A stretch of 64,000 bases of DNA from Diacronema lutheri (Eukaryota > Haptophyta > Pavlovophyceae > Pavlovales > Pavlovaceae), in the NCBI GenBank assembly GCA_019448385.1, contig JAGTXO010000010.1, positions 868,001-932,000 on the forward strand, read 5' to 3'. Made by a program: the position numbers and the translations under genes. This document shows, piece after piece, positions 1 to 64,000 of this stretch. Each line of letters starts with the position of its first letter. Position 1 is the first letter of the stretch. The notes under the pieces were generated by a model. That model did no database searches. It saw only the letters and a program-made list of their open reading frames with translations, and was not told the origin of the DNA.

Positions 1-1
1 C

Positions 2-574
2 TTTGCGCACCCCGGCGGGCCCGAGGCCTCATACGCGCAGGCCGCGCGCCGCGCGGCGAGCGTCCTCCAGCCCGCGAGCGCGCGCGAGCTGCTGCTGCGC
101 GAGCAGCAGCGCGAGTACGACGCCTCTCTCGCGCTTGACCGCGCGCGCGACGAGAGCGTTGCGGCCGAAGATGCGCGCGCGAGGGCCGAGGCGGCAAGCG
201 CCGAGGCGGCGGCTCGCGCGCTCGCCGAGGCGGCGGAGGCCGCGCAGCGTCAGGGCGAGGCGCGGCTCGCCGCCGAGCGCGCGCGGCTCACCGCCGAGCC
301 GCTAGCCGGCGCCGACGGCGTGGTCACCGTCGCTGTGCGTCTGCCCGAGGGCGGACGGATCATGCGCCGATTCGAGAAGGCGCAGTCGGTCAGCCTGCTC
401 TACGACTGGGTGCACGTGGCGTGGGCCGACCTCTCCGGCCTCGCGGCCGTGCCGCCGCGCTTCACCGTCGTCTCGCACATGCCGCGCAAGGCGCACGACG
501 ACCGCAGCGCGACACTCGCCGAGTCCGGGCTGAGCGACCGGCAGTGCGCGCTCTTTGTCGAGCCGCACGAGTGA
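2..574 (+). CDS. C-terminal part of a UAS/UBX-domain protein (FAF1/FAF2-like)
   Basis: The gene enters from the left edge, so only the last 190 residues are present. The visible segment starts near a short LLLREQQREYDASLALDRAR motif, typical of the helix that links the UAS thioredoxin-like fold to the coiled coil in FAF1/FAF2 (UBXD8) proteins. It continues as an Ala/Glu/Arg-rich coiled coil and ends in a UBX domain (VAVRLPEGGRIMRRF, then YDWVHVAW) that would bind the p97/Cdc48 N-domain. Known family role: recruiting Cdc48 to ubiquitinated clients, in FAF2 at the ER and lipid droplets. The stop is TGA at 572-574, and the next gene ends convergently only 43 bp away. Family assignment is good; FAF1 versus FAF2 cannot be decided without the N-terminus. 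Confidence 0.8.
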   Translation, partial: FAHPGGPEASYAQAARRAASVLQPASARELLLREQQREYDASLALDRARDESVAAEDARARAEAASAEAAARALAEAAEAAQRQGEARLAAERARLTAEPLAGADGVVTVAVRLPEGGRIMRRFEKAQSVSLLYDWVHVAWADLSGLAAVPPRFTVVSHMPRKAHDDRSATLAESGLSDRQCALFVEPHE

Positions 575-617
575 CGCTGCCGATCAGAGGTGTACCAACC
601 TTCTCGAGACTGGCACT

Positions 618-2535
618 TCACAGCTGTCGGAAGTGCCGCTCGATTTGCTCCAAAGTGCGGCCGCGCGTCTCGGGGACAACCGCCGCGACGAAGAGCGCCG
701 CGAGGGCGCACACGCCTGCGTACAGCGCGAAGAGCCCGCCCGCGCCGAGCGCGCGCACGAGGGCATCGAACGAGAGCGTGACCGCAAACGAGGCGCTCCA
801 ATTGCACAGCGTCGCCGCACTTGACGCGATGCCGCGCGCGCGCTGCGGGAAGACCTCGCCCATCAGCGACCAGGGGATGGCGCCCAGCCCGAGCGAGAAG
901 GAAGCGACCGCGCCGCACAGCCCGCAGAGCGCGAGCGCGGGCTGTCTCGCGCCGTTCAAGAAGAAGGCGGCGATCACAGCCTGCGATGCGCACATGCCGC
1001 TGGCCGCGCTGATGAGCAGAGGGCGGCGGCCAATCGAGTCCATCAGCGGCGCGGCCAAGGCCGTGACGACGGCCTGCGGCGCCGCGCGCGCGTCACGCGC
1101 GCGGCAGGGGCGTGGCGTGAGCGCTCGCGGCAGGCGCGGGGCTGCTGGGTGAGTCGCCCAAGGCGTGCCATGCCGCGCGGCGCGGCGCCGCCACCTGCGC
1201 GGCGGCGACGGCAAGAGCGGCCGACGGCGCCGCATAGCCGGCATCAGCGAGAATGCGTTGGGCAAAAAAGATGACGGCGTTGATGCCCGAGCCCTGCTGT
1301 AGCAGCATCAGGCACATTGAGATGGCGAGAGGCCTCAGCACCCAACGGTCCGCGCCACACAAGCTGGGCAGCGGAGGAGGCTGTGACGCCGCGCCGCGTG
1401 CGCTCACGCGCGGTGCGGCGCCGGGTGGTGCGCGCGGCTCGGGGGCTGGCGCCGCCCGCCGCGCCACGGCGTCGTCGACGCCGGCGTGCGCCTCAACGTC
1501 GCCGTCCGCCGCCGCCTGCGCACCCACATCAGGCCCTGCGCTCGCCTCCTGCTGCTGCTGCGGCTGCGCAGCGTGAGCCTCACAGGGCTCAGCGCAAGAT
1601 TCCTGCTCGGCCACTGCAACCGCCGCAGACATCGCCTCGTCAGAGAGGACGCCGCTGCGCTCCGCGTGCGCGGCCGCGCCGGTGGCCCTCGGGTTCGGCC
1701 GTTCGTCGTGCGCCGCGCCTCGCCCGCAGCAATCCGCCTCGCTTAACGATGGCGGGGCGTAGTTGCGCGCGCGTACAGCGTCGTCGTCGTCGACGTCTGC
1801 AGGCTGTGCGCGCGCCAGGTCCTCGAGCTCGTCGTCGACGCTCTCGTCGTCGGCACCGGCGCGCAAGTGCACCATGGCACGCCGCGCGCCGGGCAGGTCG
1901 CCCTTCACGAGCAGCAGCCAGCGCGGCGTCTCGGGCACGAGTGCGCGCGCGGCGAGGAGGAGGAGGAGAGGGGGCGCGGCGCCGATGATCGCGAGCGCGC
2001 GCCAGCGGACCACGAGCCCTAGCCCATAGACGGCGAGGATGCCGAGTGTCACGGCGCACTGAAAGACGGCACCGAGCGCGCCGCGCAGTTCCGGCGGCGA
2101 GACCTCTGCCACGTACACATTGACCGTGACGGACGAGCCGCCGATCGCACACCCCGCGACGACGCGCCCGATCACCAGGCCCACGGCACCGGCGGGTGCA
2201 GCGGCGATGAGGAGGTAGCCGACGATTGTCGCGCCCGCCCACAGTGCAATGGTGCGCTGCCGCCCGAGCGCGTCCGACAGCCGCCACGCGGCGATCGCGC
2301 CGACCATCGCGCCGACGTTGACGAGCGACGCAAACGCCGAGCCCGCGAACGCGCTGAGCGAGAGCTCCTCCGACAGCTGCGCGAGGGCAGGCGAGGTGAA
2401 GCCAATCGTATAGCCGAAAGAGAGAGGCAGCAGCGCGACCGCCGCGACAGCGCGAAGCACCACGGCGCGGCGTGGCCGAGACGAAGCTCGCGCGTTGGCA
2501 AGAGCAAGGAGCGGGACGTCGCGCCCGTCCGACAT
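618..2535 (-). CDS. MFS sugar transporter (SLC2/ERD6-like), two exons
   Basis: Exons 2535-1195 and 1073-618 (intron 1074-1194, GTGGCG...GCAG, phase 0) give a 598-residue protein. Diagnostic sugar-porter motifs are visible: YVAEVSPPELRG after TM4, PETPRWLL after TM6, QQGSGINAVIFFAQ in TM7, GRRPLL after TM8, PWSLMGEVFP in TM10 and PETRGRTLEQIE after TM12. These match the GLUT8/ERD6 branch, proton-linked or facilitative hexose carriers of vacuolar or plasma membranes. Odd: the cytosolic loop between TM6 and TM7 runs about 170 residues (roughly 225-395), Ala/acidic-rich with a short glutamine run. In relatives it is about 60-70 residues. It might hide a further intron, though the frame stays open. 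Start is ATG at 2535. Confidence 0.85.
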
Positions 2536-2936
2536 GATCAGGCCGATTTTTCATTATTCACGTGGGATTCGGAATTCCGCCCAAGGCAAAAAAGACAGAC
2601 TGGCCGCGGGAACACCACGAAAAAGACAGGGCGCGGAGAAGCGAGCCGCGCACGTCAAGGGCCAGTGGCGGCTGTGGCGGCGGCGGCTGCACCACTTGCG
2701 AACGGCAGCGCGCGCGCCTCAGCGGCCGCGATGTTCTCGAGCGGGCGGACGCCGCGTCCTTGGCTCCTCGCTCGTGCTGGCGGCCACGGGGGACCTGCGC
2801 CAATGTCGGCGGATTTTTTTTTTCCCGGGGTGGACCTCCGGACCGCCGCCTCGCCTGTGGCTGCGCAGCGCGCCGCCACCACCTGCCGCGCGAATGCGAC
2901 GCCTTGCCCCTCATCCGCGACCAGTCAGAACGGGTT
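2536..2936. other. Intergenic stretch between sugar transporter and Listerin
   Basis: About 400 bp holding the transporter's 5' side and Listerin's 3' side. It has a locally AT-rich patch next to the transporter start (2547-2557), a CACGTG E-box at 2559-2564 and a T-run at 2813-2823. No credible gene is seen. Confidence 0.5.
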
Positions 2937-4966
2937 TCAGAATGGCGACTGGCAGAGCGGGCACGTGGACTTTTGGGAGGAGGAGAACCACTTGTACAGG
3001 CACGCCGAGTGGAACTTGTTCGCGCACGTGCGACACGCGAGCGCGGGCAGCGCGCGCGTCGATGCGTGCACGACGGCGTAGCAGATCGGACATTCCTCGA
3101 CGCCGGCGAAGAGCGCGTCCACGTTCTCGCGCCACAGCCGGAGCGCGTCGAGCATCGAGCCGTTCTGCGCGTGCAGCAGCGTGCTGATCGCGCGGTGCCA
3201 CAGGCGCCACCGCCCTTCCGTCACGCCCACTCGCCGCGTGCACTCCACCTCCGGCACGCGCAGCGGATGCGTGGGTGCGAGCCGCAAGACGACCTGCCGT
3301 GCCGCGGCCCGAGCCCCGAGGGAGCGCGCGGCGCGGCGGGGCCGCACGTGCGCGTGCGCGGCGCTGAGCACCCGCGTCGCGCGGCGCTCGCGGCTGCGCG
3401 GCGCGGCGCGCGCCGCACCGCCGTGTCCGTCTCGTCGAGCTCGTACACCGCAACGACCTCACGCGCCGCCCTACTCGTCCGGACGGAGAAGCCATCGCCC
3501 GCGACGCCTGCGCGAAGGGGGCCCGCGTGCGCGTGGTGGGCGCGGCGCGGCGCGGCGCGCGAGCTCGCGAGCGGGCGCGCGCGCGCGCGCCTGCTTCGTC
3601 AATCTGCTCAAACTCTGCGTTGATCAAAGCTGCGCTCGCGCGCGCACTGAGCCATCTCTCGAGTGCCGCGCGCTCGGCGCGCGACGCGGAGTCCGCCCAC
3701 CAGCCGCGCACGAGCGCGGGCAACTGCTTGGTCGCCTCAAAAAGGCAACCCTCTGCAAGCGCGCTGGCGAGCGCGCCGCCGCCGTGCGCCGCGGCGCCCG
3801 CCGTGCCCGCGACCGCGACCGCGCCTTCGGCCGATCGCACGAGGGGGAAACGCTCGGCGCCGGCGGCGGCGCGCTCGCTCGCAGCCACGTCGCGCACGAG
3901 CAGCGCGAGGTGGAGGGTGAATGGCGAGCGCACGCCCGCAACCTCGCCGTGCCGCAGCCAGCCGGCGAGGCCCGCGCGCGCGGCGGGCGCGAGGCGCGCG
4001 CCGAGCGCGAGCGTCACGGCCCACGCGAGCGCGCGGCCGCGCGCGGCCGCGCGCGCGCACTCCGCCACGCCCGCGTCGTCGTCGCCGTCCGGCGCGGCGT
4101 GCGCGCGCGCGGACGACGGCGACGGCACGGGCGGCGCGCGCGCGGCCCCATCCGCCGCCGACACCGCCGCGCGCGCGAGTGCGTCAAGCAGGCCTTGCGG
4201 CAGCGCGCGAGGGGGCGGCGGCGGTCGACCATCGTCGCCGTCGTCCGCGTCCGCGTCCGCGTCCATGTCCACGGCAGCCGTCGCGCCGCCGTCGCTGGCG
4301 CACGGCGCGCAGCAGCCGGCGGCAAGCGCGTCGGCGCCGCCGCCCGCACCGGCGGGCGCGCGGCGCGCGAGCTCGGCGGCAGGCGGCGCGCGCACCGCGC
4401 GCAGCGCGAGCGCAAAGGCGCCGCGCTGCACCGCCCACGCCGCGTCGGCGCGCGCGTCCGCGCGCCCGTTGGCGGCGTGCGATGGCACCACCGGCGGCGT
4501 AACAAGAAGCATGCACACGTCGCACACCTCGCGCCAGCGCGCGGCAAGAAGCGTTTGCGGCGCGCCGTCCGCGAGGCGCGCGAGCAGCTCGCCGCCGCAC
4601 GCTGGCGCGAGGCCGGCGCGCGCGTCGCGCAGCGCGTCGGACAGAAGCGCCGCCCACAGCTGCAGCCGCGCGCCACCCGCCGGCGCGTCGCCCTGCGCGG
4701 CGAAAGGCGCGGAGCGCGCGAGCGCGGCGAGCGCGAGCTTGACCACGTCCGCGCGCACGGGAGGCGCGTCGGCCGCGCCCACGCGCGCGTCGGCGTCGGC
4801 GTCGGCGAGGCGCGCGAGCCAAGCGCTGCACGCGCCGACCGCGGCGTCCGCCGCGCCCCCCTCGTCCTCGCCGCCGCCGCCGGCGCGCAGCGCCGCGCGC
4901 GCGAGCGCGCACGCGGCGCGCGCGCACGAGCGCGGCGCCGCGCCGCCGGCCGCCACGCGCCGCGCC

Positions 4967-5005
<39 letters not shown>

Positions 5006-8000
5006 TGCGCAGGCGGCGTGCCAGCCGGCGCGGGCGGCGGCGGCAGCAGCGCGCACCGCGCCGACGCGCACAAGTGTGCGAGCAGTCGAGCTTCCGCGGC
5101 GGACGGCGGCGCGGCGCGCGGCGCGTAAAGTGAGGCGAGCGCCGCGGCCGCCGCGCCGCGCGCGTCGCCGCCGCCGTCCGCGCCGGCGAGCGCGCGCGCC
5201 GCCTCCATCGCCAGCCGTCCAAGCGCTCCGCCGCGTTCTGCAAGCCGCCACTCTCCCGCGCGCGCGCGCGCCGCCTGCTCATCGGTGAGCAGCGATGGCG
5301 GCGCGGCGGAGCGCGCGGTGGCGAGCGCCGCTTCGGCCGCCTCGTGCGCGCGCGAGAGCGCGCGCAGCGCAATGTACGGCGCACCGTCGGCGTCGGCGTC
5401 GGCGTCGGCGGCGGGCTCGCCGCCGTGCGCGCGCGGTGCAGGCCACAGCGCGGGCGTGGCAGGCAGCGCGGCCGCGGCGTCCTGGACGAGCTCGAGCGCG
5501 AGCGCGGCCGCGCCCTCCGCCTTGGCCGCCACCGCCTCGCTCGCGGCCGCGAGAAGGCAGCGCAGCGCGCGCGCGGCGTCCTCGCCGGCGGCCTCGCTGC
5601 CCGGCGCGGCCGCGCGCGCGGCGAGCGCGCACGCGCTGCCCGCCACGGCGCCCGCGGCCGTGCGCGCGTCCGCGTCCGCGCCCGTGCCGGCATGGCCGCG
5701 CGCGGCCGCGCGCACAATCCCGCGCAGCGAGGCGCGCGCCGCGTCGGCGCCCTCGTCGGCGTCCGGTGCGGCGTCCGGTGCGGCGTGCGCAGCGTCGGCG
5801 GCGAGGGCCTCGGGCAGCCAGTGCGCGGCCGCGTCGTTGGCCGCCGCGCGCTCCACCGCCGCCGCGGCGAGGCCCGCCCAGAGCGCGTCGTCGCGCGCGC
5901 CGTCCGCAGCGCCACCGGCGCGGCTGAGGGCAGCAAGCCGCGCGCACAGCGCGCGCCGCGCCGCGCCGCCCGGCGCGCCCGCCTCGGCCCAGAGCAGCGG
6001 GTCGAGCAGCGCACCGCCGGCCGCGCGCTCGACGCTCCAGCCAAGCGCGCGCGCGAGTGCAACGACCTGCCGCGCCCACGCGGCCGCGGAGGCGTCGGAA
6101 CGCGGCGCGAGCGCGCGCAGCCGTGCGATCGCCTCGTCCGCGGCCTTGTGCGACGCGTTGGGATGCGCGCGCGCCGCGGCGGCGAGCGCGTGAGGCCACG
6201 CGGCCTCGAGCTCGCGCGCCGCGCTCGCGTCGGCCACGGTTGGGCGCCGCGCGCACGCCTCGACCGCCGCGAGCAGCAGCGCGCGCTCCGCCGAGCCGTC
6301 GAGCGCGCACGCCGCCAAATCGCCGCCGCCGGCTGCGCCGCTCGCCGCACGCAGCGCCGCTGCCGCAAGCCTGAGCGCTCGCGCGTGCGCGCCGCCGTTG
6401 CCGCCGCCACCGTCGCCCACGCCGGCGCACAGCGCCTCCTCGAGCGCAGCGCACGTGCGGCCGACGAGCGTTGGCTCGGCACAGCGCAGCAGCACGGTGC
6501 ACACGTTCTCGGCGTCCTCCGCGCCTGCAGCGCCGGGCGCGCACGCCGCGCGCGCGGCCGCGGGAGCGAGTGCGAGCGCCCAGCAGAGCGGCGCGCCGCT
6601 GTCCGCCGGTACGCCGGCCGCGCCGCGCGGCTCGGTGAGGCCGGCGATCTCCGCAGCGCGCAGCGCGGCCGCCGCAGCCGCCGCGGCCGGCGCGCGCAGC
6701 GCGGGCCGACCGCCGGCCACGCCAAGCGCGAGCGCGCACGCGCGCACCCTGAGCGCGACGCGCACGCGCGAGGGCGCGCGCGGCTCGAAGGACAAGGCGA
6801 GCTCGCGCGCGCCCGCCGCGTCCGCCGTGTCCGCGCCGCAATCGACGTCAAACTGCGGACCGACGGCTGCGGCGAGCAGCGCGTCGACGGCGGACCGGCC
6901 ATCCTCACCGGCGCGTGTGCCGAGGAGCGCCGCGCTGAGGCGCAACAGACTCGACGCGAGCCCGCTCTCCGCCTCCTCCGTCGAGGGTGGCGGCGCGGCG
7001 CGCGCGCGCTCGAAGCGCGCGCGCGCGCGGGCCAAGCCGCGCAGCTGTGCGACCGCCGGTAACGTGCGCGCACGCGCGAGTGCCACGGCCGCGCCATCCG
7101 CCTCGCTTACGAGCACGCGCGCGCCCAGAGCGCCCAGCATCGCGTCGGCGGCGCGCGCGCGCGCGGCGCGCTCGAGTGCGGGCTTGCCGCCATCGCACGC
7201 ACGCTGCACTTGGGCGTCGAAAAGGCGCCGCGCGGCAGCCTCGCCGTCAGCGCGCGCGCGCGCGAGCGCGGCGGCCGCGGCCGCGCTGCCGCGCACGCCG
7301 CCGTTGCCGCCATCGTCGCGCAGCGCGCCGAGCAGCGCGCACAGCAGCGCGCGCGCGCGCGCGCCCTTCGCCTCGTCCGCGCGCAACGCCGCATCGTCGA
7401 GCGCGGCGCCGAGCGCGCGCGCGAGTTCCGGCCACCAACTTGCGAGCGCGACGGCGGCGCATTCGTCCGAGCCACCCGCCGCTTCGTCGGCAGAGTCGGC
7501 GCCGCTCGCCGCGACGCTGCGCACGACGGCCGCCGCCATCGCGAGCACGTCGCCGACGCGAGAATGGGCGCGTGGGTGGGACAGCTTCGCGCCGCCGCCG
7601 TCGCCATCGCCCGCCGGCGCGACGGCCACGGGCGCGTCGCCGCGCAGCCAGTCGGCGAGCGGGCCGGAGAGCAGCGCGTCGCTCAGCACGCCGCACGCGC
7701 GCACGCGCGGCGTGCGCGCACCGCCGCGGCGCGTCGCGGCGAAGCGCGCGCACTCGGCCCACGCGCCGCACAGCGCCGCGCCCGCGGGCGGAGGCGCCGG
7801 CGCGCGCTCGGGCGCGCCGGCGCCGGGCGGCGCGGGCAGCGCGGCGGCGCCAGCCCAGAGCGCGGCGAGGAGCTCGAGCTCGGGCGCGTCGACCGCGCCC
7901 GCGTCGGCCGCTGCGGGCGCCTCGGGCAGCAGCGCGAGGAGGGGGAGGAAGGCGACGTAGCTTACCGCCGCGCATGCGCCCGCGACGCACCCGCCCGCCG

Positions 8001-9054
8001 CGTGCGCGCACGCGGCGCGTAGGAGCGCGCGCGCCTCGCGTGTGGGCACGGCGCGCGGCGCGCCATCACTGTTGACGGGCGCGGCGCGCGCGCGCGCGCC
8101 GCGCTGCGCCGCGAGCAGCGCGAGGGTGAGATCCCATGCGGGCGCGAGCGCGCGCGCGTCGACCTCGGCGCCGAGAGCGCGCGGCAGCAGCGGCCACGCC
8201 CTCGCGGCATAGTTGGCGGCGAGGGTGGGCGCGCGCACGGCGACGGCGGCAACAAAGCGGAGTGCCGCCGTACGCACGCGCGGCGCGCGCGCGCGCTCGG
8301 CGAGCGCCCACAGCTCGGGCGCGTCGAGCAGCGGCCGAGCGTCCGCGTCGAGCGCCGCGCCTAGCCGCGCCGCGCGCTCAGCGGCGGCCGCGTCCGCGTC
8401 GGCGGCGTCGGCGGGGGCGCCGTCGACGGGCAACGCAGTTGCCGCCGGCAGCTGCGCGCCCACCTCGCCGATAGCGAACGCGAGCGCGTCAAGCGTGCTC
8501 TGCAGCGCGCGCGCGGCCGCGTCGTCCGCCTCGACCGCCGCGCCATCCGCCTCCGCGGCGGCCGAGGCGCGCGCGCTCAGGTAGGGCGGCGCGGCGGCGA
8601 GGACGGCGGCGGTCGAGCGCGCGAAAAGTTCGCGCTGCGCGAAGAGCAGCGCGTCTGCCCGCTTGGCCCGGCTGGGCAGCATCGCGGCGAACGCGCCGGA
8701 AGCCGCCGCGGCGACCTCGGGCGCCGCGTCGCACGACGCCCAGAGAAGGGGCGGGAGGAGGGCGCGGAGGTGCGGCGCGAGCGCGCGGCCGAGCGTGCTG
8801 CCAAGCACGCCGAGCAGTACGCACGCCTGCTCGCGCACGCGCCGCGAGCCATCCGCCGCGAGGCGCGCGAACGGCGGCACAAAGTGCGGTAGGAGCTCGG
8901 CGCACTGCGCGGCGCGTGCGGGCTCGCGCGCGAGTGCGAGGAGCTCAGCGAGGCCACGGAGGCGCGTCGTCTCGTCCTTTTTCGCCAGCTTGCGCAGCAT
9001 CACAACCACGTCGGCGGACAGCGCCGCCTCCGCCTCGAGCGCGGCGCGCAGCAT
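2937..9054 (-). CDS. LTN1: Listerin-type E3 ubiquitin ligase, three exons
   Basis: Exons 9054-3591, 3507-3419 and 3293-2937 join in frame to 1969 residues (human LTN1 is about 1770). The N-terminus has the family signature MLRKLAKKDETTRLRG, then a long Ala-rich HEAT-like solenoid. Near the end, LFEATKQLPALVRGWW and FEQIDEA match the Listerin RWD-proximal region. The small second exon supplies DGFSVRTSRAAREVVAVYEL. The third gives the RWD end and a C-terminal RING (CPIC...CRTCANKFHSACLYKWF...CPLC). Listerin works in the ribosome-quality-control complex, ubiquitinating nascent chains stuck on 60S subunits. Intron 3508-3590 has a GC donor (GC-AG), and intron 3294-3418 begins GTGCGG. The ATG at 9054 is chosen because the sequence upstream belongs to the opposing gene. 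Confidence 0.9.
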
Positions 9055-9136
9055 CTTGCGGGGCGATGCGTCGCCGCCGGGCAGGACGCAAGATGGCGGC
9101 CCAAATTTTGGTGCAGGAGGTCGGACGTGAGGCCTG
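9055..9136. promoter_or_regulatory. 82-bp bidirectional promoter between Listerin and SFI1-like gene
   Basis: Only 82 bp separate the two divergent ATGs. The spacer holds AAGATGGCGGC at 9090-9100, identical to the initiator/YY1-type element of TATA-less promoters elsewhere in eukaryotes, followed by a short AT-rich block (CCAAATTTTGG-like). The ATG inside this element also opens a 14-codon upstream ORF (see next entry). Shared promoter function is inferred from spacing alone. Confidence 0.45.
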
Positions 9137-9137
9137 A
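9093..9137 (+). CDS. Possible 14-codon upstream ORF overlapping the SFI1-like start
   Basis: ATG at 9093 opens 14 codons (MAAQILVQEVGREA) and stops at TGA 9135-9137. The last base of that stop is the A of the next ATG, giving TGATG. This layout is known to permit termination-reinitiation. Whether it is transcribed depends on the start site: if transcription begins downstream of 9093, the uORF does not exist in the mRNA. Confidence 0.3.
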   Translation: MAAQILVQEVGREA

Positions 9138-12100
9138 TGCCCGCGGCGCTCGCCGCGCTGCGTGAGCGGCTTACGCAGCAGCTGCTGCCATGGCCGATCC
9201 CGTGCGTCGCCACCGCCGCGCCGCTTCGTACAGCGGCACGCGTGGGCTCCGCGCCGCTCATCGAACGCGCGATGGTCGAGCACGCCTCGTGCGCCCGGCA
9301 CGCAAACCTCTGCCTCGCCGTCGTATCGGCGCGGCGGTTCGCGGCGGCGGACGTGGCGAGCCGGATGGCGCTCGCGTGCAGCGGCGCGGCCGTTCTTGAC
9401 GGCGCGCCGCCGCCGGGCTGGCGTACGTGGATCGCGCTCGCCGCGCGGCGTGCGCTCGGCCGCAGGCTCGCTGCGCTCGACGGGGCCGCCGGCCGCCCGC
9501 TCGGCGCGCGGCTGCGGCTGCGCGCCGCGCTGCGCGGCCTGCGCCCGGCACGTACGGCACGCGCCGCGCGCGCGGCGCTCGCGCGCTGGCGCCAGCGTGG
9601 CGCCGCCACGGCGCTCGCGCGTTGGGTGGACGCGGCGTGCGCGGCGCGCGGCGCTCGGCGCGTCGCGCGCGCGCTCGCGCGCGTCGCAGAGGGCCGCGCA
9701 TTGCGCGGCTGGGCGGAGGCGGCGGCGGGCGCAGCGGCAGAGTCGCGCGGCATGGAACGCGCTGCGCGCGCGCTCGCGCAGGTTGCCGCTGGGCGTGCGC
9801 TCCGCGGCTGGGCGGCTGCGGTCTCGGCGGCCATCGTGGCGCACGCGCGCGCCGGGCGCGCCGTGCACGCTCTTGCGCACGGCGCGCAGGGCCGCGCGCT
9901 GCGCGCGTGGGCGGATTTGGCGGGCGAGGCGAGTGAGGCGCAGCGCCAGCGCGCGCGCCGCGCCCAGCGCGTCGCCGCGCGTTGGCGGCTGCGCGGCACG
10001 GGCGAGGCGCTCGACTCGTGGCGAAAAGGCGCGAGCGAGCGGCGCGCGTTGGCGCGCGCGGCCGCTCGGCTGCTGCGGCGCGAGCTGGCGGGCGCGTGGA
10101 ACGCGCTCGCCCGCGCGGCGGCGGGCGCGCAGCACGCACGGGCCGTCGGCGAGGGCGCGCTGCGCCGCTGGCTCGCCCGCGCGCCCGGCGCGGCGCTTGT
10201 GGCGTGGGCGGACGGCGCAGTGCGCGGGCGCCATGCGCGGCGCGTCGCGCGCCGCTCGCGGCTCGGCGCGGCAGCGCGCGCGCTGAATGCGTGGACCAAG
10301 GCGGTGGCCGCCGCGTCGGCCGCGCGATGGCGCGCCGCGCGAGCGGGCGCGCGCGTGGCGAGACGCACCGAGGCGGCCGCGCTGAACGGCTGGCGCGAGG
10401 GCGCGGTGGCGCGTCGGCTCGTCCGCCGTGTGGTCGCGCGCCTCGCGCGCCTGCCGCTCGCGCGCGCGCTCGGCGCGCTCGGCGAGCGCGCGGCGCGCGG
10501 CGCCGAGCTCGCGCGTCTCGCGCGCCGCCTCATCTTGCGTCGGCGCCTCGGCGCAGCGGGCGGCGCGTGGGACGAGTGGGCGGCGGAGGCCGCGCGCTGG
10601 GCTCGCGCGCGCCGCGCGGCGACGCGTGCCGCCGGCCGGCTGCGGTTTGGCGCGGCGTCGCGCGCCTTTGTCCTCTGGGCGGTCGCGGCCGCGGCGGGCG
10701 CGCGGGTCGTGCGCGCCGTCGCGCCTGCCGCCTATGCGCTGCGCGCGGGCGGCGGCGCCTTGGTGGGCCGTGCGCTCCGCGCGTGGCGCGGCGCCGCCGC
10801 GCGCGCGCGCGCCGCCGCGCGCGCGCTCGTCGCGTTGCGGCACGGCGACGCCGGCCGCGCGCTGCGAGCGTGGCGCGAAACGGCGGCGGCAGGCGCCGAG
10901 GCGCGCGCCGCCGGCGTGCGCGCGCTGCAGCGGTGGCAGATGCACGACGCAGCGCGCGCGCTCGTGCGCTGGCGTCACGCGGTGCGTGACGCGGTGGTCA
11001 TGCGGCGCGCTTTCGCGCGCTGTGCGCGCGCGTTCACGGCCTTTGCCTTCGCATCGCTCGCCGCGGCCAGCGCGGGCGCGCGCGCGGGCGCGCGCGCGGG
11101 CGCGCGCACGCGCGACCTCGCCGCGCGCGCCGCACGGCGAGGTCTCGGCGTGGCAGCGGCGTGGGCGGCATGGACGGCGCGCGCGGCGGTCGTGCGCGCG
11201 ATGCGCGCGTGCGCGCGCCGCTGGCGCCTCGGCGGCGCCGCGCGCGCGCTGCGCCGCTGGGCTGCCGAGGCGGCGGCCGCGTGCAGTGCGCGCGCACGCG
11301 CGCGGCGCGCAACGCTAAGGCTTGCGGGCGCGGGCGCGGCGTGGCGGGCGTGGCGCGAGCGCCGGTTGCGCAGGCGCAGCGCGGCGCGCGCGGCCGCCGC
11401 CGCCACCGCGCGGTGGGCTTCGCCGGCGCTCGCCGCAGCGTGGACGCGATGGCGCGGGGCAGTGGCGCGCTATGCGCGCGCCGCGGCAGGCGCGCCCGTC
11501 CGGTTCGGCGCGCTTTCCGAAGATGCGCGTGCGATTGTCGGCTGGTTGCACGCGCAGGGCATCTGCGCCCACCCACCGCGCGCGCCGCTTGCGCCGACGC
11601 GCAGGCTGCTCGGCGCATTGTGGGCGGCGTGTCACGCCGACGCCGCAGGTCCGCCCGGTGCCGCCCTCGCGGGCGGGGGCGGCGGTGAAGCGTGGCGCGA
11701 TGCGCTCTCTTCGCTCGCGGTGCTCGGTGACAGCGGTAACGCGACGGCAGCCGACGATGCGCGGCTCGCGTCCCTCTTTGCCGAGCTGACGCGCCGCGCG
11801 GCGAGCGCCGGCGCGGGCGGCGAGGCCGCCGTGCCCGCCGACGGCGACGTCTGCTTCGCCGCCCGGCGCGTCGCCGCGCGCGTCGCGGCAGCGGCGGCGC
11901 GCGGCGGCGTGGGGCCACGCATGCTCGTCTCCGAGGCGTGGCTCGACGGCGTGCCCGCCTTCCTGAGCGTCGCGACCGCAGCTGCGACGTGCGCGCGCGG
12001 CGCTCGGCACGTGGGTGCCGCGCCAGACGCGCAGCCGCCTGCGCCCGCCCTCATTCGCTTCGGCGCCGGGCAGCTCGCCGCCGCGGCCGAGGCGGCAGCC

Positions 12101-12991
12101 ACACAGCGACGCAGGGCGGCGGCAGAGGCGCAGGCGGAGACGCGCGCGCGCGCGCGGCAGCGCAGGCCAGCTCCGGCGCGGCCGGCAGCGCCCACGGACG
12201 CGCCGGTCGACGCGCCGTTGCCGGTGGACGCGGCCATCGCGCCGTGCGGCACGCAGCGGCGCGCGAGCGCGCCCGCGTGCGTCGCTGGCGCTCCGTCGTG
12301 TGCGCCCGCGCCCGCGTGGTGCGTGGACGGGATTGTGCGCGCGCCCGAGGCGCGGCGCGCGAGCGCGCCGGCGCGTGCGAGCGCCGTGCCGCTCGCCGCC
12401 ATCGGAGCGGCGGCGAGCGACGAGCGCGCGCGCACGGACACGGCGGCACGGCGCGCGCGTCCTTCGACGCTGAACACGCTGCGCGAGCACGCGCCGCCCG
12501 ACGACGTGGACGTGGGTGCTGCGCCGACGGATGCGCCGCGCGGCGCGCCCGGCGCGCGTGCGCGCGCGCGGAGCGCGCGCGCACGCGCGCAGCAGCAGCA
12601 GGCCGCGTGCGCGCGCGCCGCGCGTGCGGATGGTCAAGGCGCGCGCGGGGTCGCGCTTGTCGGCGTCGGTGGCGCGGGCTCCGCGGTCGCTGCCACGGGG
12701 TGCGCGCCGCGCGGGCGCGTTGGCGGCTACGGCCGTGGGCTCAGCGTCGGCGGGAGCGCGGTGGAGATGGTGGCGTGGGAGCAGAAGCAGATGCGAGGCA
12801 GCGGACTACCGCTCGCGGAGGCTGGGCTGTGGCCGTCGCAGCCGCGCGGTGTTGGCGGCGCGATGATGAGCGCGCTTGCCGCCGCGACGCTCAAGGCGAA
12901 GCGGCAGGCCGCGGCGAGCGCGGGCGCGGGCGCGGGCGGCCGGGCCGCGCCCGGGCCCGGCCCGTGGGATTGGCATTGGGTGGACGATTGA
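9137..12991 (+). CDS. SFI1-like helical-repeat protein (centrin-binding candidate)
   Basis: A single open frame of 1284 residues. From about residue 130 to 780 it repeats a unit of some 30-36 residues built on [RA]AL..W (for example GRALRGWAEAA, GRALRAWADLA, AALNGWREGA, RALRRWAAEA), about 16 copies. Tryptophan-anchored alpha-helical repeats rich in Arg are the hallmark of SFI1, the centrin-binding backbone of spindle-pole bodies, centrioles and basal bodies. The C-terminal third is Ala-rich with a conserved-looking stretch around RFGALSEDARAIVGWLHAQG. Arg and Ala dominate, so coincidental composition must be kept in mind; the regular Trp spacing argues against it. It lies head-to-head with Listerin. 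Confidence 0.65.
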   Translation: MPAALAALRERLTQQLLPWPIPCVATAAPLRTAARVGSAPLIERAMVEHASCARHANLCLAVVSARRFAAADVASRMALACSGAAVLDGAPPPGWRTWIALAARRALGRRLAALDGAAGRPLGARLRLRAALRGLRPARTARAARAALARWRQRGAATALARWVDAACAARGARRVARALARVAEGRALRGWAEAAAGAAAESRGMERAARALAQVAAGRALRGWAAAVSAAIVAHARAGRAVHALAHGAQGRALRAWADLAGEASEAQRQRARRAQRVAARWRLRGTGEALDSWRKGASERRALARAAARLLRRELAGAWNALARAAAGAQHARAVGEGALRRWLARAPGAALVAWADGAVRGRHARRVARRSRLGAAARALNAWTKAVAAASAARWRAARAGARVARRTEAAALNGWREGAVARRLVRRVVARLARLPLARALGALGERAARGAELARLARRLILRRRLGAAGGAWDEWAAEAARWARARRAATRAAGRLRFGAASRAFVLWAVAAAAGARVVRAVAPAAYALRAGGGALVGRALRAWRGAAARARAAARALVALRHGDAGRALRAWRETAAAGAEARAAGVRALQRWQMHDAARALVRWRHAVRDAVVMRRAFARCARAFTAFAFASLAAASAGARAGARAGARTRDLAARAARRGLGVAAAWAAWTARAAVVRAMRACARRWRLGGAARALRRWAAEAAAACSARARARRATLRLAGAGAAWRAWRERRLRRRSAARAAAAATARWASPALAAAWTRWRGAVARYARAAAGAPVRFGALSEDARAIVGWLHAQGICAHPPRAPLAPTRRLLGALWAACHADAAGPPGAALAGGGGGEAWRDALSSLAVLGDSGNATAADDARLASLFAELTRRAASAGAGGEAAVPADGDVCFAARRVAARVAAAAARGGVGPRMLVSEAWLDGVPAFLSVATAAATCARGARHVGAAPDAQPPAPALIRFGAGQLAAAAEAAATQRRRAAAEAQAETRARARQRRPAPARPAAPTDAPVDAPLPVDAAIAPCGTQRRASAPACVAGAPSCAPAPAWCVDGIVRAPEARRASAPARASAVPLAAIGAAASDERARTDTAARRARPSTLNTLREHAPPDDVDVGAAPTDAPRGAPGARARARSARARAQQQQAACARAARADGQGARGVALVGVGGAGSAVAATGCAPRGRVGGYGRGLSVGGSAVEMVAWEQKQMRGSGLPLAEAGLWPSQPRGVGGAMMSALAAATLKAKRQAAASAGAGAGGRAAPGPGPWDWHWVDD

Positions 12992-13184
12992 CGAAGTCGG
13001 GCGCCGCGCGCCGCGTCATCCCGCACTCGGCGCGCACGCGCACGCGTGAGCTGTCCGCTGTCGGTCACTCCCGCGACTGTGACCTCCTGACACTGTGAGT
13101 GAATTTTCACTCCACCGGTCCCCCCTCTCCGTGCACCGTCGCGACACCCGCCAACGACCGGTTTTGAGGAGGGCGGGCGGGCCT

Positions 13185-13484
13185 ATGGTTTGCCCGTACC
13201 GGCTGGTCACGACGGCCATCACGGCGGTGCTCAGCATCTTGTGGATCCGCAAGGCCACTGCGCCGCCGCCTCTGGCACACAACGTAGCCGCAGCGCGCGA
13301 AGGCAGCGCGCAGCTCGGCGCAGACGAGCAGCTCGCCAAACCGACAGCCGCGCCGCGCCGCTGGACCGCGAGCACGGTGCTTCTCGTGATCGGCCTGGTG
13401 CTCCTGCACATCGACCTCCTCGTGACAGGCTACCTGCGCGGCGCGCTCAAAGGCTTCGTTGCGCAGCTCATCGCGCCCAAATGA
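13185..13484 (+). CDS. Small two-helix membrane protein, unknown function
   Basis: ATG at 13185 gives 99 residues. Two hydrophobic segments are evident: YRLVTTAITAVLSILWI near the start and TVLLVIGLVLLHIDLLVTGY near the end, separated by a polar Ala-rich loop, and the protein ends APK. It could be a mitochondrial or ER small membrane protein; I do not recognise a family. The frame is open upstream of the ATG but without another ATG. The short AGTGAATTTTCACT dyad at 13096-13109 lies in the leader. Confidence 0.45.
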   Translation: MVCPYRLVTTAITAVLSILWIRKATAPPPLAHNVAAAREGSAQLGADEQLAKPTAAPRRWTASTVLLVIGLVLLHIDLLVTGYLRGALKGFVAQLIAPK

Positions 13485-13944
13485 CGGCCGCGCGCGCCGG
13501 CGCCACGCCGCGGCGTGCGCGCGTCTCGCGCGAAGGTGCGAGGCGAGCTGCGCCCCGCGGTTTTAGACGCGGTGATTTCGCGGCGCGCTGCCGACCCGGC
13601 TCGCTTTCCGACTCGCTTGACGCATATGGCTTGGCGTGCCTCACAATCGCGTCGAGCGTTTACCGCTCACCGTGCACATCTTTGCCGCGCGCCGCCGGCA
13701 GCGACTGAGCTGCAGCTTGTTTTGCTCGGGCAGGCGCTGGCCTGTCTTTCTCGCGTTTTGTGCCCGTCGCCTCGCAAGCCCGAGCAGCAGGCCGCCGGCG
13801 TGACACGTGAACTGACATTTCAGTCACTGATCAGTGAGTTGCTTTTCCTCGAGCGTCGGCGAAAGCTTCAATGAATTTCGTCTCGGCTTTTTTTGGCCGG
13901 CTGGGCGAATCGTCGCCCCTACGCGCGACTTCGCCGGGCACAGG
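13485..13944. promoter_or_regulatory. 460-bp upstream region of the temptin/b561 gene with palindromes
   Basis: No gene seen. It contains a perfect 14-bp palindrome TCACTGATCAGTGA at 13824-13837, about 110 bp before the ATG, embedded in TGAC/GTCA-type dyads (ACTGACATTTCAGT at 13811-13824). A dimeric transcription-factor site is a plausible reading but unproven. Confidence 0.35.
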
Positions 13945-15348
13945 ATGGGGCGCGCGCTCCTCGCCGTCGTGGCTTTTCTCGAGCTCGCCGCCCCAGCCTT
14001 CTCGCGATTCTGGTACGCCGATAGGCTGCCGAACAGCAATCTCGTGCCCGGCACGTCCGCGCTGGGCCACGTTGAGTACGGCGGCGGCGGCGAGGTCAAC
14101 GCGTTTGGGCGCGACTTCGCGAGCGCGACGTACGGCAACTACGAATGGACGACGGCGCTGTGCCGGCGTGACTCGGATGGCGACGGCGTGCCTAACGGCG
14201 TGGAGCTTGGCGATCCCCTGTGCATTTGGATCCCGGGTCGGACGCCGTCATCGAGGACCGGCATCACCCACCCCGGCGTGGCTGACGCGCCCTTGGCGCC
14301 GCCGTCCCCACTGCCGCCCACGCCGCCATTACCCTCACCGTCACCGCCGCCATCGCCGCCGCCGCCCGCGCTGCCGCCCACGCCGCCGCCCACGCCGCCG
14401 CCCGCGCTGCCGCCCGCGCTGCCGCCCGCTTCCCCGCTGTCGCCGCTGCCGCCCACGCCGCCACCACCCTCACCGTCACTGCCGCCATCGCCGCCGCCGC
14501 CCGCGCCACCGCCTACGCCGCCGTCCACGCCATCGCCCTACCCGCCGTCCTCGCCGCTGCCGCCCCCGCCACCCGCGTCGCCGCTCGCACCATCCGGCGG
14601 ACCGACCGCCGCGCCCGATGGCTTTGGCGGCTCGGCCGGTGGCTCGGCGAGCAGCCGCGGTGGCGGCGGTGGAGGCGGCGGTGGCAGCGGTGGGGCGGCT
14701 GCAGCCCCCGTCGCGGGCGCAGCCGAGGCCCTCGGCGCTAGCGGCGCGTCGCCGGCGACCGCGCGCGGAACTGGCGCGCCGCGGTGGCTCATCGCGCATG
14801 GCATGCTGATGAGCGCGGCGTGGTGCGTGCTTGCGCCCGCGGCCGCTGCCGCCGCCGCGGCGCGCGAGCGCATGGGCGCGAACTGGCGGGCGCGCCATCA
14901 GCGCCTGACGCTCGCGGCGTGCACGACGACGTTGGCGGCCGGCGCCGTCGCGGTTGCGTCGGCCGGCGCGCACGCAAGCAGTGCGCATCAGATCATCGGC
15001 CTTGCACTGCTCGGTCTTGTCGCCCTGCACACAGCCGGCGAAATTGCGCGCCCGCGCGCGCTCGCGGCGCTCGCGGGAGCGGCGCGCCGCACCAACGCCG
15101 ACGACTCGGTCGAGGGGCACGGCGTCGTTGGCGCCACTGGCGTCACCGTCCGCGTGTTGGCAGGGGCCGACGTCGTCGCCCGCACGCCCACCGACCCCGT
15201 CAAGCCGCCTCGCGCGCGGCGCGTTCAGTGCGCGTGGACAACCGCGCGCGCGCACGGCGAGCGCGCGCTGCTCGCGCTCGGGCTCGCCAACATCGGACTC
15301 GGAATAGCGGCCGCGCTAGGGGGGGGCCTGCGGTCCCCGTGGGACTGA
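13945..15348 (+). CDS. Secreted temptin domain fused through a Pro-rich stalk to a cytochrome b561-like domain
   Basis: 467 residues from ATG 13945. Residues 1-20 form a signal peptide. Residues 21-112 are a temptin-type Cys/Cys domain: Trp, Cys73, RDSDGDGVPNGVELGDP and Cys93, then THPG, with Ca-binding-like DSDGDG. Residues 114-212 are a Pro/Ser/Ala stalk rich in PPSP and PPTP, resembling hydroxyproline-rich wall proteins, followed by a Gly linker. Residues 281-375 look like a b561 membrane core: RWLIAHGMLMSAAW (His286), ARHQ (His319), AHQIIGLALL (His349) and His363, and a last helix lies near residue 445. b561 proteins carry electrons across membranes, often from ascorbate. The architecture suggests an extracellular sensing or binding head coupled to a redox membrane anchor; the function is inferred. 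Confidence 0.7.
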   Translation: MGRALLAVVAFLELAAPAFSRFWYADRLPNSNLVPGTSALGHVEYGGGGEVNAFGRDFASATYGNYEWTTALCRRDSDGDGVPNGVELGDPLCIWIPGRTPSSRTGITHPGVADAPLAPPSPLPPTPPLPSPSPPPSPPPPALPPTPPPTPPPALPPALPPASPLSPLPPTPPPPSPSLPPSPPPPAPPPTPPSTPSPYPPSSPLPPPPPASPLAPSGGPTAAPDGFGGSAGGSASSRGGGGGGGGGSGGAAAAPVAGAAEALGASGASPATARGTGAPRWLIAHGMLMSAAWCVLAPAAAAAAAARERMGANWRARHQRLTLAACTTTLAAGAVAVASAGAHASSAHQIIGLALLGLVALHTAGEIARPRALAALAGAARRTNADDSVEGHGVVGATGVTVRVLAGADVVARTPTDPVKPPRARRVQCAWTTARAHGERALLALGLANIGLGIAAALGGGLRSPWD

Positions 15349-15447
15349 CTGAAGTGCCAATCGTGGAAACTCGCCGGCTCCCATCTCGGGATTCATCAAG
15401 CCGGCCTCACGCGAGACTGAAATTGAGCGCCCGAGCCGCGAGTACGT

Positions 15448-15470
15448 AGGCGCAATATACAATTGCGCCT
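15448..15470. repeat. 9-bp-stem hairpin in an AT-rich islet
   Basis: AGGCGCAAT (15448-15456) and ATTGCGCCT (15462-15470) are perfect inverted copies around a 5-nt loop. A second CAATTGCGC follows at 15488-15496, and AGTAC/GTACT boxes flank the block. It lies 150-170 bp before the next start codon, in the 271-bp spacer 15349-15619. It could be a cis-element of the next gene or a 3'-end structure of the previous one. Confidence 0.4.
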
Positions 15471-15619
15471 AGCGTCGTTAGTATACACAATTGCGCGAGT
15501 ACTGCGGGTTGAATACCGAGAAAAGCCGTTCGAGAACGTTCGCACGGGGAAATCACGCGGGGAAAATTTCGCCGCGGCGATTTTGGCACGCGGCACAGAC
15601 CGAACAAGCTACCCAAAAC

Positions 15620-18091
15620 ATGCGCAGCGTCGGCCTCGCGCTCCTCCTCGCCGCCGTCTCGGCCAACGCGTTCGGCGCGTTCCACCCCTCGGCGCCCTGC
15701 CATGAGCATCCGTGCCCGATCTGCCCGACGTGCCACGTCTGCCCCAAGCCCCCAGAGCCGGAGCCGATGACCTGCCCGGCGCTCATCGACCACCTGCAGG
15801 CGGACGATGCCGACGCGGCGCTCCTCAAGATGGCCTACTCGGCCGGCGACGCGACTGCCTTCCTGACGTACATCAAGGACGCCAAGCCCGTCGGCTACCA
15901 CACCGACCTGATCCCCGAGGCGAGCGACGCGGTGCAGACGAACGCTCCGGTCATGGTGCGCGCGTTCGCGCCGCGCGCGTGCCTTTGCGCCGCGCGCTCA
16001 TCTCGCTCGCGCACTGCGCGCCCCGTCTTGGGCGCGCGCGTGTGCACTCGTCCTTTTCGCGCAGGACGGCAAGAGCGGCGATGTCGACTTCCCGCACGGC
16101 AACCTTAAGCCGCTCGTCACCGTCGGCGAGTACTTCCCGGGCAACGGCGAGTTCCACGTCGGCGTGCCCGACGGCATGGGTGCCTACCTGCACGACGACG
16201 CGACGGTGCGCTACGTTGTTCAGAGCGAGAGCTACGGCCCGCTTCTCTACGAGAGCTTCCCCTGGGCGGTGAACGACGGCGCGGCAAGCTTCACCGGCTC
16301 GCACATCCAGTACGTTGACATCGACCGCGAGATGCTCTCGACCTTCATGGAGCACAACCGCAGCGCGGCGCCGATGATCAAGCACGCGGGCAACCTGGTC
16401 AGCAAGGCGTACAACCTGAAGGGCGAGCCCGTCGGCCCGCGCGCAACCTCCGGCCCGACCATGACCGGCGCGCACCTCTCGAACACGGACGCGGCGGGCA
16501 ACTTCGTCGTCGGCAACAGCGCGCCAACCCCGCCGACGTACGCTGACTGGCTCATGCAGTCGCTCTGCTCGGCGCACCTCGAGGTGAAGCACCAGTGGGG
16601 CCCGACGTACGGCGTTGAGGACAGCCTCTACCTCACCAACGAGGGTGCGGCGCGCCGTCGTGCAGCGCCGCCCTGTGTACGTCCGGCCGCTGACCGAGCG
16701 CCTTCCGCGCGTTCGCGTTCGCAGAGTGGAACTCCGTGCCCGCCGGCGTTGATTATGTCGGCCTCTCCGCGCACGCGCTCAACCTCGCCACCAAGGAGCT
16801 CTGGGCCGTCGGCGCCTTCGGCCTCGGCGGGTACGAGAAGATCGTCGAGATCAACTCGGGCAGCTCGACGTACGTCGTGTTCTCCCCGTCCGGATACAAC
16901 GGCGATTTTGGCAACGTGGAGAGCACGCTCACGGCCAAGCGCAACGCGGCGTACGGCCCCCGCTCGGACAACACCAGCTGGGTCGGCTCCTCCAACGTCG
17001 TGCCCGCGCGCATCTACATCGGCAAGAAGGGCTTCAACGCGCACGGCGAGGCGGCGACCGACTTCCTCTCGCGCAACGGCCTGGCGTACGGCCAGAACTA
17101 CGGTTTTGCGACGAACGTGGCGAGCACGACGGGCGGCCTGTACCGCGATGCCTGGCACAAGGATGCGACGCGCATGAACGGCGACACCGTCACGGGCGGT
17201 TTCTTCCCGATTGAGTGGCGCTGGAACGGCACGGTGACCAACTTTGAGCACGACGGCGCGTGGGGCTTCCAGGAGATGCCGGTCGGCGCGCCCTCGGGCA
17301 CCACGTTCTGGACGCCGTCGGGGCCGAACTCGGCCGGTTCCAAGTCGGAGCACAACACGCCGGACCCCACCGGCGCGCACGCCTTCTACCAGGGCTCGAC
17401 TGCGGGCTACGTCGGCCATTACTCGTTCCCGACGATCGGCACGCTCCTGCAGTCGCTCACCGGCGACGACTTCCCCGCGTCCGTCCCGGCCGACTACAAG
17501 ATGCTCGTGGGTGAGCTCGACGTCTCCGGCCAGATCGTGCTCGGCGGCAAGGGCATTCGCGCCGACAGCAACGACCAGACGCTCATGGCCGACAGCACCA
17601 ACGGCAACGGCAAGGTGACGTTCGAGGACATTGACGGCATCGAGGCGCTCTCGTCGCCGACCGGCACGCACCTCATCATCCAGGAGGACGGCGGCAACCA
17701 CTTCGGCGAGCGCATGTTCATCACCAAGGCGCGCACGGACGGCACACCCATGTCCTTCAACTTCATCGCGCAGTCGGGCGGCAAGCGCAACACGCGCATG
17801 CTTGCCGGCGTTGGCATCCCTGCGGGCACCGCCAGCGATGCCAACTCGCACGAGTTCAGCGGCATCTTCGACCTGTCCGGCCTCCTGTTCAAGTCGGGCA
17901 CCTCGTTCTACGTGTCGGCGTCGGACACGGGCTACAAGAAGCGTCTCGCGGACGCGCTCGTGCCGATCAACGACAAGCTGATCGCGATCGGCCTGCAGGC
18001 GCACAGCATGTCCAACGGCGTGATCGCCGGCTTCCGCTGCGATCGCGGCGGGCAGGTGCTCATCTACAAGCCGCACCTCACGATGGCGTAG
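15620..18091 (+). CDS. Large secreted protein, possibly DUF839/PhoX-like beta-propeller, three exons
   Basis: Exons 15620-15955, 16065-16644 and 16725-18091 join in frame (donors GTGCGC and GTGCGG) to 760 residues. A clear signal peptide (MRSVGLALLLAAVSANAFG) is followed by a Cys/Pro-rich neck (CHEHPCPICPTCHVCPK), then a long globular body. Repeated motifs such as VPDGMGAYL, YGVEDSLYLTNEEW and LIIQEDGGNHFGERMF resemble the EDG-type loops of DUF839/PhoX phosphatase-like propellers. It may be an atypical algal extracellular phosphatase. The similarity is loose and from memory, so the family is a guess; secretion is firm. Codon use is strongly biased to C/G third bases, as in highly expressed genes. 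The AT-rich hairpin upstream may belong to its promoter. Confidence 0.6.
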
Positions 18092-18231
18092 AGCGCAGCT
18101 CGACGTCGAGCGGCGAGGTGAGGATGACGAGGCGTGTGAGGCACGAGCACCTCGTGCCGCTCTTCGCCACGGTTGTGGGAGGGACAAATGGAGGAGAGGA
18201 GCGAGAGTGAACTGTTTCCTTTCAGACCAAA

Positions 18232-19418
18232 TCAGTATGTCCACCAGTTGAGCAGCAGCCAACCGGCTGCAGCGGCGCTTGCCGAGATGGTGTGCACAGG
18301 CTCAGGCCCGTCGAAGAACCCGAGGATCGCCGCGGCGGACGCGGCGATCCACGCGCCGTTCACCAGCGGCAGGTAGCTCGGCGGCCTCAGCCGGCGCTCG
18401 GCGGGCACGCGCGAGACGCGCGCCGTGTCCGTCCCGTCGGGCACGGTGACGAGCACGTCGGCGTAACGGCTCATGTCCGCGTAGAGCACGTTGCGCAGCA
18501 AGTAGAGCGGATGGACGAGCGTCGACAGCGCCGGCTCGTACTCGGCGTAGAAGCGCGCGGCGTGCGGCACGCGCTTGTAGACGACGACGTGGCACTGTGC
18601 GTCGGAGCGCGGCGCGGTCGGCGCGGTCGGCGCGTCGCGCGCACGGCGCGGTCTGCGGCGGCGGCGTCGCGCGGGCGGAGCGGCAGCGCGGACGGCAGCG
18701 CGGACGGCAGCCGGACGGCAGCCGGACGGCAGCCGGACGGCAGCCGGGTGCGCGCACGTTGCGCGGGCAGATCCTGTGCTCGCGCTCAAAGAGCTCAATC
18801 AGCGCCGCTTTCGGCACGAGCCGCGGCCGTCGGACGAGCCCGACCCACTGCAGGCCGGATGTGGTCCACTGCCACCCGCCGCGACGGGAGAGGAGACGGG
18901 AAGAGACGGGCGCGCGGGAGGTTGCACAGGCAGAAAAGAGCGCGTGCTGTGAGGGATGGAGAAGCCACGCGGGAGGGCGGGTAACGTGCTGCCCGCCCTT
19001 TCAAAAGAGCGGCGCGCGACACAGCGCGCGCAATCACCTGCGCGCAGTTGCCTGAGACCGAGAGAAGGCGTTCTTCCCGCCAAAACCACGAGGTGGGCGC
19101 CAGAGGCCGCGCCGCACCGTCGCGCGGTGGGCGCTCGTCGGCGCTGTGGGCGGCGGCTTGCGCGGCCTGCCCACCGGCGCGCTCGCTCAGCTCGCCGCCG
19201 CCACTCACAACCTCGCGCGCGCCGGGGAAGAGGCGCGACTTGAGCAATTTGATGAGCGCGTCGACTGCGGGCGGCAGGTGGCCTGCGATGAAGTTGTTGA
19301 AACGGCCGCCAAAGAGCTCGAAGCGCGCGAGCGCGCGCGAGGCAGTGCGCGGGTTCAGCGGCGCGTCAAGCAGCGACGCGGCGCCGGCCACCGGCTCCGC
19401 GCGAATCTCCGAGCGCAT
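18232..19418 (-). CDS. Uncharacterised protein with C-terminal membrane helices, three exons
   Basis: Exons 19418-19038, 18868-18758 and 18594-18232 give 284 residues; splice phases agree (all phase 0). The conserved-looking core is WVGLVRRPRLVPKAALIEL, then FEREHRICPRN, then CHVVVYKRVPHAARFYAEYE. It ends in two hydrophobic stretches (NGAWIAASAAAILGFFDG and a terminal AAAGWLLLNWWTY). I do not recognise a family. The first exon is less certain: its last third is Ala/Gly-rich and an internal intron cannot be excluded. Its ATG is only 37 bp downstream of the stop of the next minus-strand gene. An 11-bp GGACGGCAGCC-type short repeat lies inside the second intron (18696-18747). Confidence 0.45.
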
Positions 19419-19455
19419 CTCGAGGGCCTATGCTCCGCGGGGCGGGGTCCGACGG

Positions 19456-20214
19456 TCAGCGCCGCCGCACGCGTGCCGGGATTAGCGGCGCCGCGCCAAC
19501 GGTTGCGGGAGGTGGGGGCTGTGGGAGGGTCGTGGGGCGCGCGGCAGCAGCTGCAGCGGCCGCGCGCGCGCGCGCGCGCGCCTGGAAGTAAGCGTGCAGC
19601 GCGTCGGCGACGCCGACCGGCGCCCGCTCGATGCGCACTCCAACAATGTCGCGGTTGTATGCGCCGCCCTGTTGGCACCAGCCGTCAAACGCGTCGGTCC
19701 CGTACAAGTACTCCTCGGGGCGGCCAAAGTTGACCATGCGCGCGCCGCGGTCGAGCGCGGGGCCGCCAAGGATGTTCATTACCCACTGCTTGCCGTCCGA
19801 TGTTGTGTACCTGCGTGCGCGAGGGCCTTCGTGTGCTCGCGGTGAGCGCGCTTCACGCCGCCGCGCGCGCGGCGCGGCGCGCGCGCGGCGCGGCGACCTG
19901 ACGAGCAAGTGGCCGAGCGCGATGACGTTATGATGCAGGAATCGCGAGAGCGGGTTGCCCGTGTACGCCAGATGCTCGGTGACAAGCACCTCCACATCAG
20001 GCGGCCGCGGGTCGTGCGGGCAGATCGCGCGATCAACGTCTTGCAGGATCGTCGCCTTGTTGGCGATGCACGGGCCGCCGAGCGCGCCAAACTGGAGTGG
20101 TGCACGCGGTGTCGAACCCGCGGTGCTTGCAAGCGCGCGCCCGCGCAGCCACGATCGCGCACCAAGCATGCCAACGCGCATCAAGCGCATTCTCAAGTGC
20201 CCGGCCGCCATCAT
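19456..20214 (-). CDS. Probable mitochondrial protein of unknown function, two exons
   Basis: Exons 20214-19898 and 19810-19456 (intron 87 bp, GTCGCC...CGCAG, with a GCTCAC element) give 223 residues. The start MMAAGHLRMRLMRVGMLGAR is Arg/Ala/Met-rich without acids, typical of a mitochondrial presequence. The body has well-conserved-looking stretches (CIANKATILQDVDRAICPHD; RFLHHNVIALGHLLVRYTT; MVNFGRPEEYLYGTDAFDGW) and ends with an Ala/Pro tail. Conserved His/Cys/Asp residues hint at an enzyme, but no family is recognised. ATG 20214 is preferred to upstream in-frame codons because the divergent gene starts at 20281. Confidence 0.55.
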   Translation of the reverse strand: MMAAGHLRMRLMRVGMLGARSWLRGRALASTAGSTPRAPLQFGALGGPCIANKATILQDVDRAICPHDPRPPDVEVLVTEHLAYTGNPLSRFLHHNVIALGHLLVRSPRRARAAPRARRREARSPRAHEGPRARRYTTSDGKQWVMNILGGPALDRGARMVNFGRPEEYLYGTDAFDGWCQQGGAYNRDIVGVRIERAPVGVADALHAYFQARARARAAAAAAAARPTTLPQPPPPATVGAAPLIPARVRRR

Positions 20215-20280
20215 CAGCCAGCCATCCGTGCCTTTGAAAAGGGGCAAACGGTGGCGGGCGTTTCTGAGCCCATCCCCGCT
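20215..20280. promoter_or_regulatory. 66-bp divergent spacer
   Basis: The shortest head-to-head gap in the window, between two ATGs. It contains no obvious TATA box. A shared bidirectional promoter or overlapping 5' leaders are implied by spacing. Confidence 0.35.
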
Positions 20281-23200
20281 ATGCAGGCGCCCGGCGACGA
20301 CGAGGCGCGCGGCGACGAGGAGGCGCGCGGCGACGAGGAGGCGCGTGCATTGGGGTCGGACGCCAAGCCGGATAGTCAGGCGCCGCACGCCGCGCCAGGC
20401 GCCGCCGACGCTGAGCCGGGCGCGCCGCAACCCGCCGCGCACGCACCGGCCGCCGCCGAGCTGGGCGCTGCGTCACCGGCAGCGGCGCCGGCTGCGGCAG
20501 CCACGGGCGAAGCTGACGAGCCGGCAGCGGCTGGTACGCCCGCGATGATGGGCGACGCGCTGCCCGCCACGGCCGCTCCGGCTGGCGCAGCGAGCGCGCC
20601 CGTCGCGGACGCAGCGGGGCAATCGGGCGAGGCGCGCGACCGCGCGCCGGCCGCTCCCGCCGACGGCACGGACGCGCACACCGACAAGGCGGACGAGGCG
20701 GGAGAGGATGAGGCGGCGCTGACGAATGCACCGGCCTCGACGCCCGCGCGCGACGCTGCTCCCCTCGCGGCCCGCGCAGATGTGCCCGCCGCGCGCGCAG
20801 ATGGCGAGAAAGGCTCGGCAAGTGAGGTGCTCGCGCCGACCGCCGCCGCCGCGCAGGACGCGGCCGACGAGATCGGCGCGCACGTGGAAGCCGTGCCGTT
20901 GGACGGTACGCTGCAGCGGACGACGCAGCCTCGCGACGGAGGCGCTGCCGACGCCGACGCCATCGTCGCGGCTGGTCCCACGGCCAGCGCACGCGCGCAC
21001 GGCGACATCGACGCGGCCGGTGCGCCCGCGGCGGCAGATCCGCGGCCGCACGATGGCGACGGCGGCGACATGGACTCCGCCGCCGACGTCGTGCGCGACA
21101 GCGTCCTTGCGCTCGTTGACGAAGCTTCCCGCCTGGACACGCCCGCAGGCGCAGGCGCGGGCACGCTACAGCGGGGCGAGGGCGAGGAGGGGCAACAAGC
21201 GGGCGTGCAGCCGGGCGAGGGAGGAGGCTTTGGCTTTGATGCCGACGCGAGCGGCGAGAAGAGCACGGACGGCGCGGCGGCGCAGCGCGCCGAGGTGGAT
21301 GCCGAGCACGCCGCGCAGGCGCAGACGGCAATGGCGGTCATGCCGGTGTCCGAGCCGACGGCCGAGCCGGTGTCCGAGCCGACGGCCGAGCCGGCCAGAG
21401 CGGCCGCGCTGCAGCGCCGCGAGGCAGAGCCGAACCCGGCCGACCTAGCAGGCGACGACGACGACGCGCCCGGCGCGCCCGCGCCGCCGAGTGCGCCCGT
21501 GCCAGCGCCGGCGCGCCGCGCCGACGTGCCCGCGCGCGCGCCCGCGCGCGGCTCCGCTTCGCGCCGCGTGATCCCGTTTTCAAACGAGGCGGACGCGGCG
21601 GACGCGATCGATTCGGGCGAGTTGCCGGGCGGGCAGCTCGTCGTCGACCTCGCCCTACCGAGCGGCGCCATCGCATACCGCGTTGCCGCCCACCTCGTCC
21701 GTGTGCGCGCGCGTGCGCCGGACGATGCGCACGGGCCGTGCGCGCTGCCTGTCGGCACCGCCGTCCTCGTGAGCAGGCGCACGCGCGAGGAGCTGTACGA
21801 GGCGGAGGTGATTGCTGCGCGGCCGCGGCAGGCGAGCGGCGCCGATGGCGCTGCGCCTGCGCGGCCGAGTGAGGAGTCCGGGGAGTCCGACGGCGCTGCG
21901 CCTGCGCGGCCGAGTGAGGAGTCCGGGGAGTCCAACGGCGCTGCGCCTGCGCGGCCGAGTGAGGAGTCCGGGGGGTCCGACGGCGCTGCGCCTGCCGCGG
22001 CGGACGACGCCCACGCCCTGCGCGCGCGCGACACGGAGCACGCGCACGATGGCAGTTGGGAGTACGATGTGCTGATGGCGGACGGCGCCGTGGAGAGCGG
22101 CGTAGCCGAGGGTGACCTCTTCTTCGCACGGCGGCCGCTGCTCGCGCCTGGGCAGCCCGTCGCGGCGATGCTCTCGCTCGGCGGCACGGACGGCACGGAC
22201 GGGGATCGCAAAGCGACGTCAGCCAATCATCATCTCGCGTGGCTCGACGCGGTCGTGCGCGAGGTCGGCGTCGCGCTGGACGAAGACTCTGGCGCCCAAC
22301 CGCCCGCTCCGCCGCTTGAAGCGCACGCGCGCACCGCGGTGGGCGATGGCGCGTGGGGAGGCGACGGCGATGACGGCCTGCGCACACGTGAGCGCGCGCC
22401 GCAGGCCGCCGGCGGCGACGCGCCGCTTATCCCGCCGCTGCCGCTCGCAAGCCCCGCGGTTGGGCTCGTTGAGATTCGCTCGACGCCGGCGCAGCCGCTC
22501 GCCGAGCCCGCGCGCTCCGGTACGCACGCAGCGCAGGTGCCCGCAGCAGCCGTCGGGCTGGGCTCGGGTTCGGCAGCGCTGACGGCTGGAGACGTGACGC
22601 GGCGCGACGCGACGCGCGACCCGCGGCCGCCAGGCAAGGTGAGCGCCGAGACGCGCGCCGCCGTGCGCGCCCCCCTCGTAGCGCGCGCGCTGCCGCATGC
22701 GTGTGAGCACTGCTTGCGCCAGCGTGAGTGCCGTGCATAATTTGACCGCGCGTCAAAGGAATCGCGCGCTGCGTTCTCTCTCTCGGCGCGCCGCGCGCGC
22801 AGATCCCGCGCAAGGGCGCGCCGCCCAGCTCAACGTCGGCCGATCTGCCCGACGGTGGCGGCGGGAGTGAGGATGGTGGCCTGGCGGGTGAGCGGCTTGC
22901 GCCGAATGCGACCGAATCGCTCTCGAGCACGCCCGCACCCGAGCTGCCGCAGCTTCGCCTCTCCGGCAGCGCACAGGACGCGCCGGGCGCGGCGCACGCT
23001 CACGCCGCGCCGGGCGCAGTGCGTGCGGCGGGCGGAGGGCAGCGCGGGGACGGACTGCGCGCCGTCGTGCCTTCACCTGTTCCGCTCCTCGTGCCCGTCG
23101 CGCCGGCGCCACCCGCACGGCGCGGCCGCGCGAGCCCCAGCCGCTCGCCCGCGCGCGGCACCGGCGCGCCTCGCTCGCCCGCGCCGCGGTTAGAATCGCC

Positions 23201-24845
23201 TCGGCCGCAGTGGCTCGGCGCAGGCGGCATCGCTGGAGTGGCCGGCGCCGGCGGCGGAGGCGCGCGCTGCGCGCACGCGCCGCCCACGTTTGTGCCAAGG
23301 TCGCCGCGCACGATCGCATCGGCGATGGCGGCATGGGACGAGTCGCTCGAGGTCGCGCGCGCCGCGCTCGCCGCGCTCGCTACTCGATCCGTCGCCGACG
23401 CGCGCCGCGCGCTGGTCGCGCAGCCATTGGAAATCGCGCGCTCGCCGGGGCGCGCGATGTCATACGGCGCGGCGCAAAGCGCGGCGACGGACGCGCGCGC
23501 GCAGACGCAGGTCACGTGGGACACGCTCGAGCGCCTTTCCTTTGAGGTGCGCCGCTTGCCGTTGCCACACTCGCCAGGTTCCGTGCGCTGCGCGCTGGGC
23601 GGCCGCGCCCCCTCTGACCCCGCGCCGTGCTCCCGCCCTGCCTGCCGCCCGGCCTCGCGCCTCGCCGCGCGCGCACGCGCCGGCCGCCACCGCGACCGCG
23701 CCGTGCGCCGAGCAGGAGCTCGTGCGTCTCGATCGCGCAGTCGCGACGCCGCCCGTGCCCTCCCTCGACCCGCTGGCGCACAGCCGCCGGCGCGCGGCGC
23801 CCGCACGGCACACGCGCGCAGGCGACGGGGACCGGCGTGCGGTACCGGAGGGCGCGGAGGCGCGTGCGGCATCGGAGAGCGCGTTGCTGTCCGTTGTTGA
23901 CGCAGGCACACACACAGACGCGAATGCGGCTGCCGGCGCGACCGCCGGCGCGGCCACCGACGCGGCCACCGACGCGACCGCCGGCGCGGTGCCGGCGGCT
24001 ACCGACGACGATGCCTCGGACGCGTACGCACACGAGGCGACGATGGCCGCCGTGAAGGCTGCTGCTGCTGCTGCGGCGGCCACTCGGAGGAAGATCCGAT
24101 CGCATTCCGACCCGCTGCGCAAAGCGCTGCAGCCTGCGGCGGGCGGGGGGGCGCGTGCGGTGCGGGCGGCTCGTGCGAGCGGCGCATCGGCGGGCGGCGC
24201 GCAGGACGCGGGCGGCGCGACGCGCGCGCCGCAGCCGCCACCTCCGCCCAACAAGCCCAAGTTGCAGCCGCACGACAACGCGTCCGGCGGGCGTACCGGA
24301 GGGCTCGCCGCGCTCGAGGCGGGCGCTCCGCGCGAGCCACGTGCACCGCGCGGCGGCGTGTATGCTGCTGGCGGCGGTTACGCGCGCGCAGAGCACGCGC
24401 AGCCTGCGCCCTACTCGCCGCCGCCCGACGCCGCCTACGACGTTCGCTCTGCTGACGAGAGCGGCGCGTGCGCAGGCAGCGGCGTAGAGGCGGATGGTGC
24501 GCTGCCGCCGGCACACGCTTACGAAGAACCGGTGCTCGCGTACGGCGCGGGCAGCGAGCATGCCGGCTCGCGCGATCCGCGTACGCTGCGCGTGGCCGTG
24601 GCGCACGACCCGTATGGTGGCGTCGGGCATGGCGGCGACTACGATGGCGGGCACGGGGCAATCGCGGCAGACGATGGCGTTGGCTCAGTGTATGGTGGCG
24701 TGGGCATGGGTGGCGTGCCGCCCGCGTCGGGCGTGGGCTTGGCGCCTTTCCAGCAGCCGCCGGTCCAATCGGCGCATGCGCAGCAGCAGCAGCAGCAGCA
24801 GTGGCAGTGGCAGCAGCAGCAGCAGTGGCAGCAGCAGCAGCAGCA

Positions 24846-24877
<32 letters not shown>

Positions 24878-24879
24878 AG

Positions 24880-24926
<47 letters not shown>

Positions 24927-25389
24927 GTTACAGCAGTATGCACAGCAATATGGCTACGCGCAGGACGCCGAGCAGCAGCCTTACCCTGCCAGTGCGTACG
25001 ATGGCGCCGCGCCGTACGCAGGCGCATACGAGAACGTCGGTTACCACTACCCCGCGCCCTACCCAGCGCACTCGGCGGCCAGCCTGCCGACCTACAGCCA
25101 GCAGCCTCTCGACGAGGCGGCGTGGGCGGGTAGGCCGCTCGCCGCGTATGGCGCCGAGCTGCAGCCGTCGGTCGGCATTTTTGGGCACGGCGCCGTACCG
25201 CCGCCACCACCGGCGAGCGGCGCGATCGCACAGGCACTCGCGCATGCGGAAGCGGTCGAGGCTGAGCAGGCGCGAGCAATCGCGGCGCGTGACGAGCGGC
25301 TGCTGCAGCAGCTGCAGCACCGTCAGGGGCAGCAGATGCGTGCGGCTGGCTCGCCGAAGCCACAGCTCCCGTTCTTTGGTTTCAACTGA
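20281..25389 (+). CDS. 1591-residue low-complexity protein with Tudor/agenet-like segment and Trp-punctuated polyQ, three exons
   Basis: Exons 20281-22638, 22803-23546 and 23716-25389 join in phase 0 (donors GTGAGC and GTGCGC). The apparent stop at 22738-22740 falls inside the first intron. Residues 1-420 are an Ala/Asp/Glu/Pro-rich, mostly acidic disordered region. Around residues 440-620 comes the only folded-looking part: IAYRVAAHLVRV, PVGTAVLVSRRTREELYEAE, then WEYDVLMADGAVESGV, resembling Tudor/agenet-type beta-barrels that read methylated residues. It is interrupted by a 15-residue tandem repeat (three copies, 21844-21978). The C-terminus is Gly/Tyr/Pro-rich and holds a long Gln tract broken by single Trp residues. 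It ends KPQLPFFGFN. Likely a nuclear or condensate scaffold; function not established. Confidence 0.6.
21844..21982 (+). repeat. 45-bp coding minisatellite, three copies
   Basis: Three near-identical 45-bp units at 21844, 21889 and 21934 encode (D/N)GAAPARPSEESG(E/G)S repeats, and a fourth partial copy follows. Differences are single substitutions (GAT/GAC/AAC and GGG/GAG), suggesting recent expansion. It sits inside the Tudor-like barrel region as a variable loop. Confidence 0.8.
24781..24925 (+). repeat. CAG repeat interrupted by TGG codons (Gln tract with Trp)
   Basis: About 49 codons, nearly all CAG (a few CAA), interrupted by TGG at growing intervals (runs of 7, 1, 5, 6, 10 and 14 Gln). 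All codons are in frame in the large low-complexity protein. Confidence 0.9.
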
Positions 25390-25474
25390 GTGTCGGGACT
25401 CGGGACGGCGTCAGCGAGTGCTGCTGTGCGTCGGCTCCCGCTCGCCGCCCGTCCGAAACAGCGCGAACCAGCGC

Positions 25475-25586
25475 GGAAGTCAACCGAAGTCCACGGTGTC
25501 GGTGCCATGCGGCATGCCGAAGTCAACGGTGTCGGTGCCATGCGGCATGCCCCTGCAAACGACACCGTGGACTTCGGTTGACTTCC
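25475..25586. repeat. Perfect 27-bp inverted repeat enclosing a duplicated GC palindrome
   Basis: The left arm 25475-25501 and right arm 25560-25586 are exact reverse complements (GGAAGTCAACCGAAGTCC... against ...GGACTTCGGTTGACTTCC). The 58-bp interior repeats GGTGCCATGCGGCATGCC and a degenerate copy of the arm. A 12-bp direct repeat ACCAGCGCGGAA lies at 25467-25478 and 25601-25612. It occupies the spacer between two plus-strand genes, and the right arm ends 5 bp before the exostosin ATG. It could be a small non-autonomous insertion or a strong RNA hairpin. Confidence 0.75.
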
Positions 25587-25591
25587 CAGGA

Positions 25592-26923
25592 ATGGCCGGG
25601 ACCAGCGCGGAACGGCTGGAGCTCCTAGGCTCGTGGCGGCATGCGGAGGGGCAGGGCGCGCAGGCGCGCGTCGCCTGCGATGCGGGTGGCACGCCATGCA
25701 CCGTGCTGCGGTCGGCGCGGCGTGCGGTTGCGTGCGCGACTGCCGCCCTCGCCGCTGCATTCGTCGTTGCGGCCGGCACGGGCGCATCGCGCGCATCGGG
25801 CGCGTGGCGCTTGGCGCTGCTGCTGGACCGCGGCCTGGACGGCGTGCCGACGTGGACCTACACTGAGCTGCCCGATTCGCTGCTTGCGCCGCGCTGGGTG
25901 TGGTTCAAGGAGTTTCGGCGAAACGCGGCCAGAGCGCACCCGACTCGCGTGCGCGCGCCAGCCGATGCGCAGCTCGAGCTCGTGTGCTGCCTGCACAGAG
26001 GGAACGTGGGCGCGCTCTCCGCGCTGCCGCCACGGCCGTCAAGCCGCCCGTACCTCGTTTGGATGGAAGACATTCGGTGGCACCGCTGCGCCGAATGCGT
26101 CGACAGGCGAACGCGCGAGACTTGCTTGTCGTTTGAGCGCATCCGCACGGGCCGCGCCGACCTCGCGTTTGCAGCCTTCGACATCGGGCCCGGGCGCTTC
26201 GTCACGTTCGCGCCGCCGCACTTTTGGCGCGCTGGACCGCCTGCCGATCTCACGCGCTGGCGCTTCTTCGCCACGTGCCGGGGCACGTTCCGCGCCGCCG
26301 CACGCCGTGTCGGGTGGAACGGCGATGGAGGCGTGCGCGCAGAGCTGCAGCGCTCGTTCGGCCTGCCGCACGCGGACGCACGTGCGGCCGCGGAGCTCGA
26401 GGCGCTCGGCGTCGTCGTCGAGCTGCGCAACCTCTCTGGCCCCGCCGCACCCGCTGTGTCTGCAGCCGACGCAGCACGCTACGTGGCCCTCATGGACACG
26501 GCATATGCACTGCTGCCGCGCGGCGACGGGCTCTGGTCATACCGCTTCTCCGACGCGGTGGGTGCATGCGCGATCCCCGTTGTGCTCGCGGACAAGCTGC
26601 ACCTGCCCTACTCACCCATCATCGACTGGGCCGCCAGTTCGATCACGCTGCCCGAAGCGCTCGCGCGCGACCGAGCGGCGCTGCTGCGCGCTCTGCCCAC
26701 GGACCGCGCGACGATCATCGCGATGCGCGAGCGCGTGTGCGAGATCAACGCGCGCTACTTTGCGACCGAGCGTCGACGCTTTGACGCGTTGCTCCTCGCA
26801 GGGGCCGCCATCGCCTCGCGCGCAGTGCCCGCGACCGCGCAATCGCGCTCCGAGCCGCCGCTTTTGGCCTTTGCGAGCGCCGGAGCGGCAGTGCGCTCGC
26901 CAGCACTGTCTCACCGCGGGTGA
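25592..26923 (+). CDS. Exostosin-type (GT47-like) glycosyltransferase, type II membrane protein
   Basis: 443 residues from ATG 25592. A single signal-anchor helix (AVACATAALAAAFVVAAG, about residues 47-64) is followed by a lumenal domain. The C-terminal half carries exostosin family features: FATCRGTF, then LLPRGDGLWSYRFSDAVGAC and AIPVVLADKLHLPYSPIIDW, corresponding to the nucleotide-sugar-binding part of GT47/EXT proteins. The expected location is the Golgi, building wall or scale polysaccharides or glycoproteins; the sugar cannot be told from sequence. A paired Cys motif WHRCAECVD is visible near residue 168. Directly after the stop codon a perfect GTGAGT sequence occurs (26919-26924), but no sensible continuation exon was found. 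Confidence 0.75.
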   Translation: MAGTSAERLELLGSWRHAEGQGAQARVACDAGGTPCTVLRSARRAVACATAALAAAFVVAAGTGASRASGAWRLALLLDRGLDGVPTWTYTELPDSLLAPRWVWFKEFRRNAARAHPTRVRAPADAQLELVCCLHRGNVGALSALPPRPSSRPYLVWMEDIRWHRCAECVDRRTRETCLSFERIRTGRADLAFAAFDIGPGRFVTFAPPHFWRAGPPADLTRWRFFATCRGTFRAAARRVGWNGDGGVRAELQRSFGLPHADARAAAELEALGVVVELRNLSGPAAPAVSAADAARYVALMDTAYALLPRGDGLWSYRFSDAVGACAIPVVLADKLHLPYSPIIDWAASSITLPEALARDRAALLRALPTDRATIIAMRERVCEINARYFATERRRFDALLLAGAAIASRAVPATAQSRSEPPLLAFASAGAAVRSPALSHRG

Positions 26924-26968
26924 GTGATGCCGGGGCCCGGGGGACCAGTTTGAATGAGAGAGAATGTC

Positions 26969-27013
26969 AAAAGTCAAAACTCGACGAGTGAAGACTAGTC
27001 TCTTTTGACTTTT
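26969..27013. repeat. Short inverted repeat in the exostosin-SDR spacer
   Basis: AAAAGTCAAAA (26969-26979) and TTTTGACTTTT (27003-27013) are exact reverse complements, with a GACTAGTC palindrome between them. The 158-bp spacer is markedly AT-rich compared with everything around it. It could be the SDR promoter core or the exostosin 3' end. Confidence 0.5.
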
Positions 27014-27081
27014 TTCCCTCAGTCTCAACTCTCAAACAACAACAAAGGGCCTGTGCCTCGGTCGTGACCCGAAAAAGTGCG

Positions 27082-27906
27082 ATGGACATGGAGAAAAGTG
27101 CCTCGGCGTCGAGGGGCGGCATGTTCGCCGCAAACCTGCCCGACTCGAAGCTCGCGGGCATCGAGGGGCTGCACGGCAAGGTGGCGCTCGTGACGGGTGG
27201 CACTGGCGCAATCGGCTCGGCCGTATGCCGCTACCTTGCCGATGACGGCCTGCGCGTCGCGGTCGTCGACCTGAACGCGGCGCTCTGCGAGGAGCTCGCG
27301 CGCACGCTCTCGGGCGGGCCGCACATCGGCGTTGCGATGAACGTGGCCGAGGCGGACGCGGTGCGTACGGGGCATGCGGAGATTGTTGCGAAGCTCGGCG
27401 AGGTCGACGTGCTCGTCAACGTCGCCGGCATTCTCTCCAACAACAAGCTGCTGGCGACCACGCAGGAGGAATGGCGCCAGATCCACGCCGTCAACCTCGA
27501 CGGGCCGTTCACGCTCTCGCAGTCAGTCGTTCCGGGGATGCGTCGGAAGCAGTGGGGCCGCATTGTCAACATCATCTCGTACGCCTGGAAGAGCGGCGGG
27601 ATGACATCGGGTACCGCGTACTCGTCATCCAAGGCCGGACTCGTCGGGCTGACGTTCACGGTCGCGCGCGAGACCGCTGCGGACGGGATCACATGCAACG
27701 GGATCGCGCCGGCGTACGTGATGAGCAAGATGGTTACGGAGCAGCTCAGCGAGGAGCAGCGCCAAGACCGCCTGCGCGCGATCCCCGTCCGCCGCTTCTG
27801 CCAGCCGGAGGAGATCGCGCACGCCGTTCGATTCCTCGTCAGCCCCCTCGCGTCTTTTGTGACCGGCGAGATCGTCGACCTGAACGGTGGCTTCCAATTT
27901 GACTGA
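27082..27906 (+). CDS. Short-chain dehydrogenase/reductase (FabG-like)
   Basis: 274 residues, single exon. Classical SDR features: the nucleotide-binding TGGTGAIG near residue 39, NVAGIL near 115, the Ser-bearing strand IVNIISYAWKSGG, the catalytic YSSSK near residue 183, and the PEEIA...FLVSPLASFVTGE end ending in LNGG. It is closest in style to 3-oxoacyl-ACP reductases and related beta-hydroxy reductases, using NAD(P)H. An aspartate at the end of beta-2 (VVDLN) favours NAD over NADP. There is no obvious targeting peptide beyond a 30-residue polar N-terminus. Substrate unknown. Confidence 0.85.
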   Translation: MDMEKSASASRGGMFAANLPDSKLAGIEGLHGKVALVTGGTGAIGSAVCRYLADDGLRVAVVDLNAALCEELARTLSGGPHIGVAMNVAEADAVRTGHAEIVAKLGEVDVLVNVAGILSNNKLLATTQEEWRQIHAVNLDGPFTLSQSVVPGMRRKQWGRIVNIISYAWKSGGMTSGTAYSSSKAGLVGLTFTVARETAADGITCNGIAPAYVMSKMVTEQLSEEQRQDRLRAIPVRRFCQPEEIAHAVRFLVSPLASFVTGEIVDLNGGFQFD

Positions 27907-28096
27907 CCCACCGGCATCGTAATGGATGAGCAACTCACGGCGCGATGGCCCAGGTTGCTGGCGCGTCAGACGCGGACGGCACGCCGGCCGCCGGCCGCCG
28001 GGCCGCGCCGCGCGCGGCTTGGCCCCACGTGCGCCGCTCGCGCCGGCGGCCATGCGTCTGCGCCCGCCGGGCGTGCACTCGCACGGGCGTGTGCTG
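27907..28096. other. Convergent 3' spacer between SDR and Rxt3
   Basis: 190 bp between two converging stop codons, GC-rich; nothing beyond 3' UTR expected. Confidence 0.4.
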
Positions 28097-29101
28097 TCAG
28101 TTGAGCTTGGCGTCAGTCGCCGGCACCCACTGGAGCCGGCTGAGCGAATACTCAGCGGCGTCGCGGATGCGGACGGACGCGCGCCCCCACGCGATCTCCT
28201 CCCAATCCAGGCGCTCGTGCAGCACGCGCATGTGGCGGGGCGGGAGCGGCACGCCCGCCTTCTTCGTCGCCTCGGCGTCGAGCGTCTGCGGATCGAGCAC
28301 CTCGGCGAAGGTGTAGCAGTCGTACGCCGGGGGGGGCGTGCCGCCGCCGCCCGCCGACTGCGCGCCCGGCGCGGGTGCGCTCGCATCGACCGAGAGCTGG
28401 AACCGGCGTGAGTCTGACTCGAGGAAGAGGACCTCGGTGCGCAGGCGGGTGGACGTCCACTCGGACGGCTCAAATCCGCGGTCGGCGATCAGTGGCAGCG
28501 AGTACTTGAACATCGGCTCATTGGACAGGTTGAAGCACACGTGCAGCGACGACGGCGGGTAGCCGGGCGGGAGCAGGGAGACGGACGGCAAGCATCGGCG
28601 CGAGCCGGCGGCGGCAGAAAGGCGCGGTTCAAGCTCGGCCGGATCGCCGGCATACTGCACGACGTGCTCGACCTTGTATGACACGCCCAGGTGGTCCGCG
28701 CCAAAGGCGCGCGAGCACAGGCCGTGCCGCGTCGTCGACGGGTAAAGCGCCTGACGCGCGCATACGACGAGCGTCACAAGAAGCGGCTTGCATGGTGGCT
28801 CGTCGTGGAGGCCGACGAAACCAAGGTGCACGAGCACAGCGAGCAGGTCCGAGTCGTCCGTGTATACGTCCGTACCCCAGAGCTGCCGCAGCCGGACCGT
28901 GCGCTGGGCATGCGCGGTGGCGAGGTACTGCGGCGGCACGACGGCTTGCACGCGGCAGTTGACGCGCGACTCGTTGACGCGCGAGAGCGTGCACGGCGAA
29001 TAGATGTAGACGTCGTCGTCAACGATGAACGCACCCGCCTCCTTCGCCAGCGCCGTTTCCGCCTCCTTCCGCTCCTCTTCGCGCGGCCGCTTCAACGCCA
29101 T
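28097..29101 (-). CDS. Rxt3-domain protein, histone deacetylase complex subunit
   Basis: 334 residues from ATG 29101, single exon. The diagnostic Rxt3 core is clear: YIYSPCTLSRVNESRVNCRV, VVPPQYLATA, then RQLWGTDVYTDDSDLLAVLV (residues about 80-100). In yeast, Rxt3 is a subunit of the large Rpd3L deacetylase complex that silences promoters. The C-terminal two thirds is unassigned but rich in conserved-looking aromatic and charged positions (YDCYTFAEVLDPQTLDAEAT). The N-terminus is basic/acidic (ALKRPREEERKEAETALAKE). It likely acts in the nucleus; complex membership is inferred from the family. Confidence 0.85.
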   Translation of the reverse strand: MALKRPREEERKEAETALAKEAGAFIVDDDVYIYSPCTLSRVNESRVNCRVQAVVPPQYLATAHAQRTVRLRQLWGTDVYTDDSDLLAVLVHLGFVGLHDEPPCKPLLVTLVVCARQALYPSTTRHGLCSRAFGADHLGVSYKVEHVVQYAGDPAELEPRLSAAAGSRRCLPSVSLLPPGYPPSSLHVCFNLSNEPMFKYSLPLIADRGFEPSEWTSTRLRTEVLFLESDSRRFQLSVDASAPAPGAQSAGGGGTPPPAYDCYTFAEVLDPQTLDAEATKKAGVPLPPRHMRVLHERLDWEEIAWGRASVRIRDAAEYSLSRLQWVPATDAKLN

Positions 29102-29305
29102 CACGAGCTGTGCCTCGGCCCTCAACGCCCCGGAGTTTCACCGGAATTGCCCACCGCAGCAGCTCCGACGCCGAGTCACGGGCTCACGAGTCACGGCGGT
29201 CCGTGTGACCGTGTCACTGTCTCGGTCTGGCACGAGGCGGCGCCGACTGCGTGCATGCGGGTCGCCAGCTTGCCGCTAAGCCCAACGGCCGGCCAGCCGG
29301 GCGCC

Positions 29306-32168
29306 CTACTGCCGGCCGAGCATCGCGCCAAACGTTGCGTACTCGATGCGGTCGTCGGAGCGCGCCGAGTGCTTCTTGAGCGCGCGCATGAGGAGGGCAA
29401 ACTCCTTCTCGCTCACGCGGATGTTGTGGCGCTCGAGCGTCGCGCGGAACTCGGCCGGGCCGAGCGAGCCTGTGCGGCGCGCGCGGACGGGCGCAGCGCA
29501 GCACGTCGCGTCAGCTGTGCCGAGCGTGGCACCTCGCCCACACCACGTCGGCCGCACCGAGAAGCTGCGCGCACCGGAGCGGCTCGTGTCCATCTCGCGG
29601 AAGATGACGGCGAGGCGCGAGCCGCGGTCGGCGAATGCGGTGCGCAGCCTCGCGAGCAGGGCGTCGACCGCCTTGCCGTCGGCGGCGTCAAGCTCGACGC
29701 GCGCGTACGTGCGCAGCAGCGCGCCCGTGCCCAGCTCGTGGCGCGGCGGCGCCGTGACCGGCCGCGCGGGCGCGCCGGTGCTGCCAAACGTGAAGTCCTT
29801 TGGGATGACCGCCTCGCAGAACGAGTCGAAGGAGATGGAGCCGTCGCCGCTCTTGTCGAAGCGGTGCATGAGCGCCGCGACCTCCTGCGCGGCGCCACCC
29901 ACCGCGCGGCCGGCCGCGGCTCGCGCACGCGCGCAGGCGTGAGCGCGCGCTCGCGGAGCGCGCACGGGCGACGCGGCGCGCGCGCACCTCCGCGTTGAGC
30001 TCAAAGTGCAGCTCGGAGAGCAGCGTCGCAAACTCGGAGAGCGTGATCCGGCCGTCCGCATTCCGGTCGATCCGGCGGAAGACCGTCCGGATCTGCGCGG
30101 ACCGAGCGAGCAGCACGTCGCGCAGCTGCGCCTCGAGCCGATCGACGCGCGCGACGTCCACCGCCGTGCCGCCCGCGCGCGCCGCCGCGTCGGTCGCCTC
30201 CGCGAGCGCCGTCGCCGCGGCGTCGGCGTCGGCCGCGGCGTGCGCCGCCGCCGCCGCGTCCGCGTCCGCGCGTCGCTGTCGGTCGAGCTCGGCGGCATGC
30301 TCAGCCAGGTAGCGCGCGCTGAAGGCGTCCGCGCTGTGCAGCACGAGCTTACGACCAAAGAGGTCGAGCTCTGCGCCGGGCGTCAGGTCGTGCGCCGAGT
30401 AGTGCGCGCCGCCCGCACGGCCCGACGAGGCCACCGCAGCCGCGCGGCCGGCGTGGGCGCGTGGGAGCGGCACGCGCGTGCGCTCGAGGAAGAGGCCGCC
30501 GACGTGGCCCGAGTTGGGCTCGCGCGCCTCGAAGACGGAGAGCGTGCCGTCCTCGAGGAAGAAGGAGACAACGAAGCGGCGGCTCTCGTCGTCGACGCTC
30601 GCGTGCGCGAGCGACGCGTTGAAACGGAGCGCGCGGCCGGCGGTCGAGTGCGTGCCGACGTCCGTCGACCCCGGCTGTGCGGCGTGCTTGGGTCGAAAAA
30701 TGTCACGCCGGGGCTGCGCGCGCGGGACGAGCCCGCCACGCACGGACGCGAGAGAGTCCTCCTCCGAGCCGAAGCCCGAGTGCGGCGGCATCGCGCGCGC
30801 CGGCGTTGGCGCGTCGCCCGCGAGCACGCGCGCTGTGACCGCGCGGCCGAGTGGCGTGCCGTTCGCCTCCGCCCACGCGCGCGTCGCCGCGTCCGCATCG
30901 TGCACGGTGCACTTGCGCCCAAAGACGTCGACGACGGCGCCGATTTGCAGGTCGGCGGGCGAGAGCGTGCGCGCCTCGCTCGGCACGCCAAACGACGCGG
31001 CCGACGCCTGCGTGTACTTGAGCGGGATGCGCGTGCGGCCGACGACAAACGGGAGCGTGTCAAAGCCGCGCCGCGCGCGCGCGTGCGACGCGCGGTCCTC
31101 GTGCAGCTCGGCGGTGCCGTCGGCGAGGAAGTAGCGCAGCTCAAGCTGGCGCTGGCAATTGTGCGGCGGGCCCTCGTCCCACACCAAATAGTAGCGAAGC
31201 ACGACCCGGTCGTACTCCAAGAAGCGCTGCAGCGCGGTCAGTTCGGCGGCCGCGGCCGGCGCGCCCGCGCCTGCGCCCGCGCCCCCGCGCGGTGGCGTGA
31301 TCTCGTCGTGCGCATCGTGCGTGGCGGGACGGCCGGGCGGCCACGCCTGGCTGGCGGACGGGTCGGGCGGCACGGCCGAATCAGGCGGCACGTGCACGCC
31401 GCGCGCGCTGAGGAAGGCGCGCGTGAACGCGTCGGCGGATGTGAGCGTGATGCGGCGGCCGTAACAGTCGAGCGTCTCGCCCACGTTGAGGTCGCGCAGC
31501 TCGTAAAAGCCGCCGGACGGCGAGCGGATGCGGTGGCGCTTGAGGAGCACGCCCTGCGGCATGCCCGAATTCTCCTTGGGCCGCTCGTACACGAGCGCCG
31601 TGCCGTCGCCCACGTGGTAGACGAGCGCGCACGCGCGCACGCGCTCGTAGCCGCTCGGCTCGCCCGCGTCGACATATTCGCGGAAGAAACCGCCGAACGA
31701 GAGCGTCGCGTCGTGCGCGTCGCGCGCCCAACGTGGTGGCTCGGGGAGCAGCTCCTCGACTTGGAAGGCGCGCGCGCGCGCCACCTCGTTCGCCGTCCAG
31801 CCGCCCGGCACGCCGAGCTCGGCGGACGCGAGCGAGCGCTCGCGCTCGCGCTCGCGCTCCACCATCGCCACCGGCGCGGGCGGCGGGGCGTAGGCGCGCA
31901 CAGGCGCGGCGGCGTACGCGGGTGTCGACGTGCCGATTGCCCAGCCCACGCGCCGGTCCAGCCGCGCCGCCGCGCCCGCCGTCGCTGGCCGCGCGCCGGA
32001 GGCCGCATCGTGCGCGCTCGGCACGATCGGTGCGCCTGGCGGGCGCTGGACAAAGGAGCTGCCCTGGCGCACGTTGCAGAGCTGCTGCTTGTGAAAGTTC
32101 TCGCGCGTGAAGTCTGGCCGCGGGTAGCCCGGCAGGAACGGGATCTGCACCCCCGCGTGCCCCGGCAT
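29306..32168 (-). CDS. EFHC1/Rib72-like axonemal protein with three DM10 domains, three exons
   Basis: Exons 32168-29988, 29884-29575 and 29469-29306 give 884 residues; both introns start GTGCGCG and are 103-105 bp. It begins like EFHC proteins (VQIPFLPGYPRPDFTRENFH). Three DM10 domains follow, each ending with a DLFGRK-type signature: LDCYGRRITLTSADAFT, VVDVFGRKCTVHDADAAT and ELDLFGRKLVLHSADAFS. The C-terminus has EF-hand-like segments, including RRIDRNADGRITLSEF, HRFDKSGDGSISFDSF and, formed only after splicing, DTSRSGSLGPAEF. Rib72/EFHC1 lies inside doublet microtubules of motile cilia, so the cell builds a flagellum. It may bind Ca. Confidence 0.9.
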
Positions 32169-32282
32169 CTCCACGGGGCAGCGCCTCTGCAACTTGAATG
32201 CCGTCTCCCGCGCTCAAACGGTCGGACGCTCGTGGCAAAAATGAAAAATCAGTGAAAAATGATAACACACAAGCGGGGAAGG
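32169..32282. promoter_or_regulatory. 114-bp divergent promoter region
   Basis: Between the EFHC1-like and PhyH-like starts. It contains three GAAAAAT-type repeats (AAAAATGAAAAATCAG then GTGAAAAATGA, 32237-32261), conspicuously AT-rich in this genome. Confidence 0.4.
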
Positions 32283-33587
32283 ATGGCGGACGTCCCTCCG
32301 GCGGACGTCGTCGACGGTGTGCGCGAGCGCGCGTCGGTGGTGCTCTCGGAGCTTGCGGCACGTGGCGCGCAGCTCGACGCATCGGGCGAGCCACGTACGT
32401 CGTGGGTGGACGGCGGCCAGTATGACCCCCGCCGCGCGGACGCGAGAAAGGCGGCGTTTGACAGGGACGGCTTCCTCGTCGTGCCGCGCTTTGCCGACGC
32501 GGCCACGGTCGCGCGAATGCGCGCGGAGATGGACGCGCTCGCGGACACGTGGGAACCTGGCGTGTCGGTTGTCCGCTTCAGCACCGACGCGAGCCAGCTG
32601 CAGCACCAAGCGCGCTCGGATTACTTCCTCGACTCTGCCGACCGCGTCCACTTTTTCGCCGAGCCCGGCGCGCTCGATCCGGCGAGCGGTGAATTGCGCG
32701 TGCCCAAGGCGCTTGCGCTCAACAAGGCGGGTCACGGGCTGCACGTTGATTCGGCCTCCGCTTTTGGCGCCTACGCGCGCTCGGAGCCGCTCGCCGAGCT
32801 CGTCGCTGCGCTCGGATGGCGCGACCCTGTCCTGCCGCAGTCCATGTGCGCGCCGTGCGCGTGCGGGACACTGCGGGGCAGCCGCGCGCGCGCCGCGCCG
32901 CCATCATCCGGCGTAGGGACCAGACGGACGCCGCCCCTGCGCGATGGCCCATGCGCGCTGGATCGCAGGTACATTTTCAAGCAGCCGAGGCACGGGGGCG
33001 AGGTCACGTCGCACCAGGATTCGACGTTTCTGCACACCGAGCCGCGCCAGAGCTGCCTTGGGCTGTGGCTCGCGCTCGACGACGCGACGCTCACCAACGG
33101 CTGCCTGTGGGTGCGGCCTGGCTCGCACGTCGAGCCGCTCCGCCGACGCTTTGAGCGCAACAGCCGCCACTTCGGCGACGCGGCGGCGGGCGTACCGCCC
33201 GATCCGAGCGCGCCGCAAATGGTCTTCAAGGAGCTCGCGCCGCCCGCGGGCGCCGAGCACGGGGCAGGCGCGCGCTGGGAGGGCGCGCTGCCCGACGGCT
33301 CGTGGCCGCTGCCCTGCGCCGGCCTTTTTGCCGCCGGCTTTGCGCCCGTCGAGGTGCGTGCGGGTGACCTGGTCTGCTTCCCGGGCCTGCTCGACCACCT
33401 CTCGCTGCCAAACCACTCCGCGGCCGCGCGGCACACGTTCCAGCTCCACCTCGTTGAGGGCCCCGGCGCGGGCGTGCGCTGGTCCAAGAGCAACTGGCTG
33501 CAGTACCCGCCGGGCGTCGGCTTCCCCCACGTCCCGCGCCCGGCGTGCCAAACGCCACAGGGCGGGAGACCGCGCGAAGAGGTTTAA
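32283..33587 (+). CDS. Phytanoyl-CoA dioxygenase family protein (PHYHD1-like), two exons
   Basis: Exons 32283-32845 and 32969-33587 give 393 residues. The 123-bp intron is a multiple of three without stops, so the frame looks open through it. Splicing restores QSMYIFKQPRHGGEV, as in PHYHD1. Fe(II)/2-oxoglutarate ligands are visible: HQD in SHQDSTFLHTEP, and the distal His/Arg in DHLSLPNHSAAARHTFQLH. LWLALDDATLTNGCLWVRPG is the typical core strand pair. The family hydroxylates acyl-CoAs or other small substrates; the substrate here is unknown. The C-terminus extends about 25 residues beyond the usual end. A region of about 60 residues before DLVCFPGLLDH is longer than in animals. Confidence 0.88.
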   Translation: MADVPPADVVDGVRERASVVLSELAARGAQLDASGEPRTSWVDGGQYDPRRADARKAAFDRDGFLVVPRFADAATVARMRAEMDALADTWEPGVSVVRFSTDASQLQHQARSDYFLDSADRVHFFAEPGALDPASGELRVPKALALNKAGHGLHVDSASAFGAYARSEPLAELVAALGWRDPVLPQSMCAPCACGTLRGSRARAAPPSSGVGTRRTPPLRDGPCALDRRYIFKQPRHGGEVTSHQDSTFLHTEPRQSCLGLWLALDDATLTNGCLWVRPGSHVEPLRRRFERNSRHFGDAAAGVPPDPSAPQMVFKELAPPAGAEHGAGARWEGALPDGSWPLPCAGLFAAGFAPVEVRAGDLVCFPGLLDHLSLPNHSAAARHTFQLHLVEGPGAGVRWSKSNWLQYPPGVGFPHVPRPACQTPQGGRPREEV

Positions 33588-33640
33588 AAAGAGGCCGTGC
33601 GCCCGCGCATGCCATGCGGCTCCCGCGGCGCTCGTCGTAA

Positions 33641-33727
33641 AGCGCCGCACGCACTACGACGCGTGCGCCCGCGATTACAAGATGCTCTCGGGCGGGGGTG
33701 GTGCGTGCGGCGCTCGCGTCGTAGTGC
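33641..33727. repeat. Two interleaved inverted repeats in a convergent 3' spacer
   Basis: AGCGCCGCACGCAC (33641-33654) is the exact complement of 33701-33714, and GCACTACGACGCG (33651-33663) is the exact complement of 33715-33727. Because the order is A-B...A'-B', the two stems cross rather than nest and compete for the shared GCAC. It lies between the stops of the PhyH-like and CYP38-like genes, so both 3' UTRs may include it. Confidence 0.7.
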
Positions 33728-33732
33728 ACGCC

Positions 33733-35575
33733 TCACGACGAGCCCCTTTCAAGCGGCAGCTCGCTCGAGATGGTGTTCTCCTCGGCCGTGTCGAGGTACT
33801 CGCCCGAGAGCATGTTGTAGTCGCGCAGCGAGTTTGTGCGCACGCGCTTGGCGTACTGCGGGTTTGGACCGGGCCGTTTGAGCAGCTTGGCGCCGCGCTT
33901 GTCGAGGCGCACCTCCTCGAGCACGTCGCCAGCGCGGAGCGAGAGGAGGCGCGCATACCCGCCAACGACGATGCCAAAGGCCGAGTAGCGCCCGTTGAGC
34001 CGCCGGCCATCGCGCTCAGGGTTTGCGAGCCAGAAGAACTGCGACGACGCGTCGTCCGGCCTGCCCGGCGGGTGGAACAGGCCGAGCACGCCGCCAACCT
34101 CGAATGGGAGCGCGGGCGGGCCGGAGAGGCGGATCGGCGGGAGCAGCTGCGGCGAGCTCTCCGTGCCCGGCGCGCTGCTGATGTTCGCGCTCGCGTTCTG
34201 CGCCTGCGCCTCGCGCAGCGCGCCCCACGCGCGCTGGATCGCCGCGTCGGTCGCCTGCTCGTCGTCCTGCTCCGCCTCCTCCTCCTCGACGTACACGGGC
34301 TCGGACGCCTGCGCGCCCTTGTACTCGAGCGGGATCGCGCGGTAGTCGCCCGTGTACGGGTTGACGAAGCCCGTCACGTTTGCCGAGACGGAGCCGCAGC
34401 CGAGTGCGTTCTTGCCGACCGTCGATTTGTTCGCCTGCAGGCCGAGGCCGTCGTACAGCGGCAAGCCGTCGTAGAAGCCGCGCAACGCGAGATCGGCAAA
34501 GTTGCCCGCGGAGATGGGCGCCGAATACCCGTCGAGGATCACGTGCACGCGTACCGGCTCCGTGTTGTTGTCCGCCTCCGCGAGGCTGCCAACTCTTCGG
34601 AAGACGAGCGTCGCGTCAGCTGCGCGGCGCATTGCGGCGCGGCGCGGCGCGAGGGCAGGGCGCGCTCAGCCCTCGCGCCGCTCAGCGAGGTGGCGCTTAG
34701 CGATGTGACGCTTCGCGCGCGCGCGTGCCCGCTAGCAGACACGCGCGTCCTGCCGCCCGCCCTCGGCGGGGCTGGCGCGGCGCACGCGCGCGCTCTGGCC
34801 GGCGCGGACCTCTGCCGAGGAGCCTGGGCAGGGTCTCAAACCGACCTCCGCGCGGGACCGAGTAGGGGAAGCGGCCGACAGTGAAGCGCGCGAGCGCCTC
34901 GAGGGTAAGCGCAAGTGCCAGGACCTCCTCCTGCACGCGCGTCGTGTTCCGCGCGGCGATCGCGCTGTCCAGCTCGTCGAGCGAGCCGCGCATCGCTGCG
35001 ATGGCCCGGTCGGTCGGCCGCGCGAGGTCGTCCGTCACAAACAGCCGGAGGAGCGGCGGGCTCGCGGCGAGGGTCTCGCGCACGCCGGCGACGGCGCGCT
35101 CAATGCCCGCCCAAAAACGTGGGCTCGACGCGAGCGTCTCGACCGTCTCGGCCGGCAGCTGCCGGATGATGTCGAGCCGGAGTACGTCCTGCGTGAGCGT
35201 GTTGATCGGCGGGCACGTCGTCGGCACGCTGCGCAGCGCAAGCACCTCGGGCGTCAACGGTGGCTGGGAAGGGAGCATGCCAAAATATTCGGGCACATCG
35301 GGGATGAGCGCCGTTGATGCGCGCCCACGCGTCGGGCTGTTCCGCCTGAAGAGGCGGTTGATGAGCGAGTCCGACAGGACCACGGACGATGCGAGCGCAC
35401 CAACGAGTTCGCGGCGCGCAATTTCAAAGCCGCCGCTGTCCATGCCGATGCGCGCCGAAGCCGCATCAATGCCGCGCCGCGCGAGGGCGAAGTGGCTCGC
35501 GCGCGGTCCCGCCACCGCGTGCGGCGCCCTCGAGAATCCGAGGACAAACGCCGCGAGCAGCACGCCGGCCGCCAT
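33733..35575 (-). CDS. CYP38/TLP40-like thylakoid-lumen cyclophilin, two exons
   Basis: Exons 35575-34810 and 34619-33733 (intron 34620-34809, phase 1) give 550 residues. The N-terminus starts with a signal-like helix (MAAGVLLAAFVLGFSRAPHA) and a basic stretch, then a twin-arginine-like ARRELVGALASSVVLS before the mature start. That is the arrangement expected for import into a complex plastid and then the lumen. The helical middle (LTQDVLRLDIIRQLPAETVE; TRVQEEVLALALTLEALARF) matches CYP38's N-terminal bundle. The cyclophilin domain begins at GYSAPISAGNFADLALRGFY. Catalytic residues appear poorly conserved, as in CYP38, which acts in photosystem II assembly and has little isomerase activity. 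An acidic insert (VYVEEEEAEQDDEQ) sits in the domain. Confidence 0.82.
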
Positions 35576-35879
35576 CGCGAATCACAAAATTTAATTGCCC
35601 GATATTCCCGTATGGGGAGGGGAACTGCAGGCTGGCGGAGGCGCGTCGCACACGCGTCGCACGCGCGTCGCGCGTCTCGACGGCTGCCTCGAGGCGCGCG
35701 CCGAGCCGCGCGGCTGTGTCTCGCTTCGTGGGCGAGCGTGCACGCGGCGGCGCGGCCGGCGCTCAGCTCGGGCAGGCTCGCTGCGAGCAGCCCGTCGACC
35801 CACGCGCCGCGCGCTACGCGGCCCACGCTTCGTGCGACGCGCACAAGTGGGGGCGCAGATCGACGGCGAGCAGCCGCTT
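35576..35879. other. Spacer upstream of the CYP38-like gene
   Basis: About 300 bp. An AT-rich patch at 35580-35595 (CACAAAATTTAATTGCC) just upstream of the start is the likely promoter core; nothing else was recognised. Confidence 0.4.
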
Positions 35880-37855
35880 TCACACGCACATGAATGGCTT
35901 CAGCGCGCCGTCACTGATGCATGCGCCCACCGACGCCGACGGTTTGAGCGTGGCGGGCGCTTGCCGCTCGACGGCACCCGTGGTGTTGGCGGTGCGCCCC
36001 AGCCAGGCCGCCGGAGCGAGCGTTGAGCGTGCCGGCGTGGCGTCGCTGGCAGCCGACCGTGTGCGTGCAGCGCGCGAGCCGAGCGTTGCGCACGCCGCGC
36101 GCGTGCGCCCGCACGCGTTGCCCACCTTGGCGTCGTTGGCGTCGGCTTCGGTGGAGGCAGGGCATGGCTCGGCTTCGGGCGGACACACGGGCTGGGCATG
36201 CGCGGCCTTGCGCGGCAATGGCGCGAGCGCACGCGCGTCGGAGCCGTCGGCAAGGTCGTCGTTGTCGTTCTCGTCGCACGACGAGCTCTCGGTCAATGGC
36301 GCGGACAAGCGGCGGCAAGCGGCCGGTCGACGCGCTTGCCAGGGCTGCACGCGCTTGGCCGCCGCCGGCTGCGCCGTCGCCTTGCGCTTGGTGCCAACCG
36401 CCGCGCCGCCGTTCGGCGCGTCCGCGCCGAGCTTGCGAATGGAGGGCGTGTCGCCGCGGCCCAGCGCACCCCACTCGACATTCGAACGCGGGTTGCACTC
36501 GGCTCGCATCGCGGCGGCGCAGCGGGCGCGCATCTCACGTAGCGCGAGAGCTCTCCGCCGCGGCCCGCCAGCCTGCAGTGGAGCGCCGCTTAAGTGCCCG
36601 TGCTCGCCGGCCGCTTGAGCGCGCTTTCCGACGCGCCCTTGCACTTGCCGTCGACCCCGCCCATGGCAGCGCTCGCGTGCTGCGCGAGGACGTGCGCGCC
36701 GAGCGTGACAGAGAGTGCAGTTGGTGCAACGCCCGTCGCCGAGAAGATTGCCGATGCGGCTTTCGGGGCCTTGGGCTGCGTGTGCCCTTGTACTCAACCG
36801 TGACGGGCACGACGCGCGCACCGCCGCGCAGCGCGCGCTCGGCGTCGGCGGGCGCGCAGATCTTGCCGCGCGCGCCCACGCCGAGGCGTGCGCAGCCGTC
36901 TCCGACGCGGCAGCCCGGCTCGGAAGACGAGGATGGCGAGGCAGCCCTCGGGCTTGACCGGCCCGTTGACGCCGTCCTTCAAGAAAATGCACTGCTTGTT
37001 CGCCGCGCCGCTCTGTACCTTTGCGGCCGCCTCGTCGTTTGACGCGCTGCGCGAAGAGCGCGCCCTCAATCTCAGTCAGCATCGAGGGCCTCGTCGGACA
37101 CGGCCGCCGCTCGCGCGTACCGCGCGTCGGCGCGCGCCGACTCGGCGATGAGCTAGTCGAGGCCAGCGACCTGCTCCGGCCGCACAGTGCGCCGGAACCG
37201 CGCTCGCTCTGCCTCGAGGCGAGCCACGACCTTGTCCCGCGCACGGCCTCAAGCTCGTGGAACGAGATGCTCTTCCGCGTGCCACCCCACGCCGAGCCCG
37301 CGCGGATCCGGTGCCGGCCCATGCGCGCAGACTTGGGCACGTCGAGCCGCTTCTCGCCCCGACTCGTCACGACACACGCCGTCGACGCGCACGGCGACGC
37401 GCGCCGCGCGCGCGGGCGCTGCGAGCGGGTTGCGCCGGAAGAGCGCGGCCGAGCCGGCGGGCGCATCGAGGTTGATGTCAAAGTCGGGCGGCACCCACGG
37501 CAGTATGTCGTCGCACGGCGAGACAATCAACACCGCGCAGCCCATGCCGACGCACGAACCGCCCCGCCGCCGACGGCTGTCTTCCACTCTCTGAGCCGCT
37601 CGGCGCGCAATGCGCGTCCGCCGGCCTGCACGCGATGCTCCCGGCCCGCTGCTCCCGACAGCCTCGGGCTCGCCAAAGAGCGCTCGAGCAAGCCACGTCT
37701 CGCCGGTGCCCGTCGCGCCGCAGATGAAGAGAATGCCAGCAAAGTCGGGCGGTGCAAGGCGCAAAGCCGTCGGGCAGCGCCACGCGCTTGCCGCCCGGCA
37801 GCTCGACGCTGCGCGCCATCGTCACGACTGAGCTCGGCATGGTTTGCGCGCGAAA
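35880..37855 (-). pseudogene. Decayed gene with P-loop remnant and coiled coil, coding sense scattered over frames
   Basis: Protein-like segments appear in succession on the minus strand but in changing frames with no splice signals at the switches. In order they are: MARSVELPGGKRVALPDG, a Walker-A-like ICGATGTGETWLARAL in which the usual Lys is Glu, VLIVSPCDDILPWVPPDF, a basic stretch (KSARMGRHRIRAG), a coiled-coil-like VARLEAERARFRRTVRP, CIFLKDGVNGPVKPEGCLAI, and a last low-complexity part with the nuclear-signal-like GTKRKATA. Loss of the P-loop lysine and at least four frame changes suggest a dead ATPase-like gene; sequencing error in GC-rich DNA is the alternative. I cannot name the family. 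The downstream part (35880-36540) is a long open frame of unremarkable disordered sequence. Confidence 0.45.
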
Positions 37856-38065
37856 ACCGAGCGGACAGTGACGCCAGGGCACGGGGAACAAGACAAGTGG
37901 CACACCGCACGGCCTTGTCTGCGAGGCGCTGCGACATCGCACACGCCTGAAAACGAGCTTCGTTCCCATCAGGCGCCCACGCTCACAACCTGCCTTGACG
38001 TCATCTCACGCGCGCTTCTTTCGCTCACAACTTGCGCACCGGGTCAAGGCAAACTGTCATCGACG

Positions 38066-38797
38066 TCATCTCACGCGCGTCTTCGTGTTGCCACGCGCCA
38101 CCCCCGCGCGCGATGTTGGCCGTCCAGCGTCGGCGTGACTCGACATGGGCGTCACGCCCGGCAGCGTGTGGGGCACGCCCACCGGAATGCGCGACACTGA
38201 GAGGATGAGCGCGCGCACCCACTTCTCACATGTCGCCTCGTCGGGCGCGCGGAAGAGGCGGTCGCGCTGCCCGTCGCCCATCCCAACGGCAAAGACGGCC
38301 GGATTGACTGCGTCGCGGTGCACCTGCGCCACCGCGCGCGGGCCGGTCGTGGGCGCGCATGTGAGACGGGCGCCACGCAGCGCTCGAGCCGCGCCCGAGC
38401 GGCTCGCGCCGCCTGGCGGCGTGCGCGCCGGGCCCACGCAGTGCGAAGCGCGCACGCTTTCAATGCGATTGGCGTCGATGACAAACTCGGCGCGCCCCAC
38501 CTTCCTCGACATGCCGAAGAAGCGCATCTTGAAGACGATCAAGTGCTGGCCGACAATCGCGAGGAATCGCCTCTGCTCGACCTCGATCCCGGCTGGGACG
38601 CCGTCGATGGTGCGCCAGCGCGCCGGCAGGTTGGTACGCAGCATGATTTCGCCACGCATCTTTTGCACCATCGTGTCTTTGCGCACGAGGCGCCCCCGGG
38701 CCAACGCCTGCACCCTCGTTGCCGCCTCCTCCTTGATCGCGTCCACGGACTGCGCGCCGACATCGATGTCGTGGTTGCTGCTGTGGTCCTGGCCCAT
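38066..38797 (-). CDS. IQ-motif plus PH-domain protein, probably N-myristoylated, two exons
   Basis: Exons 38797-38456 and 38323-38066 give 199 residues; the 132-bp intron (GTGCGC...GCGCAG, containing CTCAC) is stop-free and a multiple of three. The start MGQDHSSN fits the MGxxxS N-myristoylation pattern. An IQ motif (ATRVQALARGRLVRK, residues about 27-41) suggests calmodulin binding. It is followed by a PH-like fold: RRFLAIVGQHLIVFKMRFFG, FVIDANRIESV, VFAVGMGDGQRDRLFRA and the closing helix ATCEKWVRALILS with the conserved Trp. It is probably a Ca-responsive membrane-attached adaptor. A similar layout is common in protists; no named orthologue is recognised. The ATG at 38797 replaces an upstream non-ATG start. 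Confidence 0.7.
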   Translation of the reverse strand: MGQDHSSNHDIDVGAQSVDAIKEEAATRVQALARGRLVRKDTMVQKMRGEIMLRTNLPARWRTIDGVPAGIEVEQRRFLAIVGQHLIVFKMRFFGMSRKVGRAEFVIDANRIESVRASHCVGPARTPPGGASRSGAARALRGARLTCAPTTGPRAVAQVHRDAVNPAVFAVGMGDGQRDRLFRAPDEATCEKWVRALILSVSRIPVGVPHTLPGVTPMSSHADAGRPTSRAGVARGNTKTRVR

Positions 38798-38922
38798 GGC
38801 CACTGACCTACCCACCAAGCCGGACCGTTTTCATTACGACGTCGTACCTCCATTATTTATTTCTCGAATCTGCATGGCGAGTTGAGGGCGGGTGCGACAG
38901 TGGTCGCAAAATTGATCCCTGG

Positions 38923-39822
38923 CTAGCGCCGCGCGCATGCGATGCCCACGAGCGCGCCGAGTGCGCACCCGGCCGCGAGCGCGAGCGCGAGCTGCGCGCG
39001 CACGCCCACCGAGTGACTCCCCGCGGCAGCCACCTCCTCGCCGGCGCACCAGCGCGCGACCTTCTCGTGCGCGCGGATGTCCCGGCCGTACGCGGCTGCG
39101 TCCCACCTGCGTCGGGCCGAGGGGAGGCGCGAAACGGCACGCGCACGCGCGCTGGCTCGTCGCGCGCTACGGCTGGGCGACACGCGCGCGCGGCCAAGCG
39201 GCGCTGCCGCGGCGCACGGGAAGCAGCTCCACTTGTCCGGAATGTCCGCGCCCACGAACATTTTGACCCCGGCCGGCAGCACGCCCTTCTTGGGCTTGAG
39301 CTTGTTGAAGACGCAGAACGTCGCGACTTCGGCGGGCGCGTTGCTTTTCATCAGCTCCTCAATGCAGTATTGCAGCGTCGCGCGCGTGTCGTCCACCTCG
39401 TCGACGACGAGAACGCGCCGGCCGCACACGAGCTTGCCCACGCCCGACGTCTCGTCGAACCATTGCTTCTTGATCACCTGCACGTTGGCCGTCTTTGTCG
39501 CGTCGTCGTAGAGCTCGAGGCTCACGGCGAGGATGGGAACCTTGAGCTCGGTGCGCAGCATGCGAGCGGGGATGAAGCCACCGCCGCCGATTGCGACCAT
39601 CACGTCCTGCAGCGCCGGGCGGCGGGCCGTCGCACGTGAGCGCGCGCGAGCGCGCGCGCCGCGCGCGCCGCGCGCGCGCCGGGCGCGAACCGGTTTGAAC
39701 GCTTGGATGGCGGGCGCGGCGGAGGATACAGCCTCGTGGACTTGAGCGTACGAGAAGTACGTCTTCCCGTCCGCCGCGATCGCGCGCGCGCCCTTGTGCG
39801 CCGGGTCCTGCTTCGCGGCCAT
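38923..39822 (-). CDS. Hpt1/Xpt1-like purine phosphoribosyltransferase with C-terminal hydrophobic helix, three exons
   Basis: Exons 39822-39691, 39606-39218 and 39106-38923 (introns GTTCGC...TGCAG and GTGCGC...GCAG, phases 0 and 2) give 234 residues. The PRPP loop is [20 protein letters not shown], the variant found in yeast Hpt1/Xpt1 hypoxanthine and xanthine phosphoribosyltransferases. [17 protein letters not shown] is the preceding strand-loop, and [12 protein letters not shown] closes the fold. They salvage purine bases to nucleotides. Unusually, the last 25 residues are a hydrophobic helix ([20 protein letters not shown]) followed by RR, like a tail anchor. That would put a normally soluble enzyme on a membrane, perhaps ER, mitochondrial outer or peroxisomal. 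Confidence 0.8.
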
Positions 39823-39937
39823 CGTTTTATTAGCGACGCTTCGGTGCCAGTTTTTGCCCGGAGAATTTAAACGGGGAAAGAACGGTTTGCTTCTCACCAA
39901 CTGCGCGTCACCCGTTCTGCCGCTCGGCGTCGAGGTG
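39823..39937. promoter_or_regulatory. 115-bp divergent promoter region
   Basis: Between the phosphoribosyltransferase and kinase starts. It includes a GTTTTATTAG patch at 39824-39833 and GAATTTAAACGG at 39863-39874, AT-rich compared with surroundings. Confidence 0.35.
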
Positions 39938-41701
39938 ATGCCGCCCGAGTTCGCCGTCCCATCGTGGGCGGTGGAGCTGCTCGACCCGTTCGCCAGCTCG
40001 GCGGACGGGCCTGAGGGGTCAACGGTCGACGAGGACCTGGCCTTCATCGCCTCGCTCGATTGGATGTCGGGCGGCGACGACGGCACCGTCCTCGTCGCGC
40101 GCGCGCCCGGCCGCCTCGACGTGATGGGCGGCATTGCCGACTACTCGGGCGCGCTCGTGCTGCAGCTGCCGCTGCGCGAGGGCTGTTACGCGGCGCTGCG
40201 GCGAACGTCGGCCGAGACCGACGGCGACGCGGCTATTATCGTCACGAGCCGCGCGCACGCCGGCGACGGCCGTGCGGAGCGCGTTCTCGTGCCGCTCTCC
40301 GCGCTCGTCCGGCGCGCGCGGAGCTGTGACGACGCGCCGGCCAAGCGCGCGCGGACTTCGGCGGCATGTGCTGCGGCCGAGCCGATCGGGTGGGACGAGT
40401 GGGCCGCGCTCAAGGCTACGTGGCCCGCCGACGAGCTCTGGGCCGCGTACGTTGTCGGCGGCCTGCTCGTGCTGATGCACGATGGCTTCATCGTGCCCGT
40501 CACCGGCCGCTACGCGGACGACGACGGCGCGGACGACGGGCGGCGGAGTGGGGTGGGCGAGAGCGATGACGGCTTCGTCGAGCCCGTGCGGCTGTGTGGC
40601 CGCGCCGTCTTTGGCGACCGCCGCCTCGATGTGTCGCGCGACGTGGTCGAACTGCTCCTCGAATCGGAGGTCCCCGCCGACAAGGGCGTCTCGTCGAGCG
40701 CCGCGGTCGAGGTCGCGACGCTCTCGGCGCTCGCGCACGCGTTCGGCGCGGCGCGCTTGACGACGGACCCGCGCGAGCTCGCGCTCTGCGCGCAGCGCGT
40801 CGAGAACCACGCCGTCGGCGCGCCGTGCGGGGTGATGGACCAGATGGCGAGCGCGGTCGGGCTGCGCGCGCAGCTCATGGCGCTCGAGTGCCAGCCGGCG
40901 ACGGTGCGCGGGCACGTGCAGCTGCCGGCACACCTGCGACTGTGGGGCATCGACTCGGGCGTGCGCCACTCCGTCGGCGGCGCCGACTACGGCTCCGTCC
41001 GAGCCGCCGCGTTCATGGGCCGCGCGCTGCTCGCGGACGCGCGCGCGGCGGCCGGCAGCGCGCCCGCGCCGCTTGAGTACCTGGTGCACGTCCGACCGTC
41101 GGAGTTGGACAGCGCGGCGCCGGCCGAGCGCGCGCCGGCCGAGCGCGCGGGTGGCGCGACGCACCGCCCAACCCTCGCGCACATGCTGCCCGAGACGATG
41201 AGCGGCGCCGCGTTCCTCGCCGCGCACCCGCACGGGCACGGCGACAGCGCGACGCGCGTCGAGCCCGAGCGCGCGTACGCGGTGCGCGCGGCAGTCTCGC
41301 ACCCGATCCGCGAGCACGCGCGCGCGCAGCAGTTCGAGCTCCTCCTCGCCGCGCCGCCCTCCGCCCGCCAGCTCGACGCGCTCGGCGAGATCATGTACGC
41401 GTCGCACGCCTCCTACTCGGCGGTCGGGCTCGGCTCGGACGCGACGGATGACATCGTGCGACGCGTGCGCGCGCGCGGCGGCACGTGCGGGTTGCATGGC
41501 GCCAAGATCACGGGCGGCGGGAGCGGCGGCACCGTGTGCGTGCTCACCGACGATTCGGACGCCGCCGAGCGCGCCGTCCGCGAGATCGCGCGCGAGTACG
41601 GCGAGGCGCGGCTGCCGGGCGGTGCGCCCGCGCGCGTCTTCGAAGGCTCATCGCGCGGCGCCGCGCAGTTTGGCGCGCTGCTGCTGCGCCGCGAGGCGTG
41701 A
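39938..41701 (+). CDS. GHMP sugar kinase, L-arabinokinase (ARA1)-like, kinase domain only
   Basis: 587 residues from ATG 39938, single exon. [20 protein letters not shown] (residues about 50-70) is the sugar-binding signature of plant arabinokinase, and [20 protein letters not shown] is the GHMP phosphate-binding loop. Also visible are [19 protein letters not shown] and [18 protein letters not shown]; the end [20 protein letters not shown] again matches ARA1. The enzyme phosphorylates free L-arabinose (or a related sugar) to the 1-phosphate for nucleotide-sugar salvage. Plant ARA1 also carries a large N-terminal glycosyltransferase-like domain, absent here. Two low-complexity inserts (around [12 protein letters not shown] and the [12 protein letters not shown] repeat) are specific to this protein. 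Galacturonokinase is the alternative. Confidence 0.8.
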
Positions 41702-42015
41702 GTCGCCAGCGATGTATACTTTGAGGGGCTGCTCCTGCAATCGTTTTTGCCGCCCTCGCCACCTCGCACACCTCGCCCCCGCCATTGCTGCCTGGCTGTC
41801 GGCGCGTGCGCCAACTCGCGTCGTGCCTCGCGGCGGCGGCTGCAGCCGCTGCAGGCGCAGCCTCTGGCAGCCCTTCTCCGGATGCACATTGCCTCATGGG
41901 CACGCAGCACGGCCCATCAGCTTCGCGATCGGGCCCGGCGACCGCGGACCACTGTACACTGATCGATCATAACAGGCCGTACCATAGGCGTACTGAAATC
42001 GCGCGCAGCAGAACG
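41702..42015. other. Spacer between kinase and KH genes
   Basis: 314 bp of 3' and 5' flank, with a GC-rich first half and a mildly AT-richer end (TGTACACTGATCGATCATAAC at 41953-41973, where TGATCGATCA is a palindrome). No gene seen. Confidence 0.4.
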
Positions 42016-43314
42016 ATGGCCTCGTGTTTGCCCGCAGCTGCTGCGCCCGTGGCGGAGGAGGCGGCGCGCAAGCCGCGGCGCAAGCGGACGTGGGAAGCGG
42101 CGGATGCGCCCGCGTCGGACGGCGTGGCCACCCCTGCCCCGGCGGTGAGCGCCTCAGTCGCGTCGCTTGCGCACGTGCAGCGCGTCGCGGCTCTGACGGG
42201 CGGCGGCGTGTCCGGATGCATCGGCCTGCCGCCCGGCGTGATTGCGCCACCGCCCACCGGCGTGCTGCCCGCGCCCGCGCTGTCAGGGGTGCCGCCGTCG
42301 GGCCTGCCTCCGCCTCCCGTCCCGCCGCCACCGCTCGCCGCCCGCCTCCTCGCGCCGGGCGGCGCGTTGGCCTTGCCCGCGCCTGCGCTCAGTCGTGAGA
42401 TCGAGATCAACCAGAGCAAGAACAAGGCGGCGCTGACGCGCAAGGCGACGCACGAGCAAATCCACCAGGCGACGGGTACGACGGTCTCCATCCGCGGCCG
42501 GTACAAGCCGCCGGGCGACAGCTCCACCGATGAGCGTCCGCTCTACCTCCTGCTGAGCGCGCCCACTGTCGACGCGCTCGACAAGGCGGAGGAGCAGCTG
42601 CGCGAGCTGATGGGGCCGGCGCCCGCGGTGGGTGACGCCGCCACGCCTGCCGCCACCGCCACGCCCGCCGGCGGTGGGAGCGCGAGCGGGCTGCACGAGG
42701 CGAAGGTGCTCGTCGATCTGACGGGCATCCCGGTCGCCGGCAGCGTCCGCGGCAAGGTCCTCGGGCCGCGTGGCACGTACATCCGGCACATCGAGACGGA
42801 GGCGGGCGTGCGCGTACAGCTCGTCGGCGGGCTCGATCCCATCCTTCCCGGCCAGCAGATGGAGCCACTCGCTATTGACATCACGGCGGCGAGCGAGGCG
42901 CAGCTGTCGATGGCGAAGGGCCTTGCAGAATCACTCATTCGGGCAGTGCGGCACAAGCTGCTGCATGGCGGCGGCGGTGGCGGAATGGGGCAGGCGGCGC
43001 AGGTGCAGCCGCCACCCGCGCACGTGCAGCCGCTTAGCGGACTGCCGCCGCCGCCGCCGCCGCCGCCGGGCTTTGCGCCCATGCCGCCCGCCTACGCGCC
43101 GCCGGCCTTTGCGCCGCCGCCCGGGCCGTACGCGCCGTACGCGCCGCACGGCCCGCCCGGATCGTACGCGCCGCCCGCGTCGTACGCGCCCGTCGCGTCA
43201 TTCGCGCCCGCGCTGAGCCAGTTCGCGCCTCCCAGCACGTACGGCGGCACGCCGCCGCCCGGCGCATGGGCCGCGCACACGCCCTTCCAGTACCATGCCC
43301 AGCATCCGCAGTGA
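42016..43314 (+). CDS. KHDC4/BLOM7-like tandem-KH RNA-binding protein
   Basis: 432 residues, single exon. Following a Pro-rich N-terminus, the first KH-like domain reads EIEINQSKNKAALTRKATHE, then TGTTVSIRGRYKPPG and RPLYLLLSAPTVDALDKAEE (residues about 132-200). The second has KVLVDLTGIPVAGSVRGKVL and GPRGTYIRHIETEAGVRVQL with its GxxG-like loop. This pair is typical of KHDC4 (BLOM7), a pre-mRNA-splicing-associated RNA binder. The C-terminus is a Pro/Tyr/Ala disordered tail (YAPPASYAPVASFAPA). Likely nuclear. It converges with the TPR gene over 95 bp. Confidence 0.8.
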   Translation: MASCLPAAAAPVAEEAARKPRRKRTWEAADAPASDGVATPAPAVSASVASLAHVQRVAALTGGGVSGCIGLPPGVIAPPPTGVLPAPALSGVPPSGLPPPPVPPPPLAARLLAPGGALALPAPALSREIEINQSKNKAALTRKATHEQIHQATGTTVSIRGRYKPPGDSSTDERPLYLLLSAPTVDALDKAEEQLRELMGPAPAVGDAATPAATATPAGGGSASGLHEAKVLVDLTGIPVAGSVRGKVLGPRGTYIRHIETEAGVRVQLVGGLDPILPGQQMEPLAIDITAASEAQLSMAKGLAESLIRAVRHKLLHGGGGGGMGQAAQVQPPPAHVQPLSGLPPPPPPPPGFAPMPPAYAPPAFAPPPGPYAPYAPHGPPGSYAPPASYAPVASFAPALSQFAPPSTYGGTPPPGAWAAHTPFQYHAQHPQ

Positions 43315-43409
43315 GCGGATGCAGTGCTTGAGGCGACGGGGCATCTCTGAGGTATGCAGTCAGTTGGTCAGGTGAGAGGCGTGGCAGCCTGTGTGTCAGT
43401 GCCGCACTG

Positions 43410-44324
43410 TCACCTCGCATCGCACTTGCGAAGCTCCGCTTCTGCGAGCGCGAGTGCGCGGGCGCTCTCGGAGCGCACAAAGTCAGCAAAGTCTGCCTGC
43501 GTCGGCGAGCTCACGCGCGCATGCTGCGCCTTGCGCAGGTTGTCGACCGCCTTGGCCCACTCCTTGCGCTTGAACGCGACGACTCCGACGTAGTAGAGGT
43601 TGCGCGCGCACGGCTCGATGCCCGCTGCGGCGTCGAGGTGCGATGCGGCCTTGTCCAGCGAGCCGTACGGCCACGGTGCGATAGCGTAAAAGCAGCCGAG
43701 CAGCGCGTCACCAACCGCCGAGTCGTACTTTGCGTCCAGCTTGACCAGCCGCTCGGCATTTGCCTTGAAGACCGTCGCTGCGCCCGCGAGCGCCTGTTTG
43801 ATGATGCCCTTGGCGGAGCACGCGAACATGTACGCGTCGGCGTACGTCGCGGCCGCGCGTACATCGGACGGGCGCGCGTCGCGCACGGCCGTAGCGAGCT
43901 CGAGCGCGCGCGGCCCGAGCGCCGCCCACACCTTCTTGTTGGCCGGCGTGTCAAGTAGCCGGTCGATGACGATTGTGTTCGAGTTGGTCTGCACGCTTGG
44001 CGGCGGTGGGCGGGCGGAAAGGGCGCGCGCTCAGCGCAGCACGGCCATGCGAGCCAGGCGGCCGACTGGACGTTGGAGCGCATGAGCGTCCAAGGCCACT
44101 CCCAAGCGCGGCGCGTGCACCTTCACGCGCATTACACCGTTGAGCGCATCTGCGAGCTTGAGCTTGAGGTCGAGGTTGTCCTGCTCGGCTTCAAGGGCTC
44201 GCGAGTAGAGGTTAGCCGCCTCCTCTAAGCTGCCCAGCCCGCGCCGCAGCATCAGTGCGTCCGCGCGCGGCGTCAGCACGGACGGCGACAGCACACCGAC
44301 CAGCGTGAAGATTGCGCACGCCAT
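43410..44324 (-). CDS. TPR protein of the RMDN type, two exons
   Basis: Exons 44324-44121 and 43988-43410 (132-bp intron, GTGCAC donor) give 260 residues. Splicing joins [11 protein letters not shown] to [19 protein letters not shown], a phrase conserved in small algal and plant TPR proteins related to RMDN (regulator of microtubule dynamics). TPR-like helices: [60 protein letters not shown]. The start [20 protein letters not shown] is hydrophobic and could be a signal or anchor, or the true first exon may lie further upstream. Role and location are uncertain; family is moderately secure. Confidence 0.65.
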
Positions 44325-44652
44325 TCCGTGCTCTTCACTCAGTGTCGCGGACTCGTGTAGGCGTGGGCGTGGTGCACCGTGCACGCTGCACAGTGCACAC
44401 TCAAGACTCACGAGCGCGAGGCGATGCTTGCGCGCCGAGGGGTCCACTGTGCGGGAGCGGCTCAAGACGATGGAGCGCGCCAGGGAAGCCCGCGCGCCAC
44501 TGCGAGCTCTCCGGCGAGGCGCCCGAGCGCGCCCGTCCAGGGTCGACTGGCGAAAATTGAGTGGCGGGGTCGTCGTTTCGAACTCAAAGATCGGCGGTTT
44601 GTCCCCGTGCGCCTTCCCCCAAGAGATTTTTGTTGCCCACGCCATCGCCCCA

Positions 44653-45597
44653 ATGGCGGACAAGTACCAGAAAGTCGAGAAGATCGGCGAGGGAACGTAC
44701 GGCGTGGTGTACAAGGCGAAGAACCGGGTGAACGGCGAGGTCGTGGCGCTCAAGAAGATCCGCCTCGAGGCCGAGGACGAGGGTATCCCGAGCACGGCTA
44801 TCCGCGAGATCTCGATCCTGAAGGAGTTGCAGCACCCGAACATCGTGCGACTGCTCGACGTCATCCACACGGAGAAGAAGCTGACCCTCGTGTTCGAGTA
44901 CCTCGACCAGGACCTCAAGAAGTTTATGGATCAGCTCGAAGGCAACGTCGACCTGCGCACGCTCAAGACGCTCCTCTTCCAGCTGCTGCGCGGCGTCGCG
45001 TTCTGCCACGACAGGCGCGTGCTCCACCGCGACCTCAAGCCGCAGAACCTCCTGATCAACAAGGACGGGGCGCTGAAGCTCGCGGATTTTGGGCTCGCAC
45101 GCGCGTTTGGCATCCCCGTCCGGTCGTACACACACGAGGTCGTGACGCTCTGGTACCGCGCGCCCGACGTTCTGATGGGCTCGCGCAAATACTCGACGCC
45201 GGTCGACATCTGGAGCGTCGGCTGCATCTTTGGCGAGCTGGCGTCGGGCCGTCCGCTCTTCCCCGGCTCGTCGGAAGAAGACCAACTGCTGCGCATCTTC
45301 CGCCTCCTTGGCACGCCTACCGAGGAGTCGTGGCCCACGATGAGCGAACTGCCCGACTACAAGGCCGACTACCCACACTACGACCAGCAGCCGCTCTCCA
45401 AGATCTGCCCGCGGCTGGACGCGGTTGGCATCGAGCTGCTCGGCCAGATGCTGCGCTACGAGCCTGGTTCGCGCATCTCGGCCAAAGCGGCGATGTCGCA
45501 CACCTTCTTCGACGACCTCGACCCAGCGTTCAAGGCGGGCGCGATGCCCGGCCAGCTCTCGGGCGCCGGCGGCGGGGGAGCGGCCGCCGGGCGATGA
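44653..45597 (+). CDS. Cyclin-dependent kinase, CDKA/Cdc2 type with PSTAIRE
   Basis: 314 residues, single exon. [12 protein letters not shown] holds the inhibitory Thr14/Tyr15 pair, and [15 protein letters not shown] is the canonical cyclin-binding helix, so this is the CDK1/CDKA core cell-cycle kinase. Catalytic [20 protein letters not shown] and the T-loop [16 protein letters not shown] with its activating Thr are intact. Small oddities: the APE motif reads APD, and the C-terminus adds a Gly/Ala tail ([11 protein letters not shown]). It is divergent from the TPR gene with 328 bp between starts. It sits in the same window as a 3R-MYB, which in plants activates G2/M genes. Confidence 0.93.
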
Positions 45598-46089
45598 TTT
45601 GCGCGCAGCGCGGGCGGGCGAGTGCAGCGCGTCTCGGCGGCGCCGCGCCAGGCAGCCCCGAATAGGGTCGTGGTGGCACCCGCAGCCGCCCAACTGTTGC
45701 CGCCCGGGTCGTGGTGGCGCCCGCAGCCGCCCAGCTTGGCGCCTGGGCGCGTTGCGCCGGCAGCCGCCCAACTGCATCCTGCTCCAGCACACGCGCGCGA
45801 GCGCGCAGCGCTGTGCGCGCCGTTGCGCGCGCGGCGACGGGCGCGTCCCGGGAGTTGGCCCGCGTGCGCCTCTCGTGTCTCTGCGACGGCGAGTCGGCGG
45901 CGTCGCCGTTGTCAAAGGCGCAAACCGGTCGCGCTCAGAGTCTCAGCTGCACACCGTGACCGTGCCGTTCAGCGCCAAGGTTGGCGCGCAGCCCGTGCGA
46001 TTGAGCACCCTGCACGACTTGCGTTCAACCCCACTGTCCGTTTCCACCATCGTACGTTGGACGTGACGAATCATCAAAAGTCGGCCGTC
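45598..46089. repeat. 492-bp spacer with an imperfect 41-bp tandem repeat
   Basis: No gene seen. A motif beginning GGGTCGTGGTGGC and containing GCAGCCGCCCA starts at 45665 and 45706; a degenerate third copy of GCAGCCGCCCAACT starts at 45760. It lies between CDK and thioredoxin genes on the same strand. Confidence 0.6.
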
Positions 46090-46506
46090 ATGCTGAACGC
46101 GATCTACGCCTTTGTCGCCGAGCGTCCGCTCGTCGTCTTTGCAGTCATCGTCATCCTTTTTCAGATGTGGAAGCAGCGGCAGCCGTTCCCAGAGAGCGGA
46201 GGCCGCGTGCGCGCCATCCACTCGGAGGAGGAATGGCAGGCGGCCAAGGCGTCGGGCCGCCCCTTTGTTTGTGACTTTTACGCGACGTGGTGTCCACCGT
46301 GCCGCATCGCCGCGCCAGCATTCGGCGAGATGAGCCTCGCGTTCGAGAACTTCGACTTCTACAAGGTGGACGTCGACAAGTGCCGGTCAATCGCGGCCGA
46401 GGTGGGAATCTCGGCGATGCCGACATTCAAGCTGTTCAAAGCCGGCAGAGAGGTCGGCGAGGTGCGTGGGTGGAGCAGAGCCAACGTCGAGGCGATGCTC
46501 AGGTGA
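46090..46506 (+). CDS. Membrane-anchored thioredoxin
   Basis: 138 residues. An N-terminal helix (LVVFAVIVILFQMW, about residues 14-27) anchors a single thioredoxin fold: DFYATWCPPCRIAAP with the redox pair in a WCPPC context, the VDVDKCRSIAAEVGISAMPT segment with the cis-Pro, and FKAGREVGEVRGW. WCPPC is unusual for cytosolic thioredoxins (WCGPC) and common in TlpA-like and some organelle-facing proteins. Orientation is uncertain. The stop TGA lies inside CAG/GTGAGT, which looks like a strong splice donor, so an alternative longer C-terminus is possible. As read, the fold is complete. Confidence 0.82.
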   Translation: MLNAIYAFVAERPLVVFAVIVILFQMWKQRQPFPESGGRVRAIHSEEEWQAAKASGRPFVCDFYATWCPPCRIAAPAFGEMSLAFENFDFYKVDVDKCRSIAAEVGISAMPTFKLFKAGREVGEVRGWSRANVEAMLR

Positions 46507-46863
46507 GTGCCACCGGCACCGATTGCCAACGGGCGTCCGGCTCGCCGCGCGCGCCGTGCACGTGCGCGCGTGAGCGAGCTCGCGCTGGCCACCAGCAGGA
46601 TTCGCCATGCGAGCTCGCACTCGTGCGCGCGCGCGCATGCCACGCAGCGTGCGGTTGCGATGCGGACGCCGAATGGCCAGACGGCAAGTGCCTGCCGCGT
46701 GGCCCGGGCGCCGGTCGTGTGCGCTCGCGGGCGCCTTGAGCACCGAGCAGATGGGGGAGACCAGAATGTCGAGGACTGGCCAGAGTGCCAGACCAACAGC
46801 TATAGCACGATTTTTTAAAACGCGATTGTCCTGCATCCTCTGGACAACTCGATCGCCGACACG
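46507..46863. other. Spacer between thioredoxin and desaturase genes
   Basis: 357 bp. It includes a Cys-rich frame (ACHAACGCDADAEWPDGKCL) that could only be used if the donor at the thioredoxin stop is spliced. A TTTTTTAAAA patch at 46811-46820 marks the likely promoter of the next gene. Confidence 0.35.
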
Positions 46864-47637
46864 ATGTTCAGCGCGGAGGGGGCAGCGCGGGCGCTCAACC
46901 CATGGGGCCTGGGGCCGGGCGCGCTGCTCGCCGGTTTTGTCGCCGTGCGCGGGGGCATCTACATCTGGGACAACGTCGTGGAGAAGCTCGTGCACCTGAG
47001 CGGTGCGAGGAAGCTGCCGACGCGCGAGAAGCCGATCAAACCTGAGCTCCAGCCGCCGCTCAACCCTATCAGCTACGTCTACCTGTTCCTCAACGCGATC
47101 AACGAGCTCGTCTTTGTGATGAACATCATGCACTTCATGTGGCACTCGCCGCTCGTCAAGCTCAAGCTGACCGAGCTCACGCCGCTCAACACGTTTCCCG
47201 CGCTGTACGTTATCTTCCTCGCGCAGGACGCGCTCTACGCTCCGCTCCATCGCTTCATGCACTGGCGGCCGGTGTACCCGCTGGTGCACAAGCATCATCA
47301 CCGGCAGATTTACCCGTCGCGCGGCTACGCCGACGCCGCGAACGAGCACCCGATCGAGCACATGATCGGCGTGCTCTGCGCGTGGGTGGGCATCTTTGCG
47401 GCGGCGTACACGACCGGCGTGCACGCGGCGACGCTTGCCGTCTTCTTCAACATCCACGCGGCGCTTGCGATGCTTAATCACTCGCCGTACGACGTCCAGT
47501 TCAGCTACCTTGGCTTCACATACTCGGTGAAGGCGCACGAGATGCACCACCGCAAGTTCACGCTCAACTACGCGCAGTACTTCATGCCTATCGATCGGCT
47601 GATGGGCACGTTCAAGGAGTACAACTCCGGCTCGTGA
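46864..47637 (+). CDS. Sterol desaturase/fatty-acid hydroxylase family membrane enzyme
   Basis: 257 residues, single exon. The His-box set of the family is complete: HRFMH in YAPLHRFMHW, HKHHH, a middle NIHAALAMLNHS and the last HEMHHRKF. These residues bind a di-iron centre that hydroxylates or desaturates sterols or lipids in the ER membrane. Three or four hydrophobic segments surround them (YVYLFLNAINELVFVMNIMH; VIGVLCAWVGIFAAAY-like). It ends EYNSGS without a canonical KKxx signal. The spacing HxxxH-HxxHH resembles plant/algal sterol 4-alpha-methyl oxidases and ERG3/ERG25 relatives; the exact step is not determinable. Confidence 0.85.
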   Translation: MFSAEGAARALNPWGLGPGALLAGFVAVRGGIYIWDNVVEKLVHLSGARKLPTREKPIKPELQPPLNPISYVYLFLNAINELVFVMNIMHFMWHSPLVKLKLTELTPLNTFPALYVIFLAQDALYAPLHRFMHWRPVYPLVHKHHHRQIYPSRGYADAANEHPIEHMIGVLCAWVGIFAAAYTTGVHAATLAVFFNIHAALAMLNHSPYDVQFSYLGFTYSVKAHEMHHRKFTLNYAQYFMPIDRLMGTFKEYNSGS

Positions 47638-47856
47638 GGCGCGCGCACAAGCGCGTGCGCGTTGCGAGCGCGCCGCGCGCGCTCTGGCCCGTGCTTCATC
47701 GGGGCGCATGCGCACACGTGCAGCCTGCCCTGCGCGAGAGCCGCCCACTCTCGCGCTTTTTCCGGCTCCGCTTCCGCCGACTCCACTGCATGAAGACTGC
47801 AGCAATAATAAGGCACGGCTTGCTCTTAACATCCACTCGCCAAAGCCAGGGAAGTG

Positions 47857-48918
47857 TCAGACCTTGGCGCTGTCTGGCCGCAGCAAGCTCTCCTGCTCGG
47901 CAGCGGCCATCGCCTTCGCCGCCGCCTGCGCGCGCAGCTTGACGTGTGTGTACCACACGACGCCGACAAGTACGATCGCCATGCCGAGCACGTTGCGCAT
48001 ATCGATGGCATATCCAAACAGCATGAAGCCGCCTACCACGACGAGCGAGAGTTTGAAGTGGCCGAGCACGTTGTACGAGAGCGGCGAGGTCGAACCGATC
48101 ACGAGGAAGGTGCTCAGGTTGACAAAAAGCGCGACCGAACAGCTCGCGACGAGGAGGCCGAGCGTGCTCGACGTGACCTCATACTCGCGCAGCAACGCCA
48201 TGTCGTCGAGCAGCGGGATGACGGGCACGAGCATGAGCGCAGCGACGGGTGCCTGGTAGTACAGGAGCTGGAGCGCATTCGCCTCCAGATCCTTCTGCTC
48301 TGTCCCCACCCAGATCTGGTAGAAGGACGTGACGAGCACGCCGGCGATCGCGACGAGTGTGCCGTTCATGTTGAGCTCGACGTCCGTCATCGACGAGTAC
48401 GCGACGCCTGTGCAGACTAGCGTGAGCGCGGCGACGAGCGGACGCGCGAGGACCTTGCCGTACAAGACGAGCTCGAGGAGCGCGATCACCGGCGTGGTGA
48501 GCACCTTCATCACCTGGTAGAAGCCGACAGAGTTGAGTTGCAGCGAGATGTTGGTGAGCACGACAAAGCCGCAAAATGCGGCAGATAGGCGGCAAACGCG
48601 TAGCAGGTTGAGCGCCTTGGGCGTGAAGAGACCAAGGCACGCACATACTTGCAGCCCGGCGAACGTGAAGGCGAAATGGAGCATCGTCAAGAGCGTCGGG
48701 AACTTGAAATTCGAGTTGTTGAACAGCCACTTGTTCACGAGCACGATCGCGATCGACGAGCAGAGGTTGAGCGCCATGTAAAAGACGGAGCGCGGATTGA
48801 TCGCCGCGCAGTCTTCGTTCAGCTGCTCGGTGCACGTCATGCTACGCTGCGATTTGCCCGCCAGCGTATTCTCGCGTTGGGCTTCGAGCTCGGCCGATGC
48901 AGCGGGCGGCGCAGCCAT
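47857..48918 (-). CDS. SLC35E3-like nucleotide-sugar/triose-phosphate translocator
   Basis: 353 residues, single exon. About ten hydrophobic helices, beginning FYMALNLCSSIAIVLVNKWL, the typical TPT/NST first helix with its Lys. GFYQVMKVLTTPVIALLE and SPLSYNVLGHFKLSLVVVGG are hallmark motifs of SLC35E3 and UDP-xylose-type transporters. The C-terminus ends with a polar tail (EQESLLRPDSAKV). There is no plastid-targeting extension, so Golgi or ER membrane is the likely site. Substrate unknown; GDP-fucose, UDP-sugars or triose phosphates are all handled by relatives. Confidence 0.87.
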   Translation of the reverse strand: MAAPPAASAELEAQRENTLAGKSQRSMTCTEQLNEDCAAINPRSVFYMALNLCSSIAIVLVNKWLFNNSNFKFPTLLTMLHFAFTFAGLQVCACLGLFTPKALNLLRVCRLSAAFCGFVVLTNISLQLNSVGFYQVMKVLTTPVIALLELVLYGKVLARPLVAALTLVCTGVAYSSMTDVELNMNGTLVAIAGVLVTSFYQIWVGTEQKDLEANALQLLYYQAPVAALMLVPVIPLLDDMALLREYEVTSSTLGLLVASCSVALFVNLSTFLVIGSTSPLSYNVLGHFKLSLVVVGGFMLFGYAIDMRNVLGMAIVLVGVVWYTHVKLRAQAAAKAMAAAEQESLLRPDSAKV

Positions 48919-49226
48919 GCAACGACACGCACCCTAGAAATAAAAAATAAAAATGGACTGAACTGAACCCAAAAATCGACGCCATCGCGCGAGTTCACAC
49001 GTCTTGCCGTGGTCGGCGGGCGGCGGCCCGGTGGGCCGCGTTGGGCAACGGACGATGCAAGCGAAGGAGAGAGGCGCAGCGCAGGTCCGAAGGCAGGGCG
49101 ACGACCCTGTGTGAACAGAAAAGGAGGGGGCCAGAAAAGGAGGGGGGCACGTGCTGCCCTCTGGCATGCCCGACGCCGTCGAGATCGGCCCTTGCCCCGT
49201 GGGGCTCGGCCGCTGGCCGCCGCAGC
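48919..49226. promoter_or_regulatory. Promoter side of the SLC35-like gene
   Basis: 308 bp. An A/T-only run near 48937-48954 (AAATAAAAAATAAAAATGG) directly upstream of the transporter start resembles a TATA-like core. The rest is GC-rich with two AAAAGGAGGGGG repeats at 49120-49146. Confidence 0.4.
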
Positions 49227-50525
49227 TCAGGCCACGCATGCCTCGGCGCGGCCCTCACCGCACGAGTCGGTTACCGCCGCTGCGCTCCTCCACCCGTCGG
49301 CGTGGCCGGCCGGGGCACGAGCGTCAGCGGCTGTGATCGCCCAGCCCGTCTTTCGAATGCGCACCTCATGGCGGCGCGGCGGCGCGCGCTCCGGCGCTCC
49401 GCCGCCCGCCAGCAGGCCAGCCGCCACAGCGCTGCCGGGTCTCTCGCCGTCCGCGTCGCTGCCGCTCGTGTCGTCGAACGCAAGCGGCGCGCGCTCGCGC
49501 TCGCCGATAGCAATGCCCAGAATGGGAAGCCAGGGGTGGAGCATCGCGGCGTTGACCGCGTCGCCGACGTGCAGCACGCACGTTGGCGGCTCGGTCTGCT
49601 CGGCGCGCAGGTCAAAGGCGAGCACGCGCCCGTCCTGGCTGCCGCTCACGAGCCAGCGCGATGTGTTGTCAAGGCTGAAAAGGATGCGCTGGTTGGAGGG
49701 CGCGGCACGCTCGCACGCGCGGTACGCGCGCGCCGTGTGCCGCACGTCCCAGCAGAGTAGCCGGCCATCTTGGCGCGCACCCGTCACGAGCGTCCGCCCG
49801 TCGGCGGAGAAGGCGACGTGCGTCACGCCGGCCGTGTGCCCGCCGAGCAAGCAAACGAGCTCACCACCGGCCTCGGCGTAGACGCCGGTCGAACCCGCGT
49901 ACGAGCCAACGGCGTACAGCCCCGAGCCCGAGCCATCCACGGCGATCGTCGAGAGGATGCCGCGCTGCCCCTCCCTCGCGCGCCGCCGGCTCGGCACCGT
50001 CGCACGCGTCTCGAGCGGGCGGCCCGGGCGAGCGGTGTCAAAAACGCACACGGCGCGCTCAAAGCCGCATAGCAGCCGCGTGCCATCCACCGAGAAGGCG
50101 AGCGAGCGCGCGGCCGTCAGCTGGTCGGCGCCGTCGTGCGCGCAGTAGCTTGCTCGCAGCGCGCCCGTGAACGCGTCCCACAGGTGGACGGGCTGGTCGC
50201 GCGAGGTTGAGGCGAAGCAACAGGTGGCGGGATCGGTCGAGCGCATCCCCGGGTACCAGCAATAGTCGTAGATCGTCTCGCTTTCTCGCGCGCTGACGGC
50301 GGGCGCGAGGGGAGCCGCGTCGCCCGCGTCTGCGCTCTCGTCGCCACCGCCGAGCGCATGCGCGGGCAGCTCATACAAGCGTAGCCGATTGTCGTCGCAC
50401 GCGGTCAAAAAGCACGTGCCATCGGGCGCCCACTTGAGCCCCTTCACGCACTCGGGTAGCTCCGCGCCGCACAGGTGCGACGTGACGGAGAGATCGAGCT
50501 CCCATGTGCACTCCGCTCCCGCCAT
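49227..50525 (-). CDS. WRAP53: WRAP53/TCAB1-like WD-repeat protein
   Basis: 432 residues, single exon. KGLKWAPDGTCFLTACDDNR is the family's opening blade. ESETIYDYCWYPGM, then DPATCCFASTSRDQPVHLWD, and ARSLAFSVDGTRLLCGFERA, are strongly diagnostic of WRAP53/TCAB1 (yeast Swt21). Further blades end in AGGELVCLLGGHTAGVTHVA and DGRLLCWDVRH. In animals the protein binds CAB boxes of scaRNAs and telomerase RNA and takes them to Cajal bodies. The C-terminal 70 residues are a disordered tail (GRAEACVA end). Its presence predicts H/ACA-type telomerase RNA or scaRNAs in this organism. Confidence 0.9.
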   Translation of the reverse strand: MAGAECTWELDLSVTSHLCGAELPECVKGLKWAPDGTCFLTACDDNRLRLYELPAHALGGGDESADAGDAAPLAPAVSARESETIYDYCWYPGMRSTDPATCCFASTSRDQPVHLWDAFTGALRASYCAHDGADQLTAARSLAFSVDGTRLLCGFERAVCVFDTARPGRPLETRATVPSRRRAREGQRGILSTIAVDGSGSGLYAVGSYAGSTGVYAEAGGELVCLLGGHTAGVTHVAFSADGRTLVTGARQDGRLLCWDVRHTARAYRACERAAPSNQRILFSLDNTSRWLVSGSQDGRVLAFDLRAEQTEPPTCVLHVGDAVNAAMLHPWLPILGIAIGERERAPLAFDDTSGSDADGERPGSAVAAGLLAGGGAPERAPPRRHEVRIRKTGWAITAADARAPAGHADGWRSAAAVTDSCGEGRAEACVA

Positions 50526-50791
50526 GCTGGACGAGCGGGAAGAAGCGGGCGCCAAATCGGTGACTGACGCGGTCGACGACAGGATTTCTGCTCGCCACTG
50601 GTCAGCGTCAGTGTCACATTCACGAGCGCACTGCCCCTCAACACGGGCATCAATGCGTGACTGTCACGATGCCCTCTGGCACGCCGCTCGATGCATCAAT
50701 GCGAGCTCTCTGGCTCGGACCGCCGCCGCGAGCGCATCGCGCACGCTTCCGGCAGTGCGCACACCAGCCTGGAGGCGACGCGACGGTGCGC

Positions 50792-53700
50792 CTAATCAAC
50801 GTCCATCCCGTCAGCCGAGGCGGGCGCGGCCGCCGCGGGCGCTGACTCGTTGCCCTCCGCCGCCGCTGCGGGCGCCGCCTCGCCCGCCGCAGCTGCGTCC
50901 GCAGCTGCCGCATCCGCCGCCGGCTTCGGCGTCTCGGCCGGCTTGGGCCGCGGCTTTGGCTTGGTCAGCGCGGCGCACGCGGACGTGAGCGTGGAGACCT
51001 TCGCGTCGAGCGCAGAAGCGAGGAGCACCGGGTCCGCGTGCTGCGGCAGGGCGTCCTGCTTGGCCGTCTCGGCCTCGAGCCACGCTTTCGCTTCCCCCAG
51101 CGCGGCGCGCGCCTTGTCCTTGTCTGCGCTGTCAATGTGCTCAGTGTCTGCAGACGAGACGAGCGACTCGAAGTTGCCCATCGCCTTGCGCAGCGCCTGC
51201 GGCGTCGGAGGGTGAAGAGTGTGCGCGGGGTCGGCACGAGCGCGGCGGCACGCGGTGGCGCGCGAGGCGACGACGTGGCCGGAGCGCGCGCGCGCGCCAC
51301 GGCTGGCGGCGCGCGGACGCGAGCCGCGCTCGCGGCGAGGCGCCTCGCAGCGACGGCAGGGGTGGTGCGAGCAGCGCGCATACCGCGATGGCGCCGGGCC
51401 TGTTGTCCGCCTCGACGAGCCTGTTGTTCGCGGGCGAGCAGAGCGCCAGGAGGTCGTCGCGCTTCTTCTGGTACGTGAGCTTGTCCACGTCCTCGCCTAA
51501 GCACGGGCACAGCCAAGGGGCGCAGCATGGAGCGCATCACGGAGAGAGGGGCACGTAAGGCGGCCGGTAAGGGGCGCAGCATGGAGCGCATCATGGAGAG
51601 AGGGGCACGTAAGGCGGCCGGTAAGGGGCGCAGCATGGAGCGCATCATGGAGAGAGGGGCACGTAAGGCGGCCGGTAAGGGGCGCAGCATGGAGCGCATC
51701 ATGGAGAGAGGGGCACGTAAGGCGGCCGGTAAGGGGCGCAGCATGGAGCGCATCATGGAGAGAGGGGCACGTAAGGCGGCCGGTTGAGGCGAGGAGGCGT
51801 GTCTTCGAAGGGGGAGGGGAAAAGGGGGGGGGGGGGTGGGGGGGGGGGGGGGGGGGGCACAATGCACGTCGTCCCGCGCTCGCTGTGCGCGTACCGTCCT
51901 CGTAGAGCCAGTTCTCTGTCTCGTCGAGCGTTTTGATCAAGTTGGTTCGCTCCTCCTCCGTCGTGAACGGCTCGAGCTCTGCGCCCAGCTTGTTGCGCAT
52001 CGCGTAGACGTACGACTCGACCGCGTTCTTCATATCGGCTGTCTCGATGAGGATGCGATCCTGGATCACCATCTTGCCCTCCTCCTCGCGCGCCTCCATC
52101 AGCTCGCGCGTCGTGAGCGCGAGCACGCGCGACACCTGCGCGCAGTTGCCGGCCCCCGGAAGTGGTGGTGGGATGGGGTGCGGGGGGGTGGGGTGGGGCG
52201 GGGCGGGGCGGGGCGGGGCGGGGCGCCATGAGCGGTGCGTGCGGCGCGGCGCAACGTGACGGCGAGCGGTCACGAGGCCATCGCATGAGCACCGCACTCG
52301 ACGCGGCGGCGTGTCCGGCGCACATGGCGTCGTGACCCCAGGGCCCAACCCCATACCCCGCCAGCTCGGCCCTCGCGCCCCGCCTCCCCGCCGCGCGCCG
52401 CGCTGCCTCAGCCCGACCCGTCTAGATATTGTGTGGAGCAAAGAGATCACGCTGCGATCAGATTGTGCCAATCATCACAGGCAACGCGGCGCGCGCCCAC
52501 CTTCCCGCCCTCCGCACGCGCGCCCACCTTCCCGCCCTCCGCACGCGCGCCCACCTTCCCGCCCTCCGCACGCGCGCCCACCTTCCCGCCCTCCGCACGC
52601 GCGCCCACCTTCCCGCCCTCCGCACGCGCGCCCACCTTCCCGCCCCGCCCTCCGCACGCGCGCCCACCTTCCCGCCCTCCGCACGCGCGCCCACCTTCCC
52701 GCCCTCCGCACGCGCGCCCACCTTCCCGCCCTCCGCACGCGCGCCCACCTTCCCGCCCTCCGCACGCGCGTCTTGCCACCCGCGCACGTCCCCGCGCGCG
52801 CGCGCACGCGCGCCGCCACCGTCGCGCGCCCCCGCGCGCCGCACGCGACGACGCGTGGCGTGCGCGCACCTCGACGGGCAGCGTGTGCCTCTCGGTCTTT
52901 TTCTTCATCTTCTTCACCTTGAGCGGCTCGGCGGCAGGCGCGGAGGCAGCGGCGGGCGCCGAAGCCGCCACGCCGTCGGCGGCGGGCGCGCCATCAGCGA
53001 GGACGAGCTCGGGCTCCTTGGGCGCGTCCTCCCACACCTCGACCTCCCGCTCCTCGATCGCCTGCGCCGACTCAACCTGCAGGATCCCGTCCTGGTCAAG
53101 TCGCACCTTCACCTTCACCTTGGTCTTGCCGTCTGCGGGCGTACTCGCCAGCGGCAGCCCGCCGACGGTGAACTCGGCGATCTTGCCCATCGTGCCCGGC
53201 GGCGTGCCCGCGCCGTCGGGATAGGAGGCGGTCAAGGTGAACGCCGACGTGCGGTAGAGCGTGAGCATCTTGGTCGAGGGCATCGGGTTGAGCCGCGTGA
53301 ACAGCTCAGAGCCGCTCGCGCCCGCCTTTGCGACCGGCGCGGGCTCGGCGCCGTCGGCGCCGCGCGCCTCCTCCACGTCCATCGGCGCGGCGTCGGCGCT
53401 GTCCTTGCCGTCCGCGCCCGACCACGCAATGTTGATCGGGTACAGATACACCTCGTTGGTCGAGAAATCGCGCACGCGGAAGGCAGGCGAGAGCATGGCG
53501 CCCTGCAGCGCGCACCCGCGCGCGACCGACTCCTCGGCGTTGAGCGTGCGCGAAACGTCGCGGCCGAGGAGGGCCTTGAGCGTCGCGCCGACGCACGGGA
53601 TCCGCGAGCCGCCGCCGATGACCTCGCACGAGAAGAGGTCGTCCTTGGTGAGGCCCGCGAGCTCGAAGCAGCGCTGCACCGTCGTCTCGAGCTTGTCAAG

Positions 53701-54915
53701 CCACGGCTTGGCCCACTCTTCGAGCTCAGCACGCTCGCACTTGACGCTCACGTCGATGTCGTTGATGAAGCACTCGATCGACAGCGTCGACGTCGGGATC
53801 GACGACAGCGTCTTGCGCAGCTTCTCGGCGGCGGTGAGGAGGCGGAAGACGGTCTTCGGCGACTCGAACGCGTCAATCTTGTGCTTCTCCTGCCACACGG
53901 CCTGGCAGTGCCGTGCGATGAGCATGTCGAGGTCGCGCGTGCCGATCAGATCGGACGCCACCGCCTTCACCACGTACTTGCCCTTGGAGAAGGAGACGAT
54001 CTGCACAGTGAGGTCGCCGTGGCCGAGGTCGAAAATCATCACGTTGCGCGCGGCCGACTCGTCGGGCAGGTCCGTCTTGTAGATGCCGTAGGCGAGGGCG
54101 GCGGCGGACGAGTCGTTGAGCAGCTTGAGCACGTTCAGCCCGACGATCTCGCACGCCTGGTGCATCGCGATCCGCTCCGCGTCTGTCCAGTAGGGCGGGA
54201 CGGAGACGACGCAGTCGACAATCGGCTTGCCGTCGTTGCCCGCCTCGGCAATCTGGCGCATGTGGTGCAGCATCATGCCCATCAGCCGCTCGACGCGCCA
54301 GGTGCAGTTCTCGTCGTTGTACTGGAACTGCACGCGCGCGTCGCCGCCCACGTTGACGATGTTGTACGTGCAGAACGGCAGCTCGGCCTTGAGCGCCTCC
54401 GACTCGAAGCGCTTGCCGATGATCTTCTTGAGCGACGTGATCGTGTTCTTCGTGTTCGAAGTGATCACCGATTTGGCGGCCTCGCCCAATCGGCGCTCCT
54501 TGCCCGAAAAACCAACCATGCATCTGCGCGGCCGGCCGTGCGGCGGAGGACGGGGCGGCGGCGAGCGACGCGCCGGCACAGCGCACACACGGTCAGCCGC
54601 ACAACACCGTCGGTCGTTCCTTCGCGCGGCGTCGGTGCGAAGCGCGAGGCAAGCCCCGCCGCGGGGGCGGGCCGGTGCGGCGGATGGACGGCGCGGCCGC
54701 CACGCGGCGAGCACCGTACGCTCGCCAGCAGCGCCTCGAGCGCGCGCGCCGCCCCGAGGTGGGCGGCTCGCATGCCTCGCGCCGGCGCGCGCGCGTGCGT
54801 GCACGTACGGCGTGCTGCGGTTTGAGGTCTCGTTGGCGAGCACGTCAACGCCGCCGCGGCGGGCGATGGCAACGACGCACGAGTCGGTCCCCACGTCAAT
54901 CCCGATGACGCTCAT
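50792..54915 (-). CDS. Hsp110 (HSPA4/SSE-type) chaperone, five exons
   Basis: Exons 54915-54809, 54523-52870, 52135-51895, 51496-51384 and 51196-50792 join in frame to 839 residues, equal to human HSPA4. It starts MSVIGIDVGTDSCVVAIARR, and VIGGGSRIPCVG and IFDLGHGDLTVQIVSF are the ATPase core. The substrate-binding beta domain is followed by an acidic loop, then QDRILIETADMKNAVESYVY and WLYEDGEDVDKLTYQKKRDD, the Hsp110 helical lid. Hsp110 proteins are nucleotide-exchange factors for Hsp70 and help disaggregate proteins in the cytosol. Donors vary (GTACGT, GTGCGC, GTACGC, GTATGC). Two introns, 52136-52869 and 51497-51894, carry minisatellites and G-tracts. The tail ends ADGMDVD instead of an EEVD. 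Confidence 0.92.
51516..51785. repeat. 54-bp minisatellite, five copies, in an Hsp110 intron
   Basis: Units begin (CGCAGCATGGAGCG) at exactly 51521, 51575, 51629, 51683 and 51737. Copies 2-5 look identical and copy 1 has one base change (ATCACGG for ATCATGG). Each unit contains GTAAGG twice on the plus strand. The array is wholly intronic on the minus strand. Confidence 0.9.
51824..51857. repeat. Long G homopolymer (G13-T-G20)
   Basis: A 34-bp G tract broken by one T, in the same Hsp110 intron, near its 5' end in sense direction. On the transcribed strand it is G-quadruplex-prone; its length is likely polymorphic or mis-assembled. Confidence 0.85.
52181..52225. repeat. GGGGC/GGGGT pentanucleotide array
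   Basis: Six or more GGGGC/GGGGT units within the first 100 bp upstream of an Hsp110 acceptor in sense orientation (reads as CCCCG repeats in the RNA). Confidence 0.8.
52490..52774. repeat. 27-bp minisatellite, ten to eleven copies, in an Hsp110 intron
   Basis: Unit ACGCGCGCCCACC followed by TTCCCGCCCTCCGC, repeated with 27-bp period; one unit near 52640 has 5 extra bases (CGCCC). It sits in the 734-bp intron 52136-52869, the longest in the window. Confidence 0.9.
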
Positions 54916-55902
54916 CTGCGCGTGCACAGGCGCGCGGCGCGCGCGCAATCCGTCAGGCGCCTGCTCGCCGCGTACGCGGCGGAGGGCTCGCGCTGGGCGC
55001 GCCCGTGGGGCGTGCGGGCCATGCGCTCGCGCAGCCGTCGGCGCGCGGCCGGCCGCAGCTCGCCACGCTCCTCATGCACCACCCGCAAGCGGCAGGCGAG
55101 GCGCCAAGCTGCGTCTCGGGCCGGGCGCTCTCGCGCGCGCGTGCGCGCCATGCCGGGCTGGCGTGGCCGGGCGCGAGCGGACGCAGCTCCAATCTGCACG
55201 CGCCGGGCCGCGCCCGCCGTGCCCACCGCACCCGCCGTGGCGCGCCGTACCTCGGCTCAGGCAGCTCGGCGGCGCAAGAATCTACGCCCGACACACGACG
55301 CCCGACACGCTCACACCGCGTCTGGACTCGATGGCGCTCCTTTTCAAATCGACGGAGGCCAAGCCTTATGCCGCCGGCAAGCGGTCAACGGCCCTCATTC
55401 GTCAGAGCAGGGGAGTGCGCGCGGCGCGGGTGCGCGCGAGCACGCGCGCGGGGCGCGTGGAGCACGTGCGGTTCAGCCGCACGTGGCCGTCGGCGCCGGC
55501 GCTCCACCACGCCGGCGTGAGCAGGCGCGCGCGGTCAGCCGAGTGCCCAACATGGGCTGGCCGGCAAGACGGCAACGCGGCGGGCAGCGGTAGGCGAGGA
55601 GGCGTGCGGCGCCGCGGCACCAGCTCGCACGCCAGCTGGCTCGTCGGGCGCGCGCGCCACCGCCGCCGTTGCGCGCGCCCCTGTGTCGCGAGCAAAACGG
55701 CGTCCATGTCGCGGGCGCGGGCGGGCCTCCGAAATCTCCAGCCTTTCGGAAGGGTGTGTGTGTTTCGCTCAACGTCAACAGCTCGATTCAAACCCTTTCG
55801 TGTTTTCACGAGTAAAACACTTTTTCGCGATTCAGCCCGTCGGACGTGCGGGCGCAGGCGCAGGCGCGGAGGGAAGGGCAGACTCGTCGGCCAACCGAGG
55901 GA
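54916..55902. other. 987-bp divergent region between Hsp110 and the RRM gene
   Basis: The largest gene-free stretch. A frame starting at ATG 55331 reads MALLFKSTEAKPYAAGKRST and then meets a GTGCGCG donor-like sequence at 55413, so an unrecognised small exon is possible. A moderately AT-rich block at 55780-55830 precedes the RRM gene and may be its promoter. Confidence 0.35.
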
Positions 55903-56709
55903 ATGGCGGGAGCCCCTGGTGTGGCTGAGCTGGGGCTAGGGCTTGAAGAGCTACGCCTGCCCGATGACGACAAGGCCGCCGCTTCGCCGAGCAGCGAGCA
56001 GCAGCTGCAGCTCAAGGCGCTGCTCGAGCCGCTCGACAAGGAGAAGCTCAAGAACATTCTCCTCACGCTTGCAGCGCAGAACGACGCGATCGCCGAGCAG
56101 TGCGCGTCGATGGCGGCGGAGGACCTGGCCAACCGCAAACTCTTCGTCCGGGGCCTCGCGTGGGGCACCACCGACGAGGGCCTGCGCGCGGCATTTGGCG
56201 AGTACGGCGAGATCACAGAGGGCGGCGTCGCCGTGGACAGGATGACGGGGAAGTCGCGCGGCTTTGGTTTCGTCACGTTTGCGACGGCGGCGGCAGCGCA
56301 GGCCGCGCTGCGCGAGCCGAACAAGCAAATTGACGGCCGGCAGACCACATGCAACCTCGCGAGCGCCGGCGCACAGCAGCGGCCGCCGCCCGGCGGCCGA
56401 GGGCAGGGCGCAGGGCCGGTGGGCACGCCGTGGGGCGTGGGCACGCTGGGCGGCATGGCAGCTATGGGCGGCATGGGTGCGCTTGCGGGCATGGGCCCAA
56501 TGTCGCCGTACGGCGCCAGCCACAGCGCCTCGGGCTTTGTGCGTGGCGGCGGGATGCCGCTCAGCCCGCGCATGCCGGCGAGCAGCATGCCCAACGTCAA
56601 CGTGGGCGGAATGCCCACGTCATACGAGCGCTACCTCACGTCCATGTACTCCAACTACGCGCCGCCGATGATGCCCCCGCCGAGCGGGTACGAGAACCTG
56701 GGCCGTTGA
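55903..56709 (+). CDS. Single-RRM RNA-binding protein
   Basis: 268 residues, single exon. RRM at about residues 77-150 with RNP2 KLFVRGLAWG and RNP1 SRGFGFVTF intact, preceded by a helical stretch (LEPLDKEKLKNILLTLAAQN) similar to the UBA2-type oligouridylate-associated proteins of plants. The C-terminal third is a Gly/Met-rich disordered tail (GGMAAMGGMGALAGMGPM) and a final Tyr/Pro patch. Likely nuclear RNA processing or stability. A C tract starts one base after the stop codon, so the 3' UTR begins with it. An in-frame extension upstream (to about 55882) is possible if an earlier exon exists. Confidence 0.82.
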   Translation: MAGAPGVAELGLGLEELRLPDDDKAAASPSSEQQLQLKALLEPLDKEKLKNILLTLAAQNDAIAEQCASMAAEDLANRKLFVRGLAWGTTDEGLRAAFGEYGEITEGGVAVDRMTGKSRGFGFVTFATAAAAQAALREPNKQIDGRQTTCNLASAGAQQRPPPGGRGQGAGPVGTPWGVGTLGGMAAMGGMGALAGMGPMSPYGASHSASGFVRGGGMPLSPRMPASSMPNVNVGGMPTSYERYLTSMYSNYAPPMMPPPSGYENLGR

Positions 56710-56710
56710 G

Positions 56711-56738
56711 CCCCCCCCCCCCCTCCCCCCCCCCCCCC
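56711..56738. repeat. C13-T-C14 homopolymer in the RRM gene's 3' UTR
   Basis: 28 bp of C interrupted by a single T, beginning one base after the stop; followed by CGGGGG. Same architecture as the G13-T-G20 tract at 51824. Binding site for poly(C) proteins is possible. Confidence 0.85.
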
Positions 56739-57463
56739 AACGGGGGAAGCCACCCCCTCGTGCTGCGGGGCGGCACGCGCTCGGCGCGCAGCACGGCCGC
56801 CGACCAGGTGGGGGCGAGCCGGCGAGGAGCGAATGACAGTGACTGAACGGCGCGCGCTGCGTGAAGGCTCGAGGGCGACGCGCGCGCGCGAAAATCGGGC
56901 GCACACGGTCAGCGCGCCCGCCTCTCGGCCACGCTAACGCTGCGGGCGGCGTCTCGGCAAAGAGTGTCCTTTTGTGAACTGATGAAACTCGTTTTTCCTG
57001 AGCTTGAAGCAAGCGGATGGGAGGCTCGAGGGCGGTAGAGGAGGGGAGCGCCCGGAGCGGTAGCACCTCGTCTTTGAATTCACGCACGCTCCCACTGCGC
57101 GTCATCGGCATTGGCCTGACACGCCCAGTGACGAGCAGGCGGCATTGACCTCACGCTTGCGATTGCCGCCTGCTCCCGCAGTCCGCGAGCGCGAGACAGC
57201 CAGACAGGTCGCAACGGCACAACCAATCATTGCTCGCCTTGTCACCAGACCGGCCGTGAGAACAACGCCGATTTTGAAAAGAAAGGAGGGAAGTGTCCCT
57301 CGAAAGGGCTCCTCGGTTAAGGTGCGGGGAAAGGGGGCGCACGCGGGCGTCACGCCCGCGCGAGGCCGGCGGTGCGCGGCGCGCGCGCGCGCGGCGCGCT
57401 CACTGGTCGTATTTGTCTGCACGCGCACGCCGCGCAGCTCGCCCTTCGGCGAGGACCGCAGCC
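56739..57463. other. Spacer between RRM and MYB genes
   Basis: About 725 bp; nothing gene-like. A less GC-rich block at 57130-57320, with GATTTTGAAAAGAAAGG at 57271-57287, is the best candidate for the MYB promoter. Confidence 0.35.
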
Positions 57464-60400
57464 ATGTTCAAGCAGATGGGCGAGCTCGAGGCCGGGTAAT
57501 CACGCGCGTGCCCGGCGCCCGCGGCCCCGCGCGCGCGAGCGCGTACGTGCGGGCACTAACGCGCGCGCGCGCGCGCGCGCCGCGGCTTTGCGCAGTCACA
57601 TCCTCAGTGACCCACCCGGGCCGCACGACGACCTCGACCTCGACGACTTTGAGTGCGCGCGCGTCCGCACCGCATGCGCCGCATGTGCATGCGCGCCGGC
57701 ACGAGCACGCGCCGCGCGTCGGCTGACGCGCCGCCGCGCGTGCGCGTCGCAGGGATTCGAACGAGCCGGACTCGAACGAGCCGTCCAGCTCCACCAAGGC
57801 CAAGGCCGCCGCCAAGGCCAAGCGCCGCTCGACCCAGCGCGCATGGACGGCCGAGGAGGTGCGAGCTCCGCGTAGCACGGCGCGCGGGCGCGCGGTGCGG
57901 CGCGCGAGGGCGGCGGTGCGGCGGGCCCGCGCCGACGCGCGCGTGCATCGTGCCGCACGCCGCCGTCGCGCCGCTGCAGGACGCACGCCTCAAGGAGCTG
58001 ATGGCCGAGCGCGAGGGCGCGGAGGGCGAGCCGGACTGGAAGTCGATCAATGAGCGTTTCACCGAGCGCACCGACGTGCAGTGCGCACACCGCTGGTCCA
58101 AGGTGCTCAACCCGGCACTCGTCAAGGGGCCGTGGACGCGAGACGTGCGCGCCGCGCGAGCCCTCGCGCCCCGCCACAGCACGTGTCGCGCGCACGCCGG
58201 CCCGGCGCGTGCGCCAACGCATGCACCCCGTGCATGCGTGCATGCGCTCACCGCAACCGCGACGCGCGGCGGCGACGGCGGCGGCTCCGGCGCGCAGGAG
58301 GACGACATGGTAATGCGCCTCGTCACCGAGCTCGGCCCGAAGAAGTGGTCGCAGATCGCCTCGCATCTGCCCGGCCGCATCGGCAAGCAGTGCCGCGAGA
58401 GGTGGCACAACCACCTCAACCCGGAGATCCGAAAGGACTCATGGACGGAGACGGAGGACATGCTCATCCTTGACGCGCACCGCACGCTCGGGAACAAGTG
58501 GGCGGAGATCGCCAAGCGCCTGCCCGGCCGCACCGACAACGCCATCAAGAACCACTGGAACTCGTCGATCAGGCGCAAGCTGCAGAAGCTGCATGAGATG
58601 TGCCCCCTCGATTCGAGCTGCCACCCCGACCACCTCGCCGCTGCACAGACGACGCCCGCAGAGGGGCGCGCGCGCGACAAGCGGCCGGCGGGCGCGGAGG
58701 CAGACGCCGCCGCCGCATCCAAGCCCGCGCCCTCAAAACCCGCGGCCAAGGCCACGGCTTTGCCGGCACAGGGTGCGCGCTCAGGGGACACGCGCGCGCG
58801 CGTGGGCGCGGCGCCGCGCGCGTCGATACACACGGCCAGTGCACGCGCGATCACAGCCGCGCGCCGTCCAGCTCGCCGCGCCGCGCGCCGCCGCCGCGTC
58901 GCGCGCGCATCGCCGCTTGGCTCACCGCGCGCGTCCCCGCGCCGGCGCGCACACCCCTTCCGACCGGTCCTTCGAAACGGCCGCGCGACACGCCCGCCCG
59001 CCGCAGCGCGCTCGAGCGAGGACGAGGAGATGCCGCCACCCTCGACGGGCGCGACGCGCGCCCCCTCCGACGCGGCCGCACCGCTGGCGCCGACCGCCGC
59101 CCCGGCCGGCGCGCGCGCGCGAGCGGCGGCGGGGGGTTGCAGCGCGACAAGTCTCGCCGTGCAGTTCGCGCAGAGCGCCGAGTTCGCGCGGATGCACGGC
59201 GCGGCGACGGGCGATGCCGCGCGCGCGTGCGGCGCGCGCGCCGCCGCCGCCGCCGCGGGCTGCGGCGCGCTTCGCCACGGCGGGTCGGCCATCGAGTGCG
59301 CAGAGCTGTGCGACGACGACGACTCGTGCCTCTTCGAGCTGACCGAGGACGACCTGCTGCTGCACGGCTTCGACACGCTCGACCCGTTCGCGATGGGCGG
59401 CGCGGGGCTGTGCATGTCCCCGCGCGCGCTCAAGGTGTCGCCCGAAGAGGCCATGCTTTCGCCATCAATGCGCAGGCTGCCGCTCAGCGCGATGCGCCAC
59501 TTCCTCTCGCCACTCTCGAGCCAGAAGCGCAAGCGCACCGACGCGCCGGGCGGGCGCGACTCGCTCTCGCTCTCGGCGGCGCGCACCGAGCGGCTGTCAA
59601 CCGCCGGCGGCGGCCTCTTCGGCCCCGCCGTCGGCGGCACGCCACCGACGGGCGGACGGCTGCCGACCGGGATGCGCGGCGGCACGTCCGAGCTGTGCAG
59701 CGTCTTCGGCGCGGAGCCGGGCTCGGCCGCGCGCGGCGCGGCGGCGCAACGCTCGCTCTTCAACTCGGCGCGGCCGCCGATCTCGCCGCACGGCTCGGAC
59801 GCCTCGTCGCCGCACACCACCTCGCCGCCCACGTCGTCCGGCCCGGGCTCGTACATGCTCGGCGCCGTGCGCTCGCGCCCATTCCGTACTATCACGATCC
59901 GACCAGTCGCGCCCGCCTCGCCGCCCGCGCAGGAGGGCGGCGACGACGCGGCGGCGAGCGCGCGCGTGGAGGCGCGCAGCGTGCAGCTCGCGCGCCAGGC
60001 CTCGCTCGACTCGATCGCCTCCGACGGCACGATCACGCGCGCGCTCAACACGGGGCTCGGTCGGCTGAGTGTGACGCCGCACGCGCGCGCCGGCGCGCGC
60101 GGTACGGCGGCCGGCGCGGACGGGCCGCTCACCGCCGACGAGCTGCTGCCGATGGCGATTTGCTACGACGAGCTCGTCGCGTCGGTGTGCGCCGACGCGC
60201 ACGCGGCGGCCTGCGCCGACAGGCAAGCCTTGCCGCCCGCCGCCGGCGGCAAGACGCCGGCCGGCTCGCCGACGGGCGGCAAGCCGCGCGAGGCGGACAA
60301 GGAGAACGCGCCGACCGCCGCCAACGAGCGCGCCGGCGCCGTCGCCGACGCCGACGCCGGCAATGTCGAGATGGCGTTAGCGATCGCGGCCGGCGCCGGC

Positions 60401-60992
60401 GCGGGCGCCGGTGCGATGGCGCACAGCGCCGCAGCACAGGAGCCGCCGCCGCCGTCGGCGAGCGGCGCGATCAGGAGGTGGCGCTCGCGCTCGGAGATGC
60501 TCCTCGCCCCCTCGCAGATCGTCGCTATCGAGTCGGACTACCAGAGGCGCAACCAAGAGTGAGCGCGCGCGCGAGCAAGGCCGCGCGTGCGACCAGGCGG
60601 CGCCATGCGGCGCCGAGCGCGGCACGCCGTCCGCGCCGCCGCGCCTCGGCGTTCACCGCGCGCTGCCGCTACCCTGGCCGCGCCGCACCGCACCGCGCCG
60701 CGCCGCGCCGCGCCGCGCCGTGCCCGCGTGCAGGCGGCTGGGCGACCTCGTGGCGGATGAGTCCAACAAGGTTGGGATGGGCGATGCCTTCGTTCTGCAC
60801 GGCGATGAGAATGAGGACCTATCGACGTTGCTCAACAGCCTGCTGCAGAACGGCTCGGTCGACGGGAACGGCACGCCGATCCTCAAGCGCTCGCGCAGCG
60901 GCGGCGTCTCGTTGGCGAGCAGCCCGATCGCGCATGAGTGCGGCGCGCACCTGCGCGAGACGGCCGCCTTTTTGCGCGCCGAGATTGAATAG
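57464..60992 (+). CDS. Three-repeat MYB transcription factor (3R-MYB), seven exons
   Basis: Exons 57464-57495, 57596-57652, 57753-57858, 57980-58144, 58298-58772, 59007-60558 and 60734-60992 join in frame to 881 residues. R1 ([14 protein letters not shown]...[16 protein letters not shown]), R2 ([15 protein letters not shown]...[16 protein letters not shown]) and R3 ([15 protein letters not shown]...[17 protein letters not shown]) are complete, residues about 60-220. A KRKRT-type nuclear signal ([12 protein letters not shown]) and Ser/Pro sites for CDKs ([19 protein letters not shown]) follow. In plants 3R-MYBs control G2/M genes under CDK. The stop at 60560-60562 lies across a GTGAGC donor; the last exon adds [20 protein letters not shown] and ends LRAEIE. 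The fifth intron (58773-59006) is a stop-free multiple of three and less certain. Confidence 0.88.
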
Positions 60993-61551
60993 CTGCGCGC
61001 ACGCGCACGCGAGGCGGCAAGCTGCGCGGCGCGCGGCTCGCCCGACCCAGACCGGCGTGTCGCGACGCGCGCCGCACGCCCCTCCGCCGCGGCGTTTCGG
61101 CGCTGGCCCGTGCCTGCTGCATGACGGTTGTTGAGTGATGACTGGCGTGTGCTCACGTGGGCGCGATGCGCGGCACATTGTGCGCGCGCCAGAGGCCGCG
61201 CATCGCGCGGTTTTGGGGCGCGCTGCTCGCGCACGCACCGTCGATTTGCGTTTGCGCCTGTGCCTCGGCACTCCGCTTCTGGCCCTCGCGGCGGCCGGCA
61301 TTGCGTCGTGCGGCTGGAGCGCTCGCGGCCCGCTGTGCGCGCCGGCTTGCCCTCAACCATGGTCCATGCACTGATTATTCGCGCCGCGCGCATGATTGAC
61401 TGACCGATTGAGCCGAGTTTGAGTGAGGGGACTGCGACATTCCGAATGCGCATCGGCTGTTGGATCTGACCGGACCGGAACGCGTCGTCGCTCGTGACTC
61501 GTACGGTCGACGTCTGCCTCCCCCTCCCTCCAACACACACACACACAACCC
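60993..61551. other. Convergent spacer between MYB and SWIM-RING genes
   Basis: 559 bp with no recognisable gene; a short CA repeat lies at 61534-61547. Confidence 0.4.
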
Positions 61552-63443
61552 CTAGCGCGACACGGTCACAGTCGAGGTCATGCCGCGCGCGAGCCGGCCG
61601 CGCAGCGCTGCGCCCTGCCTGGGCGGCTGCGCCGCGCTCCGAGCCGGGCCGCAAAAGCCGACGCTGAGCGGCATTGTCGGCGCGCCCGCGCCGACGCCAC
61701 GCCCCGCGAGCGCGAGCGTCGCGAGCCCGGCCGGCGCTGGCGCGCCGGCGCCTGCGCCGTGCGCGCACGCGCCGATTGAGCAGCCGGTCACGCCGAGGTC
61801 GATGCACAGCGGCGTGGCCGGCGCGGCGGAGAAGCTCGGCCGCTTGGCCGCCGTCGCCGCGCCCGACGCGCGCCGGCGACTAGCGACAGGCGCGCCGCCG
61901 GCGTGCTGCGAACCGCCAACCGTCGCCGACGCCGCGCGCGCGAGCGAGCTCGGCGCGCCGCTCGACGCCGCCGACTCGCGCGCGGCGGCTGCCGGTGCGA
62001 CGGCCACGGCCGTCCGGTGGCAATTCGGGCAGACACCATGATGCGCGCGCAGCCAGTCGGGCAGACACGCCTCGTGTATGTGGTGGCCGCACGGCAGCGC
62101 CTTGAACCATTGTTGCTTGCGCGCGATCCGGCCGCAGTGCGCGCAGTGAGCAAGTGCCACCAGAGCCGCGGCCGCCGGCGCGTCGGCCGCGGCGCGGGCC
62201 TCGTCGTCGGCCGCGCCGGCGCCGCCACTCGGCGGTGGCGGCGAGGAGCGCACGGCCTCGCCCGCGCCAGGCGGCAATGATTCGCCCGCTGGCTCCACGG
62301 GCATCTGCACGCGCGCGAGCCGCGCAATCTGCGCCTCGGCCGAGCCTTCAGCCGCGTCCGCGCTGGGGCCGCCACGCGCCGCGCCGCCCGGCCCGTCTGC
62401 TCCGCCCGCACCCGCAGCGGCGCGCTCGCGCACGGCCCCGGCGAACGACGCGCGGTCGGCGATCTGCCATTCGTCGCCGGGCCTGCGTATGCACTCAAAG
62501 GTGTGCTGCGCGTGCATCGCCTCGTGCGCGAAGCAGAGCGTGCACAGGTTGTAACCGTCACAGATGATGCAACGGAAGCGCGTGCCAAGGATTGCACCGC
62601 CCTTGCAGCCCGAGCACCCGACGCCATAGTGCGTTGCCGCGTCGGCGTCGGCGAGCTCGCGCAGCCGCTGCTCGCGCCGACGCGCGGCTGTCTGGCGCGG
62701 CCGCTCCTCGCGCTCGGGCAGCCCAATCTCGCCCCACGGCGCGCGGCACATGGGACATGTGCTGCGCTGCTCGCCGCCGACCTGCGCGGCCCTATGCTTC
62801 GCCCAGACGAGCATGCAGTGCCTGTGCACATTGTTGCCGCAGCCATCGCGGCACCACACGAGCGAGCCACCCGCGTCGAGCGACTCCATGCAGATCGGGC
62901 ACGTGTCGTCCGCCGTCGGCGTGCGCCGCTGCACGGCCGGCTGCGCGCCCGCACCGTCCGCACCATGAGGCGGCGGCACCGAGGCGGCGGCTAGATCGGG
63001 CGGCGGACGCGCGAGACGGCGGGAGCGCTTGGCGCGACCCTTCATCACCTCCTCGAGCTGCGCCTCGCGTATGCCCAGGTTGTAGACGAGCGGGTTGGTC
63101 GGCTGCACGCGCGCGCGCGCGCGCACCGGGGGGTGCGTGAGGCCACGCGCGCGGGCGAGGAAGGGGGGGAAGGAATAGCGATCCACGGGAGCTGCGAGGC
63201 GCGCACTGGCACGCGAAAGACTTTGAGCAGCGCGAAGAGCATGTGCTCGCACGGCTCGCGCCCGGCGCGGCCAGCCGCGCACGTGCACGTGTGCCGATCG
63301 CCGATGCTCACGCGGTGGTGCTGGTCGGACGCGTCAGAGCCGCCGACGGTGAAGCAGAGCGGGCCATTCTCGTTGAGAATGAAGTAGGTCGATGCGAGAA
63401 CCTCTCGGATCCGCCCGTCGACCACCGCGCGCGCCGCGCTCAT
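61552..63443 (-). CDS. SWIM-RING-ZZ-RING E3 ubiquitin ligase (ZSWIM2/MEX-like), two exons
   Basis: Exons 63443-63207 and 63102-61552 (104-bp intron, GTGCGC, with CCTCAC upstream of TGCAG) give 595 residues. The SWIM finger reads DRHTCTCAAGRAGREPCEHM (residues about 49-68), then VFRVPPTNPLVYNLGIREAQ. RING1: CPICMESLDAGGSLVWC...VHRHCMLVW...CPMC. ZZ finger: CSGCKGGAILGTRFRCIICD, then YNLCTLCF...H...H. RING2 (H2 type): CAHCGRIA...CGHHIHEACLPDW...CPNC. This exact order is that of ZSWIM2/MEX, a self-ubiquitinating E3 acting in apoptosis and spermatogenesis in mammals; in protists such ligases often serve ciliary or stress roles. The C-terminal 150 residues are Ala-rich disorder. Confidence 0.88.
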
Positions 63444-63546
63444 TGACCGCGGGCAGCTCGCTCCCGCTTGGCGTACCTGCCCACCAACCCCGCGCAACGG
63501 TCGCCCTTCCAAAACCAAAACGCCTTCCCCCCGGCGTGCTTGAAAC
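63444..63546. promoter_or_regulatory. 103-bp divergent promoter region
   Basis: Between the E3 and MAP-kinase start codons. Contains a CAACGG MYB-core-like site (63494-63499) and CCAAAACCAAAACG. The CAACGG matches the core of plant 3R-MYB target (MSA) elements, but one hexamer is weak evidence. Confidence 0.3.
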
Positions 63547-64000
63547 ATGGCAGACACGGACAGCGCGAGCGCCGCGGCCGCGTCGAACACAGCCGCGGGC
63601 GGAGTGCCGCGCGGCGGGGCCACGCTGTCCAACTTTGTTGAGCACGAGCACAGAGTCACCTCGCGCGGCACCAAGCTGTACAACATCGTCGGCATGAACT
63701 TTGAGACGGACGCAAAGTACGCGGTCAAGAAGGCGGTCGGGCAGGGCGCGTACGGGCTCGTGTGCTCCGCGCGGCTGACGGAGACGGGCGAGGGCGTGGC
63801 AATCAAGAAGATCCCAAAGGCGTTTGACGACATCATCGACTGCAAGCGCCTCCTTCGCGAGATCAAGATCCTCAAGCATTTCAAGCACGACAACGTTCTC
63901 GGCATCAAGGACATCCTCTGCCCGCCGTCCAAGAAGTGGAAGGACATCGTGCGTGCCGCGGCCGCGCATGCGCGCGGGATCCGCACGCGCCCGGCGCGCC
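63547..64000 (+). CDS. MAP kinase, N-terminal exon (partial)
   Basis: The first exon runs to 63948, where a GTGCGT donor follows ATC in phase 0, and the gene leaves the window. 134 residues are visible: YAVKKAVGQGAYGLVCSARL is the glycine loop, then VAIKKIPKAFDDIIDCKRLL with the catalytic Lys and REIKILKHFKHDNVLGIKDI. This is a classical ERK/MAPK start. A 40-residue Ala/Ser-rich N-terminal extension precedes the kinase. The activation loop (TEY/TDY) is not in the window, so the subgroup is open. Confidence 0.88.
   Translation, partial: MADTDSASAAAASNTAAGGVPRGGATLSNFVEHEHRVTSRGTKLYNIVGMNFETDAKYAVKKAVGQGAYGLVCSARLTETGEGVAIKKIPKAFDDIIDCKRLLREIKILKHFKHDNVLGIKDILCPPSKKWKDIVRAAAAHARGIRTRPAR

Follow-up and report, generated by a model that had tools for sequence, protein, structure and literature searches.

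A temptin domain joined to a cytochrome b561-like membrane core in a small protein family of the haptophyte Diacronema lutheri

A single reading frame of Diacronema lutheri joins an N-terminal temptin domain to a membrane core resembling cytochrome b561, and we read this gene as a member of a small family in which a presumably extracytoplasmic temptin domain is mounted on a four-helix b561 core. The gene lies in a stretch of 64,000 nucleotides of contig JAGTXO010000010.1 (hereafter the window). Two further intact genes elsewhere in the genome (L001 and L002) share its domain order, and the core can be traced to cytochrome b561 by comparison with b561 proteins of the same alga. The window copy departs from its paralogues at the fourth putative haem-ligand position, where arginine stands in place of histidine.

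Gene model and relatives in the genome

The frame opens with the ATG at 13945, the earliest one in frame beyond a stop at 13828, and continues uninterrupted to a TGA at 15346-15348; its features are collected in Table 1. By hydropathy (1.71 across residues 4-22), the leader is likely a signal peptide. An earlier note on this DNA had proposed a temptin head with a cysteine pair and an acidic motif, a proline-rich stalk followed by a glycine linker, and the union of head and membrane core in one gene, all of which was borne out. The same note had left the number of helices at four or five. Past the linker, four hydrophobic segments align with those of the two paralogues. A fifth hydrophobic stretch (residues 394-412, with Arg403) falls within the loop joining helix 3 to helix 4, and the hydropathy scans of L001 and L002 show nothing equivalent; homology supports four helices in the window copy.

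Table 1. Features of the temptin-b561 gene in the window (residue numbers refer to the encoded protein)
Feature	Position	Strand	Basis and remarks
Whole gene, 467 aa plus stop	13945..15348	+	Translation, in-frame stops; same order in L001 and L002
Hydrophobic leader, likely signal peptide (residues 1-20)	13945..14004	+	Hydropathy
Temptin domain (residues 23-112), Cys73/Cys93, DSDGDG 76-81	14011..14280	+	PF24784, E 3.6e-25
Proline-rich stalk, residues 115-225 (111 residues), 57% Pro	14287..14619	+	Translation; comparison with paralogues
Gly/Ser linker, residues about 226-250	14620..14694	+	Translation
Helix 1 (287-305), H1 = His285 directly ahead	14803..14859	+	Hydropathy, alignment
Helix 2 (321-339), H2 = His318 at helix start	14905..14961	+	Hydropathy, alignment
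Helix 3 (350-368), H3 = His348 directly ahead, His362 inside	14992..15048	+	Hydropathy, landmark count
Arg435 at the H4 haem-ligand position	15247..15249	+	Same position from both flanking landmarks; nearest His is 437
Helix 4 (441-459)	15265..15321	+	GLANIGLGIA, homologous to GLVNVALGIA of L001

Relatives were sought by a six-frame search of the alga's own genome (43,492,796 bases, 103 contigs) with PF24784, the resulting counts being lower bounds. At least four temptin places were found, each above the cut-off of the model, and the core or its remains accompany temptin at all four; three of these places hold genes that are intact in a single frame, the other a decayed copy. L001 (contig C4, 361 aa) and L002 (contig C15, 291 aa from its ATG) are both intact and run in one frame from temptin through a linker to four helices. 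Their linkers are short and rich in Ser/Asp or Glu, and the proline stalk is absent from both; wall anchoring, as suggested in the earlier note, therefore fails as a trait of the family. At the fourth place (contig C82), temptin is spread over two reading frames (L004), and some 0.65 kb further downstream the same strand bears a core match with an in-frame TGA (L014); we read the whole as a decayed temptin-b561 copy. The head of the window copy is 56-58% identical to those of L001 and L002 and its first three helices (TM1-3) are 32-38% identical; between L001 and L002 the corresponding values are 56% and 38%. The window copy is a divergent family member, with a head as conserved as the others.

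The surroundings of the gene are GC-rich, with 64-84% in 2-kb steps across the window; for the published assembly of D. lutheri, 73.25% GC is given, and 45% of its coding sequences are given as single-exon (PMC8379373). Among five neighbouring open frames, one has a Pfam match at E<=0.1, namely a small membrane-protein-like frame just upstream (13095-13484, plus strand), whose weak match to prokaryotic b561 (E 0.057, below cut-off) is probably due to chance. Further upstream, a 1284-residue open frame (9137-12991, plus strand) contains many 'RALRGWA'-like repeats and has no Pfam match at E<=0.1. Downstream lies a secreted-looking, apparently multi-exon gene (15620-18091, plus strand), three open frames of which are without a Pfam match at the same threshold.

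Descent of the membrane core

The Pfam models of b561 gave no match to the window copy at E<=10. On L001 and L002, PF03188 reaches 17.2 and 19.4 bits respectively, short of the 23 bits set as its cut-off, and its search of the genome gave five places without a temptin gene among them. The b561 assignment of the window copy hence relies on its paralogues and on profile comparison; on these grounds the b561-like core proposed in the earlier note is supported, though not by a Pfam match of its own.

A genome search with the core of L001 led to six places: L001, L002, the window copy, the decayed copy on C82, and two further loci, L013 (E 2.6e-5) and L015, which pass PF03188 with 37.4 and 24.8 bits. 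The four ligand positions H1-H4 line up in the alignments of L001 with L013 and of L002 with L015, and the alignments of the window core with L013 and with L015 both cover H1-H3. Judged against 500 shuffles preserving the hydrophobic pattern (class-preserving), the pairwise scores correspond to z values of 14.3 for L001-L013, 15.2 for L002-L015, and 6.2 for the window copy with L013, each being reached by 0 of 500 shuffles. Toward the more distant b561 proteins L005, L007, and L008, the z values of the temptin cores range from 1.2 to 4.5, those against L005 (1.2, 1.2, and 2.5) not being significant.

A profile of the three temptin-protein cores was then set against a profile of five b561 proteins from the same genome (hhalign), yielding a probability of 98.0%, an E of 2.5e-13, and a score of 87.7. 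This score was reached by 0 of 61 scored shuffles (top 24.0), the 19 of 80 shuffles that remained unscored being left out, as were 16-20 of 80 per query throughout these controls; the reversed b561 profile scored 15.8. The window core alone gave a probability of 28.6% with E 0.0006, and 0 of 64 scored shuffles reached its score. The b561 profile in turn matches solved b561 structures (4o6y, E 7.6e-7; 5zle, E 7.5e-4). A PDB sequence search with the three-core profile returned no b561 and two unrelated matches, the best of them (E 0.06) a designed protein, and a single-sequence model of the core had a mean pLDDT of 54.5, too low for use. By sequence comparison, we conclude that the core of the temptin proteins descends from cytochrome b561.

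Two readings would deny the gene this identity. The core could be an unrelated four-helix membrane protein that looks like b561 merely through its Ala/Leu/Gly-rich composition, for which the silence of the b561 Pfam models on the window copy, the non-significant scores against L005, and the weak Pfam listing of DUF4079 and DUF2427 for L001 and L002 (and of PepSY_TM for L002) could be cited. However, the pairwise scores that no shuffle reached and the clean shuffle and reversal controls of the profiles stand against this, making it very improbable. Still less credit is due to the idea that head and core are two genes fused by chance, long open frames being frequent in this GC-rich genome, even though the 11-kb region 9000-20000 is overlapped by 57 open frames of 100 aa or more. 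L001 and L002, both on other contigs, join head to core through linkers of their own without a break in the frame, and even the decayed place on C82 has both parts in the same order and on the same strand; we dismissed the two-gene reading on the intact single-frame paralogues. The core is hence treated below as b561-derived and as part of the same protein as the temptin head.

Putative haem ligands and the changed fourth position

L001 and L002 have four histidines in four consecutive helices (H174/207/237/333 and H127/160/190/266, respectively). In the window copy, His285, His318, and His348 correspond to H1-H3 and keep the 33- and 30-residue spacing of the paralogues. The earlier note had listed His286, His319, His349, and His363; the first three match the family once the numbering, one too high, is corrected, while the last is in fact His362, which sits within helix 3 and was discarded as H4. 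Whether one counts forward from the AW/IF landmark that precedes helix 4 or backward from the GIA/GIQ end of that helix, the H4 position is occupied by His333 in L001, His266 in L002, His273 in both L013 and L015, and Arg435 in the window copy, leaving the four-histidine set of the latter incomplete.

Two neighbouring positions are changed as well. Arginine is found at H4-7 in L001, L002, L013, and L015, and Gln428 in the window copy; in Arabidopsis HYP1, the equivalent R307 (H4 being H314) is a modelled ascorbate contact (PMC10784544). At H4+4, which is described as a small-residue position in eukaryotic b561 (PMC10691727), the same four proteins have glycine and the window copy has Glu439. 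A basic residue at H2-11 is present in the window copy, L001, L002, and L013, with glycine in L015. With changes at all three positions, the side of the window copy that faces the cytosolic haem and ascorbate would be altered. Two-haem conduction is likely for L001 and L002 and doubtful for the window copy, given arginine rather than histidine at H4; the latter is probably a poor conductor, relies on a shifted ligand (His437), or has a core that serves chiefly as a mono-haem or structural anchor of the long-stalked head. A trans-membrane reductase with a calcium-binding antenna, one of the options in the earlier note, suits the paralogues best and the window copy less, which is short of four haem histidines. 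The presence of paralogues with and without H4 in one genome makes the role of the cytosolic haem testable.

How far the window copy has moved from a two-haem protein can be read in more than one way. It is possible, at somewhat less than even odds, that it is a non-redox paralogue whose b561 core has decayed to a plain membrane anchor, in which case the long-stalked temptin would serve in adhesion or recognition. The three altered positions around H4, the better conservation of the head relative to TM1-3, and the 111-residue proline stalk found in neither L001 nor L002 are consistent with this; but H1, H2, and H3 are retained at their proper spacing together with the basic residue at H2-11, and since the identities between L001 and L002 resemble those of the window copy, the latter is not clearly faster evolving. 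Rather unlikely, in our judgment, is the opposite view that two haems are still held by means of a substitute H4. His437, two residues on, lies at the start of helix 4 and is followed four residues further by Ala441. His392 in the third loop lies 44 residues past H3, where L013 and L015 have H4 at 42 and 38, with Gly396 four residues past it and the hydrophobic stretch 394-412 behind, and when the window core is aligned locally with L013, the best alignment places His392 opposite the H4 of L013. Yet position 435 is obtained from either flank and neither histidine is in the register of the paralogues; helix 441-459 matches their fourth helix, while stretch 394-412 holds Arg403 and is without a paralogue counterpart, and the local alignment with L015 ends past helix 3.

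Temptin head, predicted topology, and related systems

PF24784 (Temptin_C) matches the head of the window copy with 88.7 bits against a cut-off of 27, and those of L001 and L002 with E 1.2e-31 and 1.8e-27. The cysteine pair and the DSDXD motif are invariant in all three intact copies. As the DSDXD motif of temptin is described as a conserved calcium-binding EGF-like site (PMC10075465), the algal head probably binds calcium, judging by this motif. Two weak matches of L001 on the DSDGDG stretch, to TSP3_bac (E 0.003, below cut-off) and to diheme_GEGP (E 0.00077, 18.8 bits against 300), were set aside as motif resemblance. A Met/His haem, as proposed for the DOMON heads of CYBDOM proteins (DOMON plus cytochrome b561), is not expected in the window head, which has no methionine. 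A PDB sequence search with the head gave nothing relevant (three matches, best E 0.53), and its single-sequence model, with a mean pLDDT of 36.0, was likewise too poor for use.

In CYBDOM proteins, DOMON and the N-terminus are described as lying outside, ahead of a core formed by TM1-TM4; in b561 proteins in general, H1/H3 hold the non-cytoplasmic and H2/H4 the cytoplasmic haem (PMC10691727). The temptin cores fit the CYBDOM order of H1-H4 in helices 1-4, and leader and head precede the first helix by hydropathy. Basic residues are absent from loop 2 in all three copies and number 2-4 in loop 1 and 7-11 in loop 3; as loop 3 also holds 5-8 acidic residues, with a net charge of about +6 (window copy), +2 (L001), and 0 (L002), the charge distribution lends mild support to an N-terminus-outside orientation. 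The cores end 7-14 residues past the glycine of helix 4, where L013 and L015 continue for 82 and 69 residues, leaving no room for more helices and marking them as minimal four-helix cores.

For the family we favour, at odds somewhat better than even, a CYBDOM-like trans-membrane reductase in which temptin replaces DOMON. In the scheme that we infer, the core of the paralogues would bind two b haems, one held by H1/H3 on the outer side and one by H2/H4 on the cytosolic side of a plasma- or endo-membrane. Electrons would most likely pass from cytosolic ascorbate to the inner and on to the outer haem, which would then reduce an outside acceptor; a ferric or cupric ion, monodehydroascorbate, or a partner docked on temptin are our guesses here. 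Temptin, in the place of DOMON, would serve as a disulfide-bonded, probably calcium-binding module that brings a partner or substrate to dock close to the outer haem. For HYP1, ascorbate-dependent currents have been measured and the outer histidine pair H211/H278 is reported as critical (PMC10784544).

The CYBDOM proteins (Arabidopsis HYP1, human SDR2, fly CG8399) are among the closest parallels, likewise carrying a head before the core, with H1-H4 in helices 1-4 and in HYP1 an arginine at H4-7 as in L001 and L002; the extracytoplasmic head and outside N-terminus described for them are the predicted arrangement in the algal proteins. The algal proteins differ in carrying temptin and no DOMON, in having no helices past the fourth, in the distance from H3 to the H4 position (76-96 residues), and, in the window copy, in the loss of H4. 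No DOMON match was obtained in the three intact copies at a maximum E of 10 (the HMMER filters dropping most above about 0.1), and searches with DOMON PF03351, CDH-type DOMON PF16010, and PF03712 gave no match in the genome; as the control genomes were equally silent, this does not amount to absence. Single-domain cytochromes b561 such as AtCytb561 and Dcytb, described with six helices and no head (PMC10691727), contrast with the four helices of the temptin cores.

The temptin of Aplysia is reportedly a water-borne pheromone protein and is said to be the 'glue' of a pheromone complex, a part that would fit a docking head. The algal head shares with mollusc temptin the whole domain, the cysteine pair, and the DSDXD motif; unlike the water-borne Aplysia protein, for which two disulfides are described (PMC2762978), it is tied to a membrane core, and the window head has one cysteine pair. 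What is known of temptin concerns mostly its part in mollusc pheromones, and a role in shell formation has been suggested (PMC10075465); among the shell proteins of abalone, one is entered as similar to tyramine beta-hydroxylase/temptin (PMC6003135). With temptin-like proteins reported from the secretome of Phytophthora infestans (PMC3091767), the occurrence of temptin beyond animals is not new.

A corresponding exchange of heads is on record in Lophotrochozoa. DBH-like monooxygenases share an N-terminal DOMON, and temptin is found there instead in Pomatoceros, Aplysia, and Lottia (PMC2762978). The algal proteins repeat this N-terminal exchange, although the partner is a mono-oxygenase in the animals and a membrane b561 in the alga. 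While the exchange itself is thus already published for animals, its occurrence on an algal b561 core is a new variant. DOMON commonly heads both redox families, and by analogy temptin would have replaced it in both, a parallel that we consider the most interesting part of these data. Different heads on cores of the same type amount to a natural experiment on the contribution of the head, the role of the DOMON heads in CYBDOM proteins being called unknown (PMC10691727), and temptin gains a possible redox role outside animals. As a long shot, temptin might replace DOMON quite generally, as a module for redox partners that eukaryotes placed ahead of redox proteins on two or more occasions (in animal DBH-like monooxygenases and in algal b561). 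On this view, the free temptin of snails would be the released form of a module whose first task was the docking of metals or redox partners to a reductase in the membrane, and the calcium site and disulfide of the head would gate or receive the electron.

Our literature search found no paper combining temptin with cytochrome b561, a result that concerns publications and says nothing about protein databases, and among papers on temptin and algae none was, by title, about an alga. Searches for temptin or the fusion by exact or short-peptide patterns confirmed none of 577 matched stretches in prokaryote genomes and none of 165, 8, and 33 in IMG/VR viral contigs, distant temptins being able to escape such patterns.

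Other heads were noticed on b561 cores of the same genome. L013 (1138-2259, minus strand) and L015 (1189-2271, minus strand) share another Cys-rich head with a GYLxDxLCW-like start, HTVHCM, and SGFGVLE; it has no Pfam or NCBIfam match and, next to temptin, is the second head of an unusual kind seen on b561 cores here. In L007 (319-2067, plus strand), a long N-terminal region without a Pfam match at E<=1 represents a third type ahead of the b561 core.
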